A DNA stretch of 64,000 nucleotides from Prevotellaceae bacterium (lineage in GTDB: Bacteria > Bacteroidota > Bacteroidia > Bacteroidales > UBA932). Made by a program: the position numbers and the translations under genes. The notes under the pieces were generated by a model. The model made no database searches and was not told the origin of the DNA. It saw nothing but the letters and a program-made list of their open reading frames with translations. Below, in pieces: positions 1 through 64,000 of this stretch (its first letter is position 1; every line of letters starts with the position of its first letter). The stretch spans positions 1 through 64,000 of the forward strand of contig JAIRNF010000037.1 of the NCBI GenBank assembly GCA_031258195.1. The letters run 5' to 3'.

Positions 1-32
1 CCGCCGAAACGCTAGCCGGTATCGTTAGAGAA

Positions 33-290
33 ATGTCGATTTGGCTCTGGCGAAATCATCGCGATAAATGCGCTATTCGCGTCGCGATCGGCAAGCGATT
101 GGAAGAGCTGCGAAAAACGAGAGGTTTGAGCCAAGAGGAATTAGCGAGTAGAATAGGATTTAAGCAGCCGAATATCGCTCGTATAGAGAGCGCGAGATAC
201 GCGACTAGCATCGATATTCTCGGCTATATAGCCGACGCACTAAGCTGCCGAATAGAGCTGGTTCCGAACGAAGAGAAGCCCCCCGGCTAA
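33..290 (+). CDS. Cro/C1-type helix-turn-helix regulator, possibly 5' partial
   Basis: Small DNA-binding protein, probably an antitoxin-like or element-borne regulator. After a short N-terminal stretch, residues about 21-70 form a classic XRE/HigA helix-turn-helix (GKRLEELRKTRGLSQEELA, then KQPNIARIESARYATSIDIL). The reading frame stays open upstream to the window edge, so the ATG at 33 is only the first start visible and the gene may begin outside. No toxin partner is visible downstream, but one could lie to the left. The stop codon is inside a strong terminator hairpin. The sequence is noticeably richer in CG and CGA words than the restriction genes that follow, which suggests mosaic accessory DNA. 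Confidence 0.75.
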   Translation: MSIWLWRNHRDKCAIRVAIGKRLEELRKTRGLSQEELASRIGFKQPNIARIESARYATSIDILGYIADALSCRIELVPNEEKPPG

Positions 291-300
291 GGGGCTTCTC
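273..300 (+). terminator. Intrinsic terminator of the XRE gene
   Basis: GAGAAGCCCC (273-282) pairs perfectly with GGGGCTTCTC (291-300) around an 8-nt loop that contains the TAA stop codon. T-rich sequence follows after about 8 nt. Confidence 0.8.
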
Positions 301-324
301 CACTTTCCTTAATTTTTCACCTAC

Positions 325-352
325 TTTAAGCGGTCGAATTCGACCGCTTAAA
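325..352. repeat. Perfect 28-bp palindrome
   Basis: The half-site TTTAAGCGGTCGAA is followed directly by its exact reverse complement with no loop; the centre is GAATTC. It lies 2 bp past the stop codon of the recombinase remnant, so it may be its terminator. A gapless palindrome could also be a recombinase or operator site. Function is inferred only. Confidence 0.6.
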
Positions 353-354
353 AA

Positions 355-555
355 TTACTCTTTCTCAAGTTTACTCATTTCATCCGCTATTCTGCCGGAT
401 AGCATTTTGGCATATATTTGGGTCGTTTCAATCTTTTTGTGTCCTAACGCCTTTTGAGTCACTTCAAGCGATACGCCTTGATTAAGCATTACGGTAGTGG
501 CGAAAGTACATCTAGCCATGCGCGCGGTAAGATTCTTTTTTATCCCCGCGAGCAT
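355..555 (-). pseudogene. Tyrosine recombinase (integrase) C-terminal remnant
   Basis: The 66 residues match the end of the catalytic domain of Bacteroidetes phage-type integrases, which insert mobile elements by strand exchange. Visible landmarks are TARMARCTFATT, LGHKKIETTQIY with the nucleophile Tyr48, and an acidic C-terminal tail. The protein is far too short: the arm-binding and core-binding domains and the first catalytic Arg are missing. In the HxxR motif the His is replaced by Arg (position 12), and the residue after the second Arg, usually His, is Cys. It is therefore an inactive relic. It sits about 4 kb from the tRNA-Thr junction and supports the view that 1-4,650 is an old integrated element. 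Confidence 0.75.
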
Positions 556-569
556 GGCTATTTAGTTTT

Positions 570-605
570 GGTACAACAATCGGTACAGCTATTGGTACAA
601 CAAAT
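570..605. repeat. Three tandem 12-bp repeats
   Basis: Three adjacent units start at 570, 582 and 594: GGTACAACAATC, GGTACAGCTATT and GGTACAACAAAT. They lie just upstream of the recombinase remnant (minus strand) and before the methylase promoter region. They could be integrase arm-type sites, iterons or remnants of coding sequence; on the minus strand they read openly as a V(V/A)PI repeat. No function can be assigned. Confidence 0.6.
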
Positions 606-700
606 ATAGTGAAAATGGTTCTATATTTTGAAATATAACATATTTTTCTACACAAATTCACCGTAGAATACTATCTTTGTTGTAAATTAAGGTTAGTAAT

Positions 701-3316
701 ATGCAGGTTAAAGATATAATATCCAGCCTTGGATTTAAGCCCAAAGAGGGGGCGAATGGAGTATTTGAAAAAAAATACCCCATTTGTGATAATTATGCCA
801 TTGAAATAGATATTAAAAATGAGAATATTATTTATGGAGATAAAATAATCTGTGAGAATAAAACAACGCGGAATTTTTCTCAACCAGAAAATTTTGTCGT
901 ATTAGAATGTGTAGATCGTTTATTAGAAAAAGGATATAAGCCTCAAAATATAATTCTTGAAAAAACGTGGGGAGCCGGACATGGTACATCAGGAAGGCTA
1001 GACATCTGTGTTACGCGTGATGATGGCTCAGAATACTTATTAATTGAATGTAAAACATTTGGGAAAGAATTTGACAAAGAATTTACCCGAATGAGCAAAG
1101 ATGGAGGACAACTTTTTACATATTTCAAATTTAGCAATAAACCTGATATTTTAATGCTTTATGCTTCCGAATTGAAAGGAAAGAAAATAGCGTATAAGAA
1201 TGAAATTATAAAGATAGAGGATGATTATCGCTCAGGTGATGTTAAGGATTTCTATGAAAAATGGAATAAATTAACTAAAGATAATGGTGTTTTTGACGCA
1301 TGGGTAAAACCTTATTTTTTTGAGAGTAAAGCGTTAACTATTGATGAACTTGAAGAAATAAAACAAGAGGATAGTAGTTTTATATTTAACCGATTTCTTG
1401 AAATTTTACGTCATAATGTGGTTTCAGATAAGCCTAATGCCTTCAATAAAATTTTTACATTATTCTTATGCAAAATATATGATGAGAAAATAAATGAGGG
1501 TACTAATAATGAATTAGGTTTTCAATGGATTGAAGGTGTTGATGATGATATTTCTTTTCAACTACGCTTGACAGACCTATACAAAGAGGGAATGTGGGAG
1601 TTTTTAGAAAAGCGAGTAACGGACTTTTCAGAAGACGAGTTTGAACAGAAGTATAAAAACTTAGAAGATTCAGCGCGAAAAGAACTCTTAAAAGATTTCA
1701 AAAAAATTCGATTAGAAAAAAATAACGAATTTGCAATTAAAGAGGTTTATGACGAAAAATCATTTAAAGAGAATGCTAAAGTTGTTAAGCAAGTTGTCGA
1801 ATTGCTTCAGAAGTATAAAATACGTTACGCGAAAAAACAGCAATATCTTTCCGATTTCTTTGAATTACTGCTAACAACAGGACTCAAACAAGAGTCAGGA
1901 CAATTTTTCACGCCTGTTCCTATAGCTCAATTTATTATTAAAAGTTTACCTATTGATAGCATTGTTGAAACAAAACTTAAAGAAGGAAAACGAGACGAGT
2001 TATTGCCTTATATTATTGATTACGCGGCAGGTAGCGGTCATTTTATTACTGAGAGCATGCGCGAAATTCAACGATTGTTGACTGATTTTGACTTGAGTAA
2101 AGTTCGCGGTGATGCTAAAAAATTTGTTGAGACAGCACGGATAAGTCATTTCGATTGGGCATTGCGATACATTTATGGTATAGAAAAAGACTACCGCTTA
2201 GTAAAAGTTGGCAAAGTCGGTTGTTATCTTCATGGTGATGGATTGGCAAATGTTATTCACTCCGATGGGTTGGCAAATTTCAAACACCCAGACTACAAGG
2301 GTAAACTTAAAGTAATAGATAAGGATTTCCAACAAGAAAACAAACAATTCGATGTTGTAGTATCAAACCCTCCATATTCGGTATCCGCATTTAAAAACGC
2401 GGCAAGAGAATACTATAAAGACGAGAGTTTTGATTTATATGGACGACTAACAGATAATAGTTCGGAAATCGAATGTTTATTTGTTGAGCGTACAAAACAA
2501 CTTTTAAAGGATGGTGGAGTAGCAGGTATTATACTTCCAAGTTCTATATTGAGTAATGCCGGGATATACACAAAAGCTCGCGAAATAATTTTACAATATT
2601 TTGATATTATAGCTATTACTGAGTTAGGCTCTAATACTTTTATGGCTACAGGTACAAACACTGTAGTCCTTTTTCTAAAGAGGCGTAACAATTATGAAAG
2701 TATCAATATAAGAAAATCGGTAGATACATTCTTCACATCATTGAATGACGCGACAATTAACATTATTGAAAATCCTGTATCTAAATATGTAGGCTATGTT
2801 TGGGAAGGTCTTTTATTTAACGATTATATTTCTTTAATTAAAAAGGCTCCCAATAAAACCGTTGAAGAACATGAAATATATAAAGAGTATCGTAAGAAAA
2901 TAAAAGCGAAAGATGAAAAATCATTTTGGGATGCTCTTTTAGACATTGAAAAGGAAAAACTCTATTATTTTATTCTTGCTTATCCTCAAAAAGTAGTCTT
3001 AGTTAAGAGTGGAGAGAAAGATGCGGAAAAACGTTTTTTAGGGTATGAATTTTCAAACCGCAGAGGAAGTGAAGGCATACACCCCATACAAAGAGGAAAA
3101 GCCATAGATGAATGTACTCGGTTATTTGATGTTAAGGTTTTTGATAATCCTGAAAAGGCAAGCACATATATATACAAGGCATTTGCCGGAGACGCGGATT
3201 CTCTGATAGATAAAAGCGTAAGCGAAAATATATATCGCGTCAATTTAATCAATATGCTTACTTTTGACCGAAATGAATTTGAGAAAAATATTTCGCTTGT
3301 CATTAAAAAAAAGTGA
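701..3316 (+). CDS. BcgI-like fused restriction endonuclease / adenine-N6 DNA methyltransferase
   Basis: An 871-residue restriction-modification enzyme that should both methylate and cut DNA once directed by the specificity subunit encoded next to it. The N-terminal 180 residues carry a PD-(D/E)XK nuclease core: D101 in GRLDI, then E116 and K118 in LLIECK. Residues about 370-680 form an N6-adenine methylase (HsdM-type) domain, with QESGQFFTP, the SAM-binding motif DYAAGSGHF from D440, and the catalytic motif NPPY at 556-559. The remaining 190 residues are of unknown role. Nuclease plus methylase in one chain, with a separate S protein and no translocase subunit, is the BcgI (type IIB) plan rather than type I. 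The gene is AT-rich compared with the chromosome, consistent with transfer. GTGA overlap couples it to the S gene. A TATCTTTG box at 672-679 may be its promoter. Confidence 0.85.
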   Translation: MQVKDIISSLGFKPKEGANGVFEKKYPICDNYAIEIDIKNENIIYGDKIICENKTTRNFSQPENFVVLECVDRLLEKGYKPQNIILEKTWGAGHGTSGRLDICVTRDDGSEYLLIECKTFGKEFDKEFTRMSKDGGQLFTYFKFSNKPDILMLYASELKGKKIAYKNEIIKIEDDYRSGDVKDFYEKWNKLTKDNGVFDAWVKPYFFESKALTIDELEEIKQEDSSFIFNRFLEILRHNVVSDKPNAFNKIFTLFLCKIYDEKINEGTNNELGFQWIEGVDDDISFQLRLTDLYKEGMWEFLEKRVTDFSEDEFEQKYKNLEDSARKELLKDFKKIRLEKNNEFAIKEVYDEKSFKENAKVVKQVVELLQKYKIRYAKKQQYLSDFFELLLTTGLKQESGQFFTPVPIAQFIIKSLPIDSIVETKLKEGKRDELLPYIIDYAAGSGHFITESMREIQRLLTDFDLSKVRGDAKKFVETARISHFDWALRYIYGIEKDYRLVKVGKVGCYLHGDGLANVIHSDGLANFKHPDYKGKLKVIDKDFQQENKQFDVVVSNPPYSVSAFKNAAREYYKDESFDLYGRLTDNSSEIECLFVERTKQLLKDGGVAGIILPSSILSNAGIYTKAREIILQYFDIIAITELGSNTFMATGTNTVVLFLKRRNNYESINIRKSVDTFFTSLNDATINIIENPVSKYVGYVWEGLLFNDYISLIKKAPNKTVEEHEIYKEYRKKIKAKDEKSFWDALLDIEKEKLYYFILAYPQKVVLVKSGEKDAEKRFLGYEFSNRRGSEGIHPIQRGKAIDECTRLFDVKVFDNPEKASTYIYKAFAGDADSLIDKSVSENIYRVNLINMLTFDRNEFEKNISLVIKKK

Positions 3317-4323
3317 AAATTGAGAGTAAATGGGAGCAAATTAGGATTGAAAATTCTTTAACTAAAATCAACTGTGATGCACCTAAAATAGAAGAGTATA
3401 ATATACAAAAGAAAGGAATATATCCAGTTGTAACACAGGATGTATCTATAGAAATAGCAGGTTATACTAACAAAACTAATGCGATTACAGACTTACCAAT
3501 AGTCTTATTTGGAGATCATTCCTGTTGTGTTAAATATATTGATTATCCTTTTTTTAGAGGCGCCGATGGTACGGTCCTACTAAAGCCAAATCCTAAGTTT
3601 AATCCAAAATATTATTATTATTTAATTGAATATGTCGTCAATAACCTCATAGATAATACAAAATACGAGAGGCATAATAAATATCTAAAAGATCTATTTA
3701 TCCCTTTACCCCCAAAAAATATTCAAGAAAAGATAGTTACGGAAATTGAAAGGATAGAGGAAGAGAAAAAGGTAATGAGTATTAAGATAATAAAATTAAA
3801 TCAATCAATTCAAAAAATATTAAACTCATTATCAGGTACAACATTTAGAATAGATCAAATTTTGTCATTAGAATATGGTAGGTCGCTACCTGAACATAAA
3901 CGTGTTTCCGGTAATTACCCTGTGTTAGGTTCTAATGGAATTGTAGGGTATCATAATGAATATTTAATTGTTGGCCCCTCTGTTGTTGTTGGAAGAAAAG
4001 GATCAGCAGGTAAAGTGGTATGGGTTGAGAATAACAACTTTCCTATCGATACCACATTTTATGTGAAACTTTTAGACAATTCAAATTCTTTAAGACTAAT
4101 TTATTATATATTAAAAGGATTAAACCTCAATGGAACCGGCACAGGTGTTCCGGGATTAAATAGAAATGATGTTTATCAAAAAAGTATTATAATGCCGGAT
4201 AAGGAAAAGCAGCGAAAAATAGTATTAGAAATAGAAGCGTTAGAAAAACAGATTGTCGAAACGCGGAAAATTATTGATGATGGCGTGAAGCTGAAAAACG
4301 CGGTTCTGAAAAAATATTTATAG
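3313..4323 (+). CDS. hsdS: Type I/IIB restriction specificity subunit (HsdS-like)
   Basis: DNA target-recognition subunit for the preceding methylase-nuclease. Two target-recognition domains are visible: residues about 1-140 and about 175-290 (GNYPVLGSNGIVGY, GPSVVVGRKGSAG, GVPGLNR). Each is followed by a helical conserved region (around QEKIVTEIERIEEEKK and again KQRKIVLEIEALEKQ), the usual pseudo-symmetric HsdS layout that reads a bipartite site. It starts with GTG, and that codon overlaps the methylase stop (GTGA), so translation is coupled. At 336 residues it is short for HsdS, but both half-domains are present; the first domain is the more divergent. The specificity cannot be predicted. 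Confidence 0.88.
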   Translation: MKIESKWEQIRIENSLTKINCDAPKIEEYNIQKKGIYPVVTQDVSIEIAGYTNKTNAITDLPIVLFGDHSCCVKYIDYPFFRGADGTVLLKPNPKFNPKYYYYLIEYVVNNLIDNTKYERHNKYLKDLFIPLPPKNIQEKIVTEIERIEEEKKVMSIKIIKLNQSIQKILNSLSGTTFRIDQILSLEYGRSLPEHKRVSGNYPVLGSNGIVGYHNEYLIVGPSVVVGRKGSAGKVVWVENNNFPIDTTFYVKLLDNSNSLRLIYYILKGLNLNGTGTGVPGLNRNDVYQKSIIMPDKEKQRKIVLEIEALEKQIVETRKIIDDGVKLKNAVLKKYL

Positions 4324-4354
4324 CATAAGGAGATCGAATGACCTCCTTATGCTA
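4321..4354. terminator. Bidirectional terminator between hsdS and the S24 remnant
   Basis: TAGCATAAGGAG (4321-4332, including the hsdS stop) pairs perfectly with CTCCTTATGCTA (4343-4354) around a 10-nt loop. It lies between converging genes. Confidence 0.8.
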
Positions 4355-4378
4355 TACTTTATTACTATGAAAAAATAT

Positions 4379-4657
4379 CTACCTTCTAACAACCCTATCT
4401 ACAATCTTAATTACGTTATAAAGTTTCGCGACATCATTTAATTGTAAGGTAAAGTCCTCATACATAGGATTCAGTGAATGACATGTAATTTTTCCATTTT
4501 CTAAATCATGCTCTACTATTCGTTTAATAAGTATGCCTTCTTCTCGATGTACGATTACAAAATCCCAATCGTTTACGCGCAGCTTTGAAGTCCATAAATC
4601 TCGCTTAATATCCCTGCAAAGTAGCTTATCGCCTTCCTGATAGGAAGAGCCTCCCAC
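4379..4657 (-). pseudogene. C-terminal half of an S24-type repressor, truncated at the tRNA gene
   Basis: The residues after the first three (SYQEGDKLLCRDI, then DFVIVHREEGILIKRI and HSLNP) match the C-terminal S24/LexA-like domain of Bacteroidetes phage repressors. The DNA-binding N-terminus, the autocleavage site and the catalytic Ser region are absent. Similarity stops where the DNA becomes the 3' end of tRNA-Thr; the GTG 'start' at 4657 lies inside the tRNA. The simplest reading is that a repressor gene spanning the attachment site of a mobile element was cut when the element integrated. Expression is doubtful, as the frame merely runs on through the tRNA. Confidence 0.7.
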
Positions 4658-4719
4658 GGGATTCGAACCCGCTACCTGTTCGTTACGAATGAACTGCTCT
4701 ACCGCTGAGCTAAGGAGGC
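4648..4719 (-). tRNA. tRNA-Thr (anticodon CGT)
   Basis: The reverse strand folds as a complete cloverleaf of 72 nt: acceptor GCCTCCT/GGGAGGC (last pair T:G), D-arm GCTC/GAGC, anticodon loop TTCGTAA with anticodon CGT, 5-nt variable loop, T-arm with loop TTCGAAT, discriminator T, no encoded CCA. It should read the Thr codon ACG. The bottom pair of the anticodon stem (31:39) is an A-C mismatch, otherwise all stems pair. Its 3' end is the apparent integration site of the accessory DNA at 1-4,650. A TACCTTTG promoter box lies at 4744-4751 on the same strand. Confidence 0.92.
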
Positions 4720-4743
4720 AACGCTTTTCGTGAAAACGGAATA

Positions 4744-4751
4744 CAAAGGTA
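4744..4751 (-). promoter_or_regulatory. Probable -7 box of the tRNA-Thr promoter
   Basis: TACCTTTG on the minus strand matches the Bacteroidetes primary sigma -7 consensus TAnnTTTG, 25 bp before the tRNA start. No clear -33 TTTG box was found at the usual 19-21 bp, so this is tentative. Confidence 0.45.
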
Positions 4752-4800
4752 TAAAAAGTTTGAAAACCACTAACGCTTATTTATTAAGACGAAAAAACAA

Positions 4801-4825
4801 GAGCAGGTTTTAAGCTTACCTGCTC
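4801..4825 (-). terminator. Terminator downstream of the peroxiredoxin gene
   Basis: GAGCAGGT (4801-4808) pairs with ACCTGCTC (4818-4825) around a 9-nt loop; A/T-rich flanks on both sides. It lies 47 bp past the stop codon. Confidence 0.7.
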
Positions 4826-4871
4826 TCGTTTGAAAATATATAGAAAACCTAACCTAGAAAATCATAGCGGC

Positions 4872-5417
4872 TTATAGCGTATCTTCTCCCTTAACCCATC
4901 CGCAAGGGGTAAGCTTATCAATTTGAAGCGCATCCAACATACGGATAACTTCTTCCACGTTACGTCCAGCCGAAAGATCGTTAACGCTTACGTGGCGAAT
5001 AATTCCCTTAGGATCTACAATGTACGTTACGCGGTACGCCACCTTTTGCGATTCTTCTAGAATACCCAGCTCTTCAGCCAACGATTTAGAAGTATCGGCA
5101 AGCATAGGGAAGCGAAGCAGCTTTAATCCTGGGTGGCTGTTACGCCATGCCAGATGCGAATACTCAGAATCGGTAGAAGCCCCGATAAGCATTGCGTTAC
5201 GCTCGTGGAACTCTAAAAAGTGCTTGTTAAATGTTTCAATCTCGGTAGGGCATACAAACGTAAAGTCCATAGGCCACCAGAACATTACCATCCATTTTTC
5301 ACCCTCAACCGCCTTATTCAACGTAAGGTCGGTAAACTCTTTGCCCGGCTCGGTAGATACAACTGCTTTCTTGTTAAATTCGGGGAACTTTGATCCCACA
5401 GATAGAATTCTATTCAT
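4872..5417 (-). CDS. Peroxiredoxin, AhpC/TSA family
   Basis: Cytoplasmic thiol peroxidase that reduces hydrogen peroxide and organic hydroperoxides. The 181 residues hold the peroxidatic Cys in FTFVCPTEIETF (near residue 56), the conserved Arg region of the thioredoxin fold (RVTYIVDPKGIIRH), and a C-terminal Cys in TPCGW near residue 173 that could act as the resolving Cys. Length is usual for 2-Cys AhpC-type enzymes. The gene is transcribed alone and diverges from the membrane protein at 5777. Oxidative-stress control would be expected, but no operator can be named. The reducing partner (AhpF or thioredoxin) is not in this window. Confidence 0.9.
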   Translation of the reverse strand: MNRILSVGSKFPEFNKKAVVSTEPGKEFTDLTLNKAVEGEKWMVMFWWPMDFTFVCPTEIETFNKHFLEFHERNAMLIGASTDSEYSHLAWRNSHPGLKLLRFPMLADTSKSLAEELGILEESQKVAYRVTYIVDPKGIIRHVSVNDLSAGRNVEEVIRMLDALQIDKLTPCGWVKGEDTL

Positions 5418-5686
5418 GTCTTTTAATTTTTATATTGTTTTGATATGTTGTTTGTTCCGTACAAGTAAAACAGCAGTAAAAACCGTTTGTTCGTTTTTGG
5501 AATGCAAAGGTGTGTAAAAAGCCGAGTCATGTCAAATAGGTTGTTTTTATGGTAACATAGAGGAAGCTTATAAGTTGGATTGATAATGAAATGAGAAAGT
5601 ATAACAAGGTAGTAATACGATATTTATTGAGCTTTCGTATCATCCCATTTCCACATTACCTCATTTTTATATTACCACATTACTAT

Positions 5687-5719
5687 ATTGCTTCGTTATT
5701 GTATTTATAGCTATCTTTG
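5687..5719 (+). promoter_or_regulatory. Candidate promoter for the gene at 5777
   Basis: TATCTTTG at 5712-5719 matches the Bacteroidetes -7 box; ATTG at 5687-5690 is at the right distance for the -33 box. The leader would be about 50 nt. The rest of the 359-bp divergent intergenic region (5418-5776) holds only short A/T-rich near-repeats such as CCACATTACC at 5651 and TACCACATTAC at 5673. Confidence 0.4.
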
Positions 5720-5776
5720 AGGGACGGGTAAAAGCGGTTACGCTACAACCTTCATACGAAATACGAAAGATAGCAA

Positions 5777-6463
5777 ATGGGTAACGATACAAAAAAAGCC
5801 AAAGTCTTTAAGCTAATGATAGGGCTTTTTATAGGGCTTCTGGTTATTGGCTACGGGTGGACAAGAAACAGCCCGAACACAACAGACAGCCCGCTTGATA
5901 ACGAACCTCGCAACACTCCGGCGGCACAAACCGGTAGCAGCAGTACGGCGTTTGAGCAGGCTGTATATGATGTTATGAGAGGTTTTAGCGAGCAAGATGC
6001 TGACATTTTAAACCGGTTGATATCAGATGATATTGGGCTGGTTGTACTTTTCAGGCGCGGTGTGTACGATACTTACGATAAAGTAGCCCGGCTCGATTTT
6101 AAAAAGCCTGTACCCGAGTACTGGCAGTATCCTGACGACACATACGAGCATACGCTCATACGATATGAAAGCTTACCAGCCTACAGCTGCGATACCGAAA
6201 GCTGGGATAAAACAGGTCTGTACTGCGATACGGTAACGATAGACAACCTGCTCTCTCGAACGGCAGAGAATTTGGTAAGGTACGAGGGCGATGTTGTTAA
6301 TATTACAGACGAAGATATTCGCTCTTATAAAGAGCTGGAGCGGAACAGCCGCAGAGTTGTACTGTCTGCCGGAGATAAAGAGCTGATATTTTACCTTACG
6401 GCGGTTAACGGAAAGTGGTACTTTACTATTCTTGATAGGGTAACCAGCGATTGTAGCGCATAA
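5777..6463 (+). CDS. Hypothetical membrane-anchored protein
   Basis: Not recognised. Of 228 residues, 1-10 are polar and basic, about 11-28 form one hydrophobic helix (KLMIGLFIGLLVIGYGW), 30-52 are a Pro/Thr/Asn-rich linker, and the rest is a soluble domain with many Asp, Tyr and Arg residues. This fits a type II membrane protein or an uncleaved signal anchor with a periplasmic domain. There is no lipobox Cys. The C-terminus (KELIFYLTAVNGKWYFTILDRV) looks like the last strands of an NTF2- or SnoaL-like cone, a guess from pattern only. It stands alone between a divergent peroxiredoxin gene and a palindromic repeat element. Confidence 0.65.
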   Translation: MGNDTKKAKVFKLMIGLFIGLLVIGYGWTRNSPNTTDSPLDNEPRNTPAAQTGSSSTAFEQAVYDVMRGFSEQDADILNRLISDDIGLVVLFRRGVYDTYDKVARLDFKKPVPEYWQYPDDTYEHTLIRYESLPAYSCDTESWDKTGLYCDTVTIDNLLSRTAENLVRYEGDVVNITDEDIRSYKELERNSRRVVLSAGDKELIFYLTAVNGKWYFTILDRVTSDCSA

Positions 6464-6496
6464 ATAGAATGGCATAGAATGGCACAAAACCACCTA

Positions 6497-6587
6497 CTGC
6501 GTCATTTCGAGCGAAGCGAGAAATCTCCTATTTTATGGGTGAGGACTTCTATTCAGGAGATTTCTCGCTTCGCTCGAAATGACGCAG
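6497..6587. repeat. REP/MITE-like palindrome, copy 1
   Basis: Perfect 33-bp arms at 6497-6529 and 6555-6587 around a 25-nt loop. The arm core is TCATTTCGAGCGAAGCGAGA. It lies between two plus-strand genes, after a gene 3' end, and has the longest arms of the ten copies in the window. Confidence 0.9.
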
Positions 6588-6611
6588 CATTAATAAATAC
6601 AGATACGTACA

Positions 6612-7552
6612 ATGAATAAAAAAATAGCATTGCTAGCAGCGTTAATACTACCGTTTTTGCTCTTTGTCCAGCAACAAAAAGAAGTGTTGATAGTAGATAC
6701 CATGCATGCTGTTACGCGCATTGTAAAGAACAGCTATAAGCCGTTACTTAAGCGGGCTCTGGGGTATCAACCCGAGGCGATATACGTAGAGTACGTTATG
6801 CCCGACGACGTAGCTAGCTGGAGCTACCTGAAAGATGGATGGAACAAGGGATATAGAGAGTTCTATAAGCTGTCAGATTCGTTGAAAGTTACCTATAGCT
6901 TTCAACCGTCTGAGCTAGCTGGGCTGCTGGCAAAAAAACAGCAGAGCTCACTAAAAACGAGTTGGACGAAATCATTACATCTTTTGGCTACCAAAGAGAT
7001 TATGCAAATTACTTGTACTATAGGTATATTAAGCAATACGGGGTAAACGGCAGCAAAAAATCGTTAGGTGACGAAAGCCCCGATCTTAGCTTTAAGCTTG
7101 CTCTACAGCTTGGTATTACAAGGCTATATGCTATCGATGATCAGCAGACAGTGGCAGAGTATAATAAAGCCTTTAATAAGTGCATAAAAGATGGCGAGAT
7201 GAACGGAGATACTAAAAGGCTGCAAAAGTTGGATAGAAAAGGTACCAGAGCCCGGGTAATGCCTGCTTTGTTTGGAAGGCTGGGGATACATACCAATAAA
7301 CCGAAATCGCTTGAACGAATGCATACCATTAATTCGGTTGGGTATATTACTCACGAGAGTTCAGGGTGCGCGTCTTGCCGAGAGCATTGGAACGCGCGCA
7401 ACGCTACAATTGCGAAAAACCTGATACAGCAGCTGAAACAAAACCCCTACCAAAAGAGTATCGTTATTATTGGGGCGGGGCACATTATAGGGCTGAAAGA
7501 GGAGTTACAAAGGCAATATCCAACAATAAAAGTAAAGTTGTTGGTCGAGTAG
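6612..7552 (+). pseudogene. DUF5694-like protein interrupted by a -1 frameshift at an A7 run
   Basis: Two overlapping frames form one protein of about 313 residues. The first frame (6612-7046) gives a signal peptide or membrane anchor and EVLIVDTMHAV; the second (open from well before its ATG at 6962) gives KSLGDESPDLSF, LGITRLYAIDD and a C-terminal IVIIGAGHIIGL. This resembles DUF5694 proteins, distant relatives of the TraB/Tiki fold. The frames join at seven As (6932-6938), which in the zero frame read A AAA AAA, a sequence on which a -1 slip restores the long frame exactly. It may be a pseudogene, an assembly error, or programmed frameshifting. The N-terminus places it in the envelope; no function is established. 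Confidence 0.65.
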
Positions 7553-7562
7553 TTTATACTTT

Positions 7563-7635
7563 TTCCCCGTCATGTCGAACGAAGTGAGCTGCCGCTATGT
7601 AGCAGATGTCTCACTTCGTTCGACATGACGGGGAA
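7563..7635. repeat. REP/MITE-like palindrome, copy 2
   Basis: Perfect 26-bp arms at 7563-7588 and 7610-7635 with a 21-nt loop. The arm core is CATGTCGAACGAAGTGAG. It lies between two converging gene 3' ends. Confidence 0.9.
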
Positions 7636-7680
7636 GTGAAAATTCTCCGTAGCTTCTTTTTTGTTGTAAAGGTTGATAGC

Positions 7681-7809
7681 CTACTGTTTTAGTGTACTGC
7701 CGTTTTCGTCAAGCAGCTCGATTTTAGGAGTATTTTCTTTATCTACGTATATTTTTAAACGGGGAGTTTCGTTGCTATCGTTAATAAATAGTCCGAACTC
7801 ATTACTCAT
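7681..7809 (-). CDS. Small hypothetical protein of 42 residues
   Basis: A short ORF beginning MSNEFGLFIND and ending ENGSTLKQ, 58 bp downstream of tatC on the same strand. The core KIYVDKENTPKIELLDENG resembles the repeated pattern 'hydrophobic - Val Asp - Pro Lys hydrophobic Glu - Asp Glu Gly' found in small Bacteroidetes proteins of beta structure. This supports real coding, either as an intact mini-protein or as the tail of a shortened gene. No clear ribosome-binding site. Membership in the tat transcript is inferred from spacing. Confidence 0.4.
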   Translation of the reverse strand: MSNEFGLFINDSNETPRLKIYVDKENTPKIELLDENGSTLKQ

Positions 7810-7867
7810 AGCTTTACCCACAAAGAGTCAGATTATATTATAATTATATTTGTTGTAAATATTATCT

Positions 7868-8722
7868 TTAATCACTTGTGGTTTCAGCGCTTTCTACTTC
7901 TTTCGTTTCTTTTTCTTTGGGCTTTTTTTGTACCAAGAAAATGCTGAATTCGTAGAGCATCAGTATAGGCAGGGCAATCATACAGAGCGTAAACGCATCG
8001 CCTGTGGGGGTGATAACTGCCGATACAACAAAGATAATAAGTACGGCATACTTACGGTATTTACGTAGCATACCTTTGTGCAGAACGCCTATTTTAGAAA
8101 GTACAAGTGCCAGCATAGGCAACTCGAACACTAAACCCATTATCAGTATCAGCCATGTAAAGGTACTGATGTACGAGCTGAGCGATATCTGGTTTTGTAG
8201 GTCGTCGGTTAGCTGATAGGTGCCCAAAAACTTAAGCGTAAGGGGGAATATAAGGTAGTATCCCAGCAAAACTCCCATAAAGAAAAGTATCCCGCCAAAG
8301 CCAAACGCAAGCTTAATATGCTTTTTTTCGTTAGGAAAAAGCGCGGGACGTACAAACCGCCACAGCTCATATAGAAGGTAAGGAAATCCCACTAAAAAGC
8401 CTATCCAGAACGAAACGCTCATATGGGTAAAGAACTGCGATGCCAGCTGTATGTTTACCACCTTAATTTCGAACGGATCGACGCAAAGCCCCGACATGCC
8501 CAGCAACTCGCCAAGCTTACAAAGTCCGTTATATAAAGGAAAATCGGAGGTAGTAGGGGCAAAGATAACTTGTCCGAAAACGAAATCTTTAAACCCGAAG
8601 GCAACAGCCATAAGTATAACAATAACAATGGCAGAGTGGAAAAGAACACCCCGTAGTTCGTCGAGGTGATCCCAAAACGACATTTCTTTACCATCGGTTT
8701 TCTTCGGCTTTTTATCTGACAT
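7868..8722 (-). CDS. tatC: Sec-independent protein translocase TatC
   Basis: Inner-membrane receptor of the twin-arginine pathway, which binds the RR signal peptides of folded exported proteins. The cytoplasmic N-terminus has the family motif FWDHLDELR (residues 16-24), followed by six hydrophobic segments and the conserved loop FPYLLYELWRFVRPAL. The start MSDKKPKK at 8722 is preferred to an in-frame ATG 45 bp upstream, since the extra 15 residues look non-native. The length of 284 residues is slightly above the usual 250-260, due to an insert after the first helix and a charged tail. It follows tatA by about 100 bp on the same strand, forming a tatA-tatC operon. No tatB is present, as is usual in Bacteroidetes. 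Confidence 0.95.
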   Translation of the reverse strand: MSDKKPKKTDGKEMSFWDHLDELRGVLFHSAIVIVILMAVAFGFKDFVFGQVIFAPTTSDFPLYNGLCKLGELLGMSGLCVDPFEIKVVNIQLASQFFTHMSVSFWIGFLVGFPYLLYELWRFVRPALFPNEKKHIKLAFGFGGILFFMGVLLGYYLIFPLTLKFLGTYQLTDDLQNQISLSSYISTFTWLILIMGLVFELPMLALVLSKIGVLHKGMLRKYRKYAVLIIFVVSAVITPTGDAFTLCMIALPILMLYEFSIFLVQKKPKEKETKEVESAETTSD

Positions 8723-8820
8723 TGTGGTGTTGGCTGGTATTGAGGTGTGTATCGGCATATAAACCATATTTCTACCATGGCGGTATCATGGTAGAAATTG
8801 CTAGCCGATACGCTAACAGG

Positions 8821-9030
8821 TTACTCTTTTTTGGCTGGCTTATCGTCTTCTATATCGGTCTTCAGTTCGTCTTCAACGCCTTTAACGCCGTCTTTAAAGC
8901 TTTTTACGCCTTTACCAAGACCACGCATTAGTTCAGGAATTTTACGACCCCCAAAGAAAAGGAGAACGATAAGGGCTATAACAAGAATTTCTTGCATGCC
9001 AAGACCAAATACTAAGAATGAGTGTCCCAT
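8821..9030 (-). CDS. tatA: Twin-arginine translocase subunit TatA/TatE
   Basis: Pore-forming component of the Tat export system. The 69 residues show one N-terminal membrane helix ([14 protein letters not shown]), the hinge Phe-Gly-Gly, the amphipathic helix [19 protein letters not shown], and an acidic then basic tail. The start at 9030 gives [15 protein letters not shown], which agrees with other Bacteroidetes TatA proteins; the Met at residue 12 is an alternative. It is the first gene of the tatA-tatC unit. Two palindromic repeat copies separate it from dnaK. Confidence 0.93.
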
Positions 9031-9071
9031 AACAAGTTTAATTTTCTTAAGGTGTTTTTGTTTACTTACTC

Positions 9072-9155
9072 CGTCATTCCGAACGAAGTGAGGGATCTAC
9101 TGAAAGCGAGAAGAGCCCTTTATAAAACAGATTCCTCACTTCGTTCGGAATGACG
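9072..9155. repeat. REP/MITE-like palindrome, copy 3
   Basis: Arms of 22 bp at 9072-9093 and 9134-9155 (core CATTCCGAACGAAGTGAGG), loop of 40 nt. It lies downstream of dnaK and upstream of tatA, and so could also affect the tatA leader. Confidence 0.88.
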
Positions 9156-9186
9156 AAAAAACAGTATGATAGGCAAATGTATAAAA

Positions 9187-9222
9187 AAGAAACCGTTTCT
9201 TTTTACTTAGATACGGTTTCTT
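9187..9222 (-). terminator. Candidate dnaK terminator
   Basis: AAGAAACCGT (9187-9196) pairs with ACGGTTTCTT (9213-9222); the minus-strand product continues into a T-rich run. It lies between palindrome copies 3 and 4. Confidence 0.6.
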
Positions 9223-9288
9223 AGCTATTATTTCGCCGAATGTTAAGCGTTAATGATTAAACGTTAAACAAGATGTCGCTCTAATGCT

Positions 9289-9371
9289 CGTCATGTCGAA
9301 CGAAGTGAGACATCTCCTCATTCAGCGTACTGTTGCTATTCGAGAGATGTCTCACTTCGTTCGACATGACG
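9289..9371. repeat. REP/MITE-like palindrome, copy 4
   Basis: Perfect 28-bp arms at 9289-9316 and 9344-9371 (core CATGTCGAACGAAGTGAGAC). The loop contains CTCATTCAGCGTACT, which recurs in the loop of copy 5 near 22,940, so the centre as well as the arms is shared. Short TTAAGCGTTAATGATTAA-like sequence flanks it. Confidence 0.9.
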
Positions 9372-9402
9372 TTAATGTTCTTAACGCCTAGCGTTTAACG
9401 TT

Positions 9403-11316
9403 TTACTTCACTTCTTCAAAATCTACATCGGTAACCTCCTGGTCGCCGCCATTATTAGGTTGCGAATCGTTACCTGCGTTAGCGTTGCTGTCGGTAGCGC
9501 CTTGCTGAGCCTGCGATGCGTTGTACATTTCTTGCGATGCTACCTGCCATGCATCTTCCAGTTCTTTCATGGTTGTTTCGATAGCGGCAATATTTTGTGC
9601 TTTATGCGCATCTTTCAGCTTGCCTAGTGCAGTTTCTATCGCGCTTTTCTTATCGGCACTTAGCTTGTCGCCATACTCTTTCAGCTGCTTCTCGGTGTTG
9701 AAAATCATGCTGTCGGCAGCATTTATCTTATCAACACGCTCGCGCTCGCGCTTGTCGCTTTCTTCGTTAGCCTTAGCCTCGTCGCGCATACGCTTGATTT
9801 CGTCTTCCGATAATCCCGACGATGCTTCGATACGGATCTTCTGCTCTTTACCTGTACCCTTGTCTTTGGCAGATACGTTAAGAATACCGTTGGCGTCGAT
9901 ATCGAAAGTTACTTCGATTTGAGGTACTCCGCGGGGTGCAGGTGGTATTCCGTCGAGGTGGAAACGTCCGATTGTTTTGTTGTCTTTAGCCATTGGACGC
10001 TCGCCCTGTAGTACATGGATTTCTACCGAAGGCTGATTGTCGGCGGCAGTAGAGAATACTTCCGACTTACGGGTAGGTATAGTAGTATTAGACTCTATCA
10101 GCTTGGTAAATACATTTCCGTATGTCTCGATACCTAACGAAAGCGGAGTAACGTCTAGCAAAAGCACGTCTTTTACTTCGCCCGTAAGCACTCCGCCCTG
10201 AATGGCTGCACCTACTGCTACTACTTCGTCGGGGTTAACTCCTTTCGATGGCGCTTTGCCAAAGAAATCTTCAACAACCTTCTGTATGGCAGGAATACGG
10301 GTCGATCCGCCAACCAAAATAACCTCATCAATATCAGCTGTTTTTAGGTTTGCATCGCTTAGCGCCTTTTTGCAGGGTTCTATAGTACGCTGAATCAGCG
10401 AATCGCAAATCTGCTCGAACTTAGCGCGGGTAAGCGTTTTTACCAGGTGCTTGGGCACGCCGTCAACCGGCATAATGTATGGCAGGTTGATTTCGGTTGA
10501 GGTTTGGCTCGACAGCTCGATCTTAGCTTTTTCTGCGGCTTCTTTTAAGCGTTGCAGTGCCATGGGGTCTTTGCGAAGGTCTAGTCCGCTGTTTTCGCTT
10601 TTAAATTCTTCTGCCAGCCAGTCGATAATAAGGTTATCAAAGTCGTCGCCGCCAAGGTGGGTATCGCCGTTGGTCGATTTTACTTCGAATACGCCTTCGC
10701 CAAGCTCTAGTATAGAGATATCGAACGTACCGCCGCCAAGGTCGAATACGGCAACCTTCATATCTTTATTCTTCTTATCCATACCGTATGCAAGGGCAGC
10801 TGCCGTAGGTTCGTTGATGATACGCATAACCTTAAGTCCGGCAATCTCGCCGGCTTCTTTGGTAGCCTGACGCTGAGCGTCGTTAAAGTATGCAGGTACG
10901 GTAATAACCGCTTCGCTTACTTCTTGCCCTAAGAAATCTTCGGCAGTTTTCTTCATCTTCTGAAGAATCATAGCCGATATTTCTTGCGGCGAATATAGGC
11001 GGTCGTCTATCTTAATACGGGGCGTGTTGTTATCGCCGCGAACCACGTCGTACGATACGCGCTTCAGCTCGCCTTCGACCTGGTTATAGGTTTCTCCCAT
11101 AAAACGCTTAATGGAGAATATTGTTTTCTTTGGGTTGGTAATGGCTTGACGTTTGGCAGGATCGCCAATCTTACGCTCGCCATTATCGGTAAAAGCAACG
11201 ATAGAAGGAGTTGTGCGCTTTCCTTCGCTGTTAATAATAACAACCGGCTCGTTACCCTCCATTACGGCAACACAAGAGTTGGTTGTTCCTAAGTCAATTC
11301 CAATTATTTTTCCCAT
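9403..11316 (-). CDS. dnaK: Molecular chaperone DnaK (Hsp70)
   Basis: ATP-dependent cytoplasmic chaperone working with DnaJ and GrpE. The 637 residues start with the phosphate-1 motif [13 protein letters not shown], carry the phosphate-2 and adenosine motifs ([27 protein letters not shown]) through residue 380, then the substrate-binding beta domain ([14 protein letters not shown]), a helical lid and the typical acidic end DVDFEEVK. Length and motifs are fully normal. dnaJ and grpE are not adjacent. The upstream region carries a sigma-54-like promoter and tandem repeats rather than an obvious CIRCE element. Confidence 0.98.
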
Positions 11317-11367
11317 TTTTATATTATAAGTTTTAGTAGTTATTCGTTTTTATTTTGCATACCATAA

Positions 11368-11383
11368 TACAACTGTCGTACCA
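11368..11383 (-). promoter_or_regulatory. Sigma-54-like promoter of dnaK
   Basis: TGGTACGACAGTTGTA on the minus strand, against the sigma-54 consensus TGGCACR-N4-TTGCA: the -24 GG and the -12 TTG are kept, and the final GC is GT. The -12 end lies about 52 bp from the dnaK ATG, giving a leader of about 40 nt. This is inference by pattern match. Confidence 0.4.
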
Positions 11384-11445
11384 TTTTTGTTTAATGGCTT
11401 AAATGGGAAAGTTTGACAGGCTACGGCTAGAAATAGATATTCATA

Positions 11446-11481
11446 CTGACAGGTCGGCTGACAAAATGGCTGGATAATGTG
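11446..11481. promoter_or_regulatory. Tandem CTGACA repeats upstream of dnaK
   Basis: CTGACAGGTCGG (11446-11457) is followed directly by CTGACAAAATGG (11458-11469) and a weaker CTGGATAATGTG (11470-11481). A further TGACAGG occurs at 11414. The repeats are 60-110 bp upstream of the -24 box, where an enhancer-binding activator would sit. Nothing else is visible in 11317-11591. Confidence 0.4.
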
Positions 11482-11591
11482 GTGCCGATATACCAAATAA
11501 AACTGACTAGCTGTGGTATTTTACCAGCATAGCAGCCATAGCCTTTTGCGGTGGGCTATTGAAATATTAAGAGTGGTAAGATATATAATAG

Positions 11592-12272
11592 CTAAAATCT
11601 TTGTTCGTCTATTTCTTTTATCATTGATGAGATTACCTGTTTAGTATATTCAAATATATCGGCTGCCAAGATAGTGCCACCAATAAAAACAAAGGATCTA
11701 TAGGTTTTGTGGCTGAGAGGTATTCTAAAGTAGTCGTAAATAGTGCCGTTTTCCCATAGTTGTAAATCTTTTTCGGTCATATTTTCAACCATTTCATTTG
11801 CTCCGTTGGCTTTCATGGTAGTGTATCTTTCCAGCTGATCGCTGATTGTTTCTATCTCACGGTATGTTTTAGCCAATCGGCGTAAAAAGTTTTTGTCTTT
11901 TACATATGGCATTAGCAACGATGACTTAAAGACTTCGTATGAGTCTTTTTCGCTAAGAACACGATGTATGCCGCCAAGTATATTTCGATGTTGTTTTAGG
12001 GTATCTGCCGGAATTTTTTCTAAATTATCTATCTGTTGTCTGATAAGGGCGAACACACGCTGCTCTGTTTCGTATTTTTGTTGAACCCTCTCAATACTTT
12101 CCAGATTTTCTTGCAGCTCTATTTTTATGAGGGTCATCAGCTCTTTAACCTCTTTTTCTTTAGCCTTACGAGATATATAGCTCGTTATCGAAAGCGTTAT
12201 TAGTACCCCAACTATTACTATTGAAAGTGCTCTTATATACTTAACAAATTTTGGAACCTTAAATTTACTCAT
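11592..12272 (-). CDS. Hypothetical membrane-anchored coiled-coil protein (DUF6090-like)
   Basis: The 226 residues have a basic start, one hydrophobic helix at about 12-32 (IRALSIVIVGVLITLSITSYI), then long charged helices (KEKEVKELMTLIKIELQENLESIERVQQKYE) likely to form a coiled coil, and a short hydrophobic patch near 195-205 (SFVFIGGTILAADIF). This plan is shared by a group of Bacteroidetes proteins of unknown function related to DUF6090, with the same 'single helix then KELxNNL' pattern. It is a lone gene between dnaK and the divergent panB. No enzymatic motif was seen. Confidence 0.65.
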   Translation of the reverse strand: MSKFKVPKFVKYIRALSIVIVGVLITLSITSYISRKAKEKEVKELMTLIKIELQENLESIERVQQKYETEQRVFALIRQQIDNLEKIPADTLKQHRNILGGIHRVLSEKDSYEVFKSSLLMPYVKDKNFLRRLAKTYREIETISDQLERYTTMKANGANEMVENMTEKDLQLWENGTIYDYFRIPLSHKTYRSFVFIGGTILAADIFEYTKQVISSMIKEIDEQRF

Positions 12273-12383
12273 GGATTATATGTATTTATACTTTTATAAC
12301 CTGTGGTGCATTTAGAATATTGATATGTTTGATAAATAATGCTTTACACATACCAAACCGTTAATCTATATTTTCTTAAATGT

Positions 12384-12417
12384 TTTGTTTTTGGTATTCT
12401 TTTTTGTTATAGCTTTG
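12384..12417 (+). promoter_or_regulatory. Candidate panB promoter
   Basis: TAGCTTTG at 12410-12417 matches the Bacteroidetes -7 box TAnnTTTG. Two possible -33 TTTG boxes exist, at 12384-12387 (22 bp away) and 12390-12393 (16 bp), neither at the ideal 19-21 bp. The leader is about 20 nt. Confidence 0.45.
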
Positions 12418-12443
12418 CCTCGAACTAAATTTACTTGTAAAAA

Positions 12444-13259
12444 ATGTCATCAGAAGGAAGAAGTAAGGTTATTACAACCCAACGATTAATAGAGATGAAG
12501 CAGCACGGCGAAAAGATTGCCATGCTTACTGCTTACGATTACACTATGGCGCGTATTATAGACGATGCCGGTATTGATGCGGTACTGGTAGGCGACTCGG
12601 CTGCTAACGTTATGGCAGGGCACGAATCGACTTTACCCATTACGCTCGACCAAATGATTTATCATGCGCAGTCGGTAGTGCGCGCGGTTAAAAACCCCAT
12701 TGTAATAGTAGATCTGCCCTTCGGTTCGTACCAAGGAAACTCTAAGGAAGCCGTTTATTCTGCCATTCGCATTATGAAGGAAAGTGAGGCGGATGCCGTA
12801 AAAATAGAAGGTGGTAAAGAGATTATCGAATCGGTAAACCGCATTCTGTCGGCAGGTATTCCGGTTATGGGGCATCTGGGGCTTACGCCGCAATCTATCC
12901 ATAAGTTTGGTACTTATTCGGTACGGGCAAAAGAAGAAGCCGAAGCGCAAAAGCTTATAGAGGATGCTCACTTACTAGAAGAGGCAGGTTGTTTTGGCAT
13001 AGTGCTGGAAAAAATCCCGGCAAAGCTTGGCGCACAGGTAGCACAAGAGCTTAAAATTCCTATCATAGGCATAGGCGCAGGCAACAGCGTTGACGGACAG
13101 GTATTGGTATCACATGATATGCTAGGGCTTAACAACGAATTCTCGCCACGCTTCCTCAGGCGTTATGGCAACATGTACGAGAATATGAAAGAAGCTTTTT
13201 CTCGCTATGTTAACGATGTAAAAAACGGCGATTTCCCTAGCGATAAGGAGCAATACTAG
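12444..13259 (+). CDS. panB: 3-methyl-2-oxobutanoate hydroxymethyltransferase PanB
   Basis: First committed enzyme of pantothenate synthesis: transfers a hydroxymethyl group from methylene-tetrahydrofolate to 2-oxoisovalerate. The 271 residues carry the TIM-barrel family motifs: [37 protein letters not shown] with its metal-binding Asp, [32 protein letters not shown] and IIGIGAG. Length is usual. It is a single gene diverging from the minus-strand coiled-coil gene; panC and panD are not in the window. Confidence 0.96.
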
Positions 13260-13459
13260 CTGGCTGTGATTTTTTATTCGCAGCACAATTTGTAACTTTA
13301 CACGCACGTTCTATACAATAACGTGCGTTTTTAATTTACTATACATGCTGATTATTAGGTTGTTGTTAATAAAATTGAAAATTGGCATTACAATGCCGAT
13401 TTAAGTTGTATTTTTGTTAGCAGCAATAGTTGGGTAATTTAGAGATACTATACTAATAA

Positions 13460-15718
13460 ATGAGAAAGAGGGTTTTACTACTATTTTTATTAGCGGCAAA
13501 TGCTGCGTATGCTCAGCAGAGAACAGAATCGGATTCAACAAATTTATTAGAAGAAGCAACTGTACATGCTTTTAAAACTATAGAGTCGGCAAGAGAGCAG
13601 CCTGCCTCAGTATCGGTATTATCCGGTAAATCCTTAGAAAATAATGGGGTTGATGTACCTACTAAGCTAAGTGCTATAGTTCCTAACTTTTATATGCCCG
13701 AATACGGATCAAAGCTAACATCGGCTATCTATATTAGAGGTGTGGGTTCACGCATGAACGACCCTGCCGTTGGGCTATACGTCGATAATATTCCTTTTCT
13801 CGATAAAAGTATGTATAACTTCGACTACTACGCATTGTCGAGAATAGAGGTGTTAAGAGGTCCGCAGGGCTCGTTATATGGTCGTAACTCTATGGGCGGT
13901 ATTATTAACCTGCATACCTTGTCGCCGCTATACTACCATGGAGGCAGCGCAAGCGTTTCGTATGGCAATGCGAATACGCTGTGCGCCAACATTACCCGAT
14001 CGACCAAGCTGAGCGATAGGGTAGGGCTTTTGATAGGCTTGAACTACGTACAGTCTGATGGGTTTTTTACCAACCAGTATAATGGAGAAAATACAGATGA
14101 AGTAAAATCGAGAGGAGTGCGAGTCCGCCTCGATTGGAAGATAAGCGATCGCTGGCTACTTAACTATTCGCTTAGTGCAGAAAAGAGTAAGCAAAACGGA
14201 TATCCTTACGGTTTGGTGGATGCCGACGGTAACGTTGGCGATATCGCCTATAACGACGATATGGGCTACGAACGCCAGTGGTTGGTAAACAGCCTTTACT
14301 GGCAGTATCGTGGACGGGGATTTTCTTTAGCAGGCGCGATATCGTACCAATATTTTGACGATGATATGACGCTTGATCAGGATTTTACTACAGAAAATCT
14401 ATTTACTATAAGCCAACGGCAACGCCAGAACGCGTACACGCAGGAGGTAGTAGTTAAAGCTGCTAACGAACGTAAGTATCAATGGTTATTCGGGACTTTC
14501 GGTTTTTATAAATCGCTTAAAACCGATGCCCCTGTATTGCTTAAGCAAGATTTTTTTTCAAGCATATTTCCTCCGAGTGCCCCGGTAGCTGTTATAGAAG
14601 ATTGCCCCACCTCCGGATTTTATGATACTCCTTCATACGGTCTTTCTTTCTTTCATCAATCAACTATTCGAAATTTTTTGGCTGAAGGTCTCAGTATATC
14701 TGCGGGTTTACGCTATGATTATGAAAAAATCTCGATAAAACACAATACACGCGCAGAAAATCTGGCTATGCACATATCAATACCGCCTGCACCGCCTAGA
14801 CCTCCTATTGAGATGGACACTTTTGTAGGAGTTATTATTAAAGGAGATGACAAGCAATCATTTAGCCAAGTATCGCCAAAGTTTTCGCTTAACTACGATA
14901 TAAACAGAACGGATAGAGTTTATGCCTCGGTCAGTCGTGGTTATCGCTCGGGCGGGTACAATATTCAGCTGTTTTCCGATTTAGTCAGCGACGCTTTGCA
15001 AGAAGTTGCTATGAGCATGCAGCCCGGAGTTCAGGAAAGGGATATTGATGAAAGTATGATAGCCTATAAGCCAGAATATAGCTGGAACTACGAAGTAGGC
15101 GGTCGTGTTTGCTTTATGGAGGACCGCTTGCGCTTTGATGCTTCTGCATTCTATATTGATAGCCGAAACCAGCAGATTGCGCAATTTGTGCCAAGCGGGT
15201 TAGGGCGTGTAATGCGCAATGCCGGACACTCGGAAAGCTATGGTGTGGAGTTATCAGCCATGGCGCATTTCAACGGGTTATCTGCAACCCTAAGCTACGG
15301 CTATACACATGCTACATTTTTGAAGTACACCGATTCTATCAGGATAAATGGAGGTGTTGAACCGATTGACTATGAAGGAAAGTATGTACCTTTTGTGCCG
15401 CGGCATATACTTTCGGTAAGGGCAGACTATACGTTTACGTTTAGTAATACTTGGATTGATAAGCTTACTATCGGGGCGCAATATCAGGGTGCGGGACGGA
15501 TTTATTTTACCGAGGCTAACGATGCAAAGCAGAATTTCTATAGCCTGCTAAATGGCGATGTAACGCTAGAGAAAAGCGGATTCTCGCTAAAGCTTTGGAT
15601 GAAGAACATTACCGATGCCGACTATAAGCTGTTCTACTTTAAGGGGCTTAAGAATAACGCGTTTGCGCAAAAAGGTAATCCGTTACAGCCGGGCGCTACT
15701 TTAAGGTTTAGCTGGTAG
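13460..15718 (+). CDS. TonB-dependent outer-membrane receptor
   Basis: Energised outer-membrane transporter of 752 residues. A signal peptide ends near AYAQQ (residue about 19), followed by a plug domain (about 45-165) with SVLSGKSLENNG, SAIYIRGVGSRMND and the plug-end signature IEVLRGPQGSLYGRNSMGG, then a beta-barrel with many aromatic strands that ends in Trp (LRFSW). There is no carboxypeptidase-like N-terminal extension and no SusD partner, so it is a FepA/FhuA-type receptor rather than SusC. The substrate is unknown; a siderophore, vitamin or metal complex is possible. It is flanked by intergenic DNA on both sides, so it is probably monocistronic. Confidence 0.9.
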   Translation: MRKRVLLLFLLAANAAYAQQRTESDSTNLLEEATVHAFKTIESAREQPASVSVLSGKSLENNGVDVPTKLSAIVPNFYMPEYGSKLTSAIYIRGVGSRMNDPAVGLYVDNIPFLDKSMYNFDYYALSRIEVLRGPQGSLYGRNSMGGIINLHTLSPLYYHGGSASVSYGNANTLCANITRSTKLSDRVGLLIGLNYVQSDGFFTNQYNGENTDEVKSRGVRVRLDWKISDRWLLNYSLSAEKSKQNGYPYGLVDADGNVGDIAYNDDMGYERQWLVNSLYWQYRGRGFSLAGAISYQYFDDDMTLDQDFTTENLFTISQRQRQNAYTQEVVVKAANERKYQWLFGTFGFYKSLKTDAPVLLKQDFFSSIFPPSAPVAVIEDCPTSGFYDTPSYGLSFFHQSTIRNFLAEGLSISAGLRYDYEKISIKHNTRAENLAMHISIPPAPPRPPIEMDTFVGVIIKGDDKQSFSQVSPKFSLNYDINRTDRVYASVSRGYRSGGYNIQLFSDLVSDALQEVAMSMQPGVQERDIDESMIAYKPEYSWNYEVGGRVCFMEDRLRFDASAFYIDSRNQQIAQFVPSGLGRVMRNAGHSESYGVELSAMAHFNGLSATLSYGYTHATFLKYTDSIRINGGVEPIDYEGKYVPFVPRHILSVRADYTFTFSNTWIDKLTIGAQYQGAGRIYFTEANDAKQNFYSLLNGDVTLEKSGFSLKLWMKNITDADYKLFYFKGLKNNAFAQKGNPLQPGATLRFSW

Positions 15719-15855
15719 AGGCAATTATTAATGATTAATAGTTAAATATTAGTTAGTAGCTGATTGGAGGTTTAAATCTTAAATGTTCATATTTACACTT
15801 TCATCCTCTCTAATTATTTTTCGCTTCACAGCTAACGATTAACGCATAACAAAAT

Positions 15856-16185
15856 ACGGAATTTTTATCAACATATAATCTTACCGGGCTGGTAATAGGC
15901 ATTGTTACTTTTTTAATAATAGGTCTGTTTCATCCTTTGGTGATTAAGGTAGAGTACTATCTTGGTACAAAATCGTGGTGGCTGTTCTTAATCTTCGGTT
16001 TGGCAAATGTAGCGGCATCGGTACTTATTTGTAACCTTATATGGTCGGTAATTACAGGCGTAGCGGCATTCTCGTCGTTTTGGAGCATTCTGGAAGTATT
16101 TGAGCAGAAGAAAAGGGTAGAAAAAGGCTGGTTTCCCGCAAATCCTAAAAAGAAGAAAAAAGCCCCACTCACAAAGGGTGATTAA
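15856..16185 (+). CDS. DUF4491 small membrane protein with no standard start codon
   Basis: Three hydrophobic segments (LTGLVIGIVTFLIIGLF, WWLFLIFGLANVAASVLI, LIWSVITGVAAFSSFWSI) and the tail EVFEQKKRVEKGWFPANPKK match the DUF4491 family of short Bacteroidetes membrane proteins, usually about 100 residues. The family N-terminus lies upstream of any ATG, GTG or TTG that would keep helix one: the first TTG is at 15937, after it. The frame opens at 15850. ACG at 15856 stands where ATG is expected (ACG-GAA-TTT-TTA, giving MEFLSTYNL) and gives 109 residues. So either ACG is used as a rare start, or the start codon is mutated. Function unknown. Confidence 0.7.
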   Translation, partial: TEFLSTYNLTGLVIGIVTFLIIGLFHPLVIKVEYYLGTKSWWLFLIFGLANVAASVLICNLIWSVITGVAAFSSFWSILEVFEQKKRVEKGWFPANPKKKKKAPLTKGD

Positions 16186-16294
16186 AAAGGAGTAAATGTT
16201 TAAGGTTTAAAGTTCTCTTTGGGAGGACGTCTCTTTAATTCTTTGGTTCTTATTGCATACTCAATGCCATGTATTCTAGATGCTTAAAAAAACA

Positions 16295-16321
16295 AAACCC
16301 TGGACATGACGAACAGGGTTT
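16295..16321. terminator. Hairpin between the DUF4491 gene and dacB
   Basis: AAACCCTG (16295-16302) pairs with CAGGGTTT (16314-16321), with an A7-containing stretch on its left, so the better T-run is on the minus strand. The same 312-bp gap (16186-16497) also holds two smaller inverted repeats: TTGTCGT/ACGACAA at 16363-16389 and TCACTA-TTTG-TAGTGA at 16423-16438, the latter possibly an operator for dacB. Confidence 0.5.
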
Positions 16322-16497
16322 GTCTAGAAAGGCTCATAAACTATAAATACATTTGTTGTGCTTTGTCGTCATTTGCGGGTTAACGACAATACAAAAGTAG
16401 TGGTATATAATATCCATATCAATCACTATTTGTAGTGAATTTTGCATTGGTATTTTTGCTACATTTACCGAAACCTTTTAAACCTATATTTTTAGCT

Positions 16498-17994
16498 ATG
16501 AGAAAAATTACCTTACTGGCATTGGCAATGCTGTTTTTATTGCCAAATATTTCAGTTGCGCAAAAGAAGCAGCGCATTATTTCTAACGAAGCAAAAGCAC
16601 CACTTGTAAATTATGTAGAAGAGCTAAAAACCCGAGACACCGTACTTCATCATGCGTTGTGGGGTATTAAAGTTATGAACCCTGCAAACGGCGATGTTGT
16701 TGTATCATACAACGAAGATGCCAGCATGTCGCCGGCTTCTAACATGAAGTTGGTAACCACAGGGCTTACGCTGCTAACCTTAGGTCCCGATTACCGGTAT
16801 GAGACTCATCTTAAGTATGATGGCGAAATTGTTTCAGACTCTACGTTAACAGGCAATATATATATAGTAGGAGGGGGCGACCCCACTCTTGGCTCTGCTG
16901 CATTTCTCCAAGCCGCCCCCGATTCGGTTTTCAGCTATTGGGCAAAAGCGTTAAAAGATGCTGGTATCAGGCAAATCACAGGAAGCATTATTGTTGATCC
17001 TACCACAGTGTTCGATGATGAGTATCGTCCCTCAACATGGGCTTTAGGCGATATCACTACCGGATATGGATCTGGTTTAAGCGGTCTTCAGTTTTCAGAT
17101 AACTTTTTTAACGTAACCATAGTACCCGGCGCAAAAGAAGGAGAACCCGCCTTAATTAAAAACGTAGTGCCGTATATACCTAACGTTGCGTTCGAAAGCT
17201 ATATAACTACCGTAAAGGCAGATAGCATTAGCAGTGTAAATGTAGTCAGCTCGCCAAGCTCTCCCCGCATTATTATGACGGGAACAATGGCTTTAAACAG
17301 AAAAGAGTACGTTCGGACTATTGCAATGCCCGATCCCGCTTACGTTTGTGCCTGGCATTTTAACCAGTATCTAAATTGGAACGGTGTAGCAACATCGGGT
17401 AATATACAAGTTTACCATATAAAAGCTCCCGTTGATACTAAAGAGCTCTTTACCATAAGTACTTACTACTCGCCGGAAATGAGAGAGGTTGTAAAAGAAA
17501 CTAATAAAGTGAGTAATAACGGGTATGCCGAGAGTTTGCTGAAAATTGTTGCTTACGAGCAGGAGGGAGTTGGTTCCAGATGGGTTGGTACCAACCTGTT
17601 TACCGAGATATTAAAAAACGAAGGGCTAAACGTAAGAGGTATAACGTTGTCTGACGGTAGCGGATTATCTAGAAAAGATATGCTTAATCCCGCCTTCATA
17701 TGTGATTTCTTAGGCATGATGAAGAAAACGGCTGTGTACGAAATTTTCAACGAATCTCTCTCGATTGCAGGAGTTGACGGAACGCTAAAGAACATGCTAA
17801 AAGGTACGGCTGCCGAGGGAAACCTGAGAGCAAAGAGTGGTACGCTATCAGATGCCAGAGCGTACTCTGGTTATGTAACAACCAAGGGTGGGCAGGAGCT
17901 GGTCTTTTCTATCATTATGAATAACTACAAGTATGGGCGCGAGGTTACACAGCGCCTCGAGAAGTTAATGCGGTTAGTTTCCGAAATTCAATAA
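16498..17994 (+). CDS. dacB: D-alanyl-D-alanine carboxypeptidase/endopeptidase, PBP4 type
   Basis: Periplasmic low-molecular-weight penicillin-binding protein (peptidase S13) that trims peptidoglycan peptides. The start at 16498 gives the signal peptide MRKITLLALAMLFLLPNISVAQ; an in-frame TTG at 16435 would add 21 unlikely residues. Active-site motifs are in order: SxxK as SNMK in SPASNMKLVTTGL, SxN region as SDGSGLSRKD, and KTG as KSG in RAKSGTLSDARAYSGY. The large insert between the first two motifs is typical of PBP4. 498 residues is the normal size. Confidence 0.93.
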   Translation: MRKITLLALAMLFLLPNISVAQKKQRIISNEAKAPLVNYVEELKTRDTVLHHALWGIKVMNPANGDVVVSYNEDASMSPASNMKLVTTGLTLLTLGPDYRYETHLKYDGEIVSDSTLTGNIYIVGGGDPTLGSAAFLQAAPDSVFSYWAKALKDAGIRQITGSIIVDPTTVFDDEYRPSTWALGDITTGYGSGLSGLQFSDNFFNVTIVPGAKEGEPALIKNVVPYIPNVAFESYITTVKADSISSVNVVSSPSSPRIIMTGTMALNRKEYVRTIAMPDPAYVCAWHFNQYLNWNGVATSGNIQVYHIKAPVDTKELFTISTYYSPEMREVVKETNKVSNNGYAESLLKIVAYEQEGVGSRWVGTNLFTEILKNEGLNVRGITLSDGSGLSRKDMLNPAFICDFLGMMKKTAVYEIFNESLSIAGVDGTLKNMLKGTAAEGNLRAKSGTLSDARAYSGYVTTKGGQELVFSIIMNNYKYGREVTQRLEKLMRLVSEIQ

Positions 17995-18014
17995 CTTACC
18001 AAAATATTATAGTC

Positions 18015-18543
18015 ATGAAAAAATTATTTTTATTTCAATGTTTTCACTATTTAGTCTTAATTTATTTGCTCAGAATCCATTAAGTTTTTCAAAAGTAATT
18101 ACTGTAGATAATATGGACAAAGAAGCTATATATGTGGCTGCTCGTTCATGGTTTGTTTCTGCATATGGAGACTCAAGAAGTGTTATCGAATGGAAGATAA
18201 AGAAACTGGAATTATTACAGGAAAAGGGCTTACTAAATATCATAAAAAGGGACTAACATATACATGTTATGGCGGTCAGATTAAATATGTAATTAAAGTT
18301 CAAGTTAGAGACGGTCGTTATAAAGTAGATATTAATAATATAATACACGATGTTGATCTAGGTAATGCGAAATCTTGTGCACTAGGGCTTATTACGGATT
18401 CTGATGAACGGTTTACACAAGGTGCTTCCAAGAAATATCATAATGCAGTTGTTAAAGATATTCAGGAAAAAATGGAAGTATATGCAAATTCAACTTTTGA
18501 AAATATAGAAAAGGCTATTGCAAGCCAAGAAGAAGAGGAGTAG
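18015..18543 (+). pseudogene. DUF4468 (TBP-like fold) protein with two frameshifts
   Basis: Reading across three frames restores a secreted DUF4468 protein of about 176 residues: signal peptide (MKKLF..., then SMFSLFSLNLFAQ), SKVITVDNMDKEAIYVAARSW, MEDKETGIITGKG and KYVIKVQVRDGRYKVDI. The first break is at a T5 run near 18027-18031, where six Ts would join the frames. The second is at GAATGG near 18190, where GAAATGG would. Each is a single-base loss in a homopolymer. Both could be sequencing errors, but two independent ones in one dispensable gene favour decay. Confidence 0.7.
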
Positions 18544-18591
18544 TAGTATGGAAATAATCACCTAAATAAAAACCTAAATCAAAACAACACG

Positions 18592-20130
18592 ATGAGAAAG
18601 AATGTATTCAGCTTGTTGTCGCTACTGTTTATCGGGCTTGTTTGGTTAAGCCCTGTTAGCGCGCAAAACAACAAAAAGATTGTAGAAGAGGTAGAAAAGT
18701 ACACGCTACAAGTAATGAAAGATTGGAAAGTTCCGGGGGTGGGGCTTGCCATTGTAAAAGACAACCAGGTTATATACGCAAAAGGGCTGGGCGTAAAGTC
18801 GCTTAAAACAAACGAACCTGTTAATGAAAATACCGTTTTTCAGATCGGCTCGGTTTCTAAATCGTTTACTGCCGCGCTTATTGCCATGCTTGTGGACGAA
18901 GGCAAGCTTAGCTGGGACGACCCTATCCGCAAGCATTTACCCGATTTCGAAATGTACGATCCTTGGGTAAGCGAGAACTTGCAGGTAAGAGATGTGCTGA
19001 TACACCGTACAGGGCTTCCCTATCAGTCGGGTACATACATTCCTAATATGGGCTATACCCGCGATGAAATGTACCACATGTTTAAGCTGATACCTCCCGA
19101 AACTAGCGTACGAACGACGTATGCTTATAACAATATGACATTTCTTATTGCAGAGCAGCTGATTAAAAAATATACCGGTAAATCGTGGGAAGAAAATATA
19201 CAAGAGCGCATCTTCAATCCGCTGAGTATGACAACTGCTTCTACTGGTGGCGAAGGCTATTTGGCAAGCAAGAACCTGAGCAGTTGCTACGCTCATTACT
19301 TTAAAGACGGCGAATTCCGTAACGAAGAAATGGAAGGCGAAGACAGGGCACTTGTATGGCTTACAGGTATTGGTCCTGCCGGCGGTGTAAACTCAGGCAT
19401 TGCCGATTTAATTAAGTGGGCACAATTTCATCTAAATATGGGTAAAGCCGGAGGAAAGCAGCTGATTTCGGAAGAGAATATGAAGTACCTTCACAGAGGT
19501 CAGCTTATTACCAGCCAAGACTCTGCCCGTACAAATCTGTATGGTTTTTGCTGGTTTATAGAGCAAAACGATCGTTACCGTCTATACTTTCATACCGGAA
19601 CAACTTGGGGCTATACAACGCTTGTTGCTTTTGTTCCACAGCTGAACTTAGGTTTTGCTATGCTTTTTAACAACGACGCGCCAACAAACTCTCGCTATGC
19701 CATTATGCGTAAGATTGTCGATCTGTATATGAACGATGGTGTTAAGAAAGATTATAGCAAAGATTTTTTTGAGAAATACTATAATGATAATATAGAAAGA
19801 GAGGTGAAGAGAAAAGAAAGAGCAGAAACAGCTAAACCCGAAGTTAAACCTGCTATGGAGCTCGCATTATACGAGGGAACGTTTACAAAAGAAGTGTTTG
19901 GTAATGCGGTTGTAACGCTTAAGGGAGACGAACTTTGGATAAAAGTAGGCTCTAAAGGTTGGAAGAAACCGTTAAGGCATGTAAGCGGTAATAAGTTTAC
20001 GTTTAATATGGATGGGCACACTTTTCCGATGGTATTCGAAACCGATTACAATGGAAAAGTAATCGCCATTAATATCGATTTCGATTACAACGAGAATATC
20101 GGTAGCTGGTTAAAAATTGACACTAAATAG
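18592..20130 (+). CDS. Serine hydrolase of the class C beta-lactamase family
   Basis: Exported hydrolase with a penicillin-binding fold, of unknown substrate; relatives include esterases and D-aminopeptidases. A signal peptide ends near SPVSAQ (residue 24). The catalytic SxxK is SVSK in FQIGSVSKSFTAAL, the Tyr motif is YNN in TYAYNNMTF, and the third motif is HTG in YFHTGTTWGY. The last about 110 residues (KPAMELALYEGTFTKEVFGN to IGSWLKI) form a DUF3471-like beta domain often attached to this family. 512 residues is within the usual range. It stands alone. Confidence 0.9.
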   Translation: MRKNVFSLLSLLFIGLVWLSPVSAQNNKKIVEEVEKYTLQVMKDWKVPGVGLAIVKDNQVIYAKGLGVKSLKTNEPVNENTVFQIGSVSKSFTAALIAMLVDEGKLSWDDPIRKHLPDFEMYDPWVSENLQVRDVLIHRTGLPYQSGTYIPNMGYTRDEMYHMFKLIPPETSVRTTYAYNNMTFLIAEQLIKKYTGKSWEENIQERIFNPLSMTTASTGGEGYLASKNLSSCYAHYFKDGEFRNEEMEGEDRALVWLTGIGPAGGVNSGIADLIKWAQFHLNMGKAGGKQLISEENMKYLHRGQLITSQDSARTNLYGFCWFIEQNDRYRLYFHTGTTWGYTTLVAFVPQLNLGFAMLFNNDAPTNSRYAIMRKIVDLYMNDGVKKDYSKDFFEKYYNDNIEREVKRKERAETAKPEVKPAMELALYEGTFTKEVFGNAVVTLKGDELWIKVGSKGWKKPLRHVSGNKFTFNMDGHTFPMVFETDYNGKVIAINIDFDYNENIGSWLKIDTK

Positions 20131-20202
20131 CTTTTGAGCATCTATTTTTAGCTTCTATCGTACTATCTTTGTACTTTTAATAAAATATACGTAAAAGCAA
20201 GG

Positions 20203-22890
20203 ATGAGAAAGATAAAACCTATAGGAATTGCCGTGTGCTTTTTGCTTACGGCAATTCCTATAAATGCGCAAGAACGTCGATACGAGCTTAGCGAGGCTAA
20301 AGTTGCGCCCGGGTTTTATCTTGCACCTAACGGTTATGAGTACCAGCTTCCGCAGTATGGGTTAACCATGACCATCCCTCCTCAATCATACTATAAAGTT
20401 CCCTATCTTCTTAAGCATAATGCGTATCTTGTAACTAACGATTCTATTGTAAGCTACTGCCTGTATAAGTACTACCTCAGCAATAATTATACAGATTTTG
20501 CGCTGTATGGCAGCTATACTGGAAACATGAGGTATCGGGTTGCGGAGCTTAAGAATAACGATAGAAAAGAATTTTTAGACGGCTTGCAGAAAAAGAAGGA
20601 TGTAAGGAATCATCGTTCGCTCAGAACGCCTTTTGCTACTTTTACTCACTACTCGGCACAAAATGAGGCGGGAGAAGGACGTGCACATGGATATTACTAT
20701 ATAAATAACGGCATTCTTATCGAGTTTATTGTTATACCGAAAGATGATAAAGAGCTAGCTGCATGCGAGAATATTATTAAAACACTTCGTAAGGCAGACC
20801 TTCAAAATCGTTTGGACGACTACCTTATGATGCTTGCAACGCTTCAAACCGCAGTTCCCGGCGAAGATATAGATGTTGAAGTAAAAGAAGAGGAAGAAGT
20901 AGAGGTTCTTTACGCTCAAGAGCTTGCTACACCAACCGTTGTAGCGCAACCATCATCGCCGTTTGCAGAACCTGTTCCTAAAAGTAATACGGTTAATGCA
21001 GAGGCTGCTAAAAATACGTCTGAGCTGGCGGCAATGCTTAGAGCAAGCCGTAGCGGGAAACAGTCCGTAGCGGAAGAAGAGGAGGCTATTGAGGAGGTGG
21101 ATGTAAAGATAGCCGACGCTACAGAGCTGGTAGTTTATAAAGACGGCTACATAAAACCACCCGAAGTTAATCTGGTTATTGATGCGCAACCTATAGCAAT
21201 GCCTGCTTATAGCAGTGCTGTACACCAGAAATCGGAAAGGGTAATCGAAGGTTTTCTGCTACCTATATACTCTTACGTAAAACGCCCGGAGATACAGCTA
21301 GCCGTAGTGGATGTTCCCGTAGAAAACCTAAGATTTGCAAACAACATCCAGAATGTTTTTTCGACATCTTCTGCCCGAATAGAGAGGTCGTTATTAGCAA
21401 TAATGCCTGTAGTGAAACGTCCTGATATTTCCTTAGATGTAGATGTTCCAGGACAGCCTGTTTTGCTTGCCGATGCCAGTACAAAATTAAATACTTCGAC
21501 TGCTACAGTTGAAAAAACGCTGGTTTCATCAATAGCTCCCGTAGTAAAAAAGCCGGATGTTGAAATAGAAGTTGATAATATTGAAACGGTTGCTATACCT
21601 ACAGCTGTTGCCGGTAGGGATTTTTCAGCGTCCAAAACAGATGCTGAAAAGAGCTTATTGGCAATAAAATCGGTAGAAAAACGTCCCGAAGTTTCGTTAG
21701 AAGTAGAGCTATCGGAGGTTACGCTGGCGTTGGATAATAGTACCAGCTTAAATGCATCTACTGAAACAGTAGAGAAAACATTATTGGCAGGAATTACCCC
21801 AGTTGCTAAGCAGCCGGAAGTAAAGGTTGATGATATTGAGCTTGCTACTGTGCCCGTTGACCTAAGCAGTAAGGATATTACGACGACATCAAATACCAAT
21901 GTAAAGAAAAGCTTGTTGGCAATAGCTCCGGTAGAAAAACGTCCTGAAGTTTCGTTAGATGTGGAGATCGGAGCAAATACATTACCTGTTGACGAAGTAA
22001 GGTCGGGTTTAAATACATCAACAGAAATAGCGGAGAAAACCCTAGCATCTATTACGTCTGTTGCTAAACAAGCAAAACCCGATGCGGCTATTAATATTGC
22101 TTCAACAACAACACCTGTAGAAAGTGTAGATGTTGTAAGCGTAAGCGAACCGATAGGTAATACGCAATCATCTTCTGTGTATGTTGTTACGGCAGATGTT
22201 GCTGAAGAGCTATTGAAGAAATCTCAAGAAGAAGCGGAGGCGGCAATGTATAGTCAGCCTAAAATGGTAAATCTTCTTGATCCCCCTGTTATTGAAGAAC
22301 GACAAGGGAAAAAGAAACCTCAAGTTTCCATTGTGGACGATATTCAATATGCGGATATCTGGTCGGTAAGAACCCGTAGAGAGGTTGTGAATTTTAACTC
22401 GGGGAAGAGTGCGGCAAATACAGCTCTGACGGCTAATAGTAATGAGGCTACTATAGAAGAACCCTCTGTGGAAGAAGCACAGGTGCAAAGTACGCCAGAA
22501 GTTTCAAACAAAAGGGAGAGATGCTCTCGTTCTGAGGATGAAATTACATTTGCAGGCGTAAACGAAGAGATAATACCTTATTCAAAAGTGCAGCAAAAGC
22601 CTACCTTTAACGGAGAGGACTATAACAGCTTCGCTTTATGGATAGGGGATAATATGTGCTATCCCGCAGGATTGCGCCAAGAACTGAACGGTTATGTTAA
22701 TGTTGAAATAGTAATTACTAGCGATGGCTCTATAGGCAAGGTAAATGTGATGAATTCGCCTCATAAGCTACTTGAAACAGAAGTTCTACATATGCTTAGC
22801 ACTTCGCCTAAATGGGCTGCCGGAGTGCAAAACGGAAAACCTGTGCCGGTAAGTATTGTAGTAGGTGTCCCTGTGTCTGCATACTTATAG
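20203..22890 (+). CDS. Secreted repetitive protein with a C-terminal TonB domain
   Basis: An 895-residue protein with four parts. Residues 1-22 are a signal peptide (cleavage after INA). About 23-205 are a globular Tyr-rich domain. About 365-640 are tandem repeats of about 80 residues, each with a hydrophobic-basic core such as KSLLAIAPVEKRPEVSLDVE alternating with VEKTLLAGITPVAKQPEVKVD. About 800-893 form a TonB C-terminal domain (YNSFALWIGDNMCYPAGLRQEL, GYVNVEIVITSDGSIGKVNV). TonB itself has an inner-membrane anchor helix, while this protein seems to be fully exported. The family is not recognised as a whole. It is probably a periplasmic or surface protein in which the TonB_C fold is used for binding. 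Confidence 0.7.
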   Translation: MRKIKPIGIAVCFLLTAIPINAQERRYELSEAKVAPGFYLAPNGYEYQLPQYGLTMTIPPQSYYKVPYLLKHNAYLVTNDSIVSYCLYKYYLSNNYTDFALYGSYTGNMRYRVAELKNNDRKEFLDGLQKKKDVRNHRSLRTPFATFTHYSAQNEAGEGRAHGYYYINNGILIEFIVIPKDDKELAACENIIKTLRKADLQNRLDDYLMMLATLQTAVPGEDIDVEVKEEEEVEVLYAQELATPTVVAQPSSPFAEPVPKSNTVNAEAAKNTSELAAMLRASRSGKQSVAEEEEAIEEVDVKIADATELVVYKDGYIKPPEVNLVIDAQPIAMPAYSSAVHQKSERVIEGFLLPIYSYVKRPEIQLAVVDVPVENLRFANNIQNVFSTSSARIERSLLAIMPVVKRPDISLDVDVPGQPVLLADASTKLNTSTATVEKTLVSSIAPVVKKPDVEIEVDNIETVAIPTAVAGRDFSASKTDAEKSLLAIKSVEKRPEVSLEVELSEVTLALDNSTSLNASTETVEKTLLAGITPVAKQPEVKVDDIELATVPVDLSSKDITTTSNTNVKKSLLAIAPVEKRPEVSLDVEIGANTLPVDEVRSGLNTSTEIAEKTLASITSVAKQAKPDAAINIASTTTPVESVDVVSVSEPIGNTQSSSVYVVTADVAEELLKKSQEEAEAAMYSQPKMVNLLDPPVIEERQGKKKPQVSIVDDIQYADIWSVRTRREVVNFNSGKSAANTALTANSNEATIEEPSVEEAQVQSTPEVSNKRERCSRSEDEITFAGVNEEIIPYSKVQQKPTFNGEDYNSFALWIGDNMCYPAGLRQELNGYVNVEIVITSDGSIGKVNVMNSPHKLLETEVLHMLSTSPKWAAGVQNGKPVPVSIVVGVPVSAYL
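21340..22080 (+). repeat. Coding tandem repeats in the TonB_C protein
   Basis: About three degenerate units of about 240 bp. Landmarks at protein level are RSLLAIMPVVKRPDISLDVDV, KSLLAIKSVEKRPEVSLEVEL and KSLLAIAPVEKRPEVSLDVEI, each followed by a half-repeat of the form VEKTL-x-I-P-V-K-P-V. The repeats are diverged at DNA level, so they are old. Confidence 0.75.
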
Positions 22891-22907
22891 AGAATACTTA
22901 TTTTATT

Positions 22908-22990
22908 CGTCATTTCGAGCAAAGCGAGAAATCTCCTCATTCAGCGTACTACTCCTATTTAAGAGATTTCTCGCTTTGCTCGAAATGACG
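22908..22990. repeat. REP/MITE-like palindrome, copy 5
   Basis: Perfect 28-bp arms at 22908-22935 and 22963-22990 (core CATTTCGAGCAAAGCGAG). Compared with copy 1, a G-to-A change in the left arm is matched by C-to-T in the right arm. The loop shares CTCATTCAGCGTACT with copy 4. It lies between converging genes. Confidence 0.9.
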
Positions 22991-23008
22991 GAAGTGTATT
23001 ATAAAAAC

Positions 23009-23046
23009 AAGGCTGCTCAAAAAGATAATACTTTTTGAGCAGCCTT
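23009..23046. terminator. Bidirectional terminator between the TonB_C gene and glyA
   Basis: AAGGCTGCTCAAAAAG (23009-23024) pairs perfectly with CTTTTTGAGCAGCCTT (23031-23046) around a 6-nt loop. It can serve both converging genes. Confidence 0.85.
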
Positions 23047-23069
23047 GTATAGAGCGTTTGCCTATTTAC

Positions 23070-24350
23070 TTACCAAGCAAACAGCTTAAAGTCTTTCATC
23101 ATTTTGTTTACTTCGCCACGAACAGCAGTTATTACCTTTTCGTCATCAGGTGCAGAAAGCACACGGTCCATAAAGTTAACGATAGGCTCCATATGTTCTT
23201 CCTTTAAGCCACGGGTAGAAATAGCGGGCGTGCCTATACGAATTCCAGATGTTCGGAATGGAGAACGGCTATCAAACGGAACCATATTCTTGTTAACCGT
23301 AATATCTGCCTGTACTAATGCTTTTTCGGCAACTTTACCTGTTAGCTCAGGGAACTTAGTGCGAAAATCTATAAGCATAGAGTGGTTGTCTGTTCCACCA
23401 GAAATAATCTTGTAACCCCTGTCAACAAATGCTTTTGCCATAACGGCAGCATTCTTTTGTACCTGCGATTGGTACGTCTTATATTCTGGCTCTAACGCTT
23501 CGCCAAACGATACCGCTTTTGCAGCAATAATGTGTTCAAGCGGTCCGCCTTGGATACCGGGGAATACAGCCGAGTTAATAAGCTGCGACATCATCTTGGT
23601 TTGTCCCTTTGGAGTTTTTAATCCCCAAGGATTTTCGAAATCTTTACCAATAAGAATAACACCACCACGAGGTCCGCGAAGGGTTTTATGTGTTGTAGAG
23701 GTAACGATGTGTGCATACTTAACAGGATTCTCCAGCAAACCTGCCGCTATAAGTCCCGCAGGGTGTGCCATATCTACCATAAAGATAGCGCCTATCTTAT
23801 CCGCTATTTCGCGCATACGTTTGTAATCCCACTCGCGAGAGTAAGCTGACGCACCGCCGAGCAATAGCTTAGGCTTGTGCTCCAATGCCAGCTTCTCCAT
23901 CATATCGTAGTCAACACGTCCGGTTTCCTGATTAACTCCGTACGAAATAGGTTTAAACCACATACCCGACATGTTTACAGGTGAACCGTGCGAAAGGTGT
24001 CCGCCATGAGCTAAATCAAGCCCTAAGAAGGTATCTCCGGGTTGCATAACCGCCATAAATGCAGTCATGTTAGCCTGTGCGCCGGAGTGAGGTTGTACGT
24101 TTGCGAACTCTGCACCAAATAGCTTGCAAAGCCTATCGATTGCCAGCTGTTCCGACTGGTCAACGATCTCGCAACCGCCGTAGTAACGCGCACCCGGGTA
24201 ACCTTCGGCGTACTTGTTGTTCATTACGGATCCCATAGCCTCCATTACCTGTTCGCTTACAAAGTTCTCCGAAGCGATAAGCTCTATACCGTGCAGCTGA
24301 CGCTCGCGTTCTTTAGCAATTAGGTCAAAAATTTGTGTATCTCTTTTCAT
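23070..24350 (-). CDS. glyA: Serine hydroxymethyltransferase
   Basis: PLP enzyme converting serine and tetrahydrofolate to glycine and methylene-tetrahydrofolate, the main source of one-carbon units; the methylene-THF also feeds PanB of this window. The 426 residues contain [38 protein letters not shown], the PLP-binding Lys in [13 protein letters not shown], and [13 protein letters not shown]. Full length with no irregularity. It is transcribed on the minus strand just after lpd (84 bp gap) and may share its transcript. Confidence 0.97.
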
Positions 24351-24434
24351 GCGTATTTTATGTTTAAGTTGAATAATTTCAAATTTAAGGTTTCAAGATT
24401 AGAGAAAACTTTAAGCTCCAAACCTTTCAGATGT

Positions 24435-25826
24435 TTATAGGTGTACCACTTCACCGTATGCGGCAGCCGCAGCCTCCATTATAGCCTCGCTCATGGTAGG
24501 GTGCGGATGGATAGACTTAATCAGGTCGTGCCCTTTTACTCCCAAATTGCGCGAAGTAACCAAACCCGCAACCATTTCGGTAACATTCGCACCTATCATG
24601 TGGGCGCCAAGTAGCTTGTTGGTAGCTTCGTCAAACACCAGCTTTACAAAGCCGTCTTTAGCACCTACAGCAGCAGCTTTACCAGATGCGGTGTAGGGGA
24701 ATTTACCAACCTTTACTTTATACCCGGCGTCAATAGCAGCCTTTTCAGTCATACCAACAGACGAAACTTCGGGGGTAGTATATGTACAACCTGGAATATT
24801 TTTATAGTTAATAGGATGAACATCAAGCCCTGCAATCTTTTCGACGCATGCTAACGCTTCGGCAGAAGCAACGTGGGCAAGGGCAGGGGTGTTGATGATA
24901 TCGCCTATGGCATAGATACCTTCAACGTTGGTACGGTAAAATTCATCTACTTTTACACGACCTCTTTCCATTTCAATGTTCAGCTCTTCCAGTCCGATGT
25001 TCTCTACATTCGGCGATATACCAACGGCAGATAGAACGATTTCCGCTTCGATAACCTCTTCGCCTTTCTTTGTCTGAACCGTAACCTTGCATAGGTCGCC
25101 CGATGTATCAACCGACTGAACGGATGCTTCGACCATTACTTTGATACCTACTTTACGGAAGGAGCGGCTTAGCTGTGCACAAACTTCGTGATCTTCCAGC
25201 GGAACGATATTAGGTAAGAATTCAACTAAGGTAATCTTGGTCCCCATTGCGTTATAAAAGTAGGCAAACTCACTCCCTATAGCACCAGAGCCCACTACTA
25301 CCATTGATTCGGGTAGCTTAGTAGGGACTAATGCTTGACGATAGCCTATAATTTTCTCGCCATCTATAGGCATGCTGTCAATTACTCGAGAGCGTGCGCC
25401 TGTTGCTAAAATAATATGTTTTGCTTCTATCGTTTCTTTGCTTCCGTCTTCTGCTGTAACTTCAGCTATTCCTTTTTCAATAAGCTTTCCCGAGCCTTTA
25501 ATAACGGTTATTTTATTCTTTTTAAATAAGAATTCAATACCCTTGCTCATGCCGGCAGCAACGTTACGGCTACGCTCTACAACCTTTGCGAGATCGGGCT
25601 TTACGGTACCTTCAACCTCAATACCGTACTCTGCCGCATGCGATGCGTACTCGTAAACTTGCACACTTTTAAGTAGGGCTTTGGTAGGGATACAGCCCCA
25701 ATTTAAGCATATACCGCCAAGTTCGGCCCTTTCTACAACGGCAACGTTCATTCCTAGCTGCGAAGCGCGTATTGCTGCTACATACCCACCGGGACCGCTA
25801 CCGATAACTACTAAATCAAAATTCAT
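24435..25826 (-). CDS. lpdA: Dihydrolipoamide dehydrogenase (E3)
   Basis: FAD flavoprotein that reoxidises lipoamide in 2-oxoacid dehydrogenase complexes or the glycine cleavage system. The 463 residues start with the FAD motif VVIGSGPGGYVAAIRA, hold the redox-active disulfide in GGICLNWGCIPTK (near residues 41 and 46), the NAD-binding VVVGSGAIGSEFA, the second FAD motif IYAIGDI, and the C-terminal active-site His-Glu in HPHPTMSEAIME. Complete. Its position upstream of glyA on the same strand fits a role with the glycine cleavage system, but no gcv genes are present here, so the partner complex is open. Confidence 0.95.
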   Translation of the reverse strand: MNFDLVVIGSGPGGYVAAIRASQLGMNVAVVERAELGGICLNWGCIPTKALLKSVQVYEYASHAAEYGIEVEGTVKPDLAKVVERSRNVAAGMSKGIEFLFKKNKITVIKGSGKLIEKGIAEVTAEDGSKETIEAKHIILATGARSRVIDSMPIDGEKIIGYRQALVPTKLPESMVVVGSGAIGSEFAYFYNAMGTKITLVEFLPNIVPLEDHEVCAQLSRSFRKVGIKVMVEASVQSVDTSGDLCKVTVQTKKGEEVIEAEIVLSAVGISPNVENIGLEELNIEMERGRVKVDEFYRTNVEGIYAIGDIINTPALAHVASAEALACVEKIAGLDVHPINYKNIPGCTYTTPEVSSVGMTEKAAIDAGYKVKVGKFPYTASGKAAAVGAKDGFVKLVFDEATNKLLGAHMIGANVTEMVAGLVTSRNLGVKGHDLIKSIHPHPTMSEAIMEAAAAAYGEVVHL

Positions 25827-25974
25827 TATATATAACGATTTTTAAAGTATAAAGTGAATTATGGTTATTTTTTGTATATAAAATAAATAGAGTATTAACA
25901 ACTATTTATTTAAGCGGCAAACATAGGAAAAATTTACGGAAGAAAGGACGTTTTATAACAGGCTTACAGCGATT

Positions 25975-26211
25975 TTATAGGTATATGCTTAGTCGGACCA
26001 TATGTTTACACTGAATGCTATTTTCCACTATTTTTTCCTCGTAGTGCTTGGTAAAGAAGTTAAAGTCGATCCAAGTAATTGTAAAACCACATTTTTGGTA
26101 GAGCTTCAGATGCGACGTTCCGCAGTTGCCTGTCCCCGCTTCAAGTACTTTGGCATTCTTGCTTTTGGCTGTTTTTATTGCACGTCCTATCAGCTGTTTG
26201 CCAATACCTCT
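25975..26211 (-). pseudogene. GNAT acetyltransferase remnant, 5'-truncated
   Basis: A 78-codon open stretch with no start reads RGIGKQLIGRAIKTAKSKNA, LEAGTGNCGTSHLKLYQKCGF and ends KHMVRLSIYL. It carries the acetyl-CoA binding motif (R/Q)-G-I-G-K-Q-L and the C-terminal half of a GNAT N-acetyltransferase. An in-frame TAA directly precedes the Arg, and the N-terminal half is missing. It lies in the gap between pyrB and lpd, immediately past the pyrB stop. It is a decayed gene. Confidence 0.75.
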
Positions 26212-26241
26212 TTAATAACAATCGCCGTATTCTTAATCAAC

Positions 26242-27156
26242 TTAAATCAGACCGCTTTCTCGCATCACGTAAGCAATGATTCCCATACGGGCATAAACAC
26301 CGTTTTCTGCTTGTGTAAAGTAGTATGCTTTAGGGTTATCGTCAACGTCTGTATTGATCTCGTTTACACGGGGCAGCGGATGCAAAATTTTAACGTTATC
26401 CTTAGTATGCTCAAGCATGCTGTTGCGTAGGCTATATACATTTTTCACCTTTTCGTATTCAACAGGATCGGTAAAGCGTTCCTGCTGTACGCGTGTCATG
26501 TATATAATATCGGCATCTTGTATGTTTTCTGCCAGCTCGCGATGCTCGGAATAGGGCAAACCTTTCTGATCGAGAAAACGCTTATATTCTCCGGGAATTT
26601 GCAGCTCTTTAGGCGCAATAAACCTGAATCTGGTATTGAAATGAGACATTGCCATGATAAGCGAATGTACGGTACGACCGTACTTTAAATCACCTACCAT
26701 TGTTATGGTTAATCCGTCTAAGGTACCTTGTGTTTTTTGAATGGAGTATAAATCGAGCATCGTTTGCGAAGGATGCTGATTGGCTCCATCGCCTGCGTTT
26801 ATAACGGACACGCGTGATATTTCGCTGGCATAGCGTGCGCTACCCTCAACCGGATGGCGCATAATAATAAGATCGGCATAGTTAGCGATCATCATTATGC
26901 TGTCTTTTAGCGATTCTCCTTTACTTACGCTGGTATTACGCGCATCTGAGAAGCCGATAACCCGTCCGCCCAAACGATTCACAGCTGTTTCGAAGCTGAG
27001 GCGTGTACGTGTTGACGGTTCAAAAAAAACGGATGCTACAACTTTATCATGTAACAACCGCTGGTTGGGATTTTGCTCGAAGTCGGAAGCCAACTTAAGT
27101 ACGTGGAGAATTTCTTCTTTCGTAAAATCGGTAATAGATACAAGGTGCTTTATCAT
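26242..27156 (-). CDS. pyrB: Aspartate carbamoyltransferase catalytic chain
   Basis: Second step of pyrimidine synthesis: carbamoyl phosphate plus aspartate gives carbamoyl aspartate. The 304 residues carry the carbamoyl-phosphate motif [47 protein letters not shown] and [11 protein letters not shown]. The start [11 protein letters not shown] at 27156 is chosen because the family begins here; an ATG 33 bp upstream adds unlikely residues. The regulatory chain gene pyrI, which often follows pyrB in Bacteroidales, is absent; an acetyltransferase remnant takes its place. Confidence 0.95.
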
Positions 27157-27258
27157 ACGAAAGTGATTTTGAAGTGCGTTTGGTTGCAAATTTACAAAAT
27201 TTATTTGTTAAAGGTTAGTCGTTAGTCGTAAAACGTTAAGGCTAATGCGAAAAACAAC

Positions 27259-27362
27259 CGTCATGTCGAACGTAGTAAGACATCTGCTCATTCAACACAC
27301 TGCCGCTATTAAGGAGATGTGGCTTCGCCGAGCTAACGGTTCTCACTACGTTCGACATGGCG
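27259..27362. repeat. REP/MITE-like palindrome, copy 6 (interrupted)
   Basis: Left arm CGTCATGTCGAACGTAGTAA from 27259, right arm ending CTACGTTCGACATGGCG at 27362. The right arm is split by about 21 extra bases (GGCTTCGCC...) between AGATGT and CTCAC, and the end has TGG for TGA. It is the most decayed long copy. It lies downstream of the YigZ gene. Confidence 0.82.
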
Positions 27363-27402
27363 ATGAGCTTTAAGCTATTTGATATTCAATTTACAACTCC
27401 GT

Positions 27403-28011
27403 TTAGACGACTTCAAAATCTAACCCTTCTACTTTTTGCAAACGTTCTTTCAGCTTGTCGGCTTTACTTTTACGAACGGATAACTCCATTTGGCAAGCGA
27501 TATCCAGCTGTTGGCTAAGAATGGAGGGCTGCTCTTCTTTAATAATCCGCATAATATCATTCATTACCTCGTAGCCAAAAGTAATGCGTAGCTGCTCGTC
27601 TATGGTTCGTTCTATAATTTCGGCATTGGCAATGGCATCGGCTGTGGCTGTTTTATAGGCATATATTAACCCCGATGTTCCCAGCTTAATTCCGCCAAAG
27701 TAGCGTATCACAACGACCAGAATGTTGGTTAGCTCGTTAGATAGCAGCTGTCCGAGTATAGGCTTGCCTGCCGTACCCGATGGCTCTCCGTCGTCGTTTG
27801 CGCGATACAGCTCTCCTTTTCCTCCTATACGATATGCGTAGCAGTGATGACGTGCATCGAAGTATTCTTTTTTCAGCTTCTGTACGTGTTCTTTTACTTC
27901 TTCGTCGGTACATATAGGGTAGGCATAAGCAATAAATTTGCTTCCTTTTTCTTTATAAATACCTTCAGAAAGTTCAGAGATTGTTTTATATGTATCGTCT
28001 GTATTTGACAT
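27403..28011 (-). CDS. YigZ/IMPACT family protein
   Basis: The 202 residues match the conserved IMPACT/UPF0029 fold: KGSKFIAYAYPICTDEEVKEH, ARHHCYAYRIG, NDDGEPSGTAGKPIL and VVVIRYFGGIKLGTSGLIYAY, followed by a DUF1949-like ferredoxin-fold domain from about residue 135. The eukaryotic relative controls the Gcn2 kinase; the bacterial role is unclear, perhaps linked to translation or nucleic-acid binding. It is complete and transcribed alone between two palindromic or hairpin elements. Confidence 0.92.
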   Translation of the reverse strand: MSNTDDTYKTISELSEGIYKEKGSKFIAYAYPICTDEEVKEHVQKLKKEYFDARHHCYAYRIGGKGELYRANDDGEPSGTAGKPILGQLLSNELTNILVVVIRYFGGIKLGTSGLIYAYKTATADAIANAEIIERTIDEQLRITFGYEVMNDIMRIIKEEQPSILSQQLDIACQMELSVRKSKADKLKERLQKVEGLDFEVV

Positions 28012-28040
28012 AACGAGTACAAAGGTAGTAAATAATGAAA

Positions 28041-28072
28041 GAGCCCGTGTAAGTATTCATTTACACGGGCTC
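28041..28072. terminator. Strong hairpin downstream of the 28.1-kb pseudogene
   Basis: GAGCCCGTGTAA (28041-28052) pairs perfectly with TTACACGGGCTC (28061-28072) around an 8-nt loop, with A-rich DNA to the left (T-run on the minus strand). It lies between the pseudogene 3' end and the YigZ start, so it ends the minus-strand transcript coming from the right. Confidence 0.8.
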
Positions 28073-28090
28073 TTTATAAGTTGAGGCTAA

Positions 28091-28517
28091 TTATGGCTCT
28101 ACGGGTAATGAACCTCCGGCATTGTACGCCCAGAAGTGTGCAGAAGGCTCTCCTGCGGATGTGCAAAGCCGAATAGTAATGCTATAGTTAAAAGCACCTA
28201 ATGGATCATGTCCTAAAAAAGGTTGGTCCGTCAGAATAAAATGCTTGCTCTTTTACTAGCTGACCCATTCCGGTTTGTATATTCTGTTTATATATGTATA
28301 TAACGCCGTGGCGAAAAACTTCCCCTTCATTTGTTAGTTGAAGATCTACACGATACTGACAATTGGTCTTTATTTCAGAACCATTAGTGTAAATCATACC
28401 ATTTCCTACTACTGTGGCTGGATATAGATGTAGAGGCGGAGGAATAATAATTCTTTGGGCATTTGAGCTTAGGTTTACCCCACAGAGTAGGAGTGCCAAA
28501 ATCATTAGTTTTTTCAT
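28091..28517 (-). pseudogene. Hypothetical secreted protein broken by a frameshift
   Basis: The first frame gives a signal peptide (MKKLMILALLLCGVNLSSNAQ) and a beta-rich domain up to SDGPTFF, then stops. Moving one base at the six-base run 28215-28220 (T6 on the coding strand; five would be in frame) continues with GHDPLGAFNYSITIRLC and ends GGSLPVEP at 28091, giving about 141 residues. The product is not recognised. The homopolymer indel is either decay or a sequencing error. Confidence 0.6.
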
Positions 28518-28607
28518 GATAGATTAGTTTTAAATGTTTATATAAATATACTAATATTTTATCAATATATTTGTATAAAAATATGATATTAAAATCTTTT
28601 TACTATG

Positions 28608-28641
28608 TTTTTAATATATTTATGCGAAAGAGTTATCTTTG
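28608..28641 (+). promoter_or_regulatory. Candidate nhaC promoter
   Basis: TATCTTTG at 28634-28641 matches the -7 box; a TTTT stretch at 28608-28611 may be a weak -33 box at 22 bp. The leader is about 22 nt. Confidence 0.4.
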
Positions 28642-28669
28642 CTACTAAACCGAATGAAATCCTAGATTT

Positions 28670-30154
28670 ATGAAAAACCAAACTGTCAGAGAACCATCCA
28701 CTTTATTATCGTTTGTTCCTATAATCGTACTTGTTTGTCTGTTGGCTGTTACCATACAGATATATGGCAATGATGCTTTGTCGGGGGGGAGCCAAATCGT
28801 ATTGCTGATAGCATCTGCCGTATGCTGTCTGATAGCAATAGCTTACTGCAAGGTTAAATGGGAGGTAATAGAAGAAGCGATTTCAAAAAATATCGCAGAT
28901 CTATCGCCTGCAATTCTTATTTTGCTTATAATCGGAGCCTTATCGGGGGCATGGATGATTAGCGGTATTGTGCCTACCCTTATCTATTACGGCATGGGGA
29001 TTATTCATCCCAGCTATTATTTGGTATCTACTTGTATAATTTGCGCTGTTGTTTCTGTTATAATAGGCAGCTCGTGGACAACTATTGCAACCGTTGGCGT
29101 TGCGCTGCTTGGAGTAGGTCAGGCGCTCGGCTTTTCTCCGGGATGGATAGGAGGGGCGATTATTTCGGGGGCATACTTTGGCGACAAGGTATCGCCATTA
29201 TCGGATACAACAGTTTTATCTTCATCAATAACAGGTACGCCGCTATTTACTCATATACGTTACTTAATGATAACAACAATTCCGACAATGCTTATAACGC
29301 TCGTTATATTTACGATTGTCGGTTTTACATACGATGCCGCCTCTACGGATCAGATAAGTACGTTTACGGTAGTTTTGAAGGAGAAGTTTGTTATATCGCC
29401 CTGGCTGCTGATTGTACCGGCGGTGACGCTATTCCTTATTATAAAACGAGTTCCGGCTATTATTACCTTGTTTTTGTCGGCAATTGCAGCAGGGATTGTA
29501 GCGCTAATTGCTCAACCTCATATACTGCAAGAAATTGCAGGAAGCGATACAAGCGGTGTTCTTGCTCAGTTTAAGGGTGTACTGACTTCTTTTTATGGTA
29601 GTACTGCAATTGATACCGGAAATGCTGAGCTAAACGAGCTGGTTAGCACGAGAGGAATGTCTGGAATGCTTAATACTATTTGGTTGATTATTTGCGCAAT
29701 GGTTTTTGGAGGTATGATGGTTGCCAGCGGAATGCTAATGAAAATAGTTACGGTTTTTATTCGGTTTATGAGAAATACATTCAGTGTGGTTACTTCTACC
29801 GTTGCAACGGGTATATTTTTAAACCTTACCACTGCCGATCAATATATATCTATTATTCTTACAGGTAATATGTTTAAGGGCGTATATAAAAGAAAAGGCT
29901 ACGAAAGCCGCTTGCTATCGCGTACTATAGAAGGTAGCGTAACCGTAACATCGCCTCTAGTTCCGTGGAATACATGCGGCATGACCCAGTCTATGATTAT
30001 GGGTATTTCTACTTTTGTTTATTTACCATACTGTTTTTTTAACCTACTAAGTCCGATTGTAAATATTATTGTAGCAGCATTAGGCTATAAGATTTATAAA
30101 GTAAAGCCGGAAGAGGAGGTCGAAGTAGATAAGCCAAAGGCTGAAAAGAGTTAA
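28670..30154 (+). CDS. nhaC: Na+/H+ antiporter, NhaC family
   Basis: Integral inner-membrane transporter of 494 residues that exchanges sodium for protons. About 11-12 hydrophobic segments are visible. Characteristic sequences include ISGIVPTLIYYGM, IGSSWTTIATVGVALLGVGQALG, IISGAYFGDKVSPLSDTTVLSS with the transport-site Asp residues, and TSPLVPWNTCGMTQS near the end. It ends in a charged cytoplasmic tail (EEEVEVDKPKAEKS). Complete. It is a single gene converging on the sulfatase-family gene. Confidence 0.93.
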   Translation: MKNQTVREPSTLLSFVPIIVLVCLLAVTIQIYGNDALSGGSQIVLLIASAVCCLIAIAYCKVKWEVIEEAISKNIADLSPAILILLIIGALSGAWMISGIVPTLIYYGMGIIHPSYYLVSTCIICAVVSVIIGSSWTTIATVGVALLGVGQALGFSPGWIGGAIISGAYFGDKVSPLSDTTVLSSSITGTPLFTHIRYLMITTIPTMLITLVIFTIVGFTYDAASTDQISTFTVVLKEKFVISPWLLIVPAVTLFLIIKRVPAIITLFLSAIAAGIVALIAQPHILQEIAGSDTSGVLAQFKGVLTSFYGSTAIDTGNAELNELVSTRGMSGMLNTIWLIICAMVFGGMMVASGMLMKIVTVFIRFMRNTFSVVTSTVATGIFLNLTTADQYISIILTGNMFKGVYKRKGYESRLLSRTIEGSVTVTSPLVPWNTCGMTQSMIMGISTFVYLPYCFFNLLSPIVNIIVAALGYKIYKVKPEEEVEVDKPKAEKS

Positions 30155-30179
30155 AGAAGAAGCCATTTAAAAAGTCTAT

Positions 30180-30261
30180 GTCATTCCGAACGAAGTGAGG
30201 AATTTCCTTTTCCAGAATATTGTTACTCTTGAGGAGATTCCTCACTTCGTTCGGAATGACG
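30180..30261. repeat. REP/MITE-like palindrome, copy 7
   Basis: Arms at about 30181-30205 and 30237-30261 (core CATTCCGAACGAAGTGAGGA), the same sub-type as copy 3. It lies between the converging ends of nhaC and the phosphotransferase gene. Confidence 0.88.
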
Positions 30262-30293
30262 CTTATAATTTAGAAATAACTCCTTATAAATAG

Positions 30294-32114
30294 CTATCGG
30301 TTTCCTAAATCGATATACATCATTTGGAAGAATGCCTTTGCCTGTTTCTCTAAATCGGGGTTGCCGGATTGATTTATAATACCCTGTTTATCGTTATCGT
30401 AGGTTATCATCCCTGTAGAATCTATCATCGAGAAGCCATTCATATAGGAATAGAAAGCGAATTTATGTGCTTCGGGGTTTAGTATATCTTTACTAAACCT
30501 GAAATCGTTGTATTTCATGTTCAGCTGAGAAAGGAGCGTTGCAGCCAAATCGTTTTGAGAACCATAATCGATTATTGTGTATGGTTCTTTTACGGCTCCT
30601 CCCAACCATATCATAGGTATCTCGAAACGTTTAGCATCGTTATTATTTACTCCTTGTGGGTACGATTGCATAGCGTGGTCTGCAATAAGAATAATCAGCG
30701 TATTATCCCAAAGCTTTGTTTGTTTCAGCTTACTTACAAAAAAAACCAAATTTTCGTCAGTATAGTTGATTGCGTTTAAGAACGGAATATCAAATTTTGC
30801 TGTTGGTACATCGAAAGGTTCGTGACTGCTTAGCGTAAGTATTACCTTAAAAAAAGGAGCTTCTTGCTCTGCTTCTACAATGTCGGAATATGCGCGGTCT
30901 ATAAGAAGGCTATCGGGTACACCCCATTTCGTCATACGCTCGCTTAGCGGAAAGTCTGAATCGGAGACAATATTATTTATACTGCATGCACCTACAAAGT
31001 ATGAGCGCATATTCGAAAAATCGGCATCACCGCCATAGAATAGCGAGAGATTTTTGTAGCCACTATTTTTTAGCGTTTTTGGTATTGTTGGCAGAGATTC
31101 GGTTTTCTGTGGGTACTTCATAATAGCAACGGTAGGATGCCCGGGGTATCCGCTTAAAATAGACACTAAGCCTCTATCGGTACGGAAAGAGTTTGCATAG
31201 AAATTTTTGAATGCTATCCCTTCTTTTGCAAATTGGTATATGTTAGGCGCAATGATAGAGTCGGCGGATACATCGGCAGAAAAGCTTTCGAGAATAAACA
31301 GAATTATGTTCGGTCTGTCGGTATTTAGCAGCCGGGGTATGCTATCGGCTACCGGTTGGCTAGTGAGGTCGTCGAATATAGCAGTTGCTTCTGTTTTATC
31401 GTAGAACTGGTATTGCGATCCGAAATTATCAGATTTGCTTATAGAGTATAACAGGTTAAACTGGGGATTTATTGCAGCGTGGTTAAGAAACAGGTTGTCG
31501 CTAAAGTAAACTTTCCCTACATTCATTGTAGAAACGGTTATACCACCTCTTATGGGTAAGAATAGAAATGCCGTAAGTAGAAGTAAAACAATACTTGTTA
31601 CCGCTCTCGATTTAGGAACTTTTAGCCTTAGTACTTGTTTTTTTATTAAGTAGATATATCCAGCATACGTAGCTGCAAAAAAAGCAATGATACCAAGCGT
31701 GCCAAGTACTATTTCTAAAACCGACGCGCTGGCAAAAGCCTCTTTCGGGTTCTTTAGGTAAAGAAAAACGGTCGAATCGAAATGAAAACTCCAATAGGGA
31801 TATACGACAATATCAACAATTGCAATAATTGATACAACAGCAAGTATAAGTGCAAAGTAAACGTTGTATATTTTACTGATGATTGAAGGCTTAAATACAA
31901 TAGATGCTATGAGTATCAGTGCGGGTAAAGCGGTTAAGTAGCCACTGGTAGAAAGATCGAGCGGTAAACCGTGATACAAAACATTAAAGAAATCGGATGC
32001 AGAAATACCTCCACCCATAGAAGAATGGGCTATCATAAAGATAGACTTGCCTACTAAGAATATTAGTACAAAGTAGAAAAATATGGTAACGAAAAGTATA
32101 ATCCGCTGTTTCAT
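30294..32114 (-). CDS. LTA synthase-like phosphotransferase (alkaline phosphatase superfamily)
   Basis: Membrane enzyme of 606 residues. The N-terminal half (about 1-200) holds five hydrophobic segments. The C-terminal half is a periplasmic sulfatase-fold domain with NIILFILESFSAD (metal-binding Glu), the likely nucleophile Thr in NSFRTDRGLVSILSG, FYGGDADFSNM, LTLSSHEPFD and ILIADHAMQSYP. Such proteins move glycerophosphate or phosphoethanolamine groups onto lipids or glycans (LtaS, MdoB/OpgB). In a Gram-negative organism, modification of periplasmic glucans or outer-membrane glycolipid is more likely than lipoteichoic acid synthesis. The exact substrate is not predictable. It lies downstream of dpp11 on the same strand with a repeat element between. 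Confidence 0.88.
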   Translation of the reverse strand: MKQRIILFVTIFFYFVLIFLVGKSIFMIAHSSMGGGISASDFFNVLYHGLPLDLSTSGYLTALPALILIASIVFKPSIISKIYNVYFALILAVVSIIAIVDIVVYPYWSFHFDSTVFLYLKNPKEAFASASVLEIVLGTLGIIAFFAATYAGYIYLIKKQVLRLKVPKSRAVTSIVLLLLTAFLFLPIRGGITVSTMNVGKVYFSDNLFLNHAAINPQFNLLYSISKSDNFGSQYQFYDKTEATAIFDDLTSQPVADSIPRLLNTDRPNIILFILESFSADVSADSIIAPNIYQFAKEGIAFKNFYANSFRTDRGLVSILSGYPGHPTVAIMKYPQKTESLPTIPKTLKNSGYKNLSLFYGGDADFSNMRSYFVGACSINNIVSDSDFPLSERMTKWGVPDSLLIDRAYSDIVEAEQEAPFFKVILTLSSHEPFDVPTAKFDIPFLNAINYTDENLVFFVSKLKQTKLWDNTLIILIADHAMQSYPQGVNNNDAKRFEIPMIWLGGAVKEPYTIIDYGSQNDLAATLLSQLNMKYNDFRFSKDILNPEAHKFAFYSYMNGFSMIDSTGMITYDNDKQGIINQSGNPDLEKQAKAFFQMMYIDLGNR

Positions 32115-32203
32115 TGCAGATAGGCTTATTAAAAAAGCAAAGATATAATATATAAAAAACTGACGAAAGCTATCTTACGCCAGTTTTTATAAAATTGTTT
32201 TAC

Positions 32204-32272
32204 CGTCATTTCGAGCGTAGTGAGAAATCTATTGATAAAATGAGCAGATTTCTCACTACGCTCGAAATGACG
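32204..32272. repeat. REP/MITE-like palindrome, copy 8
   Basis: Perfect 27-bp arms at 32204-32230 and 32246-32272 (core CATTTCGAGCGTAGTGAG), with a short 15-nt loop. The GTAG variant of the left arm is matched by CTAC on the right. It lies 11 bp past the dpp11 stop. Confidence 0.9.
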
Positions 32273-32283
32273 ATATATTAAAG

Positions 32284-34437
32284 TTATTTTGCAATAGTCA
32301 TCTCGTCTATCAAATGTTTTGCTCCGGCATACTTATCAATTACAAAAAGTACATAGCGAATATCGACAGAGATATTGCGGCAGTAGTCAGGGTCGAACAT
32401 GATATCGCTCATAGTCGATTCCCAACAGCGGTCGAAGTTAATGCCTACCAACTCTCCCGTTCCGTTTAAGATAGGGCTGCCGGAATTACCTCCTGTGGTG
32501 TGGTTCGTTGCAATAAATCCAACAGGTAGCTCTCCTTTGGTATTGGTATAACGACCGTAATCGCGGTTAGCATGCAGTTGCTTTAGCTTCTCAGGAATTC
32601 TATAATCGTCTGCAGGAAGCATCGCCTTTTCAATTACTCCATCAAGTGTGGTATAATGTTTATAACGAACGCCATCTGTAGGGTAGAAGCCATCAACATA
32701 TCCGTATGCAACGCGCAGGGTAGAGTTTGCATCGGGATAAAAGCTTTTATTCGGCTCCATTTCCATTAAGCCGGACATGTAGGTTCGCTGTAGTAGGTTC
32801 GCCTTATTTTTATGAGATTTAAGCACCTCGTCAACCTTATCTTTCATCATTTGGTTGAATGAGGAGAACAAGCGGTAGGCAATATCCGTCCTAATGCTGT
32901 TCAGAATAAGGGTGGCGTCTTTATTGTTTAAAAGTTTTGTAAGGTACTCTTCGTCCAGCAGTTTAGTTTCTCTAAAAACCTTATCTGCCAATCGGTCTAT
33001 ACTATTTCCACATTCGGTATATAACAATGTATAGTACTCCGGGTGGTACGGTTTTGCAATGTTTTTGTGGTAGCTGCTAAACATTGCAGTAAAAACTCTT
33101 TTGTCTATTGATTGGATATAATCCTTAAAGAAATTAGAAGTAGTATAGCCTGTAAGTCTTTCGGCTTGCTTTATCAGCTCTTCCGGCAGCTGTTTCTTAT
33201 CTATTATTTTAGCAAGATCTGAGCAGAATTTAAGCAGCTCAACACCCATAATAGCCTCGCGGTAGTAGTCGTTTACTAACGACACTTCGTTCATGTTTGC
33301 ATAAACATCTTTCAGCTGATTAAGAACTTTTCCATACCGGGTAGTACGTTCTGCGTTCTGAGAAGTCCAGCTTATAAACTGCTGCTCTTCTGCTTGCTTT
33401 TTCTGTACAGCATTTAAGCGGTCTAAACCTTTTAGCTCTCCTTGCCATTTTTTCCACGCGTTTGCAATGCTGTTTTGCTTAGAGGCATATTTAATACGTG
33501 TGCTCTCATCCTTAGCCATATCGGCATTAATAATATCAAGACGTTGATCGCGGAGGGCTATCTTATGCGGGTTATGCTGCATAAGCATTTCAACAGCATA
33601 CGAAGGAATGTATTCTTGTGTTGTTCCAGGAAAACCGTAAATGAAAGTAAAGTCGTTCTGGTTAACACCTTTCAGTGAGATATGAAAATATTTTTTAGGT
33701 TTATACGGAACGTTATCCGTAGAGTAGGAGGCAGGCTTATTGTCTTTGCCGGCATAGATTCTGAATACCGAAAAATCACCCGTATGGCGAGGCCACATCC
33801 AGTTATCGCTATCGCCTCCAAACTTACCAATAGCATCGGGTGGAGTACCTACCAAACGAACATCTGTAAACTCTTCATATACGTATAGTATGTATTGGTT
33901 ACCATAGTAGATAGGTTTTACTATGGATGTATAGCCTTTTTCAGTTTCGGATTCTTTTGCAACAGCTTTACTGCGTTCGTTAACCAGCTTTATGCGTTCA
34001 TCTTCGGGGGTTTGATCGGTAATACCCTCAAGTATGCGGTCAGTAACATCGTTCATACGAACGAGAAACTTTACCGTTAATCCGGGATTGGGTAATTCTT
34101 CGCTACGCGTTTTTGCCCAAAAACCGTACTCAAGATAGTTGTTCTCGAGTGAGCTGTGCGATTGTATTTGGCGATATCCGCAGTGATGGTTGGTTAGCAG
34201 CAACCCTTCCGCAGAAACAAGCTCGCCGGTGCACCCTCCGCCAAACTGAACGATGGCATCTTTAAGGCTTGCTTTATTTACGCTGTATAGGTCTTCGGCA
34301 GTAAGCCTAAAGCCTTTCTTTTGCATATCTTTTTCGTTGTACTTTTTAAGGAGCATAGGCAACCACATACCTTCGTCTGCCAAAAGCATTGTTGGGCTTA
34401 TGATAGCGAAGCAAAGTACAATAAGTATTTTTTTCAT
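32284..34437 (-). CDS. dpp11: Dipeptidyl-peptidase S46, Dpp11 type (Asp/Glu-specific)
   Basis: Periplasmic serine exopeptidase that removes dipeptides with an acidic second residue, important in peptide-fermenting Bacteroidales. The start at 34437 gives a clean signal peptide (MKKILIVLCFAIISPTMLLA); an ATG 60 bp upstream adds an implausible extension. The 717 residues hold the catalytic His in LLTNHHCGY, the Asp within GKFGGDSDNWMWPRHTGDF, and Ser652 in TGGNSGSPIL. Eighteen residues after that Ser, Arg670 lies in NFDRCW. The equivalent position is Arg673 in characterised Dpp11 and Gly in Dpp7, so the acidic specificity is well supported by inference. Confidence 0.93.
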   Translation of the reverse strand: MKKILIVLCFAIISPTMLLADEGMWLPMLLKKYNEKDMQKKGFRLTAEDLYSVNKASLKDAIVQFGGGCTGELVSAEGLLLTNHHCGYRQIQSHSSLENNYLEYGFWAKTRSEELPNPGLTVKFLVRMNDVTDRILEGITDQTPEDERIKLVNERSKAVAKESETEKGYTSIVKPIYYGNQYILYVYEEFTDVRLVGTPPDAIGKFGGDSDNWMWPRHTGDFSVFRIYAGKDNKPASYSTDNVPYKPKKYFHISLKGVNQNDFTFIYGFPGTTQEYIPSYAVEMLMQHNPHKIALRDQRLDIINADMAKDESTRIKYASKQNSIANAWKKWQGELKGLDRLNAVQKKQAEEQQFISWTSQNAERTTRYGKVLNQLKDVYANMNEVSLVNDYYREAIMGVELLKFCSDLAKIIDKKQLPEELIKQAERLTGYTTSNFFKDYIQSIDKRVFTAMFSSYHKNIAKPYHPEYYTLLYTECGNSIDRLADKVFRETKLLDEEYLTKLLNNKDATLILNSIRTDIAYRLFSSFNQMMKDKVDEVLKSHKNKANLLQRTYMSGLMEMEPNKSFYPDANSTLRVAYGYVDGFYPTDGVRYKHYTTLDGVIEKAMLPADDYRIPEKLKQLHANRDYGRYTNTKGELPVGFIATNHTTGGNSGSPILNGTGELVGINFDRCWESTMSDIMFDPDYCRNISVDIRYVLFVIDKYAGAKHLIDEMTIAK

Positions 34438-34477
34438 ATTGAATATTAGTAGGTTTAGTAAGTAACGGATGCGGCTA

Positions 34478-35107
34478 TTATTCTTGATAGAATCCATCGA
34501 TACCGGCAGATTCGTATGTGTTGGTAAACTTTGCCAGCTCTACGTATAGACGCTGAACGGGAAGTCCCATAACGTTGAAGTAAGAACCTTCTATCCGTTC
34601 TAAGGCAATAAACCCCAGCCATTCTTGAATTCCATATGCCCCCGCTTTGTCATAAGGATGATAGTTATCTACGTAATACTCTATTTCTTCATCTTCTAAT
34701 GGGCGAAAATGTACAAAAGTTGATGCGATGAATGTTTGCATTTTATCTTTCGAACGTAAAGTAACAGCCGTGATAACTTCGTGCATTCTACCCGAGAGCA
34801 TATTCAGCATTCGTATAGCGTCATTTCTATCGCTTGGTTTATTGAGTACTTCATCATCTATCCAAACAATAGTGTCGGCTGTAATAAGAATATCATCTTC
34901 GCCCAGCTCTTTAGGATAGGCATTTGATTTCTTCTCAGAAATATAAGCAGGAACACCATTCTTAGAAAGATCGTCAGGACGACTTTCGTCTGCATCCATA
35001 TCGGCACATAGCGTAAATGATAAGTCTAAGCCCTTTAGCAGCTCCGCTCTACGAGGCGACTGCGAGCCTAAAATTATATTCTTACCTTTTAATGTATCTA
35101 GTAACAT
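34478..35107 (-). CDS. maf: Maf-like nucleotide pyrophosphatase
   Basis: House-cleaning nucleotide diphosphatase acting on non-canonical dTTP/UTP-type nucleotides, sometimes linked to septum control. The 209 residues begin with the family motif ILGSQSPRRAELLKGL and contain ESRPDDL, ITADTIVWIDDEVLNKP, GRMHEVITAVTL and the end motif YGIQEWLGFIALERIEGSYFNVMGLPV. Complete. It is part of a minus-strand series DUF2520 - kdsC - maf - dpp11, a gene order common in Bacteroidetes for the first three. Confidence 0.95.
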   Translation of the reverse strand: MLLDTLKGKNIILGSQSPRRAELLKGLDLSFTLCADMDADESRPDDLSKNGVPAYISEKKSNAYPKELGEDDILITADTIVWIDDEVLNKPSDRNDAIRMLNMLSGRMHEVITAVTLRSKDKMQTFIASTFVHFRPLEDEEIEYYVDNYHPYDKAGAYGIQEWLGFIALERIEGSYFNVMGLPVQRLYVELAKFTNTYESAGIDGFYQE

Positions 35108-35148
35108 ATATCAATAAAGTTTTATAGTTTATGAAATTCTATTCAAAT

Positions 35149-35676
35149 TTATGTGGAGGCAATATGTTCGTCATTATTCTGCCATTTACCATGTACTTTT
35201 AAAGTTTGCTCAATAATGTCTCTTACGCAACCTTGCCCGCCTTTATATGGCGAAATAAATGCCGCAGCTCTTTTTACCTCAATTACGGCATCAGAGGGGC
35301 ATGTTGCTAAACCGCACCTTTCCATAATAGGAATGTCGGGGATATCATCACCCATAAATAAAACTTCACCGGGTTGAAGATGGTATTTGTAGCAGAATTC
35401 TTCGAAGTCGGGCAGCTTATCAAAAGAGCGTAAGTAGATGTCTGTAACCTTCAGCTGGTTAAAACGGCTTTTTATCGTTTCTGATGCACCGCCTGTTATT
35501 ATGGCTATAGGGTATCCCTTTTCTACGGCATAGCGTATAGCATAGCCGTCTTTTGCGTTATAGGTGCGTAGAAGATCACCGTCAATGTAGGTAAGCACAG
35601 AACCATCTGTAAATACTCCGTCAACATCAAATGCAAATGCTTTAATCTTGTGTAAGTCTGCTTTGTAATTACTCAT
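35149..35676 (-). CDS. kdsC: 3-deoxy-D-manno-octulosonate 8-phosphate phosphatase (KdsC)
   Basis: HAD-family phosphatase that releases KDO from KDO-8-phosphate, on the way to lipid A inner core. The 175 residues carry the HAD motif I AFDVDGVFTDG (two Asp), motif II IAIITGGAS, and motif III MGDDIPDIPIMERCG. It lacks a cap domain, as KdsC does. Its start overlaps the end of the upstream dehydrogenase gene by 8 bp, indicating translational coupling. The preceding pathway enzyme KdsA is encoded about 3 kb away on the plus strand. Confidence 0.92.
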   Translation of the reverse strand: MSNYKADLHKIKAFAFDVDGVFTDGSVLTYIDGDLLRTYNAKDGYAIRYAVEKGYPIAIITGGASETIKSRFNQLKVTDIYLRSFDKLPDFEEFCYKYHLQPGEVLFMGDDIPDIPIMERCGLATCPSDAVIEVKRAAAFISPYKGGQGCVRDIIEQTLKVHGKWQNNDEHIAST

Positions 35677-36463
35677 TTTGTTGTTTTAATATGCTTTCTG
35701 TAAGCTGTTGGTATATTGTTTGTAGATCGGGATTTGATGCCAGTAGTTCCATATGCTTGTTTATTATATTCGTATCGTTACGCGATGCCGGTCCTGTTTG
35801 AGCGGCTATAGGATTATCGGTCAAAAAAGCATTTGCTATTGTTTGTTCAACCAATGGTCGTAGTATTGCAAAATTTAAGTTGGCTTCTTTTATTAGCTTA
35901 TTGCCGAGAACCAGCATATGGTTAAGAAAGTTGCAAGCGAAAACAGCTGATGTATGTAGCTTCAACCTGTTTTCTGAGCTAAGCGCCGATACTTTTTTAG
36001 AGATCGTTTCTCCTAACTTTTTTAAATGCTGTAAACATTCTTTAACCGGACTTTCGATAAAGATTGGGATGTCCTCAAACGGTAGGGTACGGTTGGTAAA
36101 TGTTTGAAACGGATAGAATACCCCGTAGTATTTTATATTTGTATTTTCTTTAAAAACATCTACAGATGTACCTCCCGATGTATGTACTACCAACCCGTTA
36201 CCAACATTAAGTTGTTTTACAACGTGGGCGATGGCATCATCTTTTATGGCAATAATGTAGCAGTTAGCATTACGTATGAGATCGCTGACTTTGTTGGTAT
36301 ATATGCTCGAATCCAGCTCTGAGGCTAACTCTCGAGCGTGAGAAAGAGTCGGACTATATACCTGTACTATACAGTGCCCTGCCTCTTTCAAGGCATAGCC
36401 AAGGTTGCGAGCAACTTTTCCGCTACCGATTAGTATAACTTGTAATATGCCATTTTTTGCCAT
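35669..36463 (-). CDS. Rossmann-like/DUF2520 dehydrogenase-type protein
   Basis: Predicted NADP-binding protein of about 264 residues, related to pyrroline-carboxylate reductase and ketopantoate-type dehydrogenases. The N-terminus has the dinucleotide motif VILIGSGKVARNLGYAL, then NCYIIAIKDDAIAHV and GLVVHTSGGTSVDVF; the C-terminal half is the helical DUF2520 domain (LKLHTSAVFACNFLNHML, GPASRNDTNII). The start at 36463 (MAKNGILQ) is preferred to an ATG 15 bp upstream. First gene of the DUF2520-kdsC-maf unit. The substrate is unknown. Confidence 0.88.
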   Translation of the reverse strand: MAKNGILQVILIGSGKVARNLGYALKEAGHCIVQVYSPTLSHARELASELDSSIYTNKVSDLIRNANCYIIAIKDDAIAHVVKQLNVGNGLVVHTSGGTSVDVFKENTNIKYYGVFYPFQTFTNRTLPFEDIPIFIESPVKECLQHLKKLGETISKKVSALSSENRLKLHTSAVFACNFLNHMLVLGNKLIKEANLNFAILRPLVEQTIANAFLTDNPIAAQTGPASRNDTNIINKHMELLASNPDLQTIYQQLTESILKQQNE

Positions 36464-36531
36464 ATTACAAATATACAAGTTTTAGGATGTGATGCAAAGA
36501 GCGGATGTTATTTAAGTACTAAAAGTAAAAA

Positions 36532-36551
36532 AGACAGCTGTTTGGCTGTCT
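36532..36551. terminator. Short hairpin upstream of the DUF2520 gene
   Basis: AGACAGC (36532-36538) pairs with GCTGTCT (36545-36551), preceded by A-rich DNA that gives T-run character on the minus strand. It may end the transcript of the gene at 36736-37278. Confidence 0.5.
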
Positions 36552-36616
36552 CGCATTTATTGTAGCTTGGATTAGGTGGGCTATAGAGTAGTTCGTGGTG
36601 CATTTAGAAAAATATT

Positions 36617-36645
36617 CGTCATTTCGACCGAAGGGAGAAATGACG
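36617..36645. repeat. REP/MITE-like element, copy 9 (deleted)
   Basis: Only CGTCATTTCGACCGAAGGGA plus GAAATGACG remains. This is a left arm joined directly to the last bases of a right arm through the shared GAAA(T), as expected from a deletion between short repeats. The arm belongs to the same sub-type as copy 10 at 62,564. Confidence 0.8.
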
Positions 36646-36735
36646 ATGTTATTTTTTTTATAGCTATGGCGTATCTTCTCAAGTTGTTATTTATCAACTA
36701 TATAAACATTATAGATACGTTACGGGTTAGACTCT

Positions 36736-37278
36736 TTACTCTTTCTTACTACTCCCTACAAAATAGTCGTCTTTCTCTTTAAATAGTAGGTTGAAAGTTG
36801 TAAGGCTTCCGTATATACGGGTAATGTATTGCTGTAGGTTAACTTTATCTTCGTCGGTGAGCTTTGGGTGGCTATTTATTTGTTGCTCCATAACCCGAAG
36901 TCGGTCACGTAGCATCACTATTTTATGGAAAAACGTTTCGATAGGAATTTCTTTACTTTGCAATTCGGGGTTTGCAGGAGTAAGTATCATAGTTCCACCA
37001 TTCCAGCGGTCGCCCATTTCAACAACTTCTTGAGTTGCACCATATTGTTCGAGAACATGAGTTACCAGTGCTTCTGCTTCGGCAAGAGAAATACGTGGTT
37101 CGTTACTAGTATCTTCTACCTCATTAACAACGGTAAAACCGCCGTTAGATTTAAGAATACTCATTTTGCCGCCACGCTCGAAAATTACCTCGTAGTCGGT
37201 AAGGTTATTTTTTGTAATAATACCTTCGCCGTAGCGTTCGTGGTCAATTCGTGTTCCGGGTGCTAAATCGTATGACAT
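36736..37278 (-). CDS. Conserved hypothetical protein of Bacteroidales
   Basis: The 180 residues begin DLAPGTRIDHERYGEGIITKNN, followed by YEVIFERGGKMSI. This SH3-like beta barrel with 'G-x-R-V/I-x-H-x-x-(F/Y)-G-x-G-x-(I/V)' resembles the small Tudor/KOW-like module in UvrD- and CarD-type proteins that binds RNA polymerase or DNA. The rest is helical (LRDRLRVMEQQINSHPKLTDEDKVNLQQYI). I know similar Bacteroidetes proteins but no assigned function. A TAGCTTTG box on the minus strand (37366-37373) may be its promoter, with a leader of about 85 nt. Confidence 0.75.
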   Translation of the reverse strand: MSYDLAPGTRIDHERYGEGIITKNNLTDYEVIFERGGKMSILKSNGGFTVVNEVEDTSNEPRISLAEAEALVTHVLEQYGATQEVVEMGDRWNGGTMILTPANPELQSKEIPIETFFHKIVMLRDRLRVMEQQINSHPKLTDEDKVNLQQYITRIYGSLTTFNLLFKEKDDYFVGSSKKE

Positions 37279-37462
37279 ACTTTAATTTGTTTATGGGTTA
37301 ATCGTTAGTCGGGAAGTGTTAAGAGAAATTTTTTTATAGCTGTACATCTCCTTACGCTCCTTGTGCAAAGCTATAACCTTTTTAACAAAAAAGCAAGGTA
37401 GCAGTTTTTAACTGCCAATGTGAGATGAATTATGTAACTTTACAGTAAATTTTAAATCAGCA

Positions 37463-38740
37463 ATGTCAGTACCATTAGCAGAACGTTTACGCCCTAAAAA
37501 TCTTAATGAGTACATCGGTCAGCAGCACTTGATTGGCGAGAGTGCTATTTTACGTAAGATGATAGAATCGGGCAACATTTCGTCTTTTATCCTCTGGGGT
37601 CCTCCCGGTGTAGGTAAAACTACCCTGGCAAAGATTATCGCTAATCAGCAAAACCGTCCTTTTTTTTCGCTTAGTGCGGTAAGTTCGGGGGTTAAAGATG
37701 TACGAGAGGTAATTGAAAGCGCTAAAAAACAACGCTTTTTCAATACGGTTTCTCCTATACTGTTTATAGACGAAATTCATAGGTTCAGTAAGTCGCAGCA
37801 AGATTCGTTGCTTGGAGCAGTGGAGCAAGGTATCGTTACGTTGATTGGTGCAACGACCGAGAATCCTTCGTTTGAAGTGATAAGCCCTTTGCTTTCTCGT
37901 AGTCAGGTGTACGTGCTGAAATCGCTGGATAAAGAAGATTTGGAGAAGCTGCTAAAGCGGGCTATAGAAACCGATGTAGAGCTGAAAGAGCGTAAGTTTG
38001 ATGTTCGGGAAACCGAAGCCCTATTCCGTTTTTCGGGAGGCGATGCTCGTAAACTACTGAATATATTGGAACTTATTATTAACTCTTATGAGCCTGATGA
38101 TATTATTGTTATTGATAACGATACAGCAACGGAACGGCTACAAGAGAACATAGCGTTATATGATAAGAACGGAGAGCAGCACTACGATATTATTTCGGCA
38201 TTTATTAAATCTATCAGAGGTAGCGATCCTAACGCTGCCGTATATTGGTTGGCACGTATGATTGAAGGCGGAGAAGATCCTTTATTTATTGCGCGAAGAA
38301 TGGTTATACTTGCTGCCGAAGACATCGGTTTGGCAAATCCTAACGCGCTACTTATGGCAAATACTTGTTTCGATGCGCTTAGTAAAATAGGTATGCCTGA
38401 GGGGCGTATTATACTTTCGGAAACGGTTATATATTTAGCAACTAGTCCAAAGAGCAATTCCTCATATATGGCAATAGACGCAGCTATTGCATATGTTAAG
38501 CAAACAGGATATCTTCCTGTACCTTTACATTTACGCAATGCACCAACAAAATTAATGAAGCAGCTCGGTTATGGCGACGACTATAAGTATGCCCATAGCT
38601 ATGGTGGAAATTTTGTTGAACAGGAATTTTTACCCGAGGAAATAAGCGGAAAAAAATTCTTTGAACCCGGACAGAATTCGAAAGAAAAAGATATCAGGCA
38701 ACGGTTGGCTCAATACTGGAAAGATAAGTACGAGTACTAG
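37463..38740 (+). CDS. rarA: Replication-associated recombination protein A (RarA/MgsA)
   Basis: AAA+ ATPase that acts at stalled replication forks, related to clamp loaders and eukaryotic WRNIP1. The 425 residues contain LAERLRPKNLNEYIGQQHL, Walker A GPPGVGKTT (near residue 46), Walker B ILFIDEIHRFSK, sensor 1 GATTENPSFEV, and the family C-terminal region HYDIISAFIKSIRGSDPNAAVYWLARM and LRNAPTKLMKQLGYG. Complete. It is followed 37 bp later by kdsA on the same strand. Confidence 0.96.
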   Translation: MSVPLAERLRPKNLNEYIGQQHLIGESAILRKMIESGNISSFILWGPPGVGKTTLAKIIANQQNRPFFSLSAVSSGVKDVREVIESAKKQRFFNTVSPILFIDEIHRFSKSQQDSLLGAVEQGIVTLIGATTENPSFEVISPLLSRSQVYVLKSLDKEDLEKLLKRAIETDVELKERKFDVRETEALFRFSGGDARKLLNILELIINSYEPDDIIVIDNDTATERLQENIALYDKNGEQHYDIISAFIKSIRGSDPNAAVYWLARMIEGGEDPLFIARRMVILAAEDIGLANPNALLMANTCFDALSKIGMPEGRIILSETVIYLATSPKSNSSYMAIDAAIAYVKQTGYLPVPLHLRNAPTKLMKQLGYGDDYKYAHSYGGNFVEQEFLPEEISGKKFFEPGQNSKEKDIRQRLAQYWKDKYEY

Positions 38741-38777
38741 GGTTTGAATATTTGAATCACATATTTATTAAATCACT

Positions 38778-39593
38778 ATGAATATTTCTTATTTAAAACA
38801 TACAGACAGTAATAGCTTCTTTCTTCTTGCAGGTCCATGTGTAGTGGAAAGTGAAGAGCTTTGCATGGAAGTTGCGGAAAAAGTAAAAGCAATTACGGAT
38901 AAGCTAGAGATACCTTATGTGTTTAAAGCATCATATCGCAAGGCAAACCGTTCGCGTATAGATTCGTTTACAGGAGTTGGGGACGAAAAAGCTTTAGGAA
39001 TTCTGAAAAAAGTTCGCGAGACGTTTCAATTGCCAATAGTTACCGATATTCATAATCCGGAAGAAGCAGCATTAGCCGCATCATACGATGTTGATATATT
39101 ACAAATACCCGCATTCCTTGCCCGCCAGACTGATTTACTTGTGGCGGCTGCCAAAACGGGTAAAGTGGTAAATATTAAGAAGGGGCAGTTTATGGCTCCC
39201 GAGTCTATGCGGTTTACAATTGATAAAGTGCGCGATAGCGGTAATGAAAATGTGATGCTAACCGATAGGGGGACTATGTTTGGTTACTACGACCTCATTG
39301 TTGACTACCGAGGTATTGCAGAAATGCAGAAAAACAGTTGTCCTGTAATACTAGATATTACTCATTCGCTACAGCAGCCTAACCAATCATCGGGGGTAAC
39401 GGGTGGAAAGCCGGAATTGATTGAAACCATTGCGCGTGCAGGTATTGCTGTAGGTTGCGATGGTTTGTTTGTCGAAACGCATCCTAACCCGGCGTGCGCC
39501 AAATCAGACGGAGCAAATATGTTAGCGTTAGATAAGTTGGAAGAGATGCTTGCCCGACTTGTTACTTTACGTAAAGTAGTAAATTCGTTTTAA
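38778..39593 (+). CDS. kdsA: 3-deoxy-8-phosphooctulonate synthase (KdsA)
   Basis: Condenses phosphoenolpyruvate with arabinose-5-phosphate to KDO-8-phosphate, the first step of KDO synthesis for lipopolysaccharide. The 271-residue TIM barrel carries LAGPCVVESEEL, FKASYRKANRSR, GFTGVG-type SFTGVGDEKAL, VTDIHNPEEA, QIPAFLARQTDLL, NIKKGQFMAPE, MLTDRGTMFGYYDL and FVETHPNPACAKSDGANML. Complete. It may share a transcript with rarA. It pairs functionally with KdsC at 35149-35676. The 270 bp that follow (39594-39863) show no gene or hairpin. Confidence 0.97.
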   Translation: MNISYLKHTDSNSFFLLAGPCVVESEELCMEVAEKVKAITDKLEIPYVFKASYRKANRSRIDSFTGVGDEKALGILKKVRETFQLPIVTDIHNPEEAALAASYDVDILQIPAFLARQTDLLVAAAKTGKVVNIKKGQFMAPESMRFTIDKVRDSGNENVMLTDRGTMFGYYDLIVDYRGIAEMQKNSCPVILDITHSLQQPNQSSGVTGGKPELIETIARAGIAVGCDGLFVETHPNPACAKSDGANMLALDKLEEMLARLVTLRKVVNSF

Positions 39594-39863
39594 TAGCTGG
39601 CTGTGGAGTATTTGCTATTTTAGTGTTGCCTGTTTAGTAGCTGAATATATTGATTACACTTTCGAATCAATGTTATTACGCTTCAATAATAGAACCATAC
39701 AGGCTTATACATTCTTTTCAAATGTTGTTACTTTTACATGAAAAAAGTTAACAGAAAAAAAGAATGGTTATTGTTAATGCAAAGAGGTTTTGTGATTTCA
39801 TAGTAAAGATTGTTGCTATGTTTACAGGTATATAAAATTATCTAAATATTCTTAAAGACAAAA

Positions 39864-41081
39864 ATGGCTAACCAAGAAATTCGCGATCATTTAGTATTAA
39901 AACCTGTTGGGGCGGAATATCTCGACCAATATAACGAACTGTTGAGGTACGTTTTTCAGGTAACGAATCGCATACTGCAAGAGAGCGGTTATGTTGAAGA
40001 TGAGATAGTAAAAGCCAAAGGTCCGGTACTCGAAAATGCCGATGTCTTTGGTTGGTTTGATGATGATCAGCTGGTTTCGCAAGCTGTTGTTCACCCTTAT
40101 AGAGTAAACATACATGGGCGTATCTTTAAAATGGGCGGACTTACTGGTGTGGGTACCTATCCCGAATACGCAGGTATGGGGCTGATGAACGACTTGATTA
40201 AAGTTGCTCTAAAAAAGATGAAAGATAACGGTCAGCTTGTCTCATATCTTTACCCATATTCAATTCCTTACTATCGTAAAAAAGGGTGGGAGATAATGTC
40301 GGAAACACTTTCTTTTATCATAAAAGATTCACAGCTGCCTAAATACGAAGATACAACAGGGTTTGTTAAGCGTATGCCGGTAGATCATAAAGATGTAATT
40401 CGTACTTACGATAAGTTTGCAAGGGTTAACCACGGCGCAATGATACGCGGGAAGGTTGAGTGGGAAGAATACTGGCGTTGGGAAAACGAGGAAGAAAGAA
40501 CAGCCGCTGTGTTTTACGATAGCAAGAAAAAACCACAGGGCTTTCTGCTATATTGGATTGCAGATGATATCTTCCATATAAAGGAGTTAATATATCTTAC
40601 ACAAGAGGCTAGAAAAGGGTTGTGGAATTTTATACATGCCCACATGTCGATGGTTGAAATGGTAAAAGGAAACGTATATAAAAACGATCCGATAGCTTTT
40701 TTGATGGAAGATAGCCAGATAGAAGAAACGCTCTCCCCATACTATATGGCGCGTATTGTGGATGTCGCGGGGTTTTTAAAGAATTATCCTTTCCAGAGAA
40801 AAACAAGACCGTTTTGCTTTTTAATTACTGACCATATGGCAGAGTGGAATAGCGGGATTTTTAGCGTGGAATGGAGCGAGAATGGGAAGATAAAAATCTC
40901 CCGTAAAGCAAAAGGTAAGAGTATTTCATTAGACATACAAACTTTAACTGCATTACTAATGTGTTTTCGCCGACCTTCATATTTTCATAAAGTAGAGTAT
41001 CTGAATACTGATTTAGACACACTCAGACTACTAGAAGAGATTATTCCCGATGAATACCCATATTTCTCAGACTACTTTTAG
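39864..41081 (+). CDS. GNAT N-acetyltransferase, Eis-like
   Basis: The 405 residues fit the Eis family plan: two tandem GNAT domains and a sterol-carrier-like C-terminus. The first GNAT domain has the acetyl-CoA motif in GVGTYPEYAGMGLMNDLIKVAL, followed by LYPYSIPYYRKKGWEIMSE; the second spans about 180-300 (KPQGFLLYWIADDIFHIKELIYL); the SCP2-like end (about 305-405) includes FLITDHMAEWNSGIFSVEWSENG. Eis proteins acetylate aminoglycosides and other amines; the native substrate here is unknown. Single gene with a short gap to the S41 protease gene. Confidence 0.88.
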   Translation: MANQEIRDHLVLKPVGAEYLDQYNELLRYVFQVTNRILQESGYVEDEIVKAKGPVLENADVFGWFDDDQLVSQAVVHPYRVNIHGRIFKMGGLTGVGTYPEYAGMGLMNDLIKVALKKMKDNGQLVSYLYPYSIPYYRKKGWEIMSETLSFIIKDSQLPKYEDTTGFVKRMPVDHKDVIRTYDKFARVNHGAMIRGKVEWEEYWRWENEEERTAAVFYDSKKKPQGFLLYWIADDIFHIKELIYLTQEARKGLWNFIHAHMSMVEMVKGNVYKNDPIAFLMEDSQIEETLSPYYMARIVDVAGFLKNYPFQRKTRPFCFLITDHMAEWNSGIFSVEWSENGKIKISRKAKGKSISLDIQTLTALLMCFRRPSYFHKVEYLNTDLDTLRLLEEIIPDEYPYFSDYF

Positions 41082-41132
41082 TAGTTTTTTTATTTGGGAA
41101 TAATCGCTATTTTTATAGTAAAATAATATGCT

Positions 41133-42743
41133 ATGAAGAAAATACTTTTTTCGTTTTTCTTGCTCTTTATCTTTAGTAGTACATATAGCCAGCAAGTATC
41201 GGGGGATACATTAGTTGCCGATTTTAAATATTTAGTGAAAGCTTTAGAAGAAACGCATCCCGATCCATATACAGGTTTTGGAGGTAAGGTATTTTTTCAT
41301 AAAAAAGCATTTGAGGTAGAGCAATCGCTAAAAAAAGGAGGTACACTGAATGATTTCTCGGAGACAATTCTTAGCTTCTTTTCAAACCTTGAAGACGGAC
41401 ATACATATTTAGAGCAGATTAATTTCACAAAATCTTATATACCCAACCTTGTTTTACCCATAGAGTTTTCTGTTATCTCTGATGGGCTAATCATTTCTGG
41501 TATTTCTAAAGAAAACGAGCATTTAATAGGGGCGCAACTTGTTAGCGTTAACGGTATAGCTGTAGCCGATTTATTAGAAAGAGTCGGAAGGAGTATTTCT
41601 ACAGAAAATATTTATGGGAGGTACGCTACTCTTTCGGGATATATTAGGCAATTTGATAAAATGAAACGGCTGATCCCTGAGCTGGAAGAGACTACATCTA
41701 TTAAATTGAAAAATCTTTCCGGGGAAATAAAACATGTACAGATAACCTTTCTTAGTAAGGACAATATGGCTTCTATTGTAATGGTCAACGTTCCTGCGTG
41801 GGATAAAATACAAGACGGCTATATGTCTTACAACTATTTAGATAAAAATAACCAAGCAATGTATTTCCGCTTATCATCGGTAATGGCAAAAGAGTCTTTT
41901 TCGTATGTTAAAGAGCAAGGATGGCCAAATACAGAAAGCTGGCTCAAGAGCTTCTATAAATCCACCTTAAAAGCAGAGATGCCGGAAAATATAGATGAAG
42001 CGATTGATAAGCTACTCAATGTTGCTGAGGTTTTTAGGAAGATGTTAGAAGAGATGAAGAAAAATAACTCGGAGGTATTAGTTATAGACTTAAGAGGAAA
42101 CGGAGGAGGGTTTACAGGTATAGTTTTGCCTACTTTATACATGATGTATGGGGATGATTACCTGAAAAAAAATATGGGTACTGAGAACTATATGTTAGTT
42201 TCTCCTTTACTCATTAAGAAGTTTGTAACAACGCTTGATGAGTTTAATAAGCTACGAAATGCCAGCTACGAGTATGGCGACTATACTTTTTTTAGTAGCA
42301 AATCTGAAGATAAACCTATCGAAGACAAAAGAGCCGCATTTATTAATAATACGCTAGGGGAAGGTGCTCGTTTTGTAGAAGATTTGGATGGAAAACCGCT
42401 ATATCAACCTTCTAAAGTATTTGTTATAACAGATGGATGGACATTTAGTGCTGCTTTTCATTATGCTTTTTATTTATGGAAAATGGAGGCAGCTGTTGTT
42501 GGTACTCCATGTATGCAAGCTCCAAACACATACATGGCAACCACTCCTTTCGAATTACCTTTAACTAAGTTAAAAGGATCGATTTCCAATTCATTTCAAG
42601 TATTTCTTCCAGCAGACGATAGAAGAGCAAAAGTTTTTTATCCCGATATTATGTTAAGCTGGAAAGATTATAGCAAATATAATTTTGATAAGCATTCAGA
42701 TGTACTATTTCTTTTAGTAGATGTTTTGAACTTAGACCTATAG
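41133..42743 (+). CDS. S41 family peptidase (C-terminal processing/tail-specific type)
   Basis: Exported serine protease of 536 residues. A signal peptide ends near STYSQQ (residue 20). An N-terminal helical domain (about 25-95, with GHTYLEQ) is followed by a PDZ-like section (GAQLVSVNGIAVADLLER) and the S41 core (VLVIDLRGNGGGF; VFVITDGWTFSAAFHYAFYLW with the probable catalytic Ser). The distance between the core blocks is long. The usual catalytic Lys is not obvious, so activity is likely but unproven. The neighbouring Eis-like gene is 51 bp upstream on the same strand. Confidence 0.85.
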   Translation: MKKILFSFFLLFIFSSTYSQQVSGDTLVADFKYLVKALEETHPDPYTGFGGKVFFHKKAFEVEQSLKKGGTLNDFSETILSFFSNLEDGHTYLEQINFTKSYIPNLVLPIEFSVISDGLIISGISKENEHLIGAQLVSVNGIAVADLLERVGRSISTENIYGRYATLSGYIRQFDKMKRLIPELEETTSIKLKNLSGEIKHVQITFLSKDNMASIVMVNVPAWDKIQDGYMSYNYLDKNNQAMYFRLSSVMAKESFSYVKEQGWPNTESWLKSFYKSTLKAEMPENIDEAIDKLLNVAEVFRKMLEEMKKNNSEVLVIDLRGNGGGFTGIVLPTLYMMYGDDYLKKNMGTENYMLVSPLLIKKFVTTLDEFNKLRNASYEYGDYTFFSSKSEDKPIEDKRAAFINNTLGEGARFVEDLDGKPLYQPSKVFVITDGWTFSAAFHYAFYLWKMEAAVVGTPCMQAPNTYMATTPFELPLTKLKGSISNSFQVFLPADDRRAKVFYPDIMLSWKDYSKYNFDKHSDVLFLLVDVLNLDL

Positions 42744-43035
42744 GATGGTAAAAGAGGGAAAATAAAGTATAAGATTGCTCAAATTGTTTGTTGATAAAAT
42801 TTTATATATTTATACTGTATCTTATATTCTATTGTTTATTAGCCTATTATTAACTTATTATATTGTCAATCCTAATATTTAGGTTACACTATCAATTTTT
42901 TTTGAACACTTTTTATTTGGATTTGTTAACAGTTCGATGTAATGTATTTCATATTTAAATTAGGTGTTTATACTCTTAAATGGCTGTTAACATTTAGTGT
43001 ACGGCTAAAGTTAATGTGATTACTCTTAACGAAAA
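42744..43035. other. AT-rich intergenic region with nothing recognisable
   Basis: About 290 bp of AT-rich DNA between the S41 peptidase gene and the decayed DUF255 gene. No ORF with coding character, hairpin or repeat was found. Confidence 0.6.
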
Positions 43036-45048
43036 ATGAGTGACAATATAGAATATAAAAGAGTTCATAGATTCAGGAGAAAGCATTTACTTTTTAATGC
43101 ATAAAACCAGCCTTATCGATTGGCACCAATGGGGGCAAGAGTTGAGAACAAGCTGCTATTTATACATATTGGCTACATTGCTTGTCATTGGTGTGTAAGC
43201 AAAACTCGCTTGAGCTTTGAATACAATGATGAGGTTGCAGATTTCATCAACCAAAACTTCATACCTATTTTAATCGATAAAGACGAGCGTCCGGATTTAG
43301 AACGATACTACTCAAACATAGTTCAAGAAGTAGATCAGCTATCTAATTGGTCTATTACGAGTTTCGCATTGTTTGACGGTACACCTGTTTTTGGTACAAC
43401 CTATTTGAGCCCGGAACATTTGCTGGAAGTTGCCGAAAATGTTCTTAATACATTTAAAGATGATCCCCTTAACGTTTTAGAAGTAGCAAAAGACTTAAGC
43501 GATAGCCTTATACCAACATGCCCGCAATCTGGTAATGAAGAATACTCTTTTTCAGAAAGAGATATTCATATCATAGTTGAACCATGGAAACGTAAGTTCG
43601 ATAAAAAGAATGGCAGAACATTATACCCACCTGAATATCCGTTAGCCATTGGAAAAGAGTTCTTATTAGAGTATGCCTATCATTTTAACGACGAGGTGGT
43701 TTTAAAGCACATAAAGCTTACGCTGGATAAAATGGCGGAGGGTGGCTTATACGATCATATTAATGGAGGTTTTTTCCATTATACAAAAGATGCCGCATGG
43801 CGATGTCCGTTTTATGAGAAGCAGCTTATGGATAACGCCGTTTCTATAAATTTGTGTGCTAAAGCACAGCAGTATATTCCCTCACCATTGTATAAAAAGT
43901 TTATAGAAGAAACTTTGCAATTTTCTATGAGGCATCTGTTAGCAATTGACGGTGGATTTCATTCGTCAATACAGGCAGACCCACTAGGTAGAGAAAGTTC
44001 TTTTTATACATGGACTATAGATGAGTTTGAGCAAGTATTAGGCGATGATGCAAAGCTTGCCATAAAGTATTATGGTTTAAAGCGCCATGGTAGCAACGAT
44101 TATAGAAATACGCTATACGTAAGTTCAACAATAAAAGAGCTAAGTAATGAGTTTAGTTTAAGTGAAAAAGATGTAGAAAAAAATCTTGCCAATATAAGGG
44201 CTAAGCTCATTAAGGCTTTTAATAGTCGGGCATTTATCAATCCGGATGATAAAGTTATCACGTCGGCTAATGCCATGATTGCTAAAGCATATATTTCGGG
44301 GTACCGGGTATTAGGTTACGAAGAATATCTGTTATTTGCTAACGAAACGCTGAACTACATTAGAACTCGCTTAATGACGGATGATGGAAGGCTTGTTCAT
44401 TTTATTCGTAACGGTAAGGTAGAAGGAGAAGGTCTTTTAGATGATTATGCTCATACTATTGATGCTTTTATAAATATGTATTTGGTTGATGGTAACGAGC
44501 AATGGATATTCAATGCTAAATTATTAGCCGATTATACCATCTCAAAATTTTTCGATCCCGAAATTAAAATGTTCCTTAACTGCGAGAGAAACGAAAAAAA
44601 CAGTAAAATACAAACTATGCCTGTTGCAGACGGAGCATTTCCTTCAGGCGGCTCGGTTATGCTTCATTGCTTAGCGGCGCTTGGCTTACTTTTTCAAGAT
44701 GGGGAGTATAAAACAAAAGTAAAACAGCTAATGTATAATATGAAAGATCAGCTGCCAGGTTCTGGTCCGTATTGTGCAAATTGGACGCGTTTACTCTTTT
44801 GTTTTGTCAAGCCGCACCATCTTATAGCTATAGTAGTACCAAAAGCTGAGGGCATTGCTACAAAATATCTTTCGCGCTACCATACAGATACAGACATTGT
44901 ATTTATAAATAAAGAGTCTAAGCTGCCATTATTTGCTCATATACAATATAACCCGAATGCAACAGAGTTTTATCTCTACGAGAAAGGGGTGTTTAAAAAG
45001 AAGCTTAGCGATTTAGAAGAGCTGGAATCTTTACTTCGAAGAGAATAA
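43036..45048 (+). pseudogene. Thioredoxin-domain protein DUF255 (YyaL/spermatogenesis-associated type), N-terminal frame lost
   Basis: The long frame (from 43120) has HIGYIACHWC, the CxxC of the DUF255 thioredoxin domain, DKDERPDLERYY, and a long six-hairpin-glycosidase-like domain (PPEYPLAIGKEFLLEY, GGLYDHINGGFFHY, SLFYTWTIDEFE-like, DDYAHTIDAFI, DGAFPSGGSVM). Upstream, the family start is in other frames: ATG at 43036 (MSDNIEYK), a shift near 43062, then HKTSLIDWHQWGQE, and another break near 43141 with loss of about eight residues. The intact family is about 670-700 residues and its role is unknown. The 43120 start could in theory still make a near-complete protein, though without the first conserved block. 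Confidence 0.7.
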
Positions 45049-45166
45049 ATACCCTCAAATAATTCTATCCTTATATTTTTTGTACCTTTAGTCGGCAAAA
45101 TTGTAGTCATTTTGCCAATATATTTTTGATTAGTATAATCGTAGTGCAATTCCTAAAAACACCAGC

Positions 45167-46098
45167 ATGGTTTCTATTGGTATTGACTTGGGCGGTACAA
45201 AAATAGTTGGTGCTGTTTTCGACTCAAAAGGTAATATTCTTAATAAGGCTTTCTGCCTACTCGAAGGCAGATCTGGCAGAGAGGTAGGAGGTCTGGTTAA
45301 GGATGTTATCAGTAAGCTATCATCCTCATAAGATTATAGCCTATCTGATATTAAGGCAGTTGGAATTTGTGTTCCGGATATTGCCATGGGCACCTAATAT
45401 TTCTGGATGGGGATGATTATCCCTTACAAAATGAAATAGAAGAGCATATTGGTAAAACTGCGATTAAAGTAAGCATAGCCAGTGATAGGACATGCTATAT
45501 TTTAGGCGAAGCTTGGAAAGATAATGCAAAAGGATGTAGCGATGCTATTTTTATCGCAGTGGGAACGGGCATTGGTATTGGCATACTTACAGACGGACGC
45601 ATACTTCATGGGCATAACGATATTGTGGGAGCCACAGGTTGGATGGCGCTACAAAGACCGTTTCAAGAAGAGTATAAGACATACGGGTGTTTCGAAAGCC
45701 GTGCATCCGCTACAGGTATTGCGCTGCAAGTGCATAAACTACTTAAATCTGATAGCCCGATTTATAAAGATAGTGTTCTGAGAAAAAAGATATGGATGCT
45801 ATTACCTCTCACGATGTGTTTGCGGCATACGATAAGAAAGACGCTTTAGCCACAGTTGTTATAAACGATGCAATAGAGCTGCGGGGTATGGCATCGGCTA
45901 ACTATGTCAGCCTTTTTAACCCTGCAAAAATTATTTGGGGCGGGGGAGTCTTTAGTTCTGCTGTAAAATTTATAGATAGAATATTGTAAGTGGGCACAAC
46001 CTATCAGTATTAGGCAAGTAAAGTTTGAGCCGTCGGCATTAGCCGGCGGTGCAGGCTTATTGGGAGCAGGACACCTGGCAATGCTGTCGTTAAAATAG
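45167..46098 (+). pseudogene. ROK-family sugar kinase, multiply broken
   Basis: The gene starts with the phosphate motif MVSIGIDLGGTKIVGAVF of ROK glucokinase-type enzymes. It then shows a nonsense codon (TAA, 45329-45331), a deletion plus shift near 45390 before APNISGW, an extra G in a GGGG run near 45412, a shift at the A6 run 45783-45788, and another near 45985. Restored pieces include SDRTCYILGEAW, FIAVGTGIGIGILTDGRILHG, FNPAKIIWGGGVFS and AGGAGLLGAGHLAM. At least five lesions make it clearly non-functional. It would have phosphorylated the sugar imported by the downstream transporter, by inference. Confidence 0.88.
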
Positions 46099-46123
46099 CA
46101 AAAAACGATTAAAATCAGAACCT

Positions 46124-47260
46124 ATGTATAATAAATCACTTGTATTTACCGCCGCTTGTGCAGGAATGGCATTTTTTGGCGTAACAATGCTCTCGTTAGG
46201 ACCTATTCTGGGTGCGTTAGGCAGCGATGCCGGAATATTATCTCCACTACTAACCGTTGGAATCATTATGGGTACGGTGGTTTTTGGTCCGGTTGTCGAT
46301 AGGTTTGGATACAAATGGTTGCTGGTAACAGGCTCTATCTTCGCTGTGGCTGGGATTTTAGGGCTTGCCCGATTCCATGATATGACGCTGCTATCTGCTT
46401 CTATTATACTGCTTGGTTTTGGCGGAGGCATCCTTAACGGCGAAACAAATGCGCTGGTTTCTGATATATACGACGATAAGCGTCGCGGTATAATGCTAAG
46501 CATGCTTGGCGCCTGTTACTGTATTGGTGCGCTACTATGGACTTTGCTTTGTACGTTTGTAAGCTATACATATGTGCTGTATGGTATAGCTGCCGTAATG
46601 GCTGTATTCATTATATTTTTCTGTAGTGTAGCATTTCCTAAAGCAAAACCGAAAGAAAACGTATCTACCAAACAAATTATAGGTTTACTTAAATATCCCG
46701 CACTTATTGTGTTGGCAATTGTACTATTTTTTCAAAGTGGCTTCGAGGGAATCTCTGGCGATTTCACCGTTTCTTTTTTAAATAAAAATGCCCTGATGGA
46801 CATTTCAACCGCAACATTTTCCATGACTGTTTTTTCTATCGGAATGTTGATAGGGCGTTTTGTGCTGGGGGTACTTATGGCTCGTATGCGCGATTTGACG
46901 GTCTTTTTCATATACCTGTCTATTGCTCTGGTTGGTACAATTTTGCTTAATTTTGCCAGTGGCGAGAGCGCTGTCGGAATGGCTTATACCGGAATGGCTT
47001 TAATCGGTTTTGGCATCGGAGCTACATATCCGGTAATACTAAACTATTTGGGAGCGGCATTTAAACAGCTATCGGGCTCAGCATTTTCTATAGCGTTGTT
47101 TATAGCATTGTTTGGCGGCATTGTATTTAAATCGGTTGTTGCAGGTGACTTCGAAACTTGCGACTTAGCAATATTCCCAATACTTTTAATTGTTGCAGTT
47201 ATAGCCATGATGTTAGTTGCTCCTTTTGCCGTTAAGCTCTCTAAAAGAGTGAAAAGTTAG
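46124..47260 (+). CDS. Major facilitator superfamily transporter (sugar-type)
   Basis: Inner-membrane permease of 378 residues with about 12 hydrophobic segments. Visible features are the loop-2 MFS signature GPVVDRFGYKWLLV, the mid-loop basic motif YDDKRRGIMLSMLGACY, GRFVLGVLMARMRDLTVF, and GFGIGATYPVILNYLG. The first N-terminal helix and general style match FucP/NagP-like hexose permeases. The gene is intact although the sugar kinase upstream and the sugar-isomerase-like gene downstream are both decayed. The substrate is therefore only inferred to be a sugar, perhaps an amino sugar. Confidence 0.85.
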   Translation: MYNKSLVFTAACAGMAFFGVTMLSLGPILGALGSDAGILSPLLTVGIIMGTVVFGPVVDRFGYKWLLVTGSIFAVAGILGLARFHDMTLLSASIILLGFGGGILNGETNALVSDIYDDKRRGIMLSMLGACYCIGALLWTLLCTFVSYTYVLYGIAAVMAVFIIFFCSVAFPKAKPKENVSTKQIIGLLKYPALIVLAIVLFFQSGFEGISGDFTVSFLNKNALMDISTATFSMTVFSIGMLIGRFVLGVLMARMRDLTVFFIYLSIALVGTILLNFASGESAVGMAYTGMALIGFGIGATYPVILNYLGAAFKQLSGSAFSIALFIALFGGIVFKSVVAGDFETCDLAIFPILLIVAVIAMMLVAPFAVKLSKRVKS

Positions 47261-47454
47261 AAACTGATTATTAGTCGAAATGCGTTAACGAAAAAGATGG
47301 TGTCGTGAATATGGTAATGCAAAGACACCGCAATGAGCATCTTCTATAGTCAAGATATAAAGTTCCCTTTAGGAAGTGGAACCACCTAAAGTCACTTAAA
47401 CCTTTGAAACTACTTAAACTTTAAATTAGACAGAACAACTAAACTTTAAAAACT

Positions 47455-48218
47455 ATGTTAGCACTTGAATGGTTATAAGTAATGCCCGTGGCATTATGCA
47501 AAAGATTGAAGACACTCAGCTGGAAAACATTAAGAAAGCAGCCACCATAATGGCAGACAGTATCGAAAAAGGTAGTTGGGTACACACGTTTGCTTGAGGT
47601 CATGCTACAATTCCTGTCGAAGAAATGTATCCTCGTATCGGCGGTTTTGTGGGTTTTCATCCAATTATAGAGCTTCCCTTATCATTTTTTACCCATAACA
47701 GGCGAAATGGGTATCCATCAGTTTTTGTTCTTAGAACGCGCAGAATGCCACGGAAATGCCATTATGAAATCTTACAACTTTAGCGATAAGGATTGTATAT
47801 GGATTTTCTCGCATACTGGTATCAATAACGTAAATATTGATGTTGCTTTAAAGGCAAAAGAGCTGGGATTAAAAGTTATTACTTATGGTTCGGCAGCAGA
47901 GGCTAAAGGAAAGGTAACCCGTCATCCATCAGGTAAAACGCTATTTGATATAGCTGGTGTTGTTGTAGATTCTTGTGTCCCTGTTGTAGATGCATCTGTT
48001 GTACTAAAGAATCATCAAGATAAGGTAGTACCACTTTCTACACTTGGTTTTGTAACACTTGTTTGGATGACAATTACTCCTGTTGCAGAGATTTTGGTTG
48101 ATAGAGAGGAGTTAAGCTATATATACATCCATCTCATAATGTGCCCGGCGATACAACTGCTCACGAACGTTTAGACGCATGTTTGGCAGAGTATAAAAAG
48201 CGTGTAGCAGGTATTTAA
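47455..48218 (+). pseudogene. UPF0309/SIS-domain phosphosugar isomerase-like gene, broken
   Basis: The restored protein resembles the UPF0309 SIS family: IMQKIEDTQLENIKKAATIMADSI, HATIPVEEMYPRIGG, IWIFSHTGINNVNIDVALKAKELGLKVI, TRHPSGKTLFDIA and the end HNVPGDTTAHERLDA. There are at least four lesions: a frame change near 47480, an in-frame TGA at 47595-47597 in place of a sense codon, a change at the T6 run 47685-47690, and an extra two bases in AGAGAG near 48103. The SIS fold binds phosphosugars. It belongs with the ROK gene and the MFS transporter as a former sugar-use cluster. Confidence 0.85.
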
Positions 48219-48238
48219 TTATATGGCTTGACGGTTGT

Positions 48239-48276
48239 AAAAAGGTCGGGGATGATATTAAACCTTGACCTTTTTT
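48239..48276 (+). terminator. Terminator after the SIS pseudogene
   Basis: AAAAAGGTC (48239-48247) pairs with GACCTTTTT (48267-48275), followed by more Ts and a T-rich tail. Confidence 0.75.
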
Positions 48277-48366
48277 GTTTTAGGGCTTGTCAGTTAAGAA
48301 TTCTAATAAAATGCTGTTTAATAGCTATATACTACCCTTATTAAGATAAGTAAGCTGAACGACATA

Positions 48367-48395
48367 TTTCTGTATAATGGTTTTTAATATCTTTG
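48367..48395 (+). promoter_or_regulatory. Candidate promoter of the hydrogenase gene
   Basis: TATCTTTG at 48388-48395 (-7 box) with TTTC at 48367-48370 as a weak -33 box, 17 bp apart. The leader is about 85 nt. No further regulatory site is visible. Confidence 0.4.
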
Positions 48396-48483
48396 TGAAT
48401 TCAAATTTTGAAAATATAGATTTAAATCATTGATAAATAGCGTATTGTAAATATGCGCACATTTAAGGAGAGTAGTAAAAATT

Positions 48484-49905
48484 ATGAGTACTAATTATGC
48501 GACGATGTTCCGTCGTCAGTTGATTGCGGGAGTATCAAAGCTGATTTATTCAAACGAGCTTAACGAAAAGTTAGACCGATTGCCGCTTGAGCTACATCCC
48601 AGAGGAAAGCAAACACTTCGTTGCTGTGTACATAAGGCTCGGGCAGTAAATAAATATAGGGCTATGGCTTTCTTGGGTTTTAATACTGAGGACGAGAAAG
48701 ACGAATTAGCCCCTCTTTCATATTATGCAAATAAAGCGGTTCAACGTACAGAGCATACCGATGTAATGATGACGGTAGTTGACGAGGCTTGTAGCTTGTG
48801 CGTAAAAAGCAGCTATTCGGTTTCTAACCTTTGCCGCGGATGCGTTGGTCGTCATTGTAGCCTTTCGTGTAATAAATCGGCAATTAACTTTATAAACGGT
48901 AGAGCGCATATCGATACCGATAAGTGCGTAAACTGTGGAATGTGTATGAAATCGTGCCCGTTCCATGCTATTATATATCAGCCTGTGCCTTGTGAAGAAT
49001 CATGTCCCGTTGGTGCGATTAGCAAAAATGAAAACGGTATAGAGCATATCGATCCGGAAAAGTGTATTCTTTGCGGTAAATGCATTTCGGCATGTCCGTT
49101 CGGAGCCATAATGGAGAAGTCAAGCATGATATATATATTCAACGAAATTCGTAAAGGAAAAAATGTTGTTGCAATGGTTGCGCCGGCTATTGCCGGACAG
49201 TTTAAAACAGAGTTCGGTCGGGTTATTTCTGCAATTCATCAGCTAGGGTTTAGCAATGTAGTAGAAGTTGCCTTAGGCGCAAATGTAACATCTCAGAACG
49301 AGGCACACGAGTTTGAAGAGCGTATGGAAGAAGGACAGCCCTTTATGACAACATCATGCTGTCCGTCATATATGTTGCTGGTAAAAAAACATATTCCGGA
49401 GCTAAAACCTTACGTGTCGGAAACTTTATCGCCTATGGCTTATACGGCAGAAATAGTTAAGCAGCGTGATCCCGAAGCCGTTACTGTTTTTGTCGGACCA
49501 TGTGTAGCAAAGCGTTATGAGGGTTTTTATAATAAGAATGTTGACTATGTAATGTCGTTCGAAGAGCTTAACGCTTTATTTACCGGAGCAGAAATAGATG
49601 TACAAAAATGCGAGATATATGAATTAGATGGCAATGTTGAGAGCTCCGGTCGTGGATACCCGTGTATTGGCGGTGTTGTAGGATCGCTTAATAGCTACGC
49701 TAAACATTCCGAGAATATTAAACCGCTGCTTATTGACGGGATTAATAAAATAAATATTCGTGCGTTAAAGTCGTTCCCTAAAAATTGCCCGGGTAATGTT
49801 GTCGAAGTAATGTCGTGCGAAGGGGGTTGTGTTAACGGTTGTGCAACTATAGGTAATGCAAAAACAGCAGCGCGTCAGATACAGAACTTGGTAGCAGGAA
49901 AATAG
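48484..49905 (+). CDS. Monomeric [FeFe] hydrogenase, group B-like
   Basis: Predicted iron-sulfur enzyme that makes or oxidises hydrogen at an H-cluster. The N-terminal part has an unusual Cys-rich section (CSLCVKSS, CRGCVGRHCSLSC) and two 4Fe-4S ferredoxin motifs (CVNCGMCMKSCPF; CILCGKCISACPF). The H-cluster motifs are L1 TTSCCPSY (C292, C293), L2 GPCVAKRYE (C340) and L3 VMSCEGGCVNGC (C445, C449). GPC in L2 and CEGGC in L3, rather than MPC and CPGGC, are the marks of group B. 473 residues. It needs the HydEFG maturases, which are not in this window. The C-S lyase gene follows 26 bp later, so they probably share an operon. Confidence 0.9.
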   Translation: MSTNYATMFRRQLIAGVSKLIYSNELNEKLDRLPLELHPRGKQTLRCCVHKARAVNKYRAMAFLGFNTEDEKDELAPLSYYANKAVQRTEHTDVMMTVVDEACSLCVKSSYSVSNLCRGCVGRHCSLSCNKSAINFINGRAHIDTDKCVNCGMCMKSCPFHAIIYQPVPCEESCPVGAISKNENGIEHIDPEKCILCGKCISACPFGAIMEKSSMIYIFNEIRKGKNVVAMVAPAIAGQFKTEFGRVISAIHQLGFSNVVEVALGANVTSQNEAHEFEERMEEGQPFMTTSCCPSYMLLVKKHIPELKPYVSETLSPMAYTAEIVKQRDPEAVTVFVGPCVAKRYEGFYNKNVDYVMSFEELNALFTGAEIDVQKCEIYELDGNVESSGRGYPCIGGVVGSLNSYAKHSENIKPLLIDGINKINIRALKSFPKNCPGNVVEVMSCEGGCVNGCATIGNAKTAARQIQNLVAGK

Positions 49906-49931
49906 CAACATTTGACATTAAAACCACTAAA

Positions 49932-51104
49932 ATGAAGAAATATAATTTTGACGAAATAGTAGAAAGGCACAACACCGGATGTGTTAAGTACGACGGACGT
50001 GAAGCTGTATTTGGTAATCCAGATATCATTCCGCTTTGGGTTGCCGATATGGATTTTAAGGTTGCCGATGTTATTCTTGAGGATGTGCAAAAGCAGATAG
50101 AGCATGGGATTCTTGGATATCCTTTTATACAGCTATCAGTATATAAGTCTATTATTACGTGGCTAAAAGATAGGCATCAATGGGATATAAAAGCCCATTG
50201 GCTTACTTTCTGTCCCGGAGTTGTACCCGGTTTAGGTGCTGCGGTACAGGCTTTTACAAAACCAGGTGATAAAATTATTATCCAACCTCCGGTATATCAT
50301 CCTTTCTTCTATGCCATAACAAATAACGATAGGGTTGTTGTTGAGAACCGTTTGATAGAAAACGATGGTTACTATACGATGGATTATGCCGACTTGGAAG
50401 AGAAGCTGAAAGACGCATCATTGCTAATCCTTTGTAATCCTCATAACCCTGTTGGTCGGTCGTGGAGTAAAGAAGAGCTTACCAAGCTATCGGAACTTTG
50501 CTTAAAGTATAACGTACTGGTAATATCTGATGAGATACACGCCGACTTAAATATGCCTTCGCATAAGCATACACCAACATCGTCGCTATCTCCAGAGATT
50601 TCAGCCAATACGTTTACGTTTATGGCATCCAGCAAAACGTTTAATACGGCTGGGCTATCTCAGGCGTTTGCTATATCCTCTAATGAGGAAGTACTAAAGG
50701 CTTTTAATGCCCAAGCTGAACGCCAGTTTTTAGAAAAAAGTCTTTTAGGGTTAGTTGCTACCCGTGCTGCTTTTGAGAAAGGGGAGGAATGGCGTACACA
50801 GCTGATTCAATATATTTCAGATAATGCAGATTATGCGATCTCTTTTCTTAATGAGAATTTACCCCTTATTAAAGCGCGTAAGCTAGAGGCTACCTATTTA
50901 CTATGGGTAGATTTTAGAGGTTTAGGTCTAGAGCAAGATAAGCTTGTAGATTTTTTGGTAAACAAGGCGGGTATTGGAATGAATAACGGCAAAATGTTTG
51001 GCGAAAATGGTAGAGGCTTTATGCGTATGAACCTTGCTTGCCCAAGAGCAACATTAGAAAAAGCGCTACACCAGCTAGAGAAAGCGATAGCCAGCAATTT
51101 GTAG
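49932..51104 (+). CDS. patB: MalY/PatB-type cystathionine beta-lyase / aminotransferase
   Basis: PLP fold-type I enzyme of 390 residues that cleaves C-S bonds of cystathionine or cysteine conjugates, releasing pyruvate, ammonia and a thiol or H2S. Motifs are the N-terminal NTGCVKYDGREAVFGNPDIIPLWVADMDF (in two blocks), WLTFCPGVVPGLG, LCNPHNPVGRSWSKEEL, ISDEIHADL, and the PLP Lys in MASSKTFNTAGL. Complete. It lies directly after the [FeFe] hydrogenase, a pairing worth noting, though a joint function is not shown. Confidence 0.93.
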   Translation: MKKYNFDEIVERHNTGCVKYDGREAVFGNPDIIPLWVADMDFKVADVILEDVQKQIEHGILGYPFIQLSVYKSIITWLKDRHQWDIKAHWLTFCPGVVPGLGAAVQAFTKPGDKIIIQPPVYHPFFYAITNNDRVVVENRLIENDGYYTMDYADLEEKLKDASLLILCNPHNPVGRSWSKEELTKLSELCLKYNVLVISDEIHADLNMPSHKHTPTSSLSPEISANTFTFMASSKTFNTAGLSQAFAISSNEEVLKAFNAQAERQFLEKSLLGLVATRAAFEKGEEWRTQLIQYISDNADYAISFLNENLPLIKARKLEATYLLWVDFRGLGLEQDKLVDFLVNKAGIGMNNGKMFGENGRGFMRMNLACPRATLEKALHQLEKAIASNL

Positions 51105-51179
51105 CTGTTTGTTGTAAATTATAGATATATTTAGAGTGGTATTAGCAAGAAAAGCATATACCACTTTTTTAATACATAA

Positions 51180-51821
51180 ATGGAAGCAAATAAAATACCA
51201 GAGGTATACCTATCTACCGCCTACTTAGGTAATGTGCAATACTTTAGTAAGCTGGCTAATGCCGATTTGATTCATTTAGAGCAATGCGAACATTACCAAA
51301 AGCAAAGTTACCGTAACAGATGCTGTATTGCGGGAGCAAACGGAATATTAACGCTAGCTATTCCCATAGAAAAAGATCATGGGAAAAAGATGCCTATACG
51401 CGATGTAAAAATCGACTACTCGCAAGCATGGCAGCAGAACCATTGGAGAGCAATACTTTCTACTTACAACTCATCTCCGTTTTTTGAGTACTATGCTGAC
51501 GATATTCGTCCGTTTTATGAGGGCAAAGAAACATTTTTGTTCGATTTCAATTTAAAGCTGATGGAGCAGATGTTAGAGCGGCTGTCATTAAGCGTAAACA
51601 TTCTATATACTACGGAGTATAAAGCAGAAGTAAGCTATCCTCAATATGATTATCGCCAGAGTATAAACCCTAAAAAACGTTTATCTAAGCCGGATTCTTT
51701 ATTTAATTCACAAAACTATTTTCAAGTATTTATTCAACGTTATGGGTTTATTCCCAACCTAAGTATTATTGATCTTTTATTTAATGAAGGACCAGGTGCT
51801 TCACAGTATTTGATCTTGTGA
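51180..51821 (+). CDS. WbqC family protein
   Basis: The 213 residues match the WbqC/DUF family found in polysaccharide loci and elsewhere in Bacteroidetes: VYLSTAYLGNVQYFSKL at the start, EHYQKQSYRNRCCIAGANG, LAIPIEKDHGKKMPIRDVKIDY, WQQNHWRAILSTYNSSPFFEYY, and the end SIIDLLFNEGPGA. Its biochemical role is not established; it has been linked to sugar modification by association only. Single gene ending at a bidirectional terminator. Confidence 0.88.
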   Translation: MEANKIPEVYLSTAYLGNVQYFSKLANADLIHLEQCEHYQKQSYRNRCCIAGANGILTLAIPIEKDHGKKMPIRDVKIDYSQAWQQNHWRAILSTYNSSPFFEYYADDIRPFYEGKETFLFDFNLKLMEQMLERLSLSVNILYTTEYKAEVSYPQYDYRQSINPKKRLSKPDSLFNSQNYFQVFIQRYGFIPNLSIIDLLFNEGPGASQYLIL

Positions 51822-51843
51822 GTTTGGGGTTACTATAAAAAAT

Positions 51844-51868
51844 AAGGGAGATAAGAACTATCTCCCTT
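51844..51868. terminator. Bidirectional terminator between wbqC and the FadL-type gene
   Basis: AAGGGAGAT (51844-51852) pairs with ATCTCCCTT (51860-51868) around a 7-nt loop; T-rich on the plus side (TTTACTTTTTT). Confidence 0.8.
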
Positions 51869-51893
51869 TACTTTTTTAAACGAAAGCCGTATT

Positions 51894-53483
51894 CTAGAAT
51901 CTAAGTCCAAGTGTCAAAGTAAATCTGTTAAAGTCAGTCTTAGTAGTTACAGGTGACATTATGCCGAAATCATCGTAACTATCTATAATATATTCTACCT
52001 CATTTTTTGCCAGTGAATAAGCAAAATCTACAAAACCGTACTTAAATCTATAACCAATACCTGCTGAGTATGTGTCGGTTGAGTAATCTCCTATTCCCAT
52101 AGAGTAATACGGAACAGTTATATCTCCATTTTCGTTAGGTACATATCCTGCCGGATCTTTAAGGTCTTTTTTATAAGGACTGCCATAAAAGCTATAACCG
52201 GCACGAAGCGAAAAGCCTGCAGGCAAGTTGCCTTCAAGCCCGACTCTAACATTTGATGCGGCACTAAGCGTATTCTTTATAATTTGATTATTAGGATCAA
52301 ATCCGTTAGTACCTACATAGTCATAATGCTCTTTCATACGCATGCTAGAGTAATCCACAAACTCATAATCAACGCTAATTAAGCCGTAGCTTTTAAACGT
52401 ATATGCAGCACCTGCAATTAGCTTATAAGGAGTATTTATTCTATAATCGTAAAAATTGGTAGGGCTATTGGCATCGTACCAACCATACCCAATAATATTA
52501 GCCGATTGGCTGGCGCTATATTCATCGGTTAATTCAAAAAAAGTAGGAGTATGTGCAGCAAATGCTAACCTCAATTCTGGGACAGGACGAAAAATTATAC
52601 CTGCTTTTATATTATATCCATATCCAGATGTTCTATAGTATTGATCGTAAAGAAATGTAGCTAAATCATTCTGAGCATCCTGATGATGCATTACTTCGCC
52701 ATAATATTTATACGATTTATAGTTGACATCTTGTATTCCAACAGTAAGTCCAAAATACAGCTTATGGGATATATTACCACCTAAGCTAAATACATATTCG
52801 CCGATAGAGCCTTCCGATACTGTTCTAGCATACTTATTGTGATTGTGTAAAGTAACGTCTAAATCATAGTATTTATTATTAGGGTCGACCTCATTTTGGT
52901 ATAATAGTGTATTTTTCCATGCCATGAGCGCAGCCCAATCTGCCGGACCAAATAGTCCATAGGCATTATTAGCCTCTAGATCACCAACCTTATAACCCAA
53001 TGAGTTAGCTTGATAAACGAAATTTTCTACCATAGATTCTTCCCATATAACATTATTTGCAATAGCGCTTGCGTTAGAGTTATAGTTATTCATTTTGTTG
53101 TAGCCTATACCAACTGTTAAGCTAACAGGACCCTTAGATGACCCGCTGGTATATATGGGGGCTACTAATCCCATGTTGGAGAAGCCGAATCTAGTACGAG
53201 AGTCGGAAACATCGCTAACATTATAAAAAGATGATGAGGTTTTAGAATAGCTTATTGCGGGTGTAAATGTAAACTCCATGCCTCTATAAACTCCAATCCC
53301 GGCAGGGTTTATGCTCAGAGAAGTAAAATCGCCACCCAGAGCGGCAAATGCTCCTCCCATAGAAGTAAAACGAGCTGTACCTTCATAAAAATTTTGTGAG
53401 AAACAGATGGCTCCAAAGTGATCCTGAGCATTTATAGTTGTTACGCTTAGCACGGCAAATACTAATAGTAATATTCTTTTCAT
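51894..53483 (-). CDS. Outer-membrane transport protein, OMPP1/FadL/TodX family
   Basis: Beta-barrel of 529 residues. The signal peptide ends near TTINAQ (residue 19). Next comes the FadL-type start: a hatch-like segment FYEGTARFTSMGGAFAALGGDFTSLSINPAGIGVYRG (in pieces), then many alternating strands and the typical last strand FTLTLGLRF. Such porins admit long-chain fatty acids or aromatics; the true substrate here is open. The gene runs downstream of the Ser-rich lipoprotein gene, 95 bp away on the same strand. Confidence 0.85.
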   Translation of the reverse strand: MKRILLLVFAVLSVTTINAQDHFGAICFSQNFYEGTARFTSMGGAFAALGGDFTSLSINPAGIGVYRGMEFTFTPAISYSKTSSSFYNVSDVSDSRTRFGFSNMGLVAPIYTSGSSKGPVSLTVGIGYNKMNNYNSNASAIANNVIWEESMVENFVYQANSLGYKVGDLEANNAYGLFGPADWAALMAWKNTLLYQNEVDPNNKYYDLDVTLHNHNKYARTVSEGSIGEYVFSLGGNISHKLYFGLTVGIQDVNYKSYKYYGEVMHHQDAQNDLATFLYDQYYRTSGYGYNIKAGIIFRPVPELRLAFAAHTPTFFELTDEYSASQSANIIGYGWYDANSPTNFYDYRINTPYKLIAGAAYTFKSYGLISVDYEFVDYSSMRMKEHYDYVGTNGFDPNNQIIKNTLSAASNVRVGLEGNLPAGFSLRAGYSFYGSPYKKDLKDPAGYVPNENGDITVPYYSMGIGDYSTDTYSAGIGYRFKYGFVDFAYSLAKNEVEYIIDSYDDFGIMSPVTTKTDFNRFTLTLGLRF

Positions 53484-53578
53484 GATAATCGGTCTGTAAT
53501 TAAATTTATATTGAGTTAAGGCAAAGCAACTGTATCAATACTCTGTTTTAAGTATTGATACAGCCGATATAGTTAGAA

Positions 53579-55042
53579 TTACCTTCTACGGCTACTGCTT
53601 GATGAAGAACCTCCTGACGAACTTCCGCTAGACCTGCTATTAGACGAAGAGGAGCCGCTACTATAGCTGCTGCTACTTCTACTCGACGAAGAACTGCTTG
53701 GCGATGAATAGCTATTACTTCTACCAGACGAAGAAGTATTGCTAGAAGAACTAGAGTTGTTTCTCGATCTATACGAATCGGTAACTACGCTTCTGCTACT
53801 ACTCGAGTTGCTAGGCGAAGCGTAGCTATTACTTCCACTGCTAGAAGAGTTAGAACTACCTTCGTTATAAGTTTGCCTATTACCGGAACTAGGTCTTGTA
53901 TAACTAGGAGTATATGAGCTGCTGCTACCACTTGTTACTCCGCTCCGACGAGAAGTTGATCCGGAAGAACTAGCTCCCGTACTTGTCGATCTACCCGGTT
54001 GTGTTGATATAGCAGATGAGCTGCCGCTTGTACCCGAAGTGCGTCTTTCGCTGCTTATACCAGAGCCGCTTGTACCTGATGTATTTTGTCTAGAGCTAGA
54101 AGAGCTGCTTATGTTACCATCATTAGAGGCAGAGCCCCTTCTGTTTGTAGATGTAGTTCCTCCCTGTTGTACCATTTCAACACGTCTTCCGCTACTGGTC
54201 GCATTACTAATAGCGTTACCGCTTGCGCGTCTCGCACTACTAACCGCACTACTACTTGTACGCCTTGCGGCAGAGCTATTAGAGTAGTAGCTGGAGTTTG
54301 TTCTACGTCCGTAAGTTGTATTACCGTAGTATGAAGGTCTGTCCCAGTATGATGGATAGTAATGATGATGGTGATAGTGTCCCCACCCCCCGTAGTAATG
54401 GTGATAAGGGTAGTAGCAAGACGAGTAATACCATGGGCTATAGTAATCGTACCATCCCCAACTCCAGTTCCAGCTGAAATTCCATCTCCAATAAGAAGAA
54501 TTCCAACCAATACCCCAAGTTGGATACCCAAAGTTTAGATTAATAGTAGTGCGAGGATAACCAAACATATTTGAAATATATTTAGGCTCAACCCAAATTT
54601 CATCACCCATTACAATAATATTATAAAAGTTGGGATCATAAGACGAAACCATCATCCAATCGCCACTGTTCGTAATTCTTACCCAGTTTTCCATACTATA
54701 GTTGGGGCTTTCATATCCGCGTAAACGGCGCTCATATGAGTCTTCGTATGATTCGGATAGAATAGGCTCATTAAAAATGTACGTTGTATCCGGATAAAGT
54801 TCAATAGTTTCTCCAGAGGAGTAGTCAACTTTCTTGCGAGCATTATTGCTTGTCAGTTGTTGAGTCTTTTTTGTTAGTTGAATTACCTCAGCGTCATCGC
54901 TTGTTACAGGCTTCACTGTTGCTACCTGTGTTTCAGGATTATAGTAGATATCATCCATTGTACCAGAAGCCATACGCTTTCCGGAAGAACAAGAGGAAAG
55001 AACGGCAAGTGCGAGAATCCAAAATACTAACTTCGTTTTCAT
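53579..55042 (-). CDS. Low-complexity Ser/Tyr-rich lipoprotein
   Basis: 487 residues. The N-terminus ends in the lipobox LSSC (Cys18), so it should be lipid-anchored in the envelope. About 100-165 form a folded-looking section (WVRITNSGDWMMVSSYDPNFYNIIVMGDEIWV). About 170-235 are crowded with Trp, Tyr and His (WGHYHHHHYYPSYW). About 245-487 are a Ser/Arg/Gly/Thr tail of the form SSSSSR. The tail keeps frame, and the opposite-strand ORFs are shadows. Not recognised; it may be a surface or adhesive protein, and the His/Tyr-rich part might bind metal, but this is speculation. Confidence 0.7.
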   Translation of the reverse strand: MKTKLVFWILALAVLSSCSSGKRMASGTMDDIYYNPETQVATVKPVTSDDAEVIQLTKKTQQLTSNNARKKVDYSSGETIELYPDTTYIFNEPILSESYEDSYERRLRGYESPNYSMENWVRITNSGDWMMVSSYDPNFYNIIVMGDEIWVEPKYISNMFGYPRTTINLNFGYPTWGIGWNSSYWRWNFSWNWSWGWYDYYSPWYYSSCYYPYHHYYGGWGHYHHHHYYPSYWDRPSYYGNTTYGRRTNSSYYSNSSAARRTSSSAVSSARRASGNAISNATSSGRRVEMVQQGGTTSTNRRGSASNDGNISSSSSSRQNTSGTSGSGISSERRTSGTSGSSSAISTQPGRSTSTGASSSGSTSRRSGVTSGSSSSYTPSYTRPSSGNRQTYNEGSSNSSSSGSNSYASPSNSSSSRSVVTDSYRSRNNSSSSSNTSSSGRSNSYSSPSSSSSSRSSSSYSSGSSSSNSRSSGSSSGGSSSSSSRRR

Positions 55043-55226
55043 AACATTAGGTATTATATATGTTTAACTTTTTTATTTACTTTTGCGATGTTTTACAATT
55101 ATTTTACACCTTGAATGTGCAAATTTCATGCCAACAAGGTCAATAATTATCTGGTAAAGCGTTAAAAACGACGGTTCAAAGAGCTAAAACGATCACTATA
55201 TTTAAAAATACATATACAAACACGCA

Positions 55227-56699
55227 ATGGCAAAAGAAGTTGTAAGCAGAAAAGAGAACTACTCATTGTGGTATAATAACCTGGTAACCAAGGCTGATTT
55301 GGCTGAAAATTCGGCTGTAAGAGGCTGCATGGTTATTAAGCCATATGGTTATGCTATTTGGGAGAAAATGCAAGGTACTCTCGATAAAATGTTTAAAGAT
55401 ACGGGACATGTTAATGCGTATTTTCCGCTATTTATTCCAAAGTCGTTCTTTAGTAGAGAGGCTAGCCATGTGGATGGGTTTGCTAAAGAATGTGCGGTCG
55501 TAACTCATTATCGTCTTAAAAATGATCCTGATGGGAACGGGGTTATTGTGGATCAGGAGGCTAAACTTGACGAAGAGCTGGTAGTTCGCCCCACCTCAGA
55601 AACTATAATCTGGAATACATATAAGAGCTGGATACAGTCGTATAGAGATTTGCCTATTTTATGTAATCAGTGGGCAAACGTAGTGCGCTGGGAGATGCGA
55701 ACCCGCCTATTTTTACGTACTGCCGAGTTCTTATGGCAAGAGGGACATACTGCGCATGCTACTCAGCAAGAAGCAATTGATGAGGCAGAAAAGATGATCC
55801 ATGTATATGCCGACTTCGTTCAGAACTGGATGGGTGTACCTGTTATTATTGGTAAAAAATCGGAGAGCGAGCGCTTTGCCGGTGCAGTAGATACCTATGC
55901 TATTGAGGCTCTTATGCAGGATGGAAAAGCGTTACAAGCCGGAACATCGCACTTCTTAGGTCAAAATTTTGCTAAGGCGTTCGATGTGCAGTTTGCTAAT
56001 AAAGACGGTAAGCTCGATTATGTATGGGCTACCTCGTGGGGTGTTTCTACACGGTTGATGGGGGCTCTTATCATGGCTCATTCAGACGATAATGGATTGA
56101 TACTTCCGCCAAAGCTTGCCCCTATTCATGTTGTTATAATACCTATATACAAGGGAGAAGAGGAGTTAAATCTACTTCGTTCGCAATCGAAAATTCTGAA
56201 GAAGAAAATGGAAGAGCGAGGTATTATCGTAAAGATAGACGACAGAGATAATGTACGTTCGGGCTTTAAGTTTGCAGAGTATGAGCTTAAAGGTGTTCCT
56301 GTGCGGCTGGCTATAGGTCCTAGAGATTATCAGAATGGGACGGTAGAAGTTGCTCGTAGAGATACTCTGGAGAAACAAACCGTGTTGCAAGAGGGAATAG
56401 CCGATTATGTATCAAATTTGTTGGAAGAAATACAAGTAAATATATTTAAGAAAGCGCTTAAGTTTAGAGAAGAGAATACCCATAAAGTAGATACGTACGA
56501 AGAGTTTAAGAAGAAGATAGAGGAAGGCGGTTTTATTCTTGCTCATTGGGATGGTACTTCTGAAACAGAAGTTAAAGTCAAAGAAGAAACCAAGGCTACA
56601 ATTCGTTGTATCCCGTTGGATATGCCTGAGGAAGCAGGTGTTTGTATGGTTACCGGAAAACCTTCTAAGCAAAGAGTTATTTTTGCACGCTCATATTAA
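55227..56699 (+). CDS. proS: Prolyl-tRNA synthetase, archaeal/eukaryote-like (ProS type 3)
   Basis: Class II synthetase charging tRNA-Pro. The 490 residues have class II motif 2 around [18 protein letters not shown] and [27 protein letters not shown], motif 3 in [16 protein letters not shown]...[17 protein letters not shown], an anticodon-binding domain (about 285-385) and the C-terminal zinc-ribbon-like domain of type 3. It lacks the editing insertion of the bacterial type, as in many Bacteroidetes. Complete. Confidence 0.96.
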
Positions 56700-56720
56700 C
56701 AGAATTTCCATATTGCGTAA

Positions 56721-56759
56721 ATATGATTCAGAGTATTAAGCTTTGAATCATATTTTTTA
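56721..56759 (+). terminator. proS terminator
   Basis: ATATGATTCA (56721-56730) pairs with TGAATCATAT (56744-56753), followed by a T6 run, 21 bp after the proS stop. Confidence 0.8.
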
Positions 56760-56841
56760 TATAACTTTAAACTTATATATAGATTAATTTGGCTTATTTT
56801 GCGCAAGAGCCGTAATTAAAAAACTTAAATAGATAGTAACG

Positions 56842-57562
56842 ATGAATAACGAAGCGATGAATATGCCGCTATCAACTTATCAACAAATTCTTCAGAATAT
56901 AGATGGTAAATCCACTGTTAAGCAGCAAGTGTATGATACAACATTAGATATTTTTTGTAAAGTAAAAGAGATACTCAGTAATTTGTGTGATAGTATTAAC
57001 AACGACATACAGAGCAATGATAAGCGTGTTAGGCTGGAATATAAAGATAGAGGGCAGTTTGAGGCAGAAATTAAAGTAGCAAGCGATGTGTTAATTTTTA
57101 GCATGCATTCAAACACCTTTATTTTCGATAGAGATCATCAGATATGGAAGATGTCGTATGTGCAAAAAGACAAACAAAACGCATATTGTGGTGTTATTAG
57201 CATGTATAACTTTTTAGCGGATTCATTCAACGTATAATCGTATGGATGACTTGGGATATTTGGTAGGTAGAATATTTGTTAATCGTAGCAAGCAATATTT
57301 TGTGGAGGGTAAACGCCAGGTGGGTTTTCTGTACAATAACTTCGGCTCGGCAGAGATGAATGAAGACAATTTAAAGAAGATAATTGAAACCGCAATTCTA
57401 TATACGCTCGAATTTGATTTGCTAGTTCCACCGTACGATGCCGTAAAGATGGCAACAGTTAGTCAAATGAATACAAAGATTGATAGCGCAAGATTCCAAA
57501 CAGGCAAGAGGCTGGGATTTAAGTTTAACTCCGATGATGTTTTAGACAATGCAAAGCAATAA
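56842..57562 (+). pseudogene. Conserved Bacteroidales hypothetical, split by a frameshift
   Basis: Two ORFs (56842-57237 and 57242-57562) seem to be halves of one protein of about 240 residues. The first ends at YCGVISMYNFLADSFNV; the second starts DDLGYLVGRIFVNRSKQYFVEGKRQ. One base removed near 57232-57235 turns AACGTATAATCGT into a frame reading FxYNRMDDLGYL, which matches my memory of a single-chain Bacteroides relative (not searched). Other features are ENDKRVRLEYKDRG-like and QTGKRLGFKFNSDD at the end. Function unknown. Either the gene is broken, or it is now expressed as two polypeptides, since the second has an ATG right at the junction. Confidence 0.65.
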
Positions 57563-57586
57563 AATATTAATCTAAACTTATTACTC

Positions 57587-59227
57587 ATGAAAAAATACGG
57601 TATAATACTATTTGCTATTCTTTTGACTGTAATAGCATGTAAGAATAGTACACAAAACAATGAAAAAGAAGAGTTAAGTATGCGTAATAAAGTGAACGAG
57701 TATGTAGAAGTTGAGCTTACAACAGATTTATCGTACTTATCGGATAATGAAAGACAGATGATTCCTCTGTTAATAGAGGTTGCCCGTATAATGGATGATA
57801 TATTTTGGACACAGGCTTCAGGTAAAAAAGAAGATATTCTATCTAATATAACCGATGAAGCAGTTAAAGAATACGCCATAATAAACTATGGTCCGTGGGA
57901 CAGGATGCGCGCTAACGAATCTTTTATTGAAGGCATAGGTGTAAAACCGGCAGGTGCATGTTTTTATCCAACGGATATGACAAAAGAAGAGTTTGCCAGC
58001 CTTAATGATGAACGAAAAGAAAGTCAGTACACGCTGATACGTAGAGATGAGAATGGAAAACTTATTGTCGTTCCTTACCATATAGCGTATGAAGAGCAGA
58101 TAGGAAGAGCAGCAGAGCTGCTTAATAAAGCCGCTGAATTAGCCGATGATAAAGCCTTAAAGAGTTATCTAACCTCACGCGCACAAGCGTTACTAACCGA
58201 CGAGTATCAGAAGAGCGACTTTGCATGGATGGATATGAAAACTAATAATATTGATTTTGTTGTTGGTCCGATAGAGAATTACGAAGATGAGTTGTATGGC
58301 TATAAGGCTGCGCACGAAGCATACGTACTGGTAAAAGATAGAGAATGGAGCAGTAAGCTTGAGCGTTTTGTCGCTTTGCTTCCTTCATTACAAAAAAATC
58401 TTCCGGTAGATGGTAAGTATAAAAAAGAAATGCCGGGTACGGATTCCGATCTAAATGTTTACGATGCTGTTTATTATGCCGGAGATTGTAATGCGGCAGG
58501 GAAAACGATAGCTATTAACTTACCTAACGATCCAGAAGTACAGCTGCAAAAGGGGAGCCGTAAGTTGCAGTTAAAAAACTCTATGCAGTATAAGTTCGAT
58601 CATATGGTTCAGCCCATTGCCGGCATTTTGATTGATCCAGCACAGCGGCATCATGTTAAGTTTGATGCGTTTTTTGAAAACGTAATGTTCCATGAAGTTG
58701 CTCATGGTTTAGGAGTTAAAAAAACAATAACCAATGGTCAAGACGTACGAGCAGCCTTAAAAGAACAATATTCGGCAATAGAAGAGGCTAAAGCAGATTT
58801 GCTTGGCATATTTATTGTGGGTATGCTTGCTGACATGGGGGTGCTGCCGGAAAATGAGGTAATGGATAACTATGTTACATTTGTTGCAGGTATATTTCGC
58901 TCTGTACGCTTTGGAGCATCTAGCGCGCATGGAAAAGCCAATATGCTTTGTTTTAACTTCTTTGAGCAAGAAGGCGCTTTTACTCGCGGCGAGGAAGATG
59001 GCACTTATCGAGTGAATTTTGAAGAGATGAAGCAGGTTGTAGAAAAGCTGATTAATCGGATTATAACAATGCAAGGCGATGGGAATTACGAAGAGGCGTT
59101 ACAAGTTGTGACAGAGCAGAGCATTATAAAGCAAACGTTGGCAAACGATTTGAAGCGGATTGAAGCGGCGTCTATTCCTATTGATGTTAGGTTTAAGCAG
59201 GGAGTTTCTGTGTTGGGATTAGATTAA
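57587..59227 (+). CDS. M49-like (dipeptidyl-peptidase III family) zinc metallopeptidase lipoprotein
   Basis: 546 residues with a lipobox TVIAC (Cys17), so it is anchored in the inner or outer membrane. The zinc site is HEVAH at 369-373 followed by GLG, and the second zinc-ligand motif is EEAKAD at 399-404. The spacing fits the M49 pattern, although classic Dpp3 enzymes have a longer HEXXGH motif. Other landmarks are INYGPWDRMRANESF, GACFYPTDMTKEEF and GDCNAAGKTIAINLPNDPEV. It probably removes dipeptides from peptides at the envelope. It is closely preceded by the split hypothetical gene. Confidence 0.82.
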   Translation: MKKYGIILFAILLTVIACKNSTQNNEKEELSMRNKVNEYVEVELTTDLSYLSDNERQMIPLLIEVARIMDDIFWTQASGKKEDILSNITDEAVKEYAIINYGPWDRMRANESFIEGIGVKPAGACFYPTDMTKEEFASLNDERKESQYTLIRRDENGKLIVVPYHIAYEEQIGRAAELLNKAAELADDKALKSYLTSRAQALLTDEYQKSDFAWMDMKTNNIDFVVGPIENYEDELYGYKAAHEAYVLVKDREWSSKLERFVALLPSLQKNLPVDGKYKKEMPGTDSDLNVYDAVYYAGDCNAAGKTIAINLPNDPEVQLQKGSRKLQLKNSMQYKFDHMVQPIAGILIDPAQRHHVKFDAFFENVMFHEVAHGLGVKKTITNGQDVRAALKEQYSAIEEAKADLLGIFIVGMLADMGVLPENEVMDNYVTFVAGIFRSVRFGASSAHGKANMLCFNFFEQEGAFTRGEEDGTYRVNFEEMKQVVEKLINRIITMQGDGNYEEALQVVTEQSIIKQTLANDLKRIEAASIPIDVRFKQGVSVLGLD

Positions 59228-59277
59228 TGGCATTTACAAAAGTGTGATATATTGAGGTTTCAGCATCATAGTATAAT

Positions 59278-59323
59278 ATGCTCTTCCGGCGGTAATTAAA
59301 CAATTGTTAGGAGAGCATTTTTG
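59278..59323 (+). terminator. Terminator after the M49-like gene
   Basis: ATGCTCTTCC (59278-59287) pairs with GGAGAGCAT (59310-59318) with one bulge or mismatch, followed by TTTTTG and a second T-run. Confidence 0.65.
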
Positions 59324-59340
59324 TTTTTAAAAATATTTGA

Positions 59341-61227
59341 GTGATTTTTGGTAAAGTTAATATTAAGTGGTACGTTACTTTGGCGTTATTGTTCTGCTGT
59401 ATATCGGTCAGGGCTCAGAATAATATTGATGTATCAAAAATAGATTCGACATATATCATCCCTAATAAAGACAGCCTTGAACAGAAGTATATGGTAAAAG
59501 ATACTACTGACAATAAGTTTATAGAAAGTCTGGAAAGAACAGTAAAAAAATCTAAGTTAACCCGTTGGTTATCGTCTTCCATTTTTGTTAGAGATAAAAG
59601 TTTTGCAAAGAATGACAGCATAATTAAAGAGGATTATTCGGAGTATGGCGGTAAAATTATTCGACAAGTAAAAGTTGAAGGGCTTAGCCCGTATGAGGTA
59701 AACGCTGTATATCCTGATGACGATACTCATAGCTGGCTTACAAGGTTAGGAGATGCAACCCATGTGAATACCAGAGGTTTTGTGTTGCGGAATAACTTGA
59801 TGATTAAAGATGGCGATGTATTCGATAATGAGATGATTATTAATAACCTTGCCTATTATAGAAATTTACGCTATATATATGATGCAAGAGTAGTAATAAC
59901 ACCTATTCAGGATAGCGACTATGTTGATGTTGAGTTTATTGTTAGAGACGTATGGTCTATAGGGATTAATCATAGCCGGCTAGATTTTAATAAGATAAAT
60001 TTTGAAATATACGATCGAAATATTCTTGGTATGGGGTCGAAGTTAAGAACCGGAATATATTACGATCGTTCTGATGGCAGCGACTATTTGGGTTTCGGCT
60101 TATCCCACTCCGAAGGGAATATAAAAGGTTCTTTTATCAGTAGTCAGTTCGAGATCATAGATAAAAAAGATAAAAAATTACGCCATGCTTCTCTGGAAAG
60201 GAATATGCTCCCGAATCTTAAAACAGCTGGAGGTCTGTCGTATCAATACCTGGACGAGAGGCGATATTTTATTACTATTGATACTACCTATCAGGTAAAA
60301 AATGAAACAGCCGATATTTGGTTTGGTAAAGTTTTTGATGTTGGTACCTCAAAGGGTAGAGGACATCATAGGTTGGCGGCAATGGCTAGGTATGAGTATC
60401 GTAAGCTACGTAATGAGATGCCGTTTCCCACAGAACCCCTGTATGATATTTATGAAAACAGAGATTTATACCTAGCTTCAGTATCGTTATACAAACAGCA
60501 ATATTATACAGATAGGTTGTTATATGGGTTTGGTATAAATGAAAATATTCCATACGGCTATAACATTACATTACAGGCAGGGCACGAGAGCCATCGTTAT
60601 GGAAATAGATTTTACACCTCGCTTTCTGCCCGATTGGGAAAGCAGCATAGCTGGGGATACACATATTTAGGAGCCGCTACCGGAGGTTATTTGCATGGAG
60701 GGAAAATGAAAAATGGGTTGCTAGAAGTAAATATGGCTTATTTTAGCCCGTTAATACCAATAAAAAACCAAGTATATAGGCAATTTACCTATATATCGTA
60801 CACAAGAGGTATAAAAAAAGGAATAGGAGAAGGGAGTTTCTTAAACTACGCCGAAGATTTGTCATTCGATCTAACAAATGAAGATCGTAACTATTTTGGT
60901 AAGAATAAGCTTACAATATCAATAGAATCAGATTTCTTTAGCACGGTTAAGCTGTTAGGTTTTAGATTTGTTTTTTTCAACTTTGCAGATATGACTTGGA
61001 TTGGAAATAGAACAAGTATATTTGCAAATGATTTTTTACCCGGAGTGGGGATAGGAATTAGAATAAGAAACGATAAATTAGTGTTTAAAACTCTACAGCT
61101 GAAGTTGGGATGGTATCCAAAATTTCCTCAAGGCGAGTTCAACGACTTCTTTGATGCTTCAGGTGTAGATAAATTTATGACAAACGATTTTGTACCTCGT
61201 AAACCTCAAACATTAGAGTTTAAGTGA
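59341..61227 (+). CDS. BamA/TamA-like outer-membrane beta-barrel with one POTRA-like domain
   Basis: 628 residues, GTG start, with a signal sequence (WYVTLALLFCCISVRAQ). Residues about 95-200 form a POTRA-like module: GKIIRQVKVEGLSPYEVN, NNLMIKDGDVFDNEMIINNLAYYRNLRYIYDARV and VDVEFIVRDVWSIG. From about 210 to the end a 16-strand-type barrel is visible (NILGMGSKLRTGIYYD, SIESDFFSTVKLLGF, GVGIGIRIRND, LQLKLGWYPKFP). It is shorter than BamA (about 800 with five POTRAs) and is more like the Bacteroidetes ShlB/TamA relatives. The role in outer-membrane insertion or transport is inferred. It overlaps tilS by 4 bp. Confidence 0.8.
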   Translation: MIFGKVNIKWYVTLALLFCCISVRAQNNIDVSKIDSTYIIPNKDSLEQKYMVKDTTDNKFIESLERTVKKSKLTRWLSSSIFVRDKSFAKNDSIIKEDYSEYGGKIIRQVKVEGLSPYEVNAVYPDDDTHSWLTRLGDATHVNTRGFVLRNNLMIKDGDVFDNEMIINNLAYYRNLRYIYDARVVITPIQDSDYVDVEFIVRDVWSIGINHSRLDFNKINFEIYDRNILGMGSKLRTGIYYDRSDGSDYLGFGLSHSEGNIKGSFISSQFEIIDKKDKKLRHASLERNMLPNLKTAGGLSYQYLDERRYFITIDTTYQVKNETADIWFGKVFDVGTSKGRGHHRLAAMARYEYRKLRNEMPFPTEPLYDIYENRDLYLASVSLYKQQYYTDRLLYGFGINENIPYGYNITLQAGHESHRYGNRFYTSLSARLGKQHSWGYTYLGAATGGYLHGGKMKNGLLEVNMAYFSPLIPIKNQVYRQFTYISYTRGIKKGIGEGSFLNYAEDLSFDLTNEDRNYFGKNKLTISIESDFFSTVKLLGFRFVFFNFADMTWIGNRTSIFANDFLPGVGIGIRIRNDKLVFKTLQLKLGWYPKFPQGEFNDFFDASGVDKFMTNDFVPRKPQTLEFK

Positions 61228-62561
61228 TAGATAGGCTCAAAAAATATCTGGCAGATAATAATCTTTTTCTGGTAGAAGATAAGATACTTTTGGCAGTTAG
61301 TGGTGGTATAGACTCTATGGTAATGACCGACCTCTTTATAAAATGCGGTTATAAAGTAGGTATTGCACATTGTAATTTTTCGTTGCGAGGCGAAGAATCT
61401 GATAAAGATGAGTTGCTGGTAAAGCAGCTGGCAAAGAGACATAAGCAGCCCTTTTACTCCATTCGTTTTGATACTAAACAATATGCTAAAAAGCAATCTA
61501 TCTCAATCCAGATGGCAGCACGAGAGTTACGATACGGCTGGTTTCGAGAACTTTGTGTAGAGCATTCGTATAAATATATTGCTACTGCACATAACCTTGA
61601 TGATAAGATAGAAACATTCTTCTTAAACCTTACGCGTGGCACAGGCATAAAAGGATTGAGTGGTATGCCGCCCAAGAATGATAATATTATTCATCCCATA
61701 CTTTTTGTATCGCGTAAAGAAATAGAGGAATATGCAGTAGCAAATAAAGTGGCATATCGCGAAGATGCTACTAATGCTACAACCTACTATGCACGCAATA
61801 GGATACGGCATAATATTATACCTGAATTATGCGCGATTAATCCCTCTTTTTATAGTACAATGGAAGGAAATATGCAGCGTATTATGTTGGCGGAACAGCT
61901 TGCGCAACAAACATTGGCTGTATTAATTCATAAGGCATGTAAGCAGGAAGGCGGTTTATTTATAATAGATATCGATAGCTTAAAAGATTATCAACCCTTA
62001 TCGTTATTTTTATTTGAGCTGCTGTATCCATTCGGATTTACAGCCAGCACAATTACAGACATAGAAAATGCTTTAACGGAGCAGACAGGTAAGCGGTTCT
62101 TTTCAACAACACATCAGCTGGTAAAAGACAGAGAAAGGCTGCTTATTTCTCCCATTCCACAGCAAAACGATAAAGAATACAAAATAGAAAAGAGTACGAA
62201 ATTTATTGAAACCCCAATAAATATGGTTTTTGAAACAATGCCGCGCTCTTTTATAGAGTCATTTGAAGCGGCAAAAAATATTGCTTATATAGATGCCGAT
62301 AAAATATGTTATCCTTTTATTTTGCGCAAATGGCATGTAGGAGATAGCTTTGTTCCCTTTGGTATGAAAGGAAAGAAGAAGCTAAGTGATTTTTTTATAG
62401 ATAGTAAGCTATCGTTGGTAGAAAAGCGGCGGCAATGGGTACTGCTTTCAAACAATGAAATAGTTTGGGTTGTAGGGCAGCGAGTTGATAATAGATACCG
62501 TATCGACGAACAAACAAAAACAATACTTAAAATTGAGTATAATAAAGGATATACCGAGTAA
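61224..62561 (+). CDS. tilS: tRNA(Ile)-lysidine synthetase
   Basis: Modifies C34 of the tRNA-Ile(CAU) to lysidine, essential for AUA decoding. The 445 residues open with the PP-loop ATPase motif LAVSGGIDSM (near residue 22), then GIAHCNFSLRGEESDKDE, TAHNLDDKIETFFLNLTRGTGIKGLSGM and NRIRHNIIP, and end with the C-terminal TilS domain (WHVGDSFVPFGMKGKKKLSDFFID). The start is GTG inside the upstream stop (GTGA overlap), so translation is coupled to the barrel gene. Complete. Confidence 0.95.
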   Translation: MIDRLKKYLADNNLFLVEDKILLAVSGGIDSMVMTDLFIKCGYKVGIAHCNFSLRGEESDKDELLVKQLAKRHKQPFYSIRFDTKQYAKKQSISIQMAARELRYGWFRELCVEHSYKYIATAHNLDDKIETFFLNLTRGTGIKGLSGMPPKNDNIIHPILFVSRKEIEEYAVANKVAYREDATNATTYYARNRIRHNIIPELCAINPSFYSTMEGNMQRIMLAEQLAQQTLAVLIHKACKQEGGLFIIDIDSLKDYQPLSLFLFELLYPFGFTASTITDIENALTEQTGKRFFSTTHQLVKDRERLLISPIPQQNDKEYKIEKSTKFIETPINMVFETMPRSFIESFEAAKNIAYIDADKICYPFILRKWHVGDSFVPFGMKGKKKLSDFFIDSKLSLVEKRRQWVLLSNNEIVWVVGQRVDNRYRIDEQTKTILKIEYNKGYTE

Positions 62562-62563
62562 TG

Positions 62564-62630
62564 CGTCATTTCGACCGAAGGGAGAAACCTCTTCAGTATT
62601 CAGCAGATTTCTTCCTTCGGTCGAAATGAC
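62564..62630. repeat. REP/MITE-like palindrome, copy 10
   Basis: Left arm CGTCATTTCGACCGAAGGGA (62564-) and right arm ending CCTTCGGTCGAAATGAC (to 62630), with one G-T type mismatch in the stem. It is the same arm sub-type as the deleted copy 9. It lies between converging tilS and the phosphohexomutase gene. Confidence 0.85.
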
Positions 62631-62642
62631 ACATGGAAAGAG

Positions 62643-64000
62643 TTATTCTATTCCCATATCATCAGTTACTGCTTCTATTTTCTTGTCTGTAAGGGCAGAT
62701 ACTTTTTCGAAATCTTCTTTACTGTTTAATTCTTGGCGAACACCAATATAAAACTTAATCTTGGGTTCTGTCCCTGAAGGGCGAATGGAAACCATCGTAT
62801 CATCGCGTGTTACAAACTGTAGCACGTCAGATTTTGGTAATGGAATTTCATATCGTAAATCGCTTATTAAATCTATAGTTTCGGAATTTAGATAATCATG
62901 TATCAATACAACATCCGAGCCGGCAATAGTTTGAGGATATTCCGAACGGAGTTTTTTCATCATTGCCTGTATCTGTTCCCGTCCGTCCTTCCCCTTCTTT
63001 GTAAGTGATACCAGCTTTTCTTTAAAGAAACCATACTTGCTATAAATATCTGTTAGCAGTTCATACAGCGTCTTATTCTGATCTTTAGTCCAAGCAGCGA
63101 TTTCTGCAATCATAGCACAGCTCATTACGGCATCTTTGTCTCTAACAAATTCGCCCGTAAGATAGCCGTAGCTTTCTTCTCCGCCGCCAATAAACTGCTT
63201 AGTACCTTCATAATTGCGAATTACCTCTGCTATATATTTAAAACCTGTAAGAACGTTGTAGCAGGGAACATCGAAATCATTGGCAATCTTACTAAGCAAG
63301 TCAGTTGTAACAATAGTTTTAACGATGTACTCTTTACCCGTAAGCTTATTATTTTCTTTCCATTTGTATAGTAAATAGTATATAAGTATTACTGCTGTTT
63401 GATTTCCGTTAAGTAGTACCATATTATTCTTAGTATCTCTAACGGCAATACCTACTCTATCGGCATCGGGGTCTGTAGCCATAACCAATTCGGCACTTAC
63501 TTCGTGTGCTTTATCTATAGCCATCTTTAGCGCGGATGCTTCTTCGGGGTTAGGAGATTGTACTGTTGGAAAATTACCGTCAATAACATCTTGTTCCGGA
63601 ATATGAATAATATTGCTAAAGCCAAACCGCCCGAGCGCTTGCGGAACAAGCGATACACCCGTACCATGTATCGGGGTATATATAATCTTCATATCCTTAT
63701 ATTTGGCAATAGCTTTTGGAGATAGAGAGAGTTCTGCCACTTTTGATAAGTAAGCATCATCTACTTCTTTACCGATGGTATGTATAAGCTGTTTATCGCC
63801 ATTAAATCTTACACTGTCAATGCTTTGTATGGCGTTAACTTCTGTAATTATATTCTTATCGTGAGGCGGAGTTACCTGTGCGCCATCTTCCCAATATACC
63901 TTATATCCGTTATATTCTTTAGGGTTATGTGAAGCTGTAATTACAATTCCACTTTTACAATGTAAGTAACGTACAGCAAAGCTAAGTTCGGGTGTAGGGC
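62643..64000 (-). CDS. Phosphoglucomutase/phosphomannomutase (alpha-D-phosphohexomutase), 5' end outside window
   Basis: Interconverts hexose 1- and 6-phosphates; the frame is open from the right edge, so the N-terminus is missing and the ATG at 63740 is internal. The partial sequence holds the active-site phosphoserine motif ITASHNPKEYNGYKVYWEDG, the metal-binding loop ATDPDADRVGIAV, the sugar-binding GGEESYGYLTGEF (with FIGGGEESYG), and the phosphate-binding end SIRPSGTEPKIKFYI. The order and spacing fit the PgcA/PMM type II family of about 580 residues. It converges with tilS. Choice between glucose and mannose cannot be made. Confidence 0.93.
   Translation of the reverse strand, partial: PTPELSFAVRYLHCKSGIVITASHNPKEYNGYKVYWEDGAQVTPPHDKNIITEVNAIQSIDSVRFNGDKQLIHTIGKEVDDAYLSKVAELSLSPKAIAKYKDMKIIYTPIHGTGVSLVPQALGRFGFSNIIHIPEQDVIDGNFPTVQSPNPEEASALKMAIDKAHEVSAELVMATDPDADRVGIAVRDTKNNMVLLNGNQTAVILIYYLLYKWKENNKLTGKEYIVKTIVTTDLLSKIANDFDVPCYNVLTGFKYIAEVIRNYEGTKQFIGGGEESYGYLTGEFVRDKDAVMSCAMIAEIAAWTKDQNKTLYELLTDIYSKYGFFKEKLVSLTKKGKDGREQIQAMMKKLRSEYPQTIAGSDVVLIHDYLNSETIDLISDLRYEIPLPKSDVLQFVTRDDTMVSIRPSGTEPKIKFYIGVRQELNSKEDFEKVSALTDKKIEAVTDDMGIE

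Follow-up and report, generated by a model that had tools for sequence, protein, structure and literature searches.

A decayed genomic island with a truncated S24-type repressor at the 3' end of tRNA-Thr(CGT)

The window analyzed here, a stretch of 64,000 nucleotides (G000:C44:1-64000), covers the leftmost part of a 76.9-kb contig in a draft genome of 2.85 Mb (61 contigs, 99.88% complete). A tRNA-Thr(CGT) gene was annotated by ARAGORN at positions 4647 to 4719 on the minus strand. The window starts within an XRE-type HTH regulator gene, whose 3' part occupies positions 1 to 290 on the plus strand and whose 5' part probably lies on another contig, C29. The original prediction had placed a recombinase relic, a restriction system, and a repressor stump to the left of the tRNA, and this layout was accurate.

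The recombinase relic (positions 355 to 555, minus strand) comprises only the last ~60 residues of a tyrosine integrase. Its 66-aa ORF matched Pfam Phage_integrase (E = 6.2e-10) and covered about the last 48 positions of the profile. The HxxRH box reads RxxRC, with both histidines replaced; the sequence is ARMARCTFATT in the relic and HMARHTFATT in its two closest relatives, which come from one genome of the same family. These relatives, located near tRNA-Asp and tRNA-Lys, have shortened frames too, so this integrase type has been seen to decay near tRNA genes more than once. In a shortened integrase frame near tRNA-Lys (L115, G096:C177, 404 to 796), the start and end parts seem to have been joined by an internal deletion.

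Two restriction genes follow on the plus strand. The first (701 to 3316) encodes a type IIG restriction enzyme-methyltransferase of 871 aa (PADLOC REase_MTase_IIG, E = 3.1e-203; Pfam N6_Mtase and Eco57I), and the second (3313 to 4323) encodes the specificity, or target-recognition, part of 336 aa (Pfam Methylase_S, E = 2.4e-19). In the first frame, a TGA stop stands one base behind a run of eight A residues (3305 to 3312), and the GTG start of the second frame overlaps this TGA by 4 nt. All nine homologous loci (L105 to L113), which are every locus returned by the homologue search except our own, read through the junction of methylase and recognition parts with no stop; one of them, L110, covers only a few codons before its contig ends. 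By eye, an A-run of 8 to 10 residues was present at the junction in five of these relatives, several of which had 9 or 10, and absent in four. The split at the A8 run (window 3296 to 3320), as read from one assembly, may reflect length variation, slippage, or simple decay, and the A-run is a cheap and testable candidate for the first of these.

The repressor stump lies between the restriction genes and the tRNA. It consists of ~88 codons and a stop (4379 to 4645, minus strand) from the C terminus of an XRE/S24 phage-type repressor, with the N-terminal HTH, the linker, and the catalytic GDSM region missing. A consensus scan found a terminator-like hairpin of 17 pairs with a T-rich tail just 3' of the stump (4319 to 4356, minus strand). 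The corresponding 92-aa ORF (4657 to 4379, minus strand) showed a weak match to Pfam Peptidase_S24 (20.7 bits against a cutoff of 23.3; E = 3.4e-4). Against whole S24 repressors, the stump was 53 to 65% identical in 11 loci and 59% identical to a paralogue of full length that the same genome carries on contig C30. These homologues, 11 loci from the viral and genome collections measured stop to stop plus the paralogue, are whole XRE/S24 proteins of roughly 225 to 270 residues. In the alignment with the 12 whole homologues, the stump starts at SYQEGD, behind the FEVxGDSM region, which in the S24 family carries the nucleophilic serine. Homology begins at the codons at 4645 to 4640 (S-Y), from the second base beyond the ARAGORN end of the tRNA; the original prediction had also placed the first recognizable residues after the acceptor stem. 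Likewise, the frame upstream of the stump is the tRNA itself (read-through ...EQVAGSNPVGGS).

The predicted integrated element ending at the tRNA 3' end was supported by a direct repeat. A genome search with the tRNA and the 6 nt beyond it found three places, namely, the query itself, a 42-bp copy at 100% identity on contig C29 (1155 to 1196), and a 79% match at another tRNA-Thr. The 42-bp repeat at the window locus (4641 to 4682, minus strand), the right attachment site, consists of 36 nt of the tRNA 3' part and 6 nt beyond. Its exact second copy provides the second tRNA 3' end that the original prediction had proposed to look for, and it lies at a compatible contig end. Further copies of the tRNA-Thr 3' end were sought on C29 and in the window, and only short chance matches were obtained. 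The intact tRNA, the integration target, stands at the right boundary of the island, where the right repeat copy completes the functional tRNA. Since both 42-bp copies are still identical, the insertion may be recent, which fits a long decay less well.

The contig break is attributable to the HTH gene, because a 161-bp stretch of it occurs as an exact repeat twice in the genome, once at the window end and once split over contigs C28 and C3. Of this stretch, 77 bp are common to all four contig ends, and 119 bp are shared on either side. The first 77 bases of C29 are the reverse complement of window positions 1 to 77, so the two contigs can be joined. We infer the join of C29 to the window from this overlap, and C28 terminates in the same 77 bases. 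When joined, C29 and the window give an element of 5,801 bp including both repeats, and the orientation of the repeats and the flanks are compatible with a sensible empty site. From the left, the joined island contains the repeat, ~300 bp, a hicB-like gene, a hicA-like gene, the HTH gene, the relic of the integrase, both restriction genes, the stump of the S24 repressor, and, with the complete tRNA, the second repeat. The 42-bp direct repeat marks the two ends of the island. The hicB-like gene (C29 854 to 456) is HicB-like by PHROGs; its neighbor (C29 430 to 236), which we take to be hicA from its position, size, and sequence, had no match in NCBIfam and PADLOC searches. Except for the frame split in the restriction gene, the restriction-modification genes and the hicA/hicB-like pair have kept their open reading frames. 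Outside the island, an ORF on C29 (L004, 2910 to 3797) resembles a phage replication initiator fused to the end of a DnaC-like loader, possibly via an internal deletion.

A join of the window to C28 was also considered. It is compatible with the assembly but accounts for neither the 42-bp repeat nor the missing repressor half. The modules on both sides of the C29 join, the hicB tail together with the stretch downstream of it (C29 735 to 913) and the HTH end (window 1 to 308), recur together in one other place, contig C42, at 94% and 92% identity, respectively. Over the 60 bp preceding the shared 77-mer, C28 and C29 alike had 17 mismatches to C42, and this comparison was neutral.

The C42 locus adjoins tRNA-His and a whole tyrosine integrase of 419 aa. 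Within the 12 kb examined (L016, G000:C42:58000-70000), positions 4536 to 6893 hold the tRNA-His, the integrase, a hicB-derived remnant, and the HTH gene, and the locus is a sister island remnant. A search of these 12 kb for a direct repeat of the 3' end of tRNA-His found none. At its 3' end, the HTH copy on C42 matches the window better than the C3 copy. The HTH and hicB-derived modules are present at two tRNA loci of one genome, which means that such islands share parts. The second copy of the HTH gene (G000:C28:16619-16695 and C3:10865-11138) adjoins, on C3, genes of the phage portal and minor-head types, which lie next to a shortened, fructose-bisphosphate aldolase-like gene. The C3 locus is probably a degenerate prophage.

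We examined the proposal that the attachment site lay inside the repressor gene, so that integration would part the two halves of the repressor and excision would restore the gene, making immunity dependent on integration. In keeping with such an arrangement, only a few bases separate the cut in the stump from the tRNA 3' end, and the S24 frame continues through the repeat. There is also a precedent in mycobacteriophage BPs, whose attP is located inside the repressor gene (PMC4557955). At the other boundary, however, the second tRNA 3' copy joins ~300 bp with neither a repressor half nor long ORFs, whereas the original prediction had placed the N-terminal half of the S24 gene there and had named its absence as grounds for giving up the lysogeny switch. 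Followed upstream of the repeat in the joined circle, the S24 frame meets a stop after only 16 codons, with nothing like an HTH or linker. The codons covered by the repeat are tRNA-derived and stand in place of the conserved FEVxGDSM catalytic region, and thus the circle would restore no working repressor. A profile built from nine homologous N-terminal halves was then searched against the whole 99.9%-complete assembly. It yielded no orphan half; its only hits were the N half belonging to the C30 paralogue and five weaker ones that covered no more than the HTH part (positions 1 to 80 of 142). The N-terminal half is therefore missing from the genome and not displaced. Moreover, the only integrase sequence of the island is the relic at 355 to 555, ~3.8 kb from the stump, with no functional integrase adjoining. 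In BPs, 33 C-terminal residues are lost on integration, and the N-terminal part that remains is expressed as the repressor (PMC4557955), whereas only the C-terminal part is left here. Without the HTH and the GDSM region, the remaining piece would not be an active repressor in the prophage form; judged from its domains, integration here would leave nothing DNA-binding, unlike in BPs. Taken together, these results make an integration-linked switch of lysogeny control extremely improbable, and the refutation holds independently of which contig joins window base 1.

A short match, TCCTA (at least 5 bp and possibly 6), is shared by the coding side of the S24 stump and the chromosomal flank that follows the tRNA, and it suits a deletion at such a site. 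It could also have served as the core (TTCCTA) at which an ancestral phage integrase crossed over within the S24 gene, with a later recombination with a second element replacing the boundary of the N half by a normal tRNA 3' repeat. A crossover of this kind would account for the exact cut, but a microhomology deletion accounts for the same match. In addition, none of the 20 S24-bearing loci outside this genome (L047 to L066) contained tRNA-Thr; two contained other tRNAs (L057 and L065), and 18 contained no tRNA. Likewise, no tRNA was present in the ten S24 loci, whole or partial, that came from the search of 148 genomes and the paralogue. We therefore consider a crossover within the S24 gene very unlikely. 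It is also very unlikely that the locus is the scar, after a second recombination, of an ancestral phage that attached to tRNA-Thr(CGT) through a short core in its S24 repressor gene and so severed the catalytic from the DNA-binding domain on integration.

Next, we compared the tRNA neighborhoods of related genomes. The tRNA query matched 46 of 59 genomes (own included), and 16 neighborhoods in relatives, 15 with tRNA-Thr(CGT) and one at tRNA-Lys, were compared; these are relatives at the family level, none of the same genus. None of the 16 neighborhoods contained a match to the S24 piece, to the restriction genes, or to the right-flank genes. Gene order around tRNA-Thr(CGT) was not conserved, and the flanking genes differed in the 15 contexts. 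A homologue of the C29 gene at 13787 to 14818, 27 to 29% identical, adjoins the tRNA in three of the 15 contexts (L070, L071, and L073). The comparison bears on whether the stump is a chromosomal gene beside tRNA-Thr rather than part of the island. It does adjoin a conserved tRNA gene, but it lies within the stretch bounded by the two repeats, and S24 homologues (E up to 1e-6) occurred in only nine of 148 related genomes, the own one included. A resident chromosomal gene is hardly credible and was rejected on the grounds that none of the 16 relatives' loci carries the stump and that its homologues are whole phage-type repressors.

Altogether, these results very probably reflect a small degenerate genomic island of ~5.8 kb that a tyrosine integrase inserted at the 3' end of tRNA-Thr(CGT) and that lost the N-terminal half of its repressor to a deletion bordering on the attachment site. 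The integrase is reduced to its C-terminal end and the repressor to its C-terminal part. Under this explanation, a tyrosine integrase would have inserted the island at the tRNA 3' end, with the right repeat completing the tRNA, and the deletion in the repressor gene would have fused what was left of it to the attachment site through the short match. The island would now be fixed cargo, consisting of restriction-modification and toxin-antitoxin genes, and would be neither independently mobile nor lysogeny-switching. Once the other border was found on a second contig, what had seemed a split-repressor switch was thus corrected to a decayed island.

Several known systems can be compared with this locus. 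BPs and its relatives (PMC4557955) share with it a repressor gene interrupted at the attachment site; they differ in that BPs keeps the N-terminal repressor, whereas here the N-terminal part with the HTH and GDSM region is absent from the genome and the C terminus remains. The XRE/S24 repressors of Bacteroidota, such as those of Leeuwenhoekiella phage vB_LaeS_Arctus_1 (H1) and Bacteroides phage BF1-TP2 (H2), show ~40 to 65% identity over the C-terminal part, but they are whole genes, and only a stump is present here. Type IIG enzymes of the PADLOC REase_MTase_IIG class share the series of a nuclease-like N terminus, an N6-adenine methylase, and a recognition domain; they form one enzyme, whereas here all the parts are present on two overlapping frames. 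Islands and satellites of tyrosine integrases that target tRNA genes are an established general class. The island shares with them the tRNA 3' target, a repeat at both borders, a tRNA completed by the island, defense and toxin-antitoxin genes, and an integrase remnant. It differs from typical members in that its integrase is a relic, it is very small, a truncated repressor stands at its border, and its ends lie on different draft contigs. The feature is real but ordinary, a decayed island of a common type.
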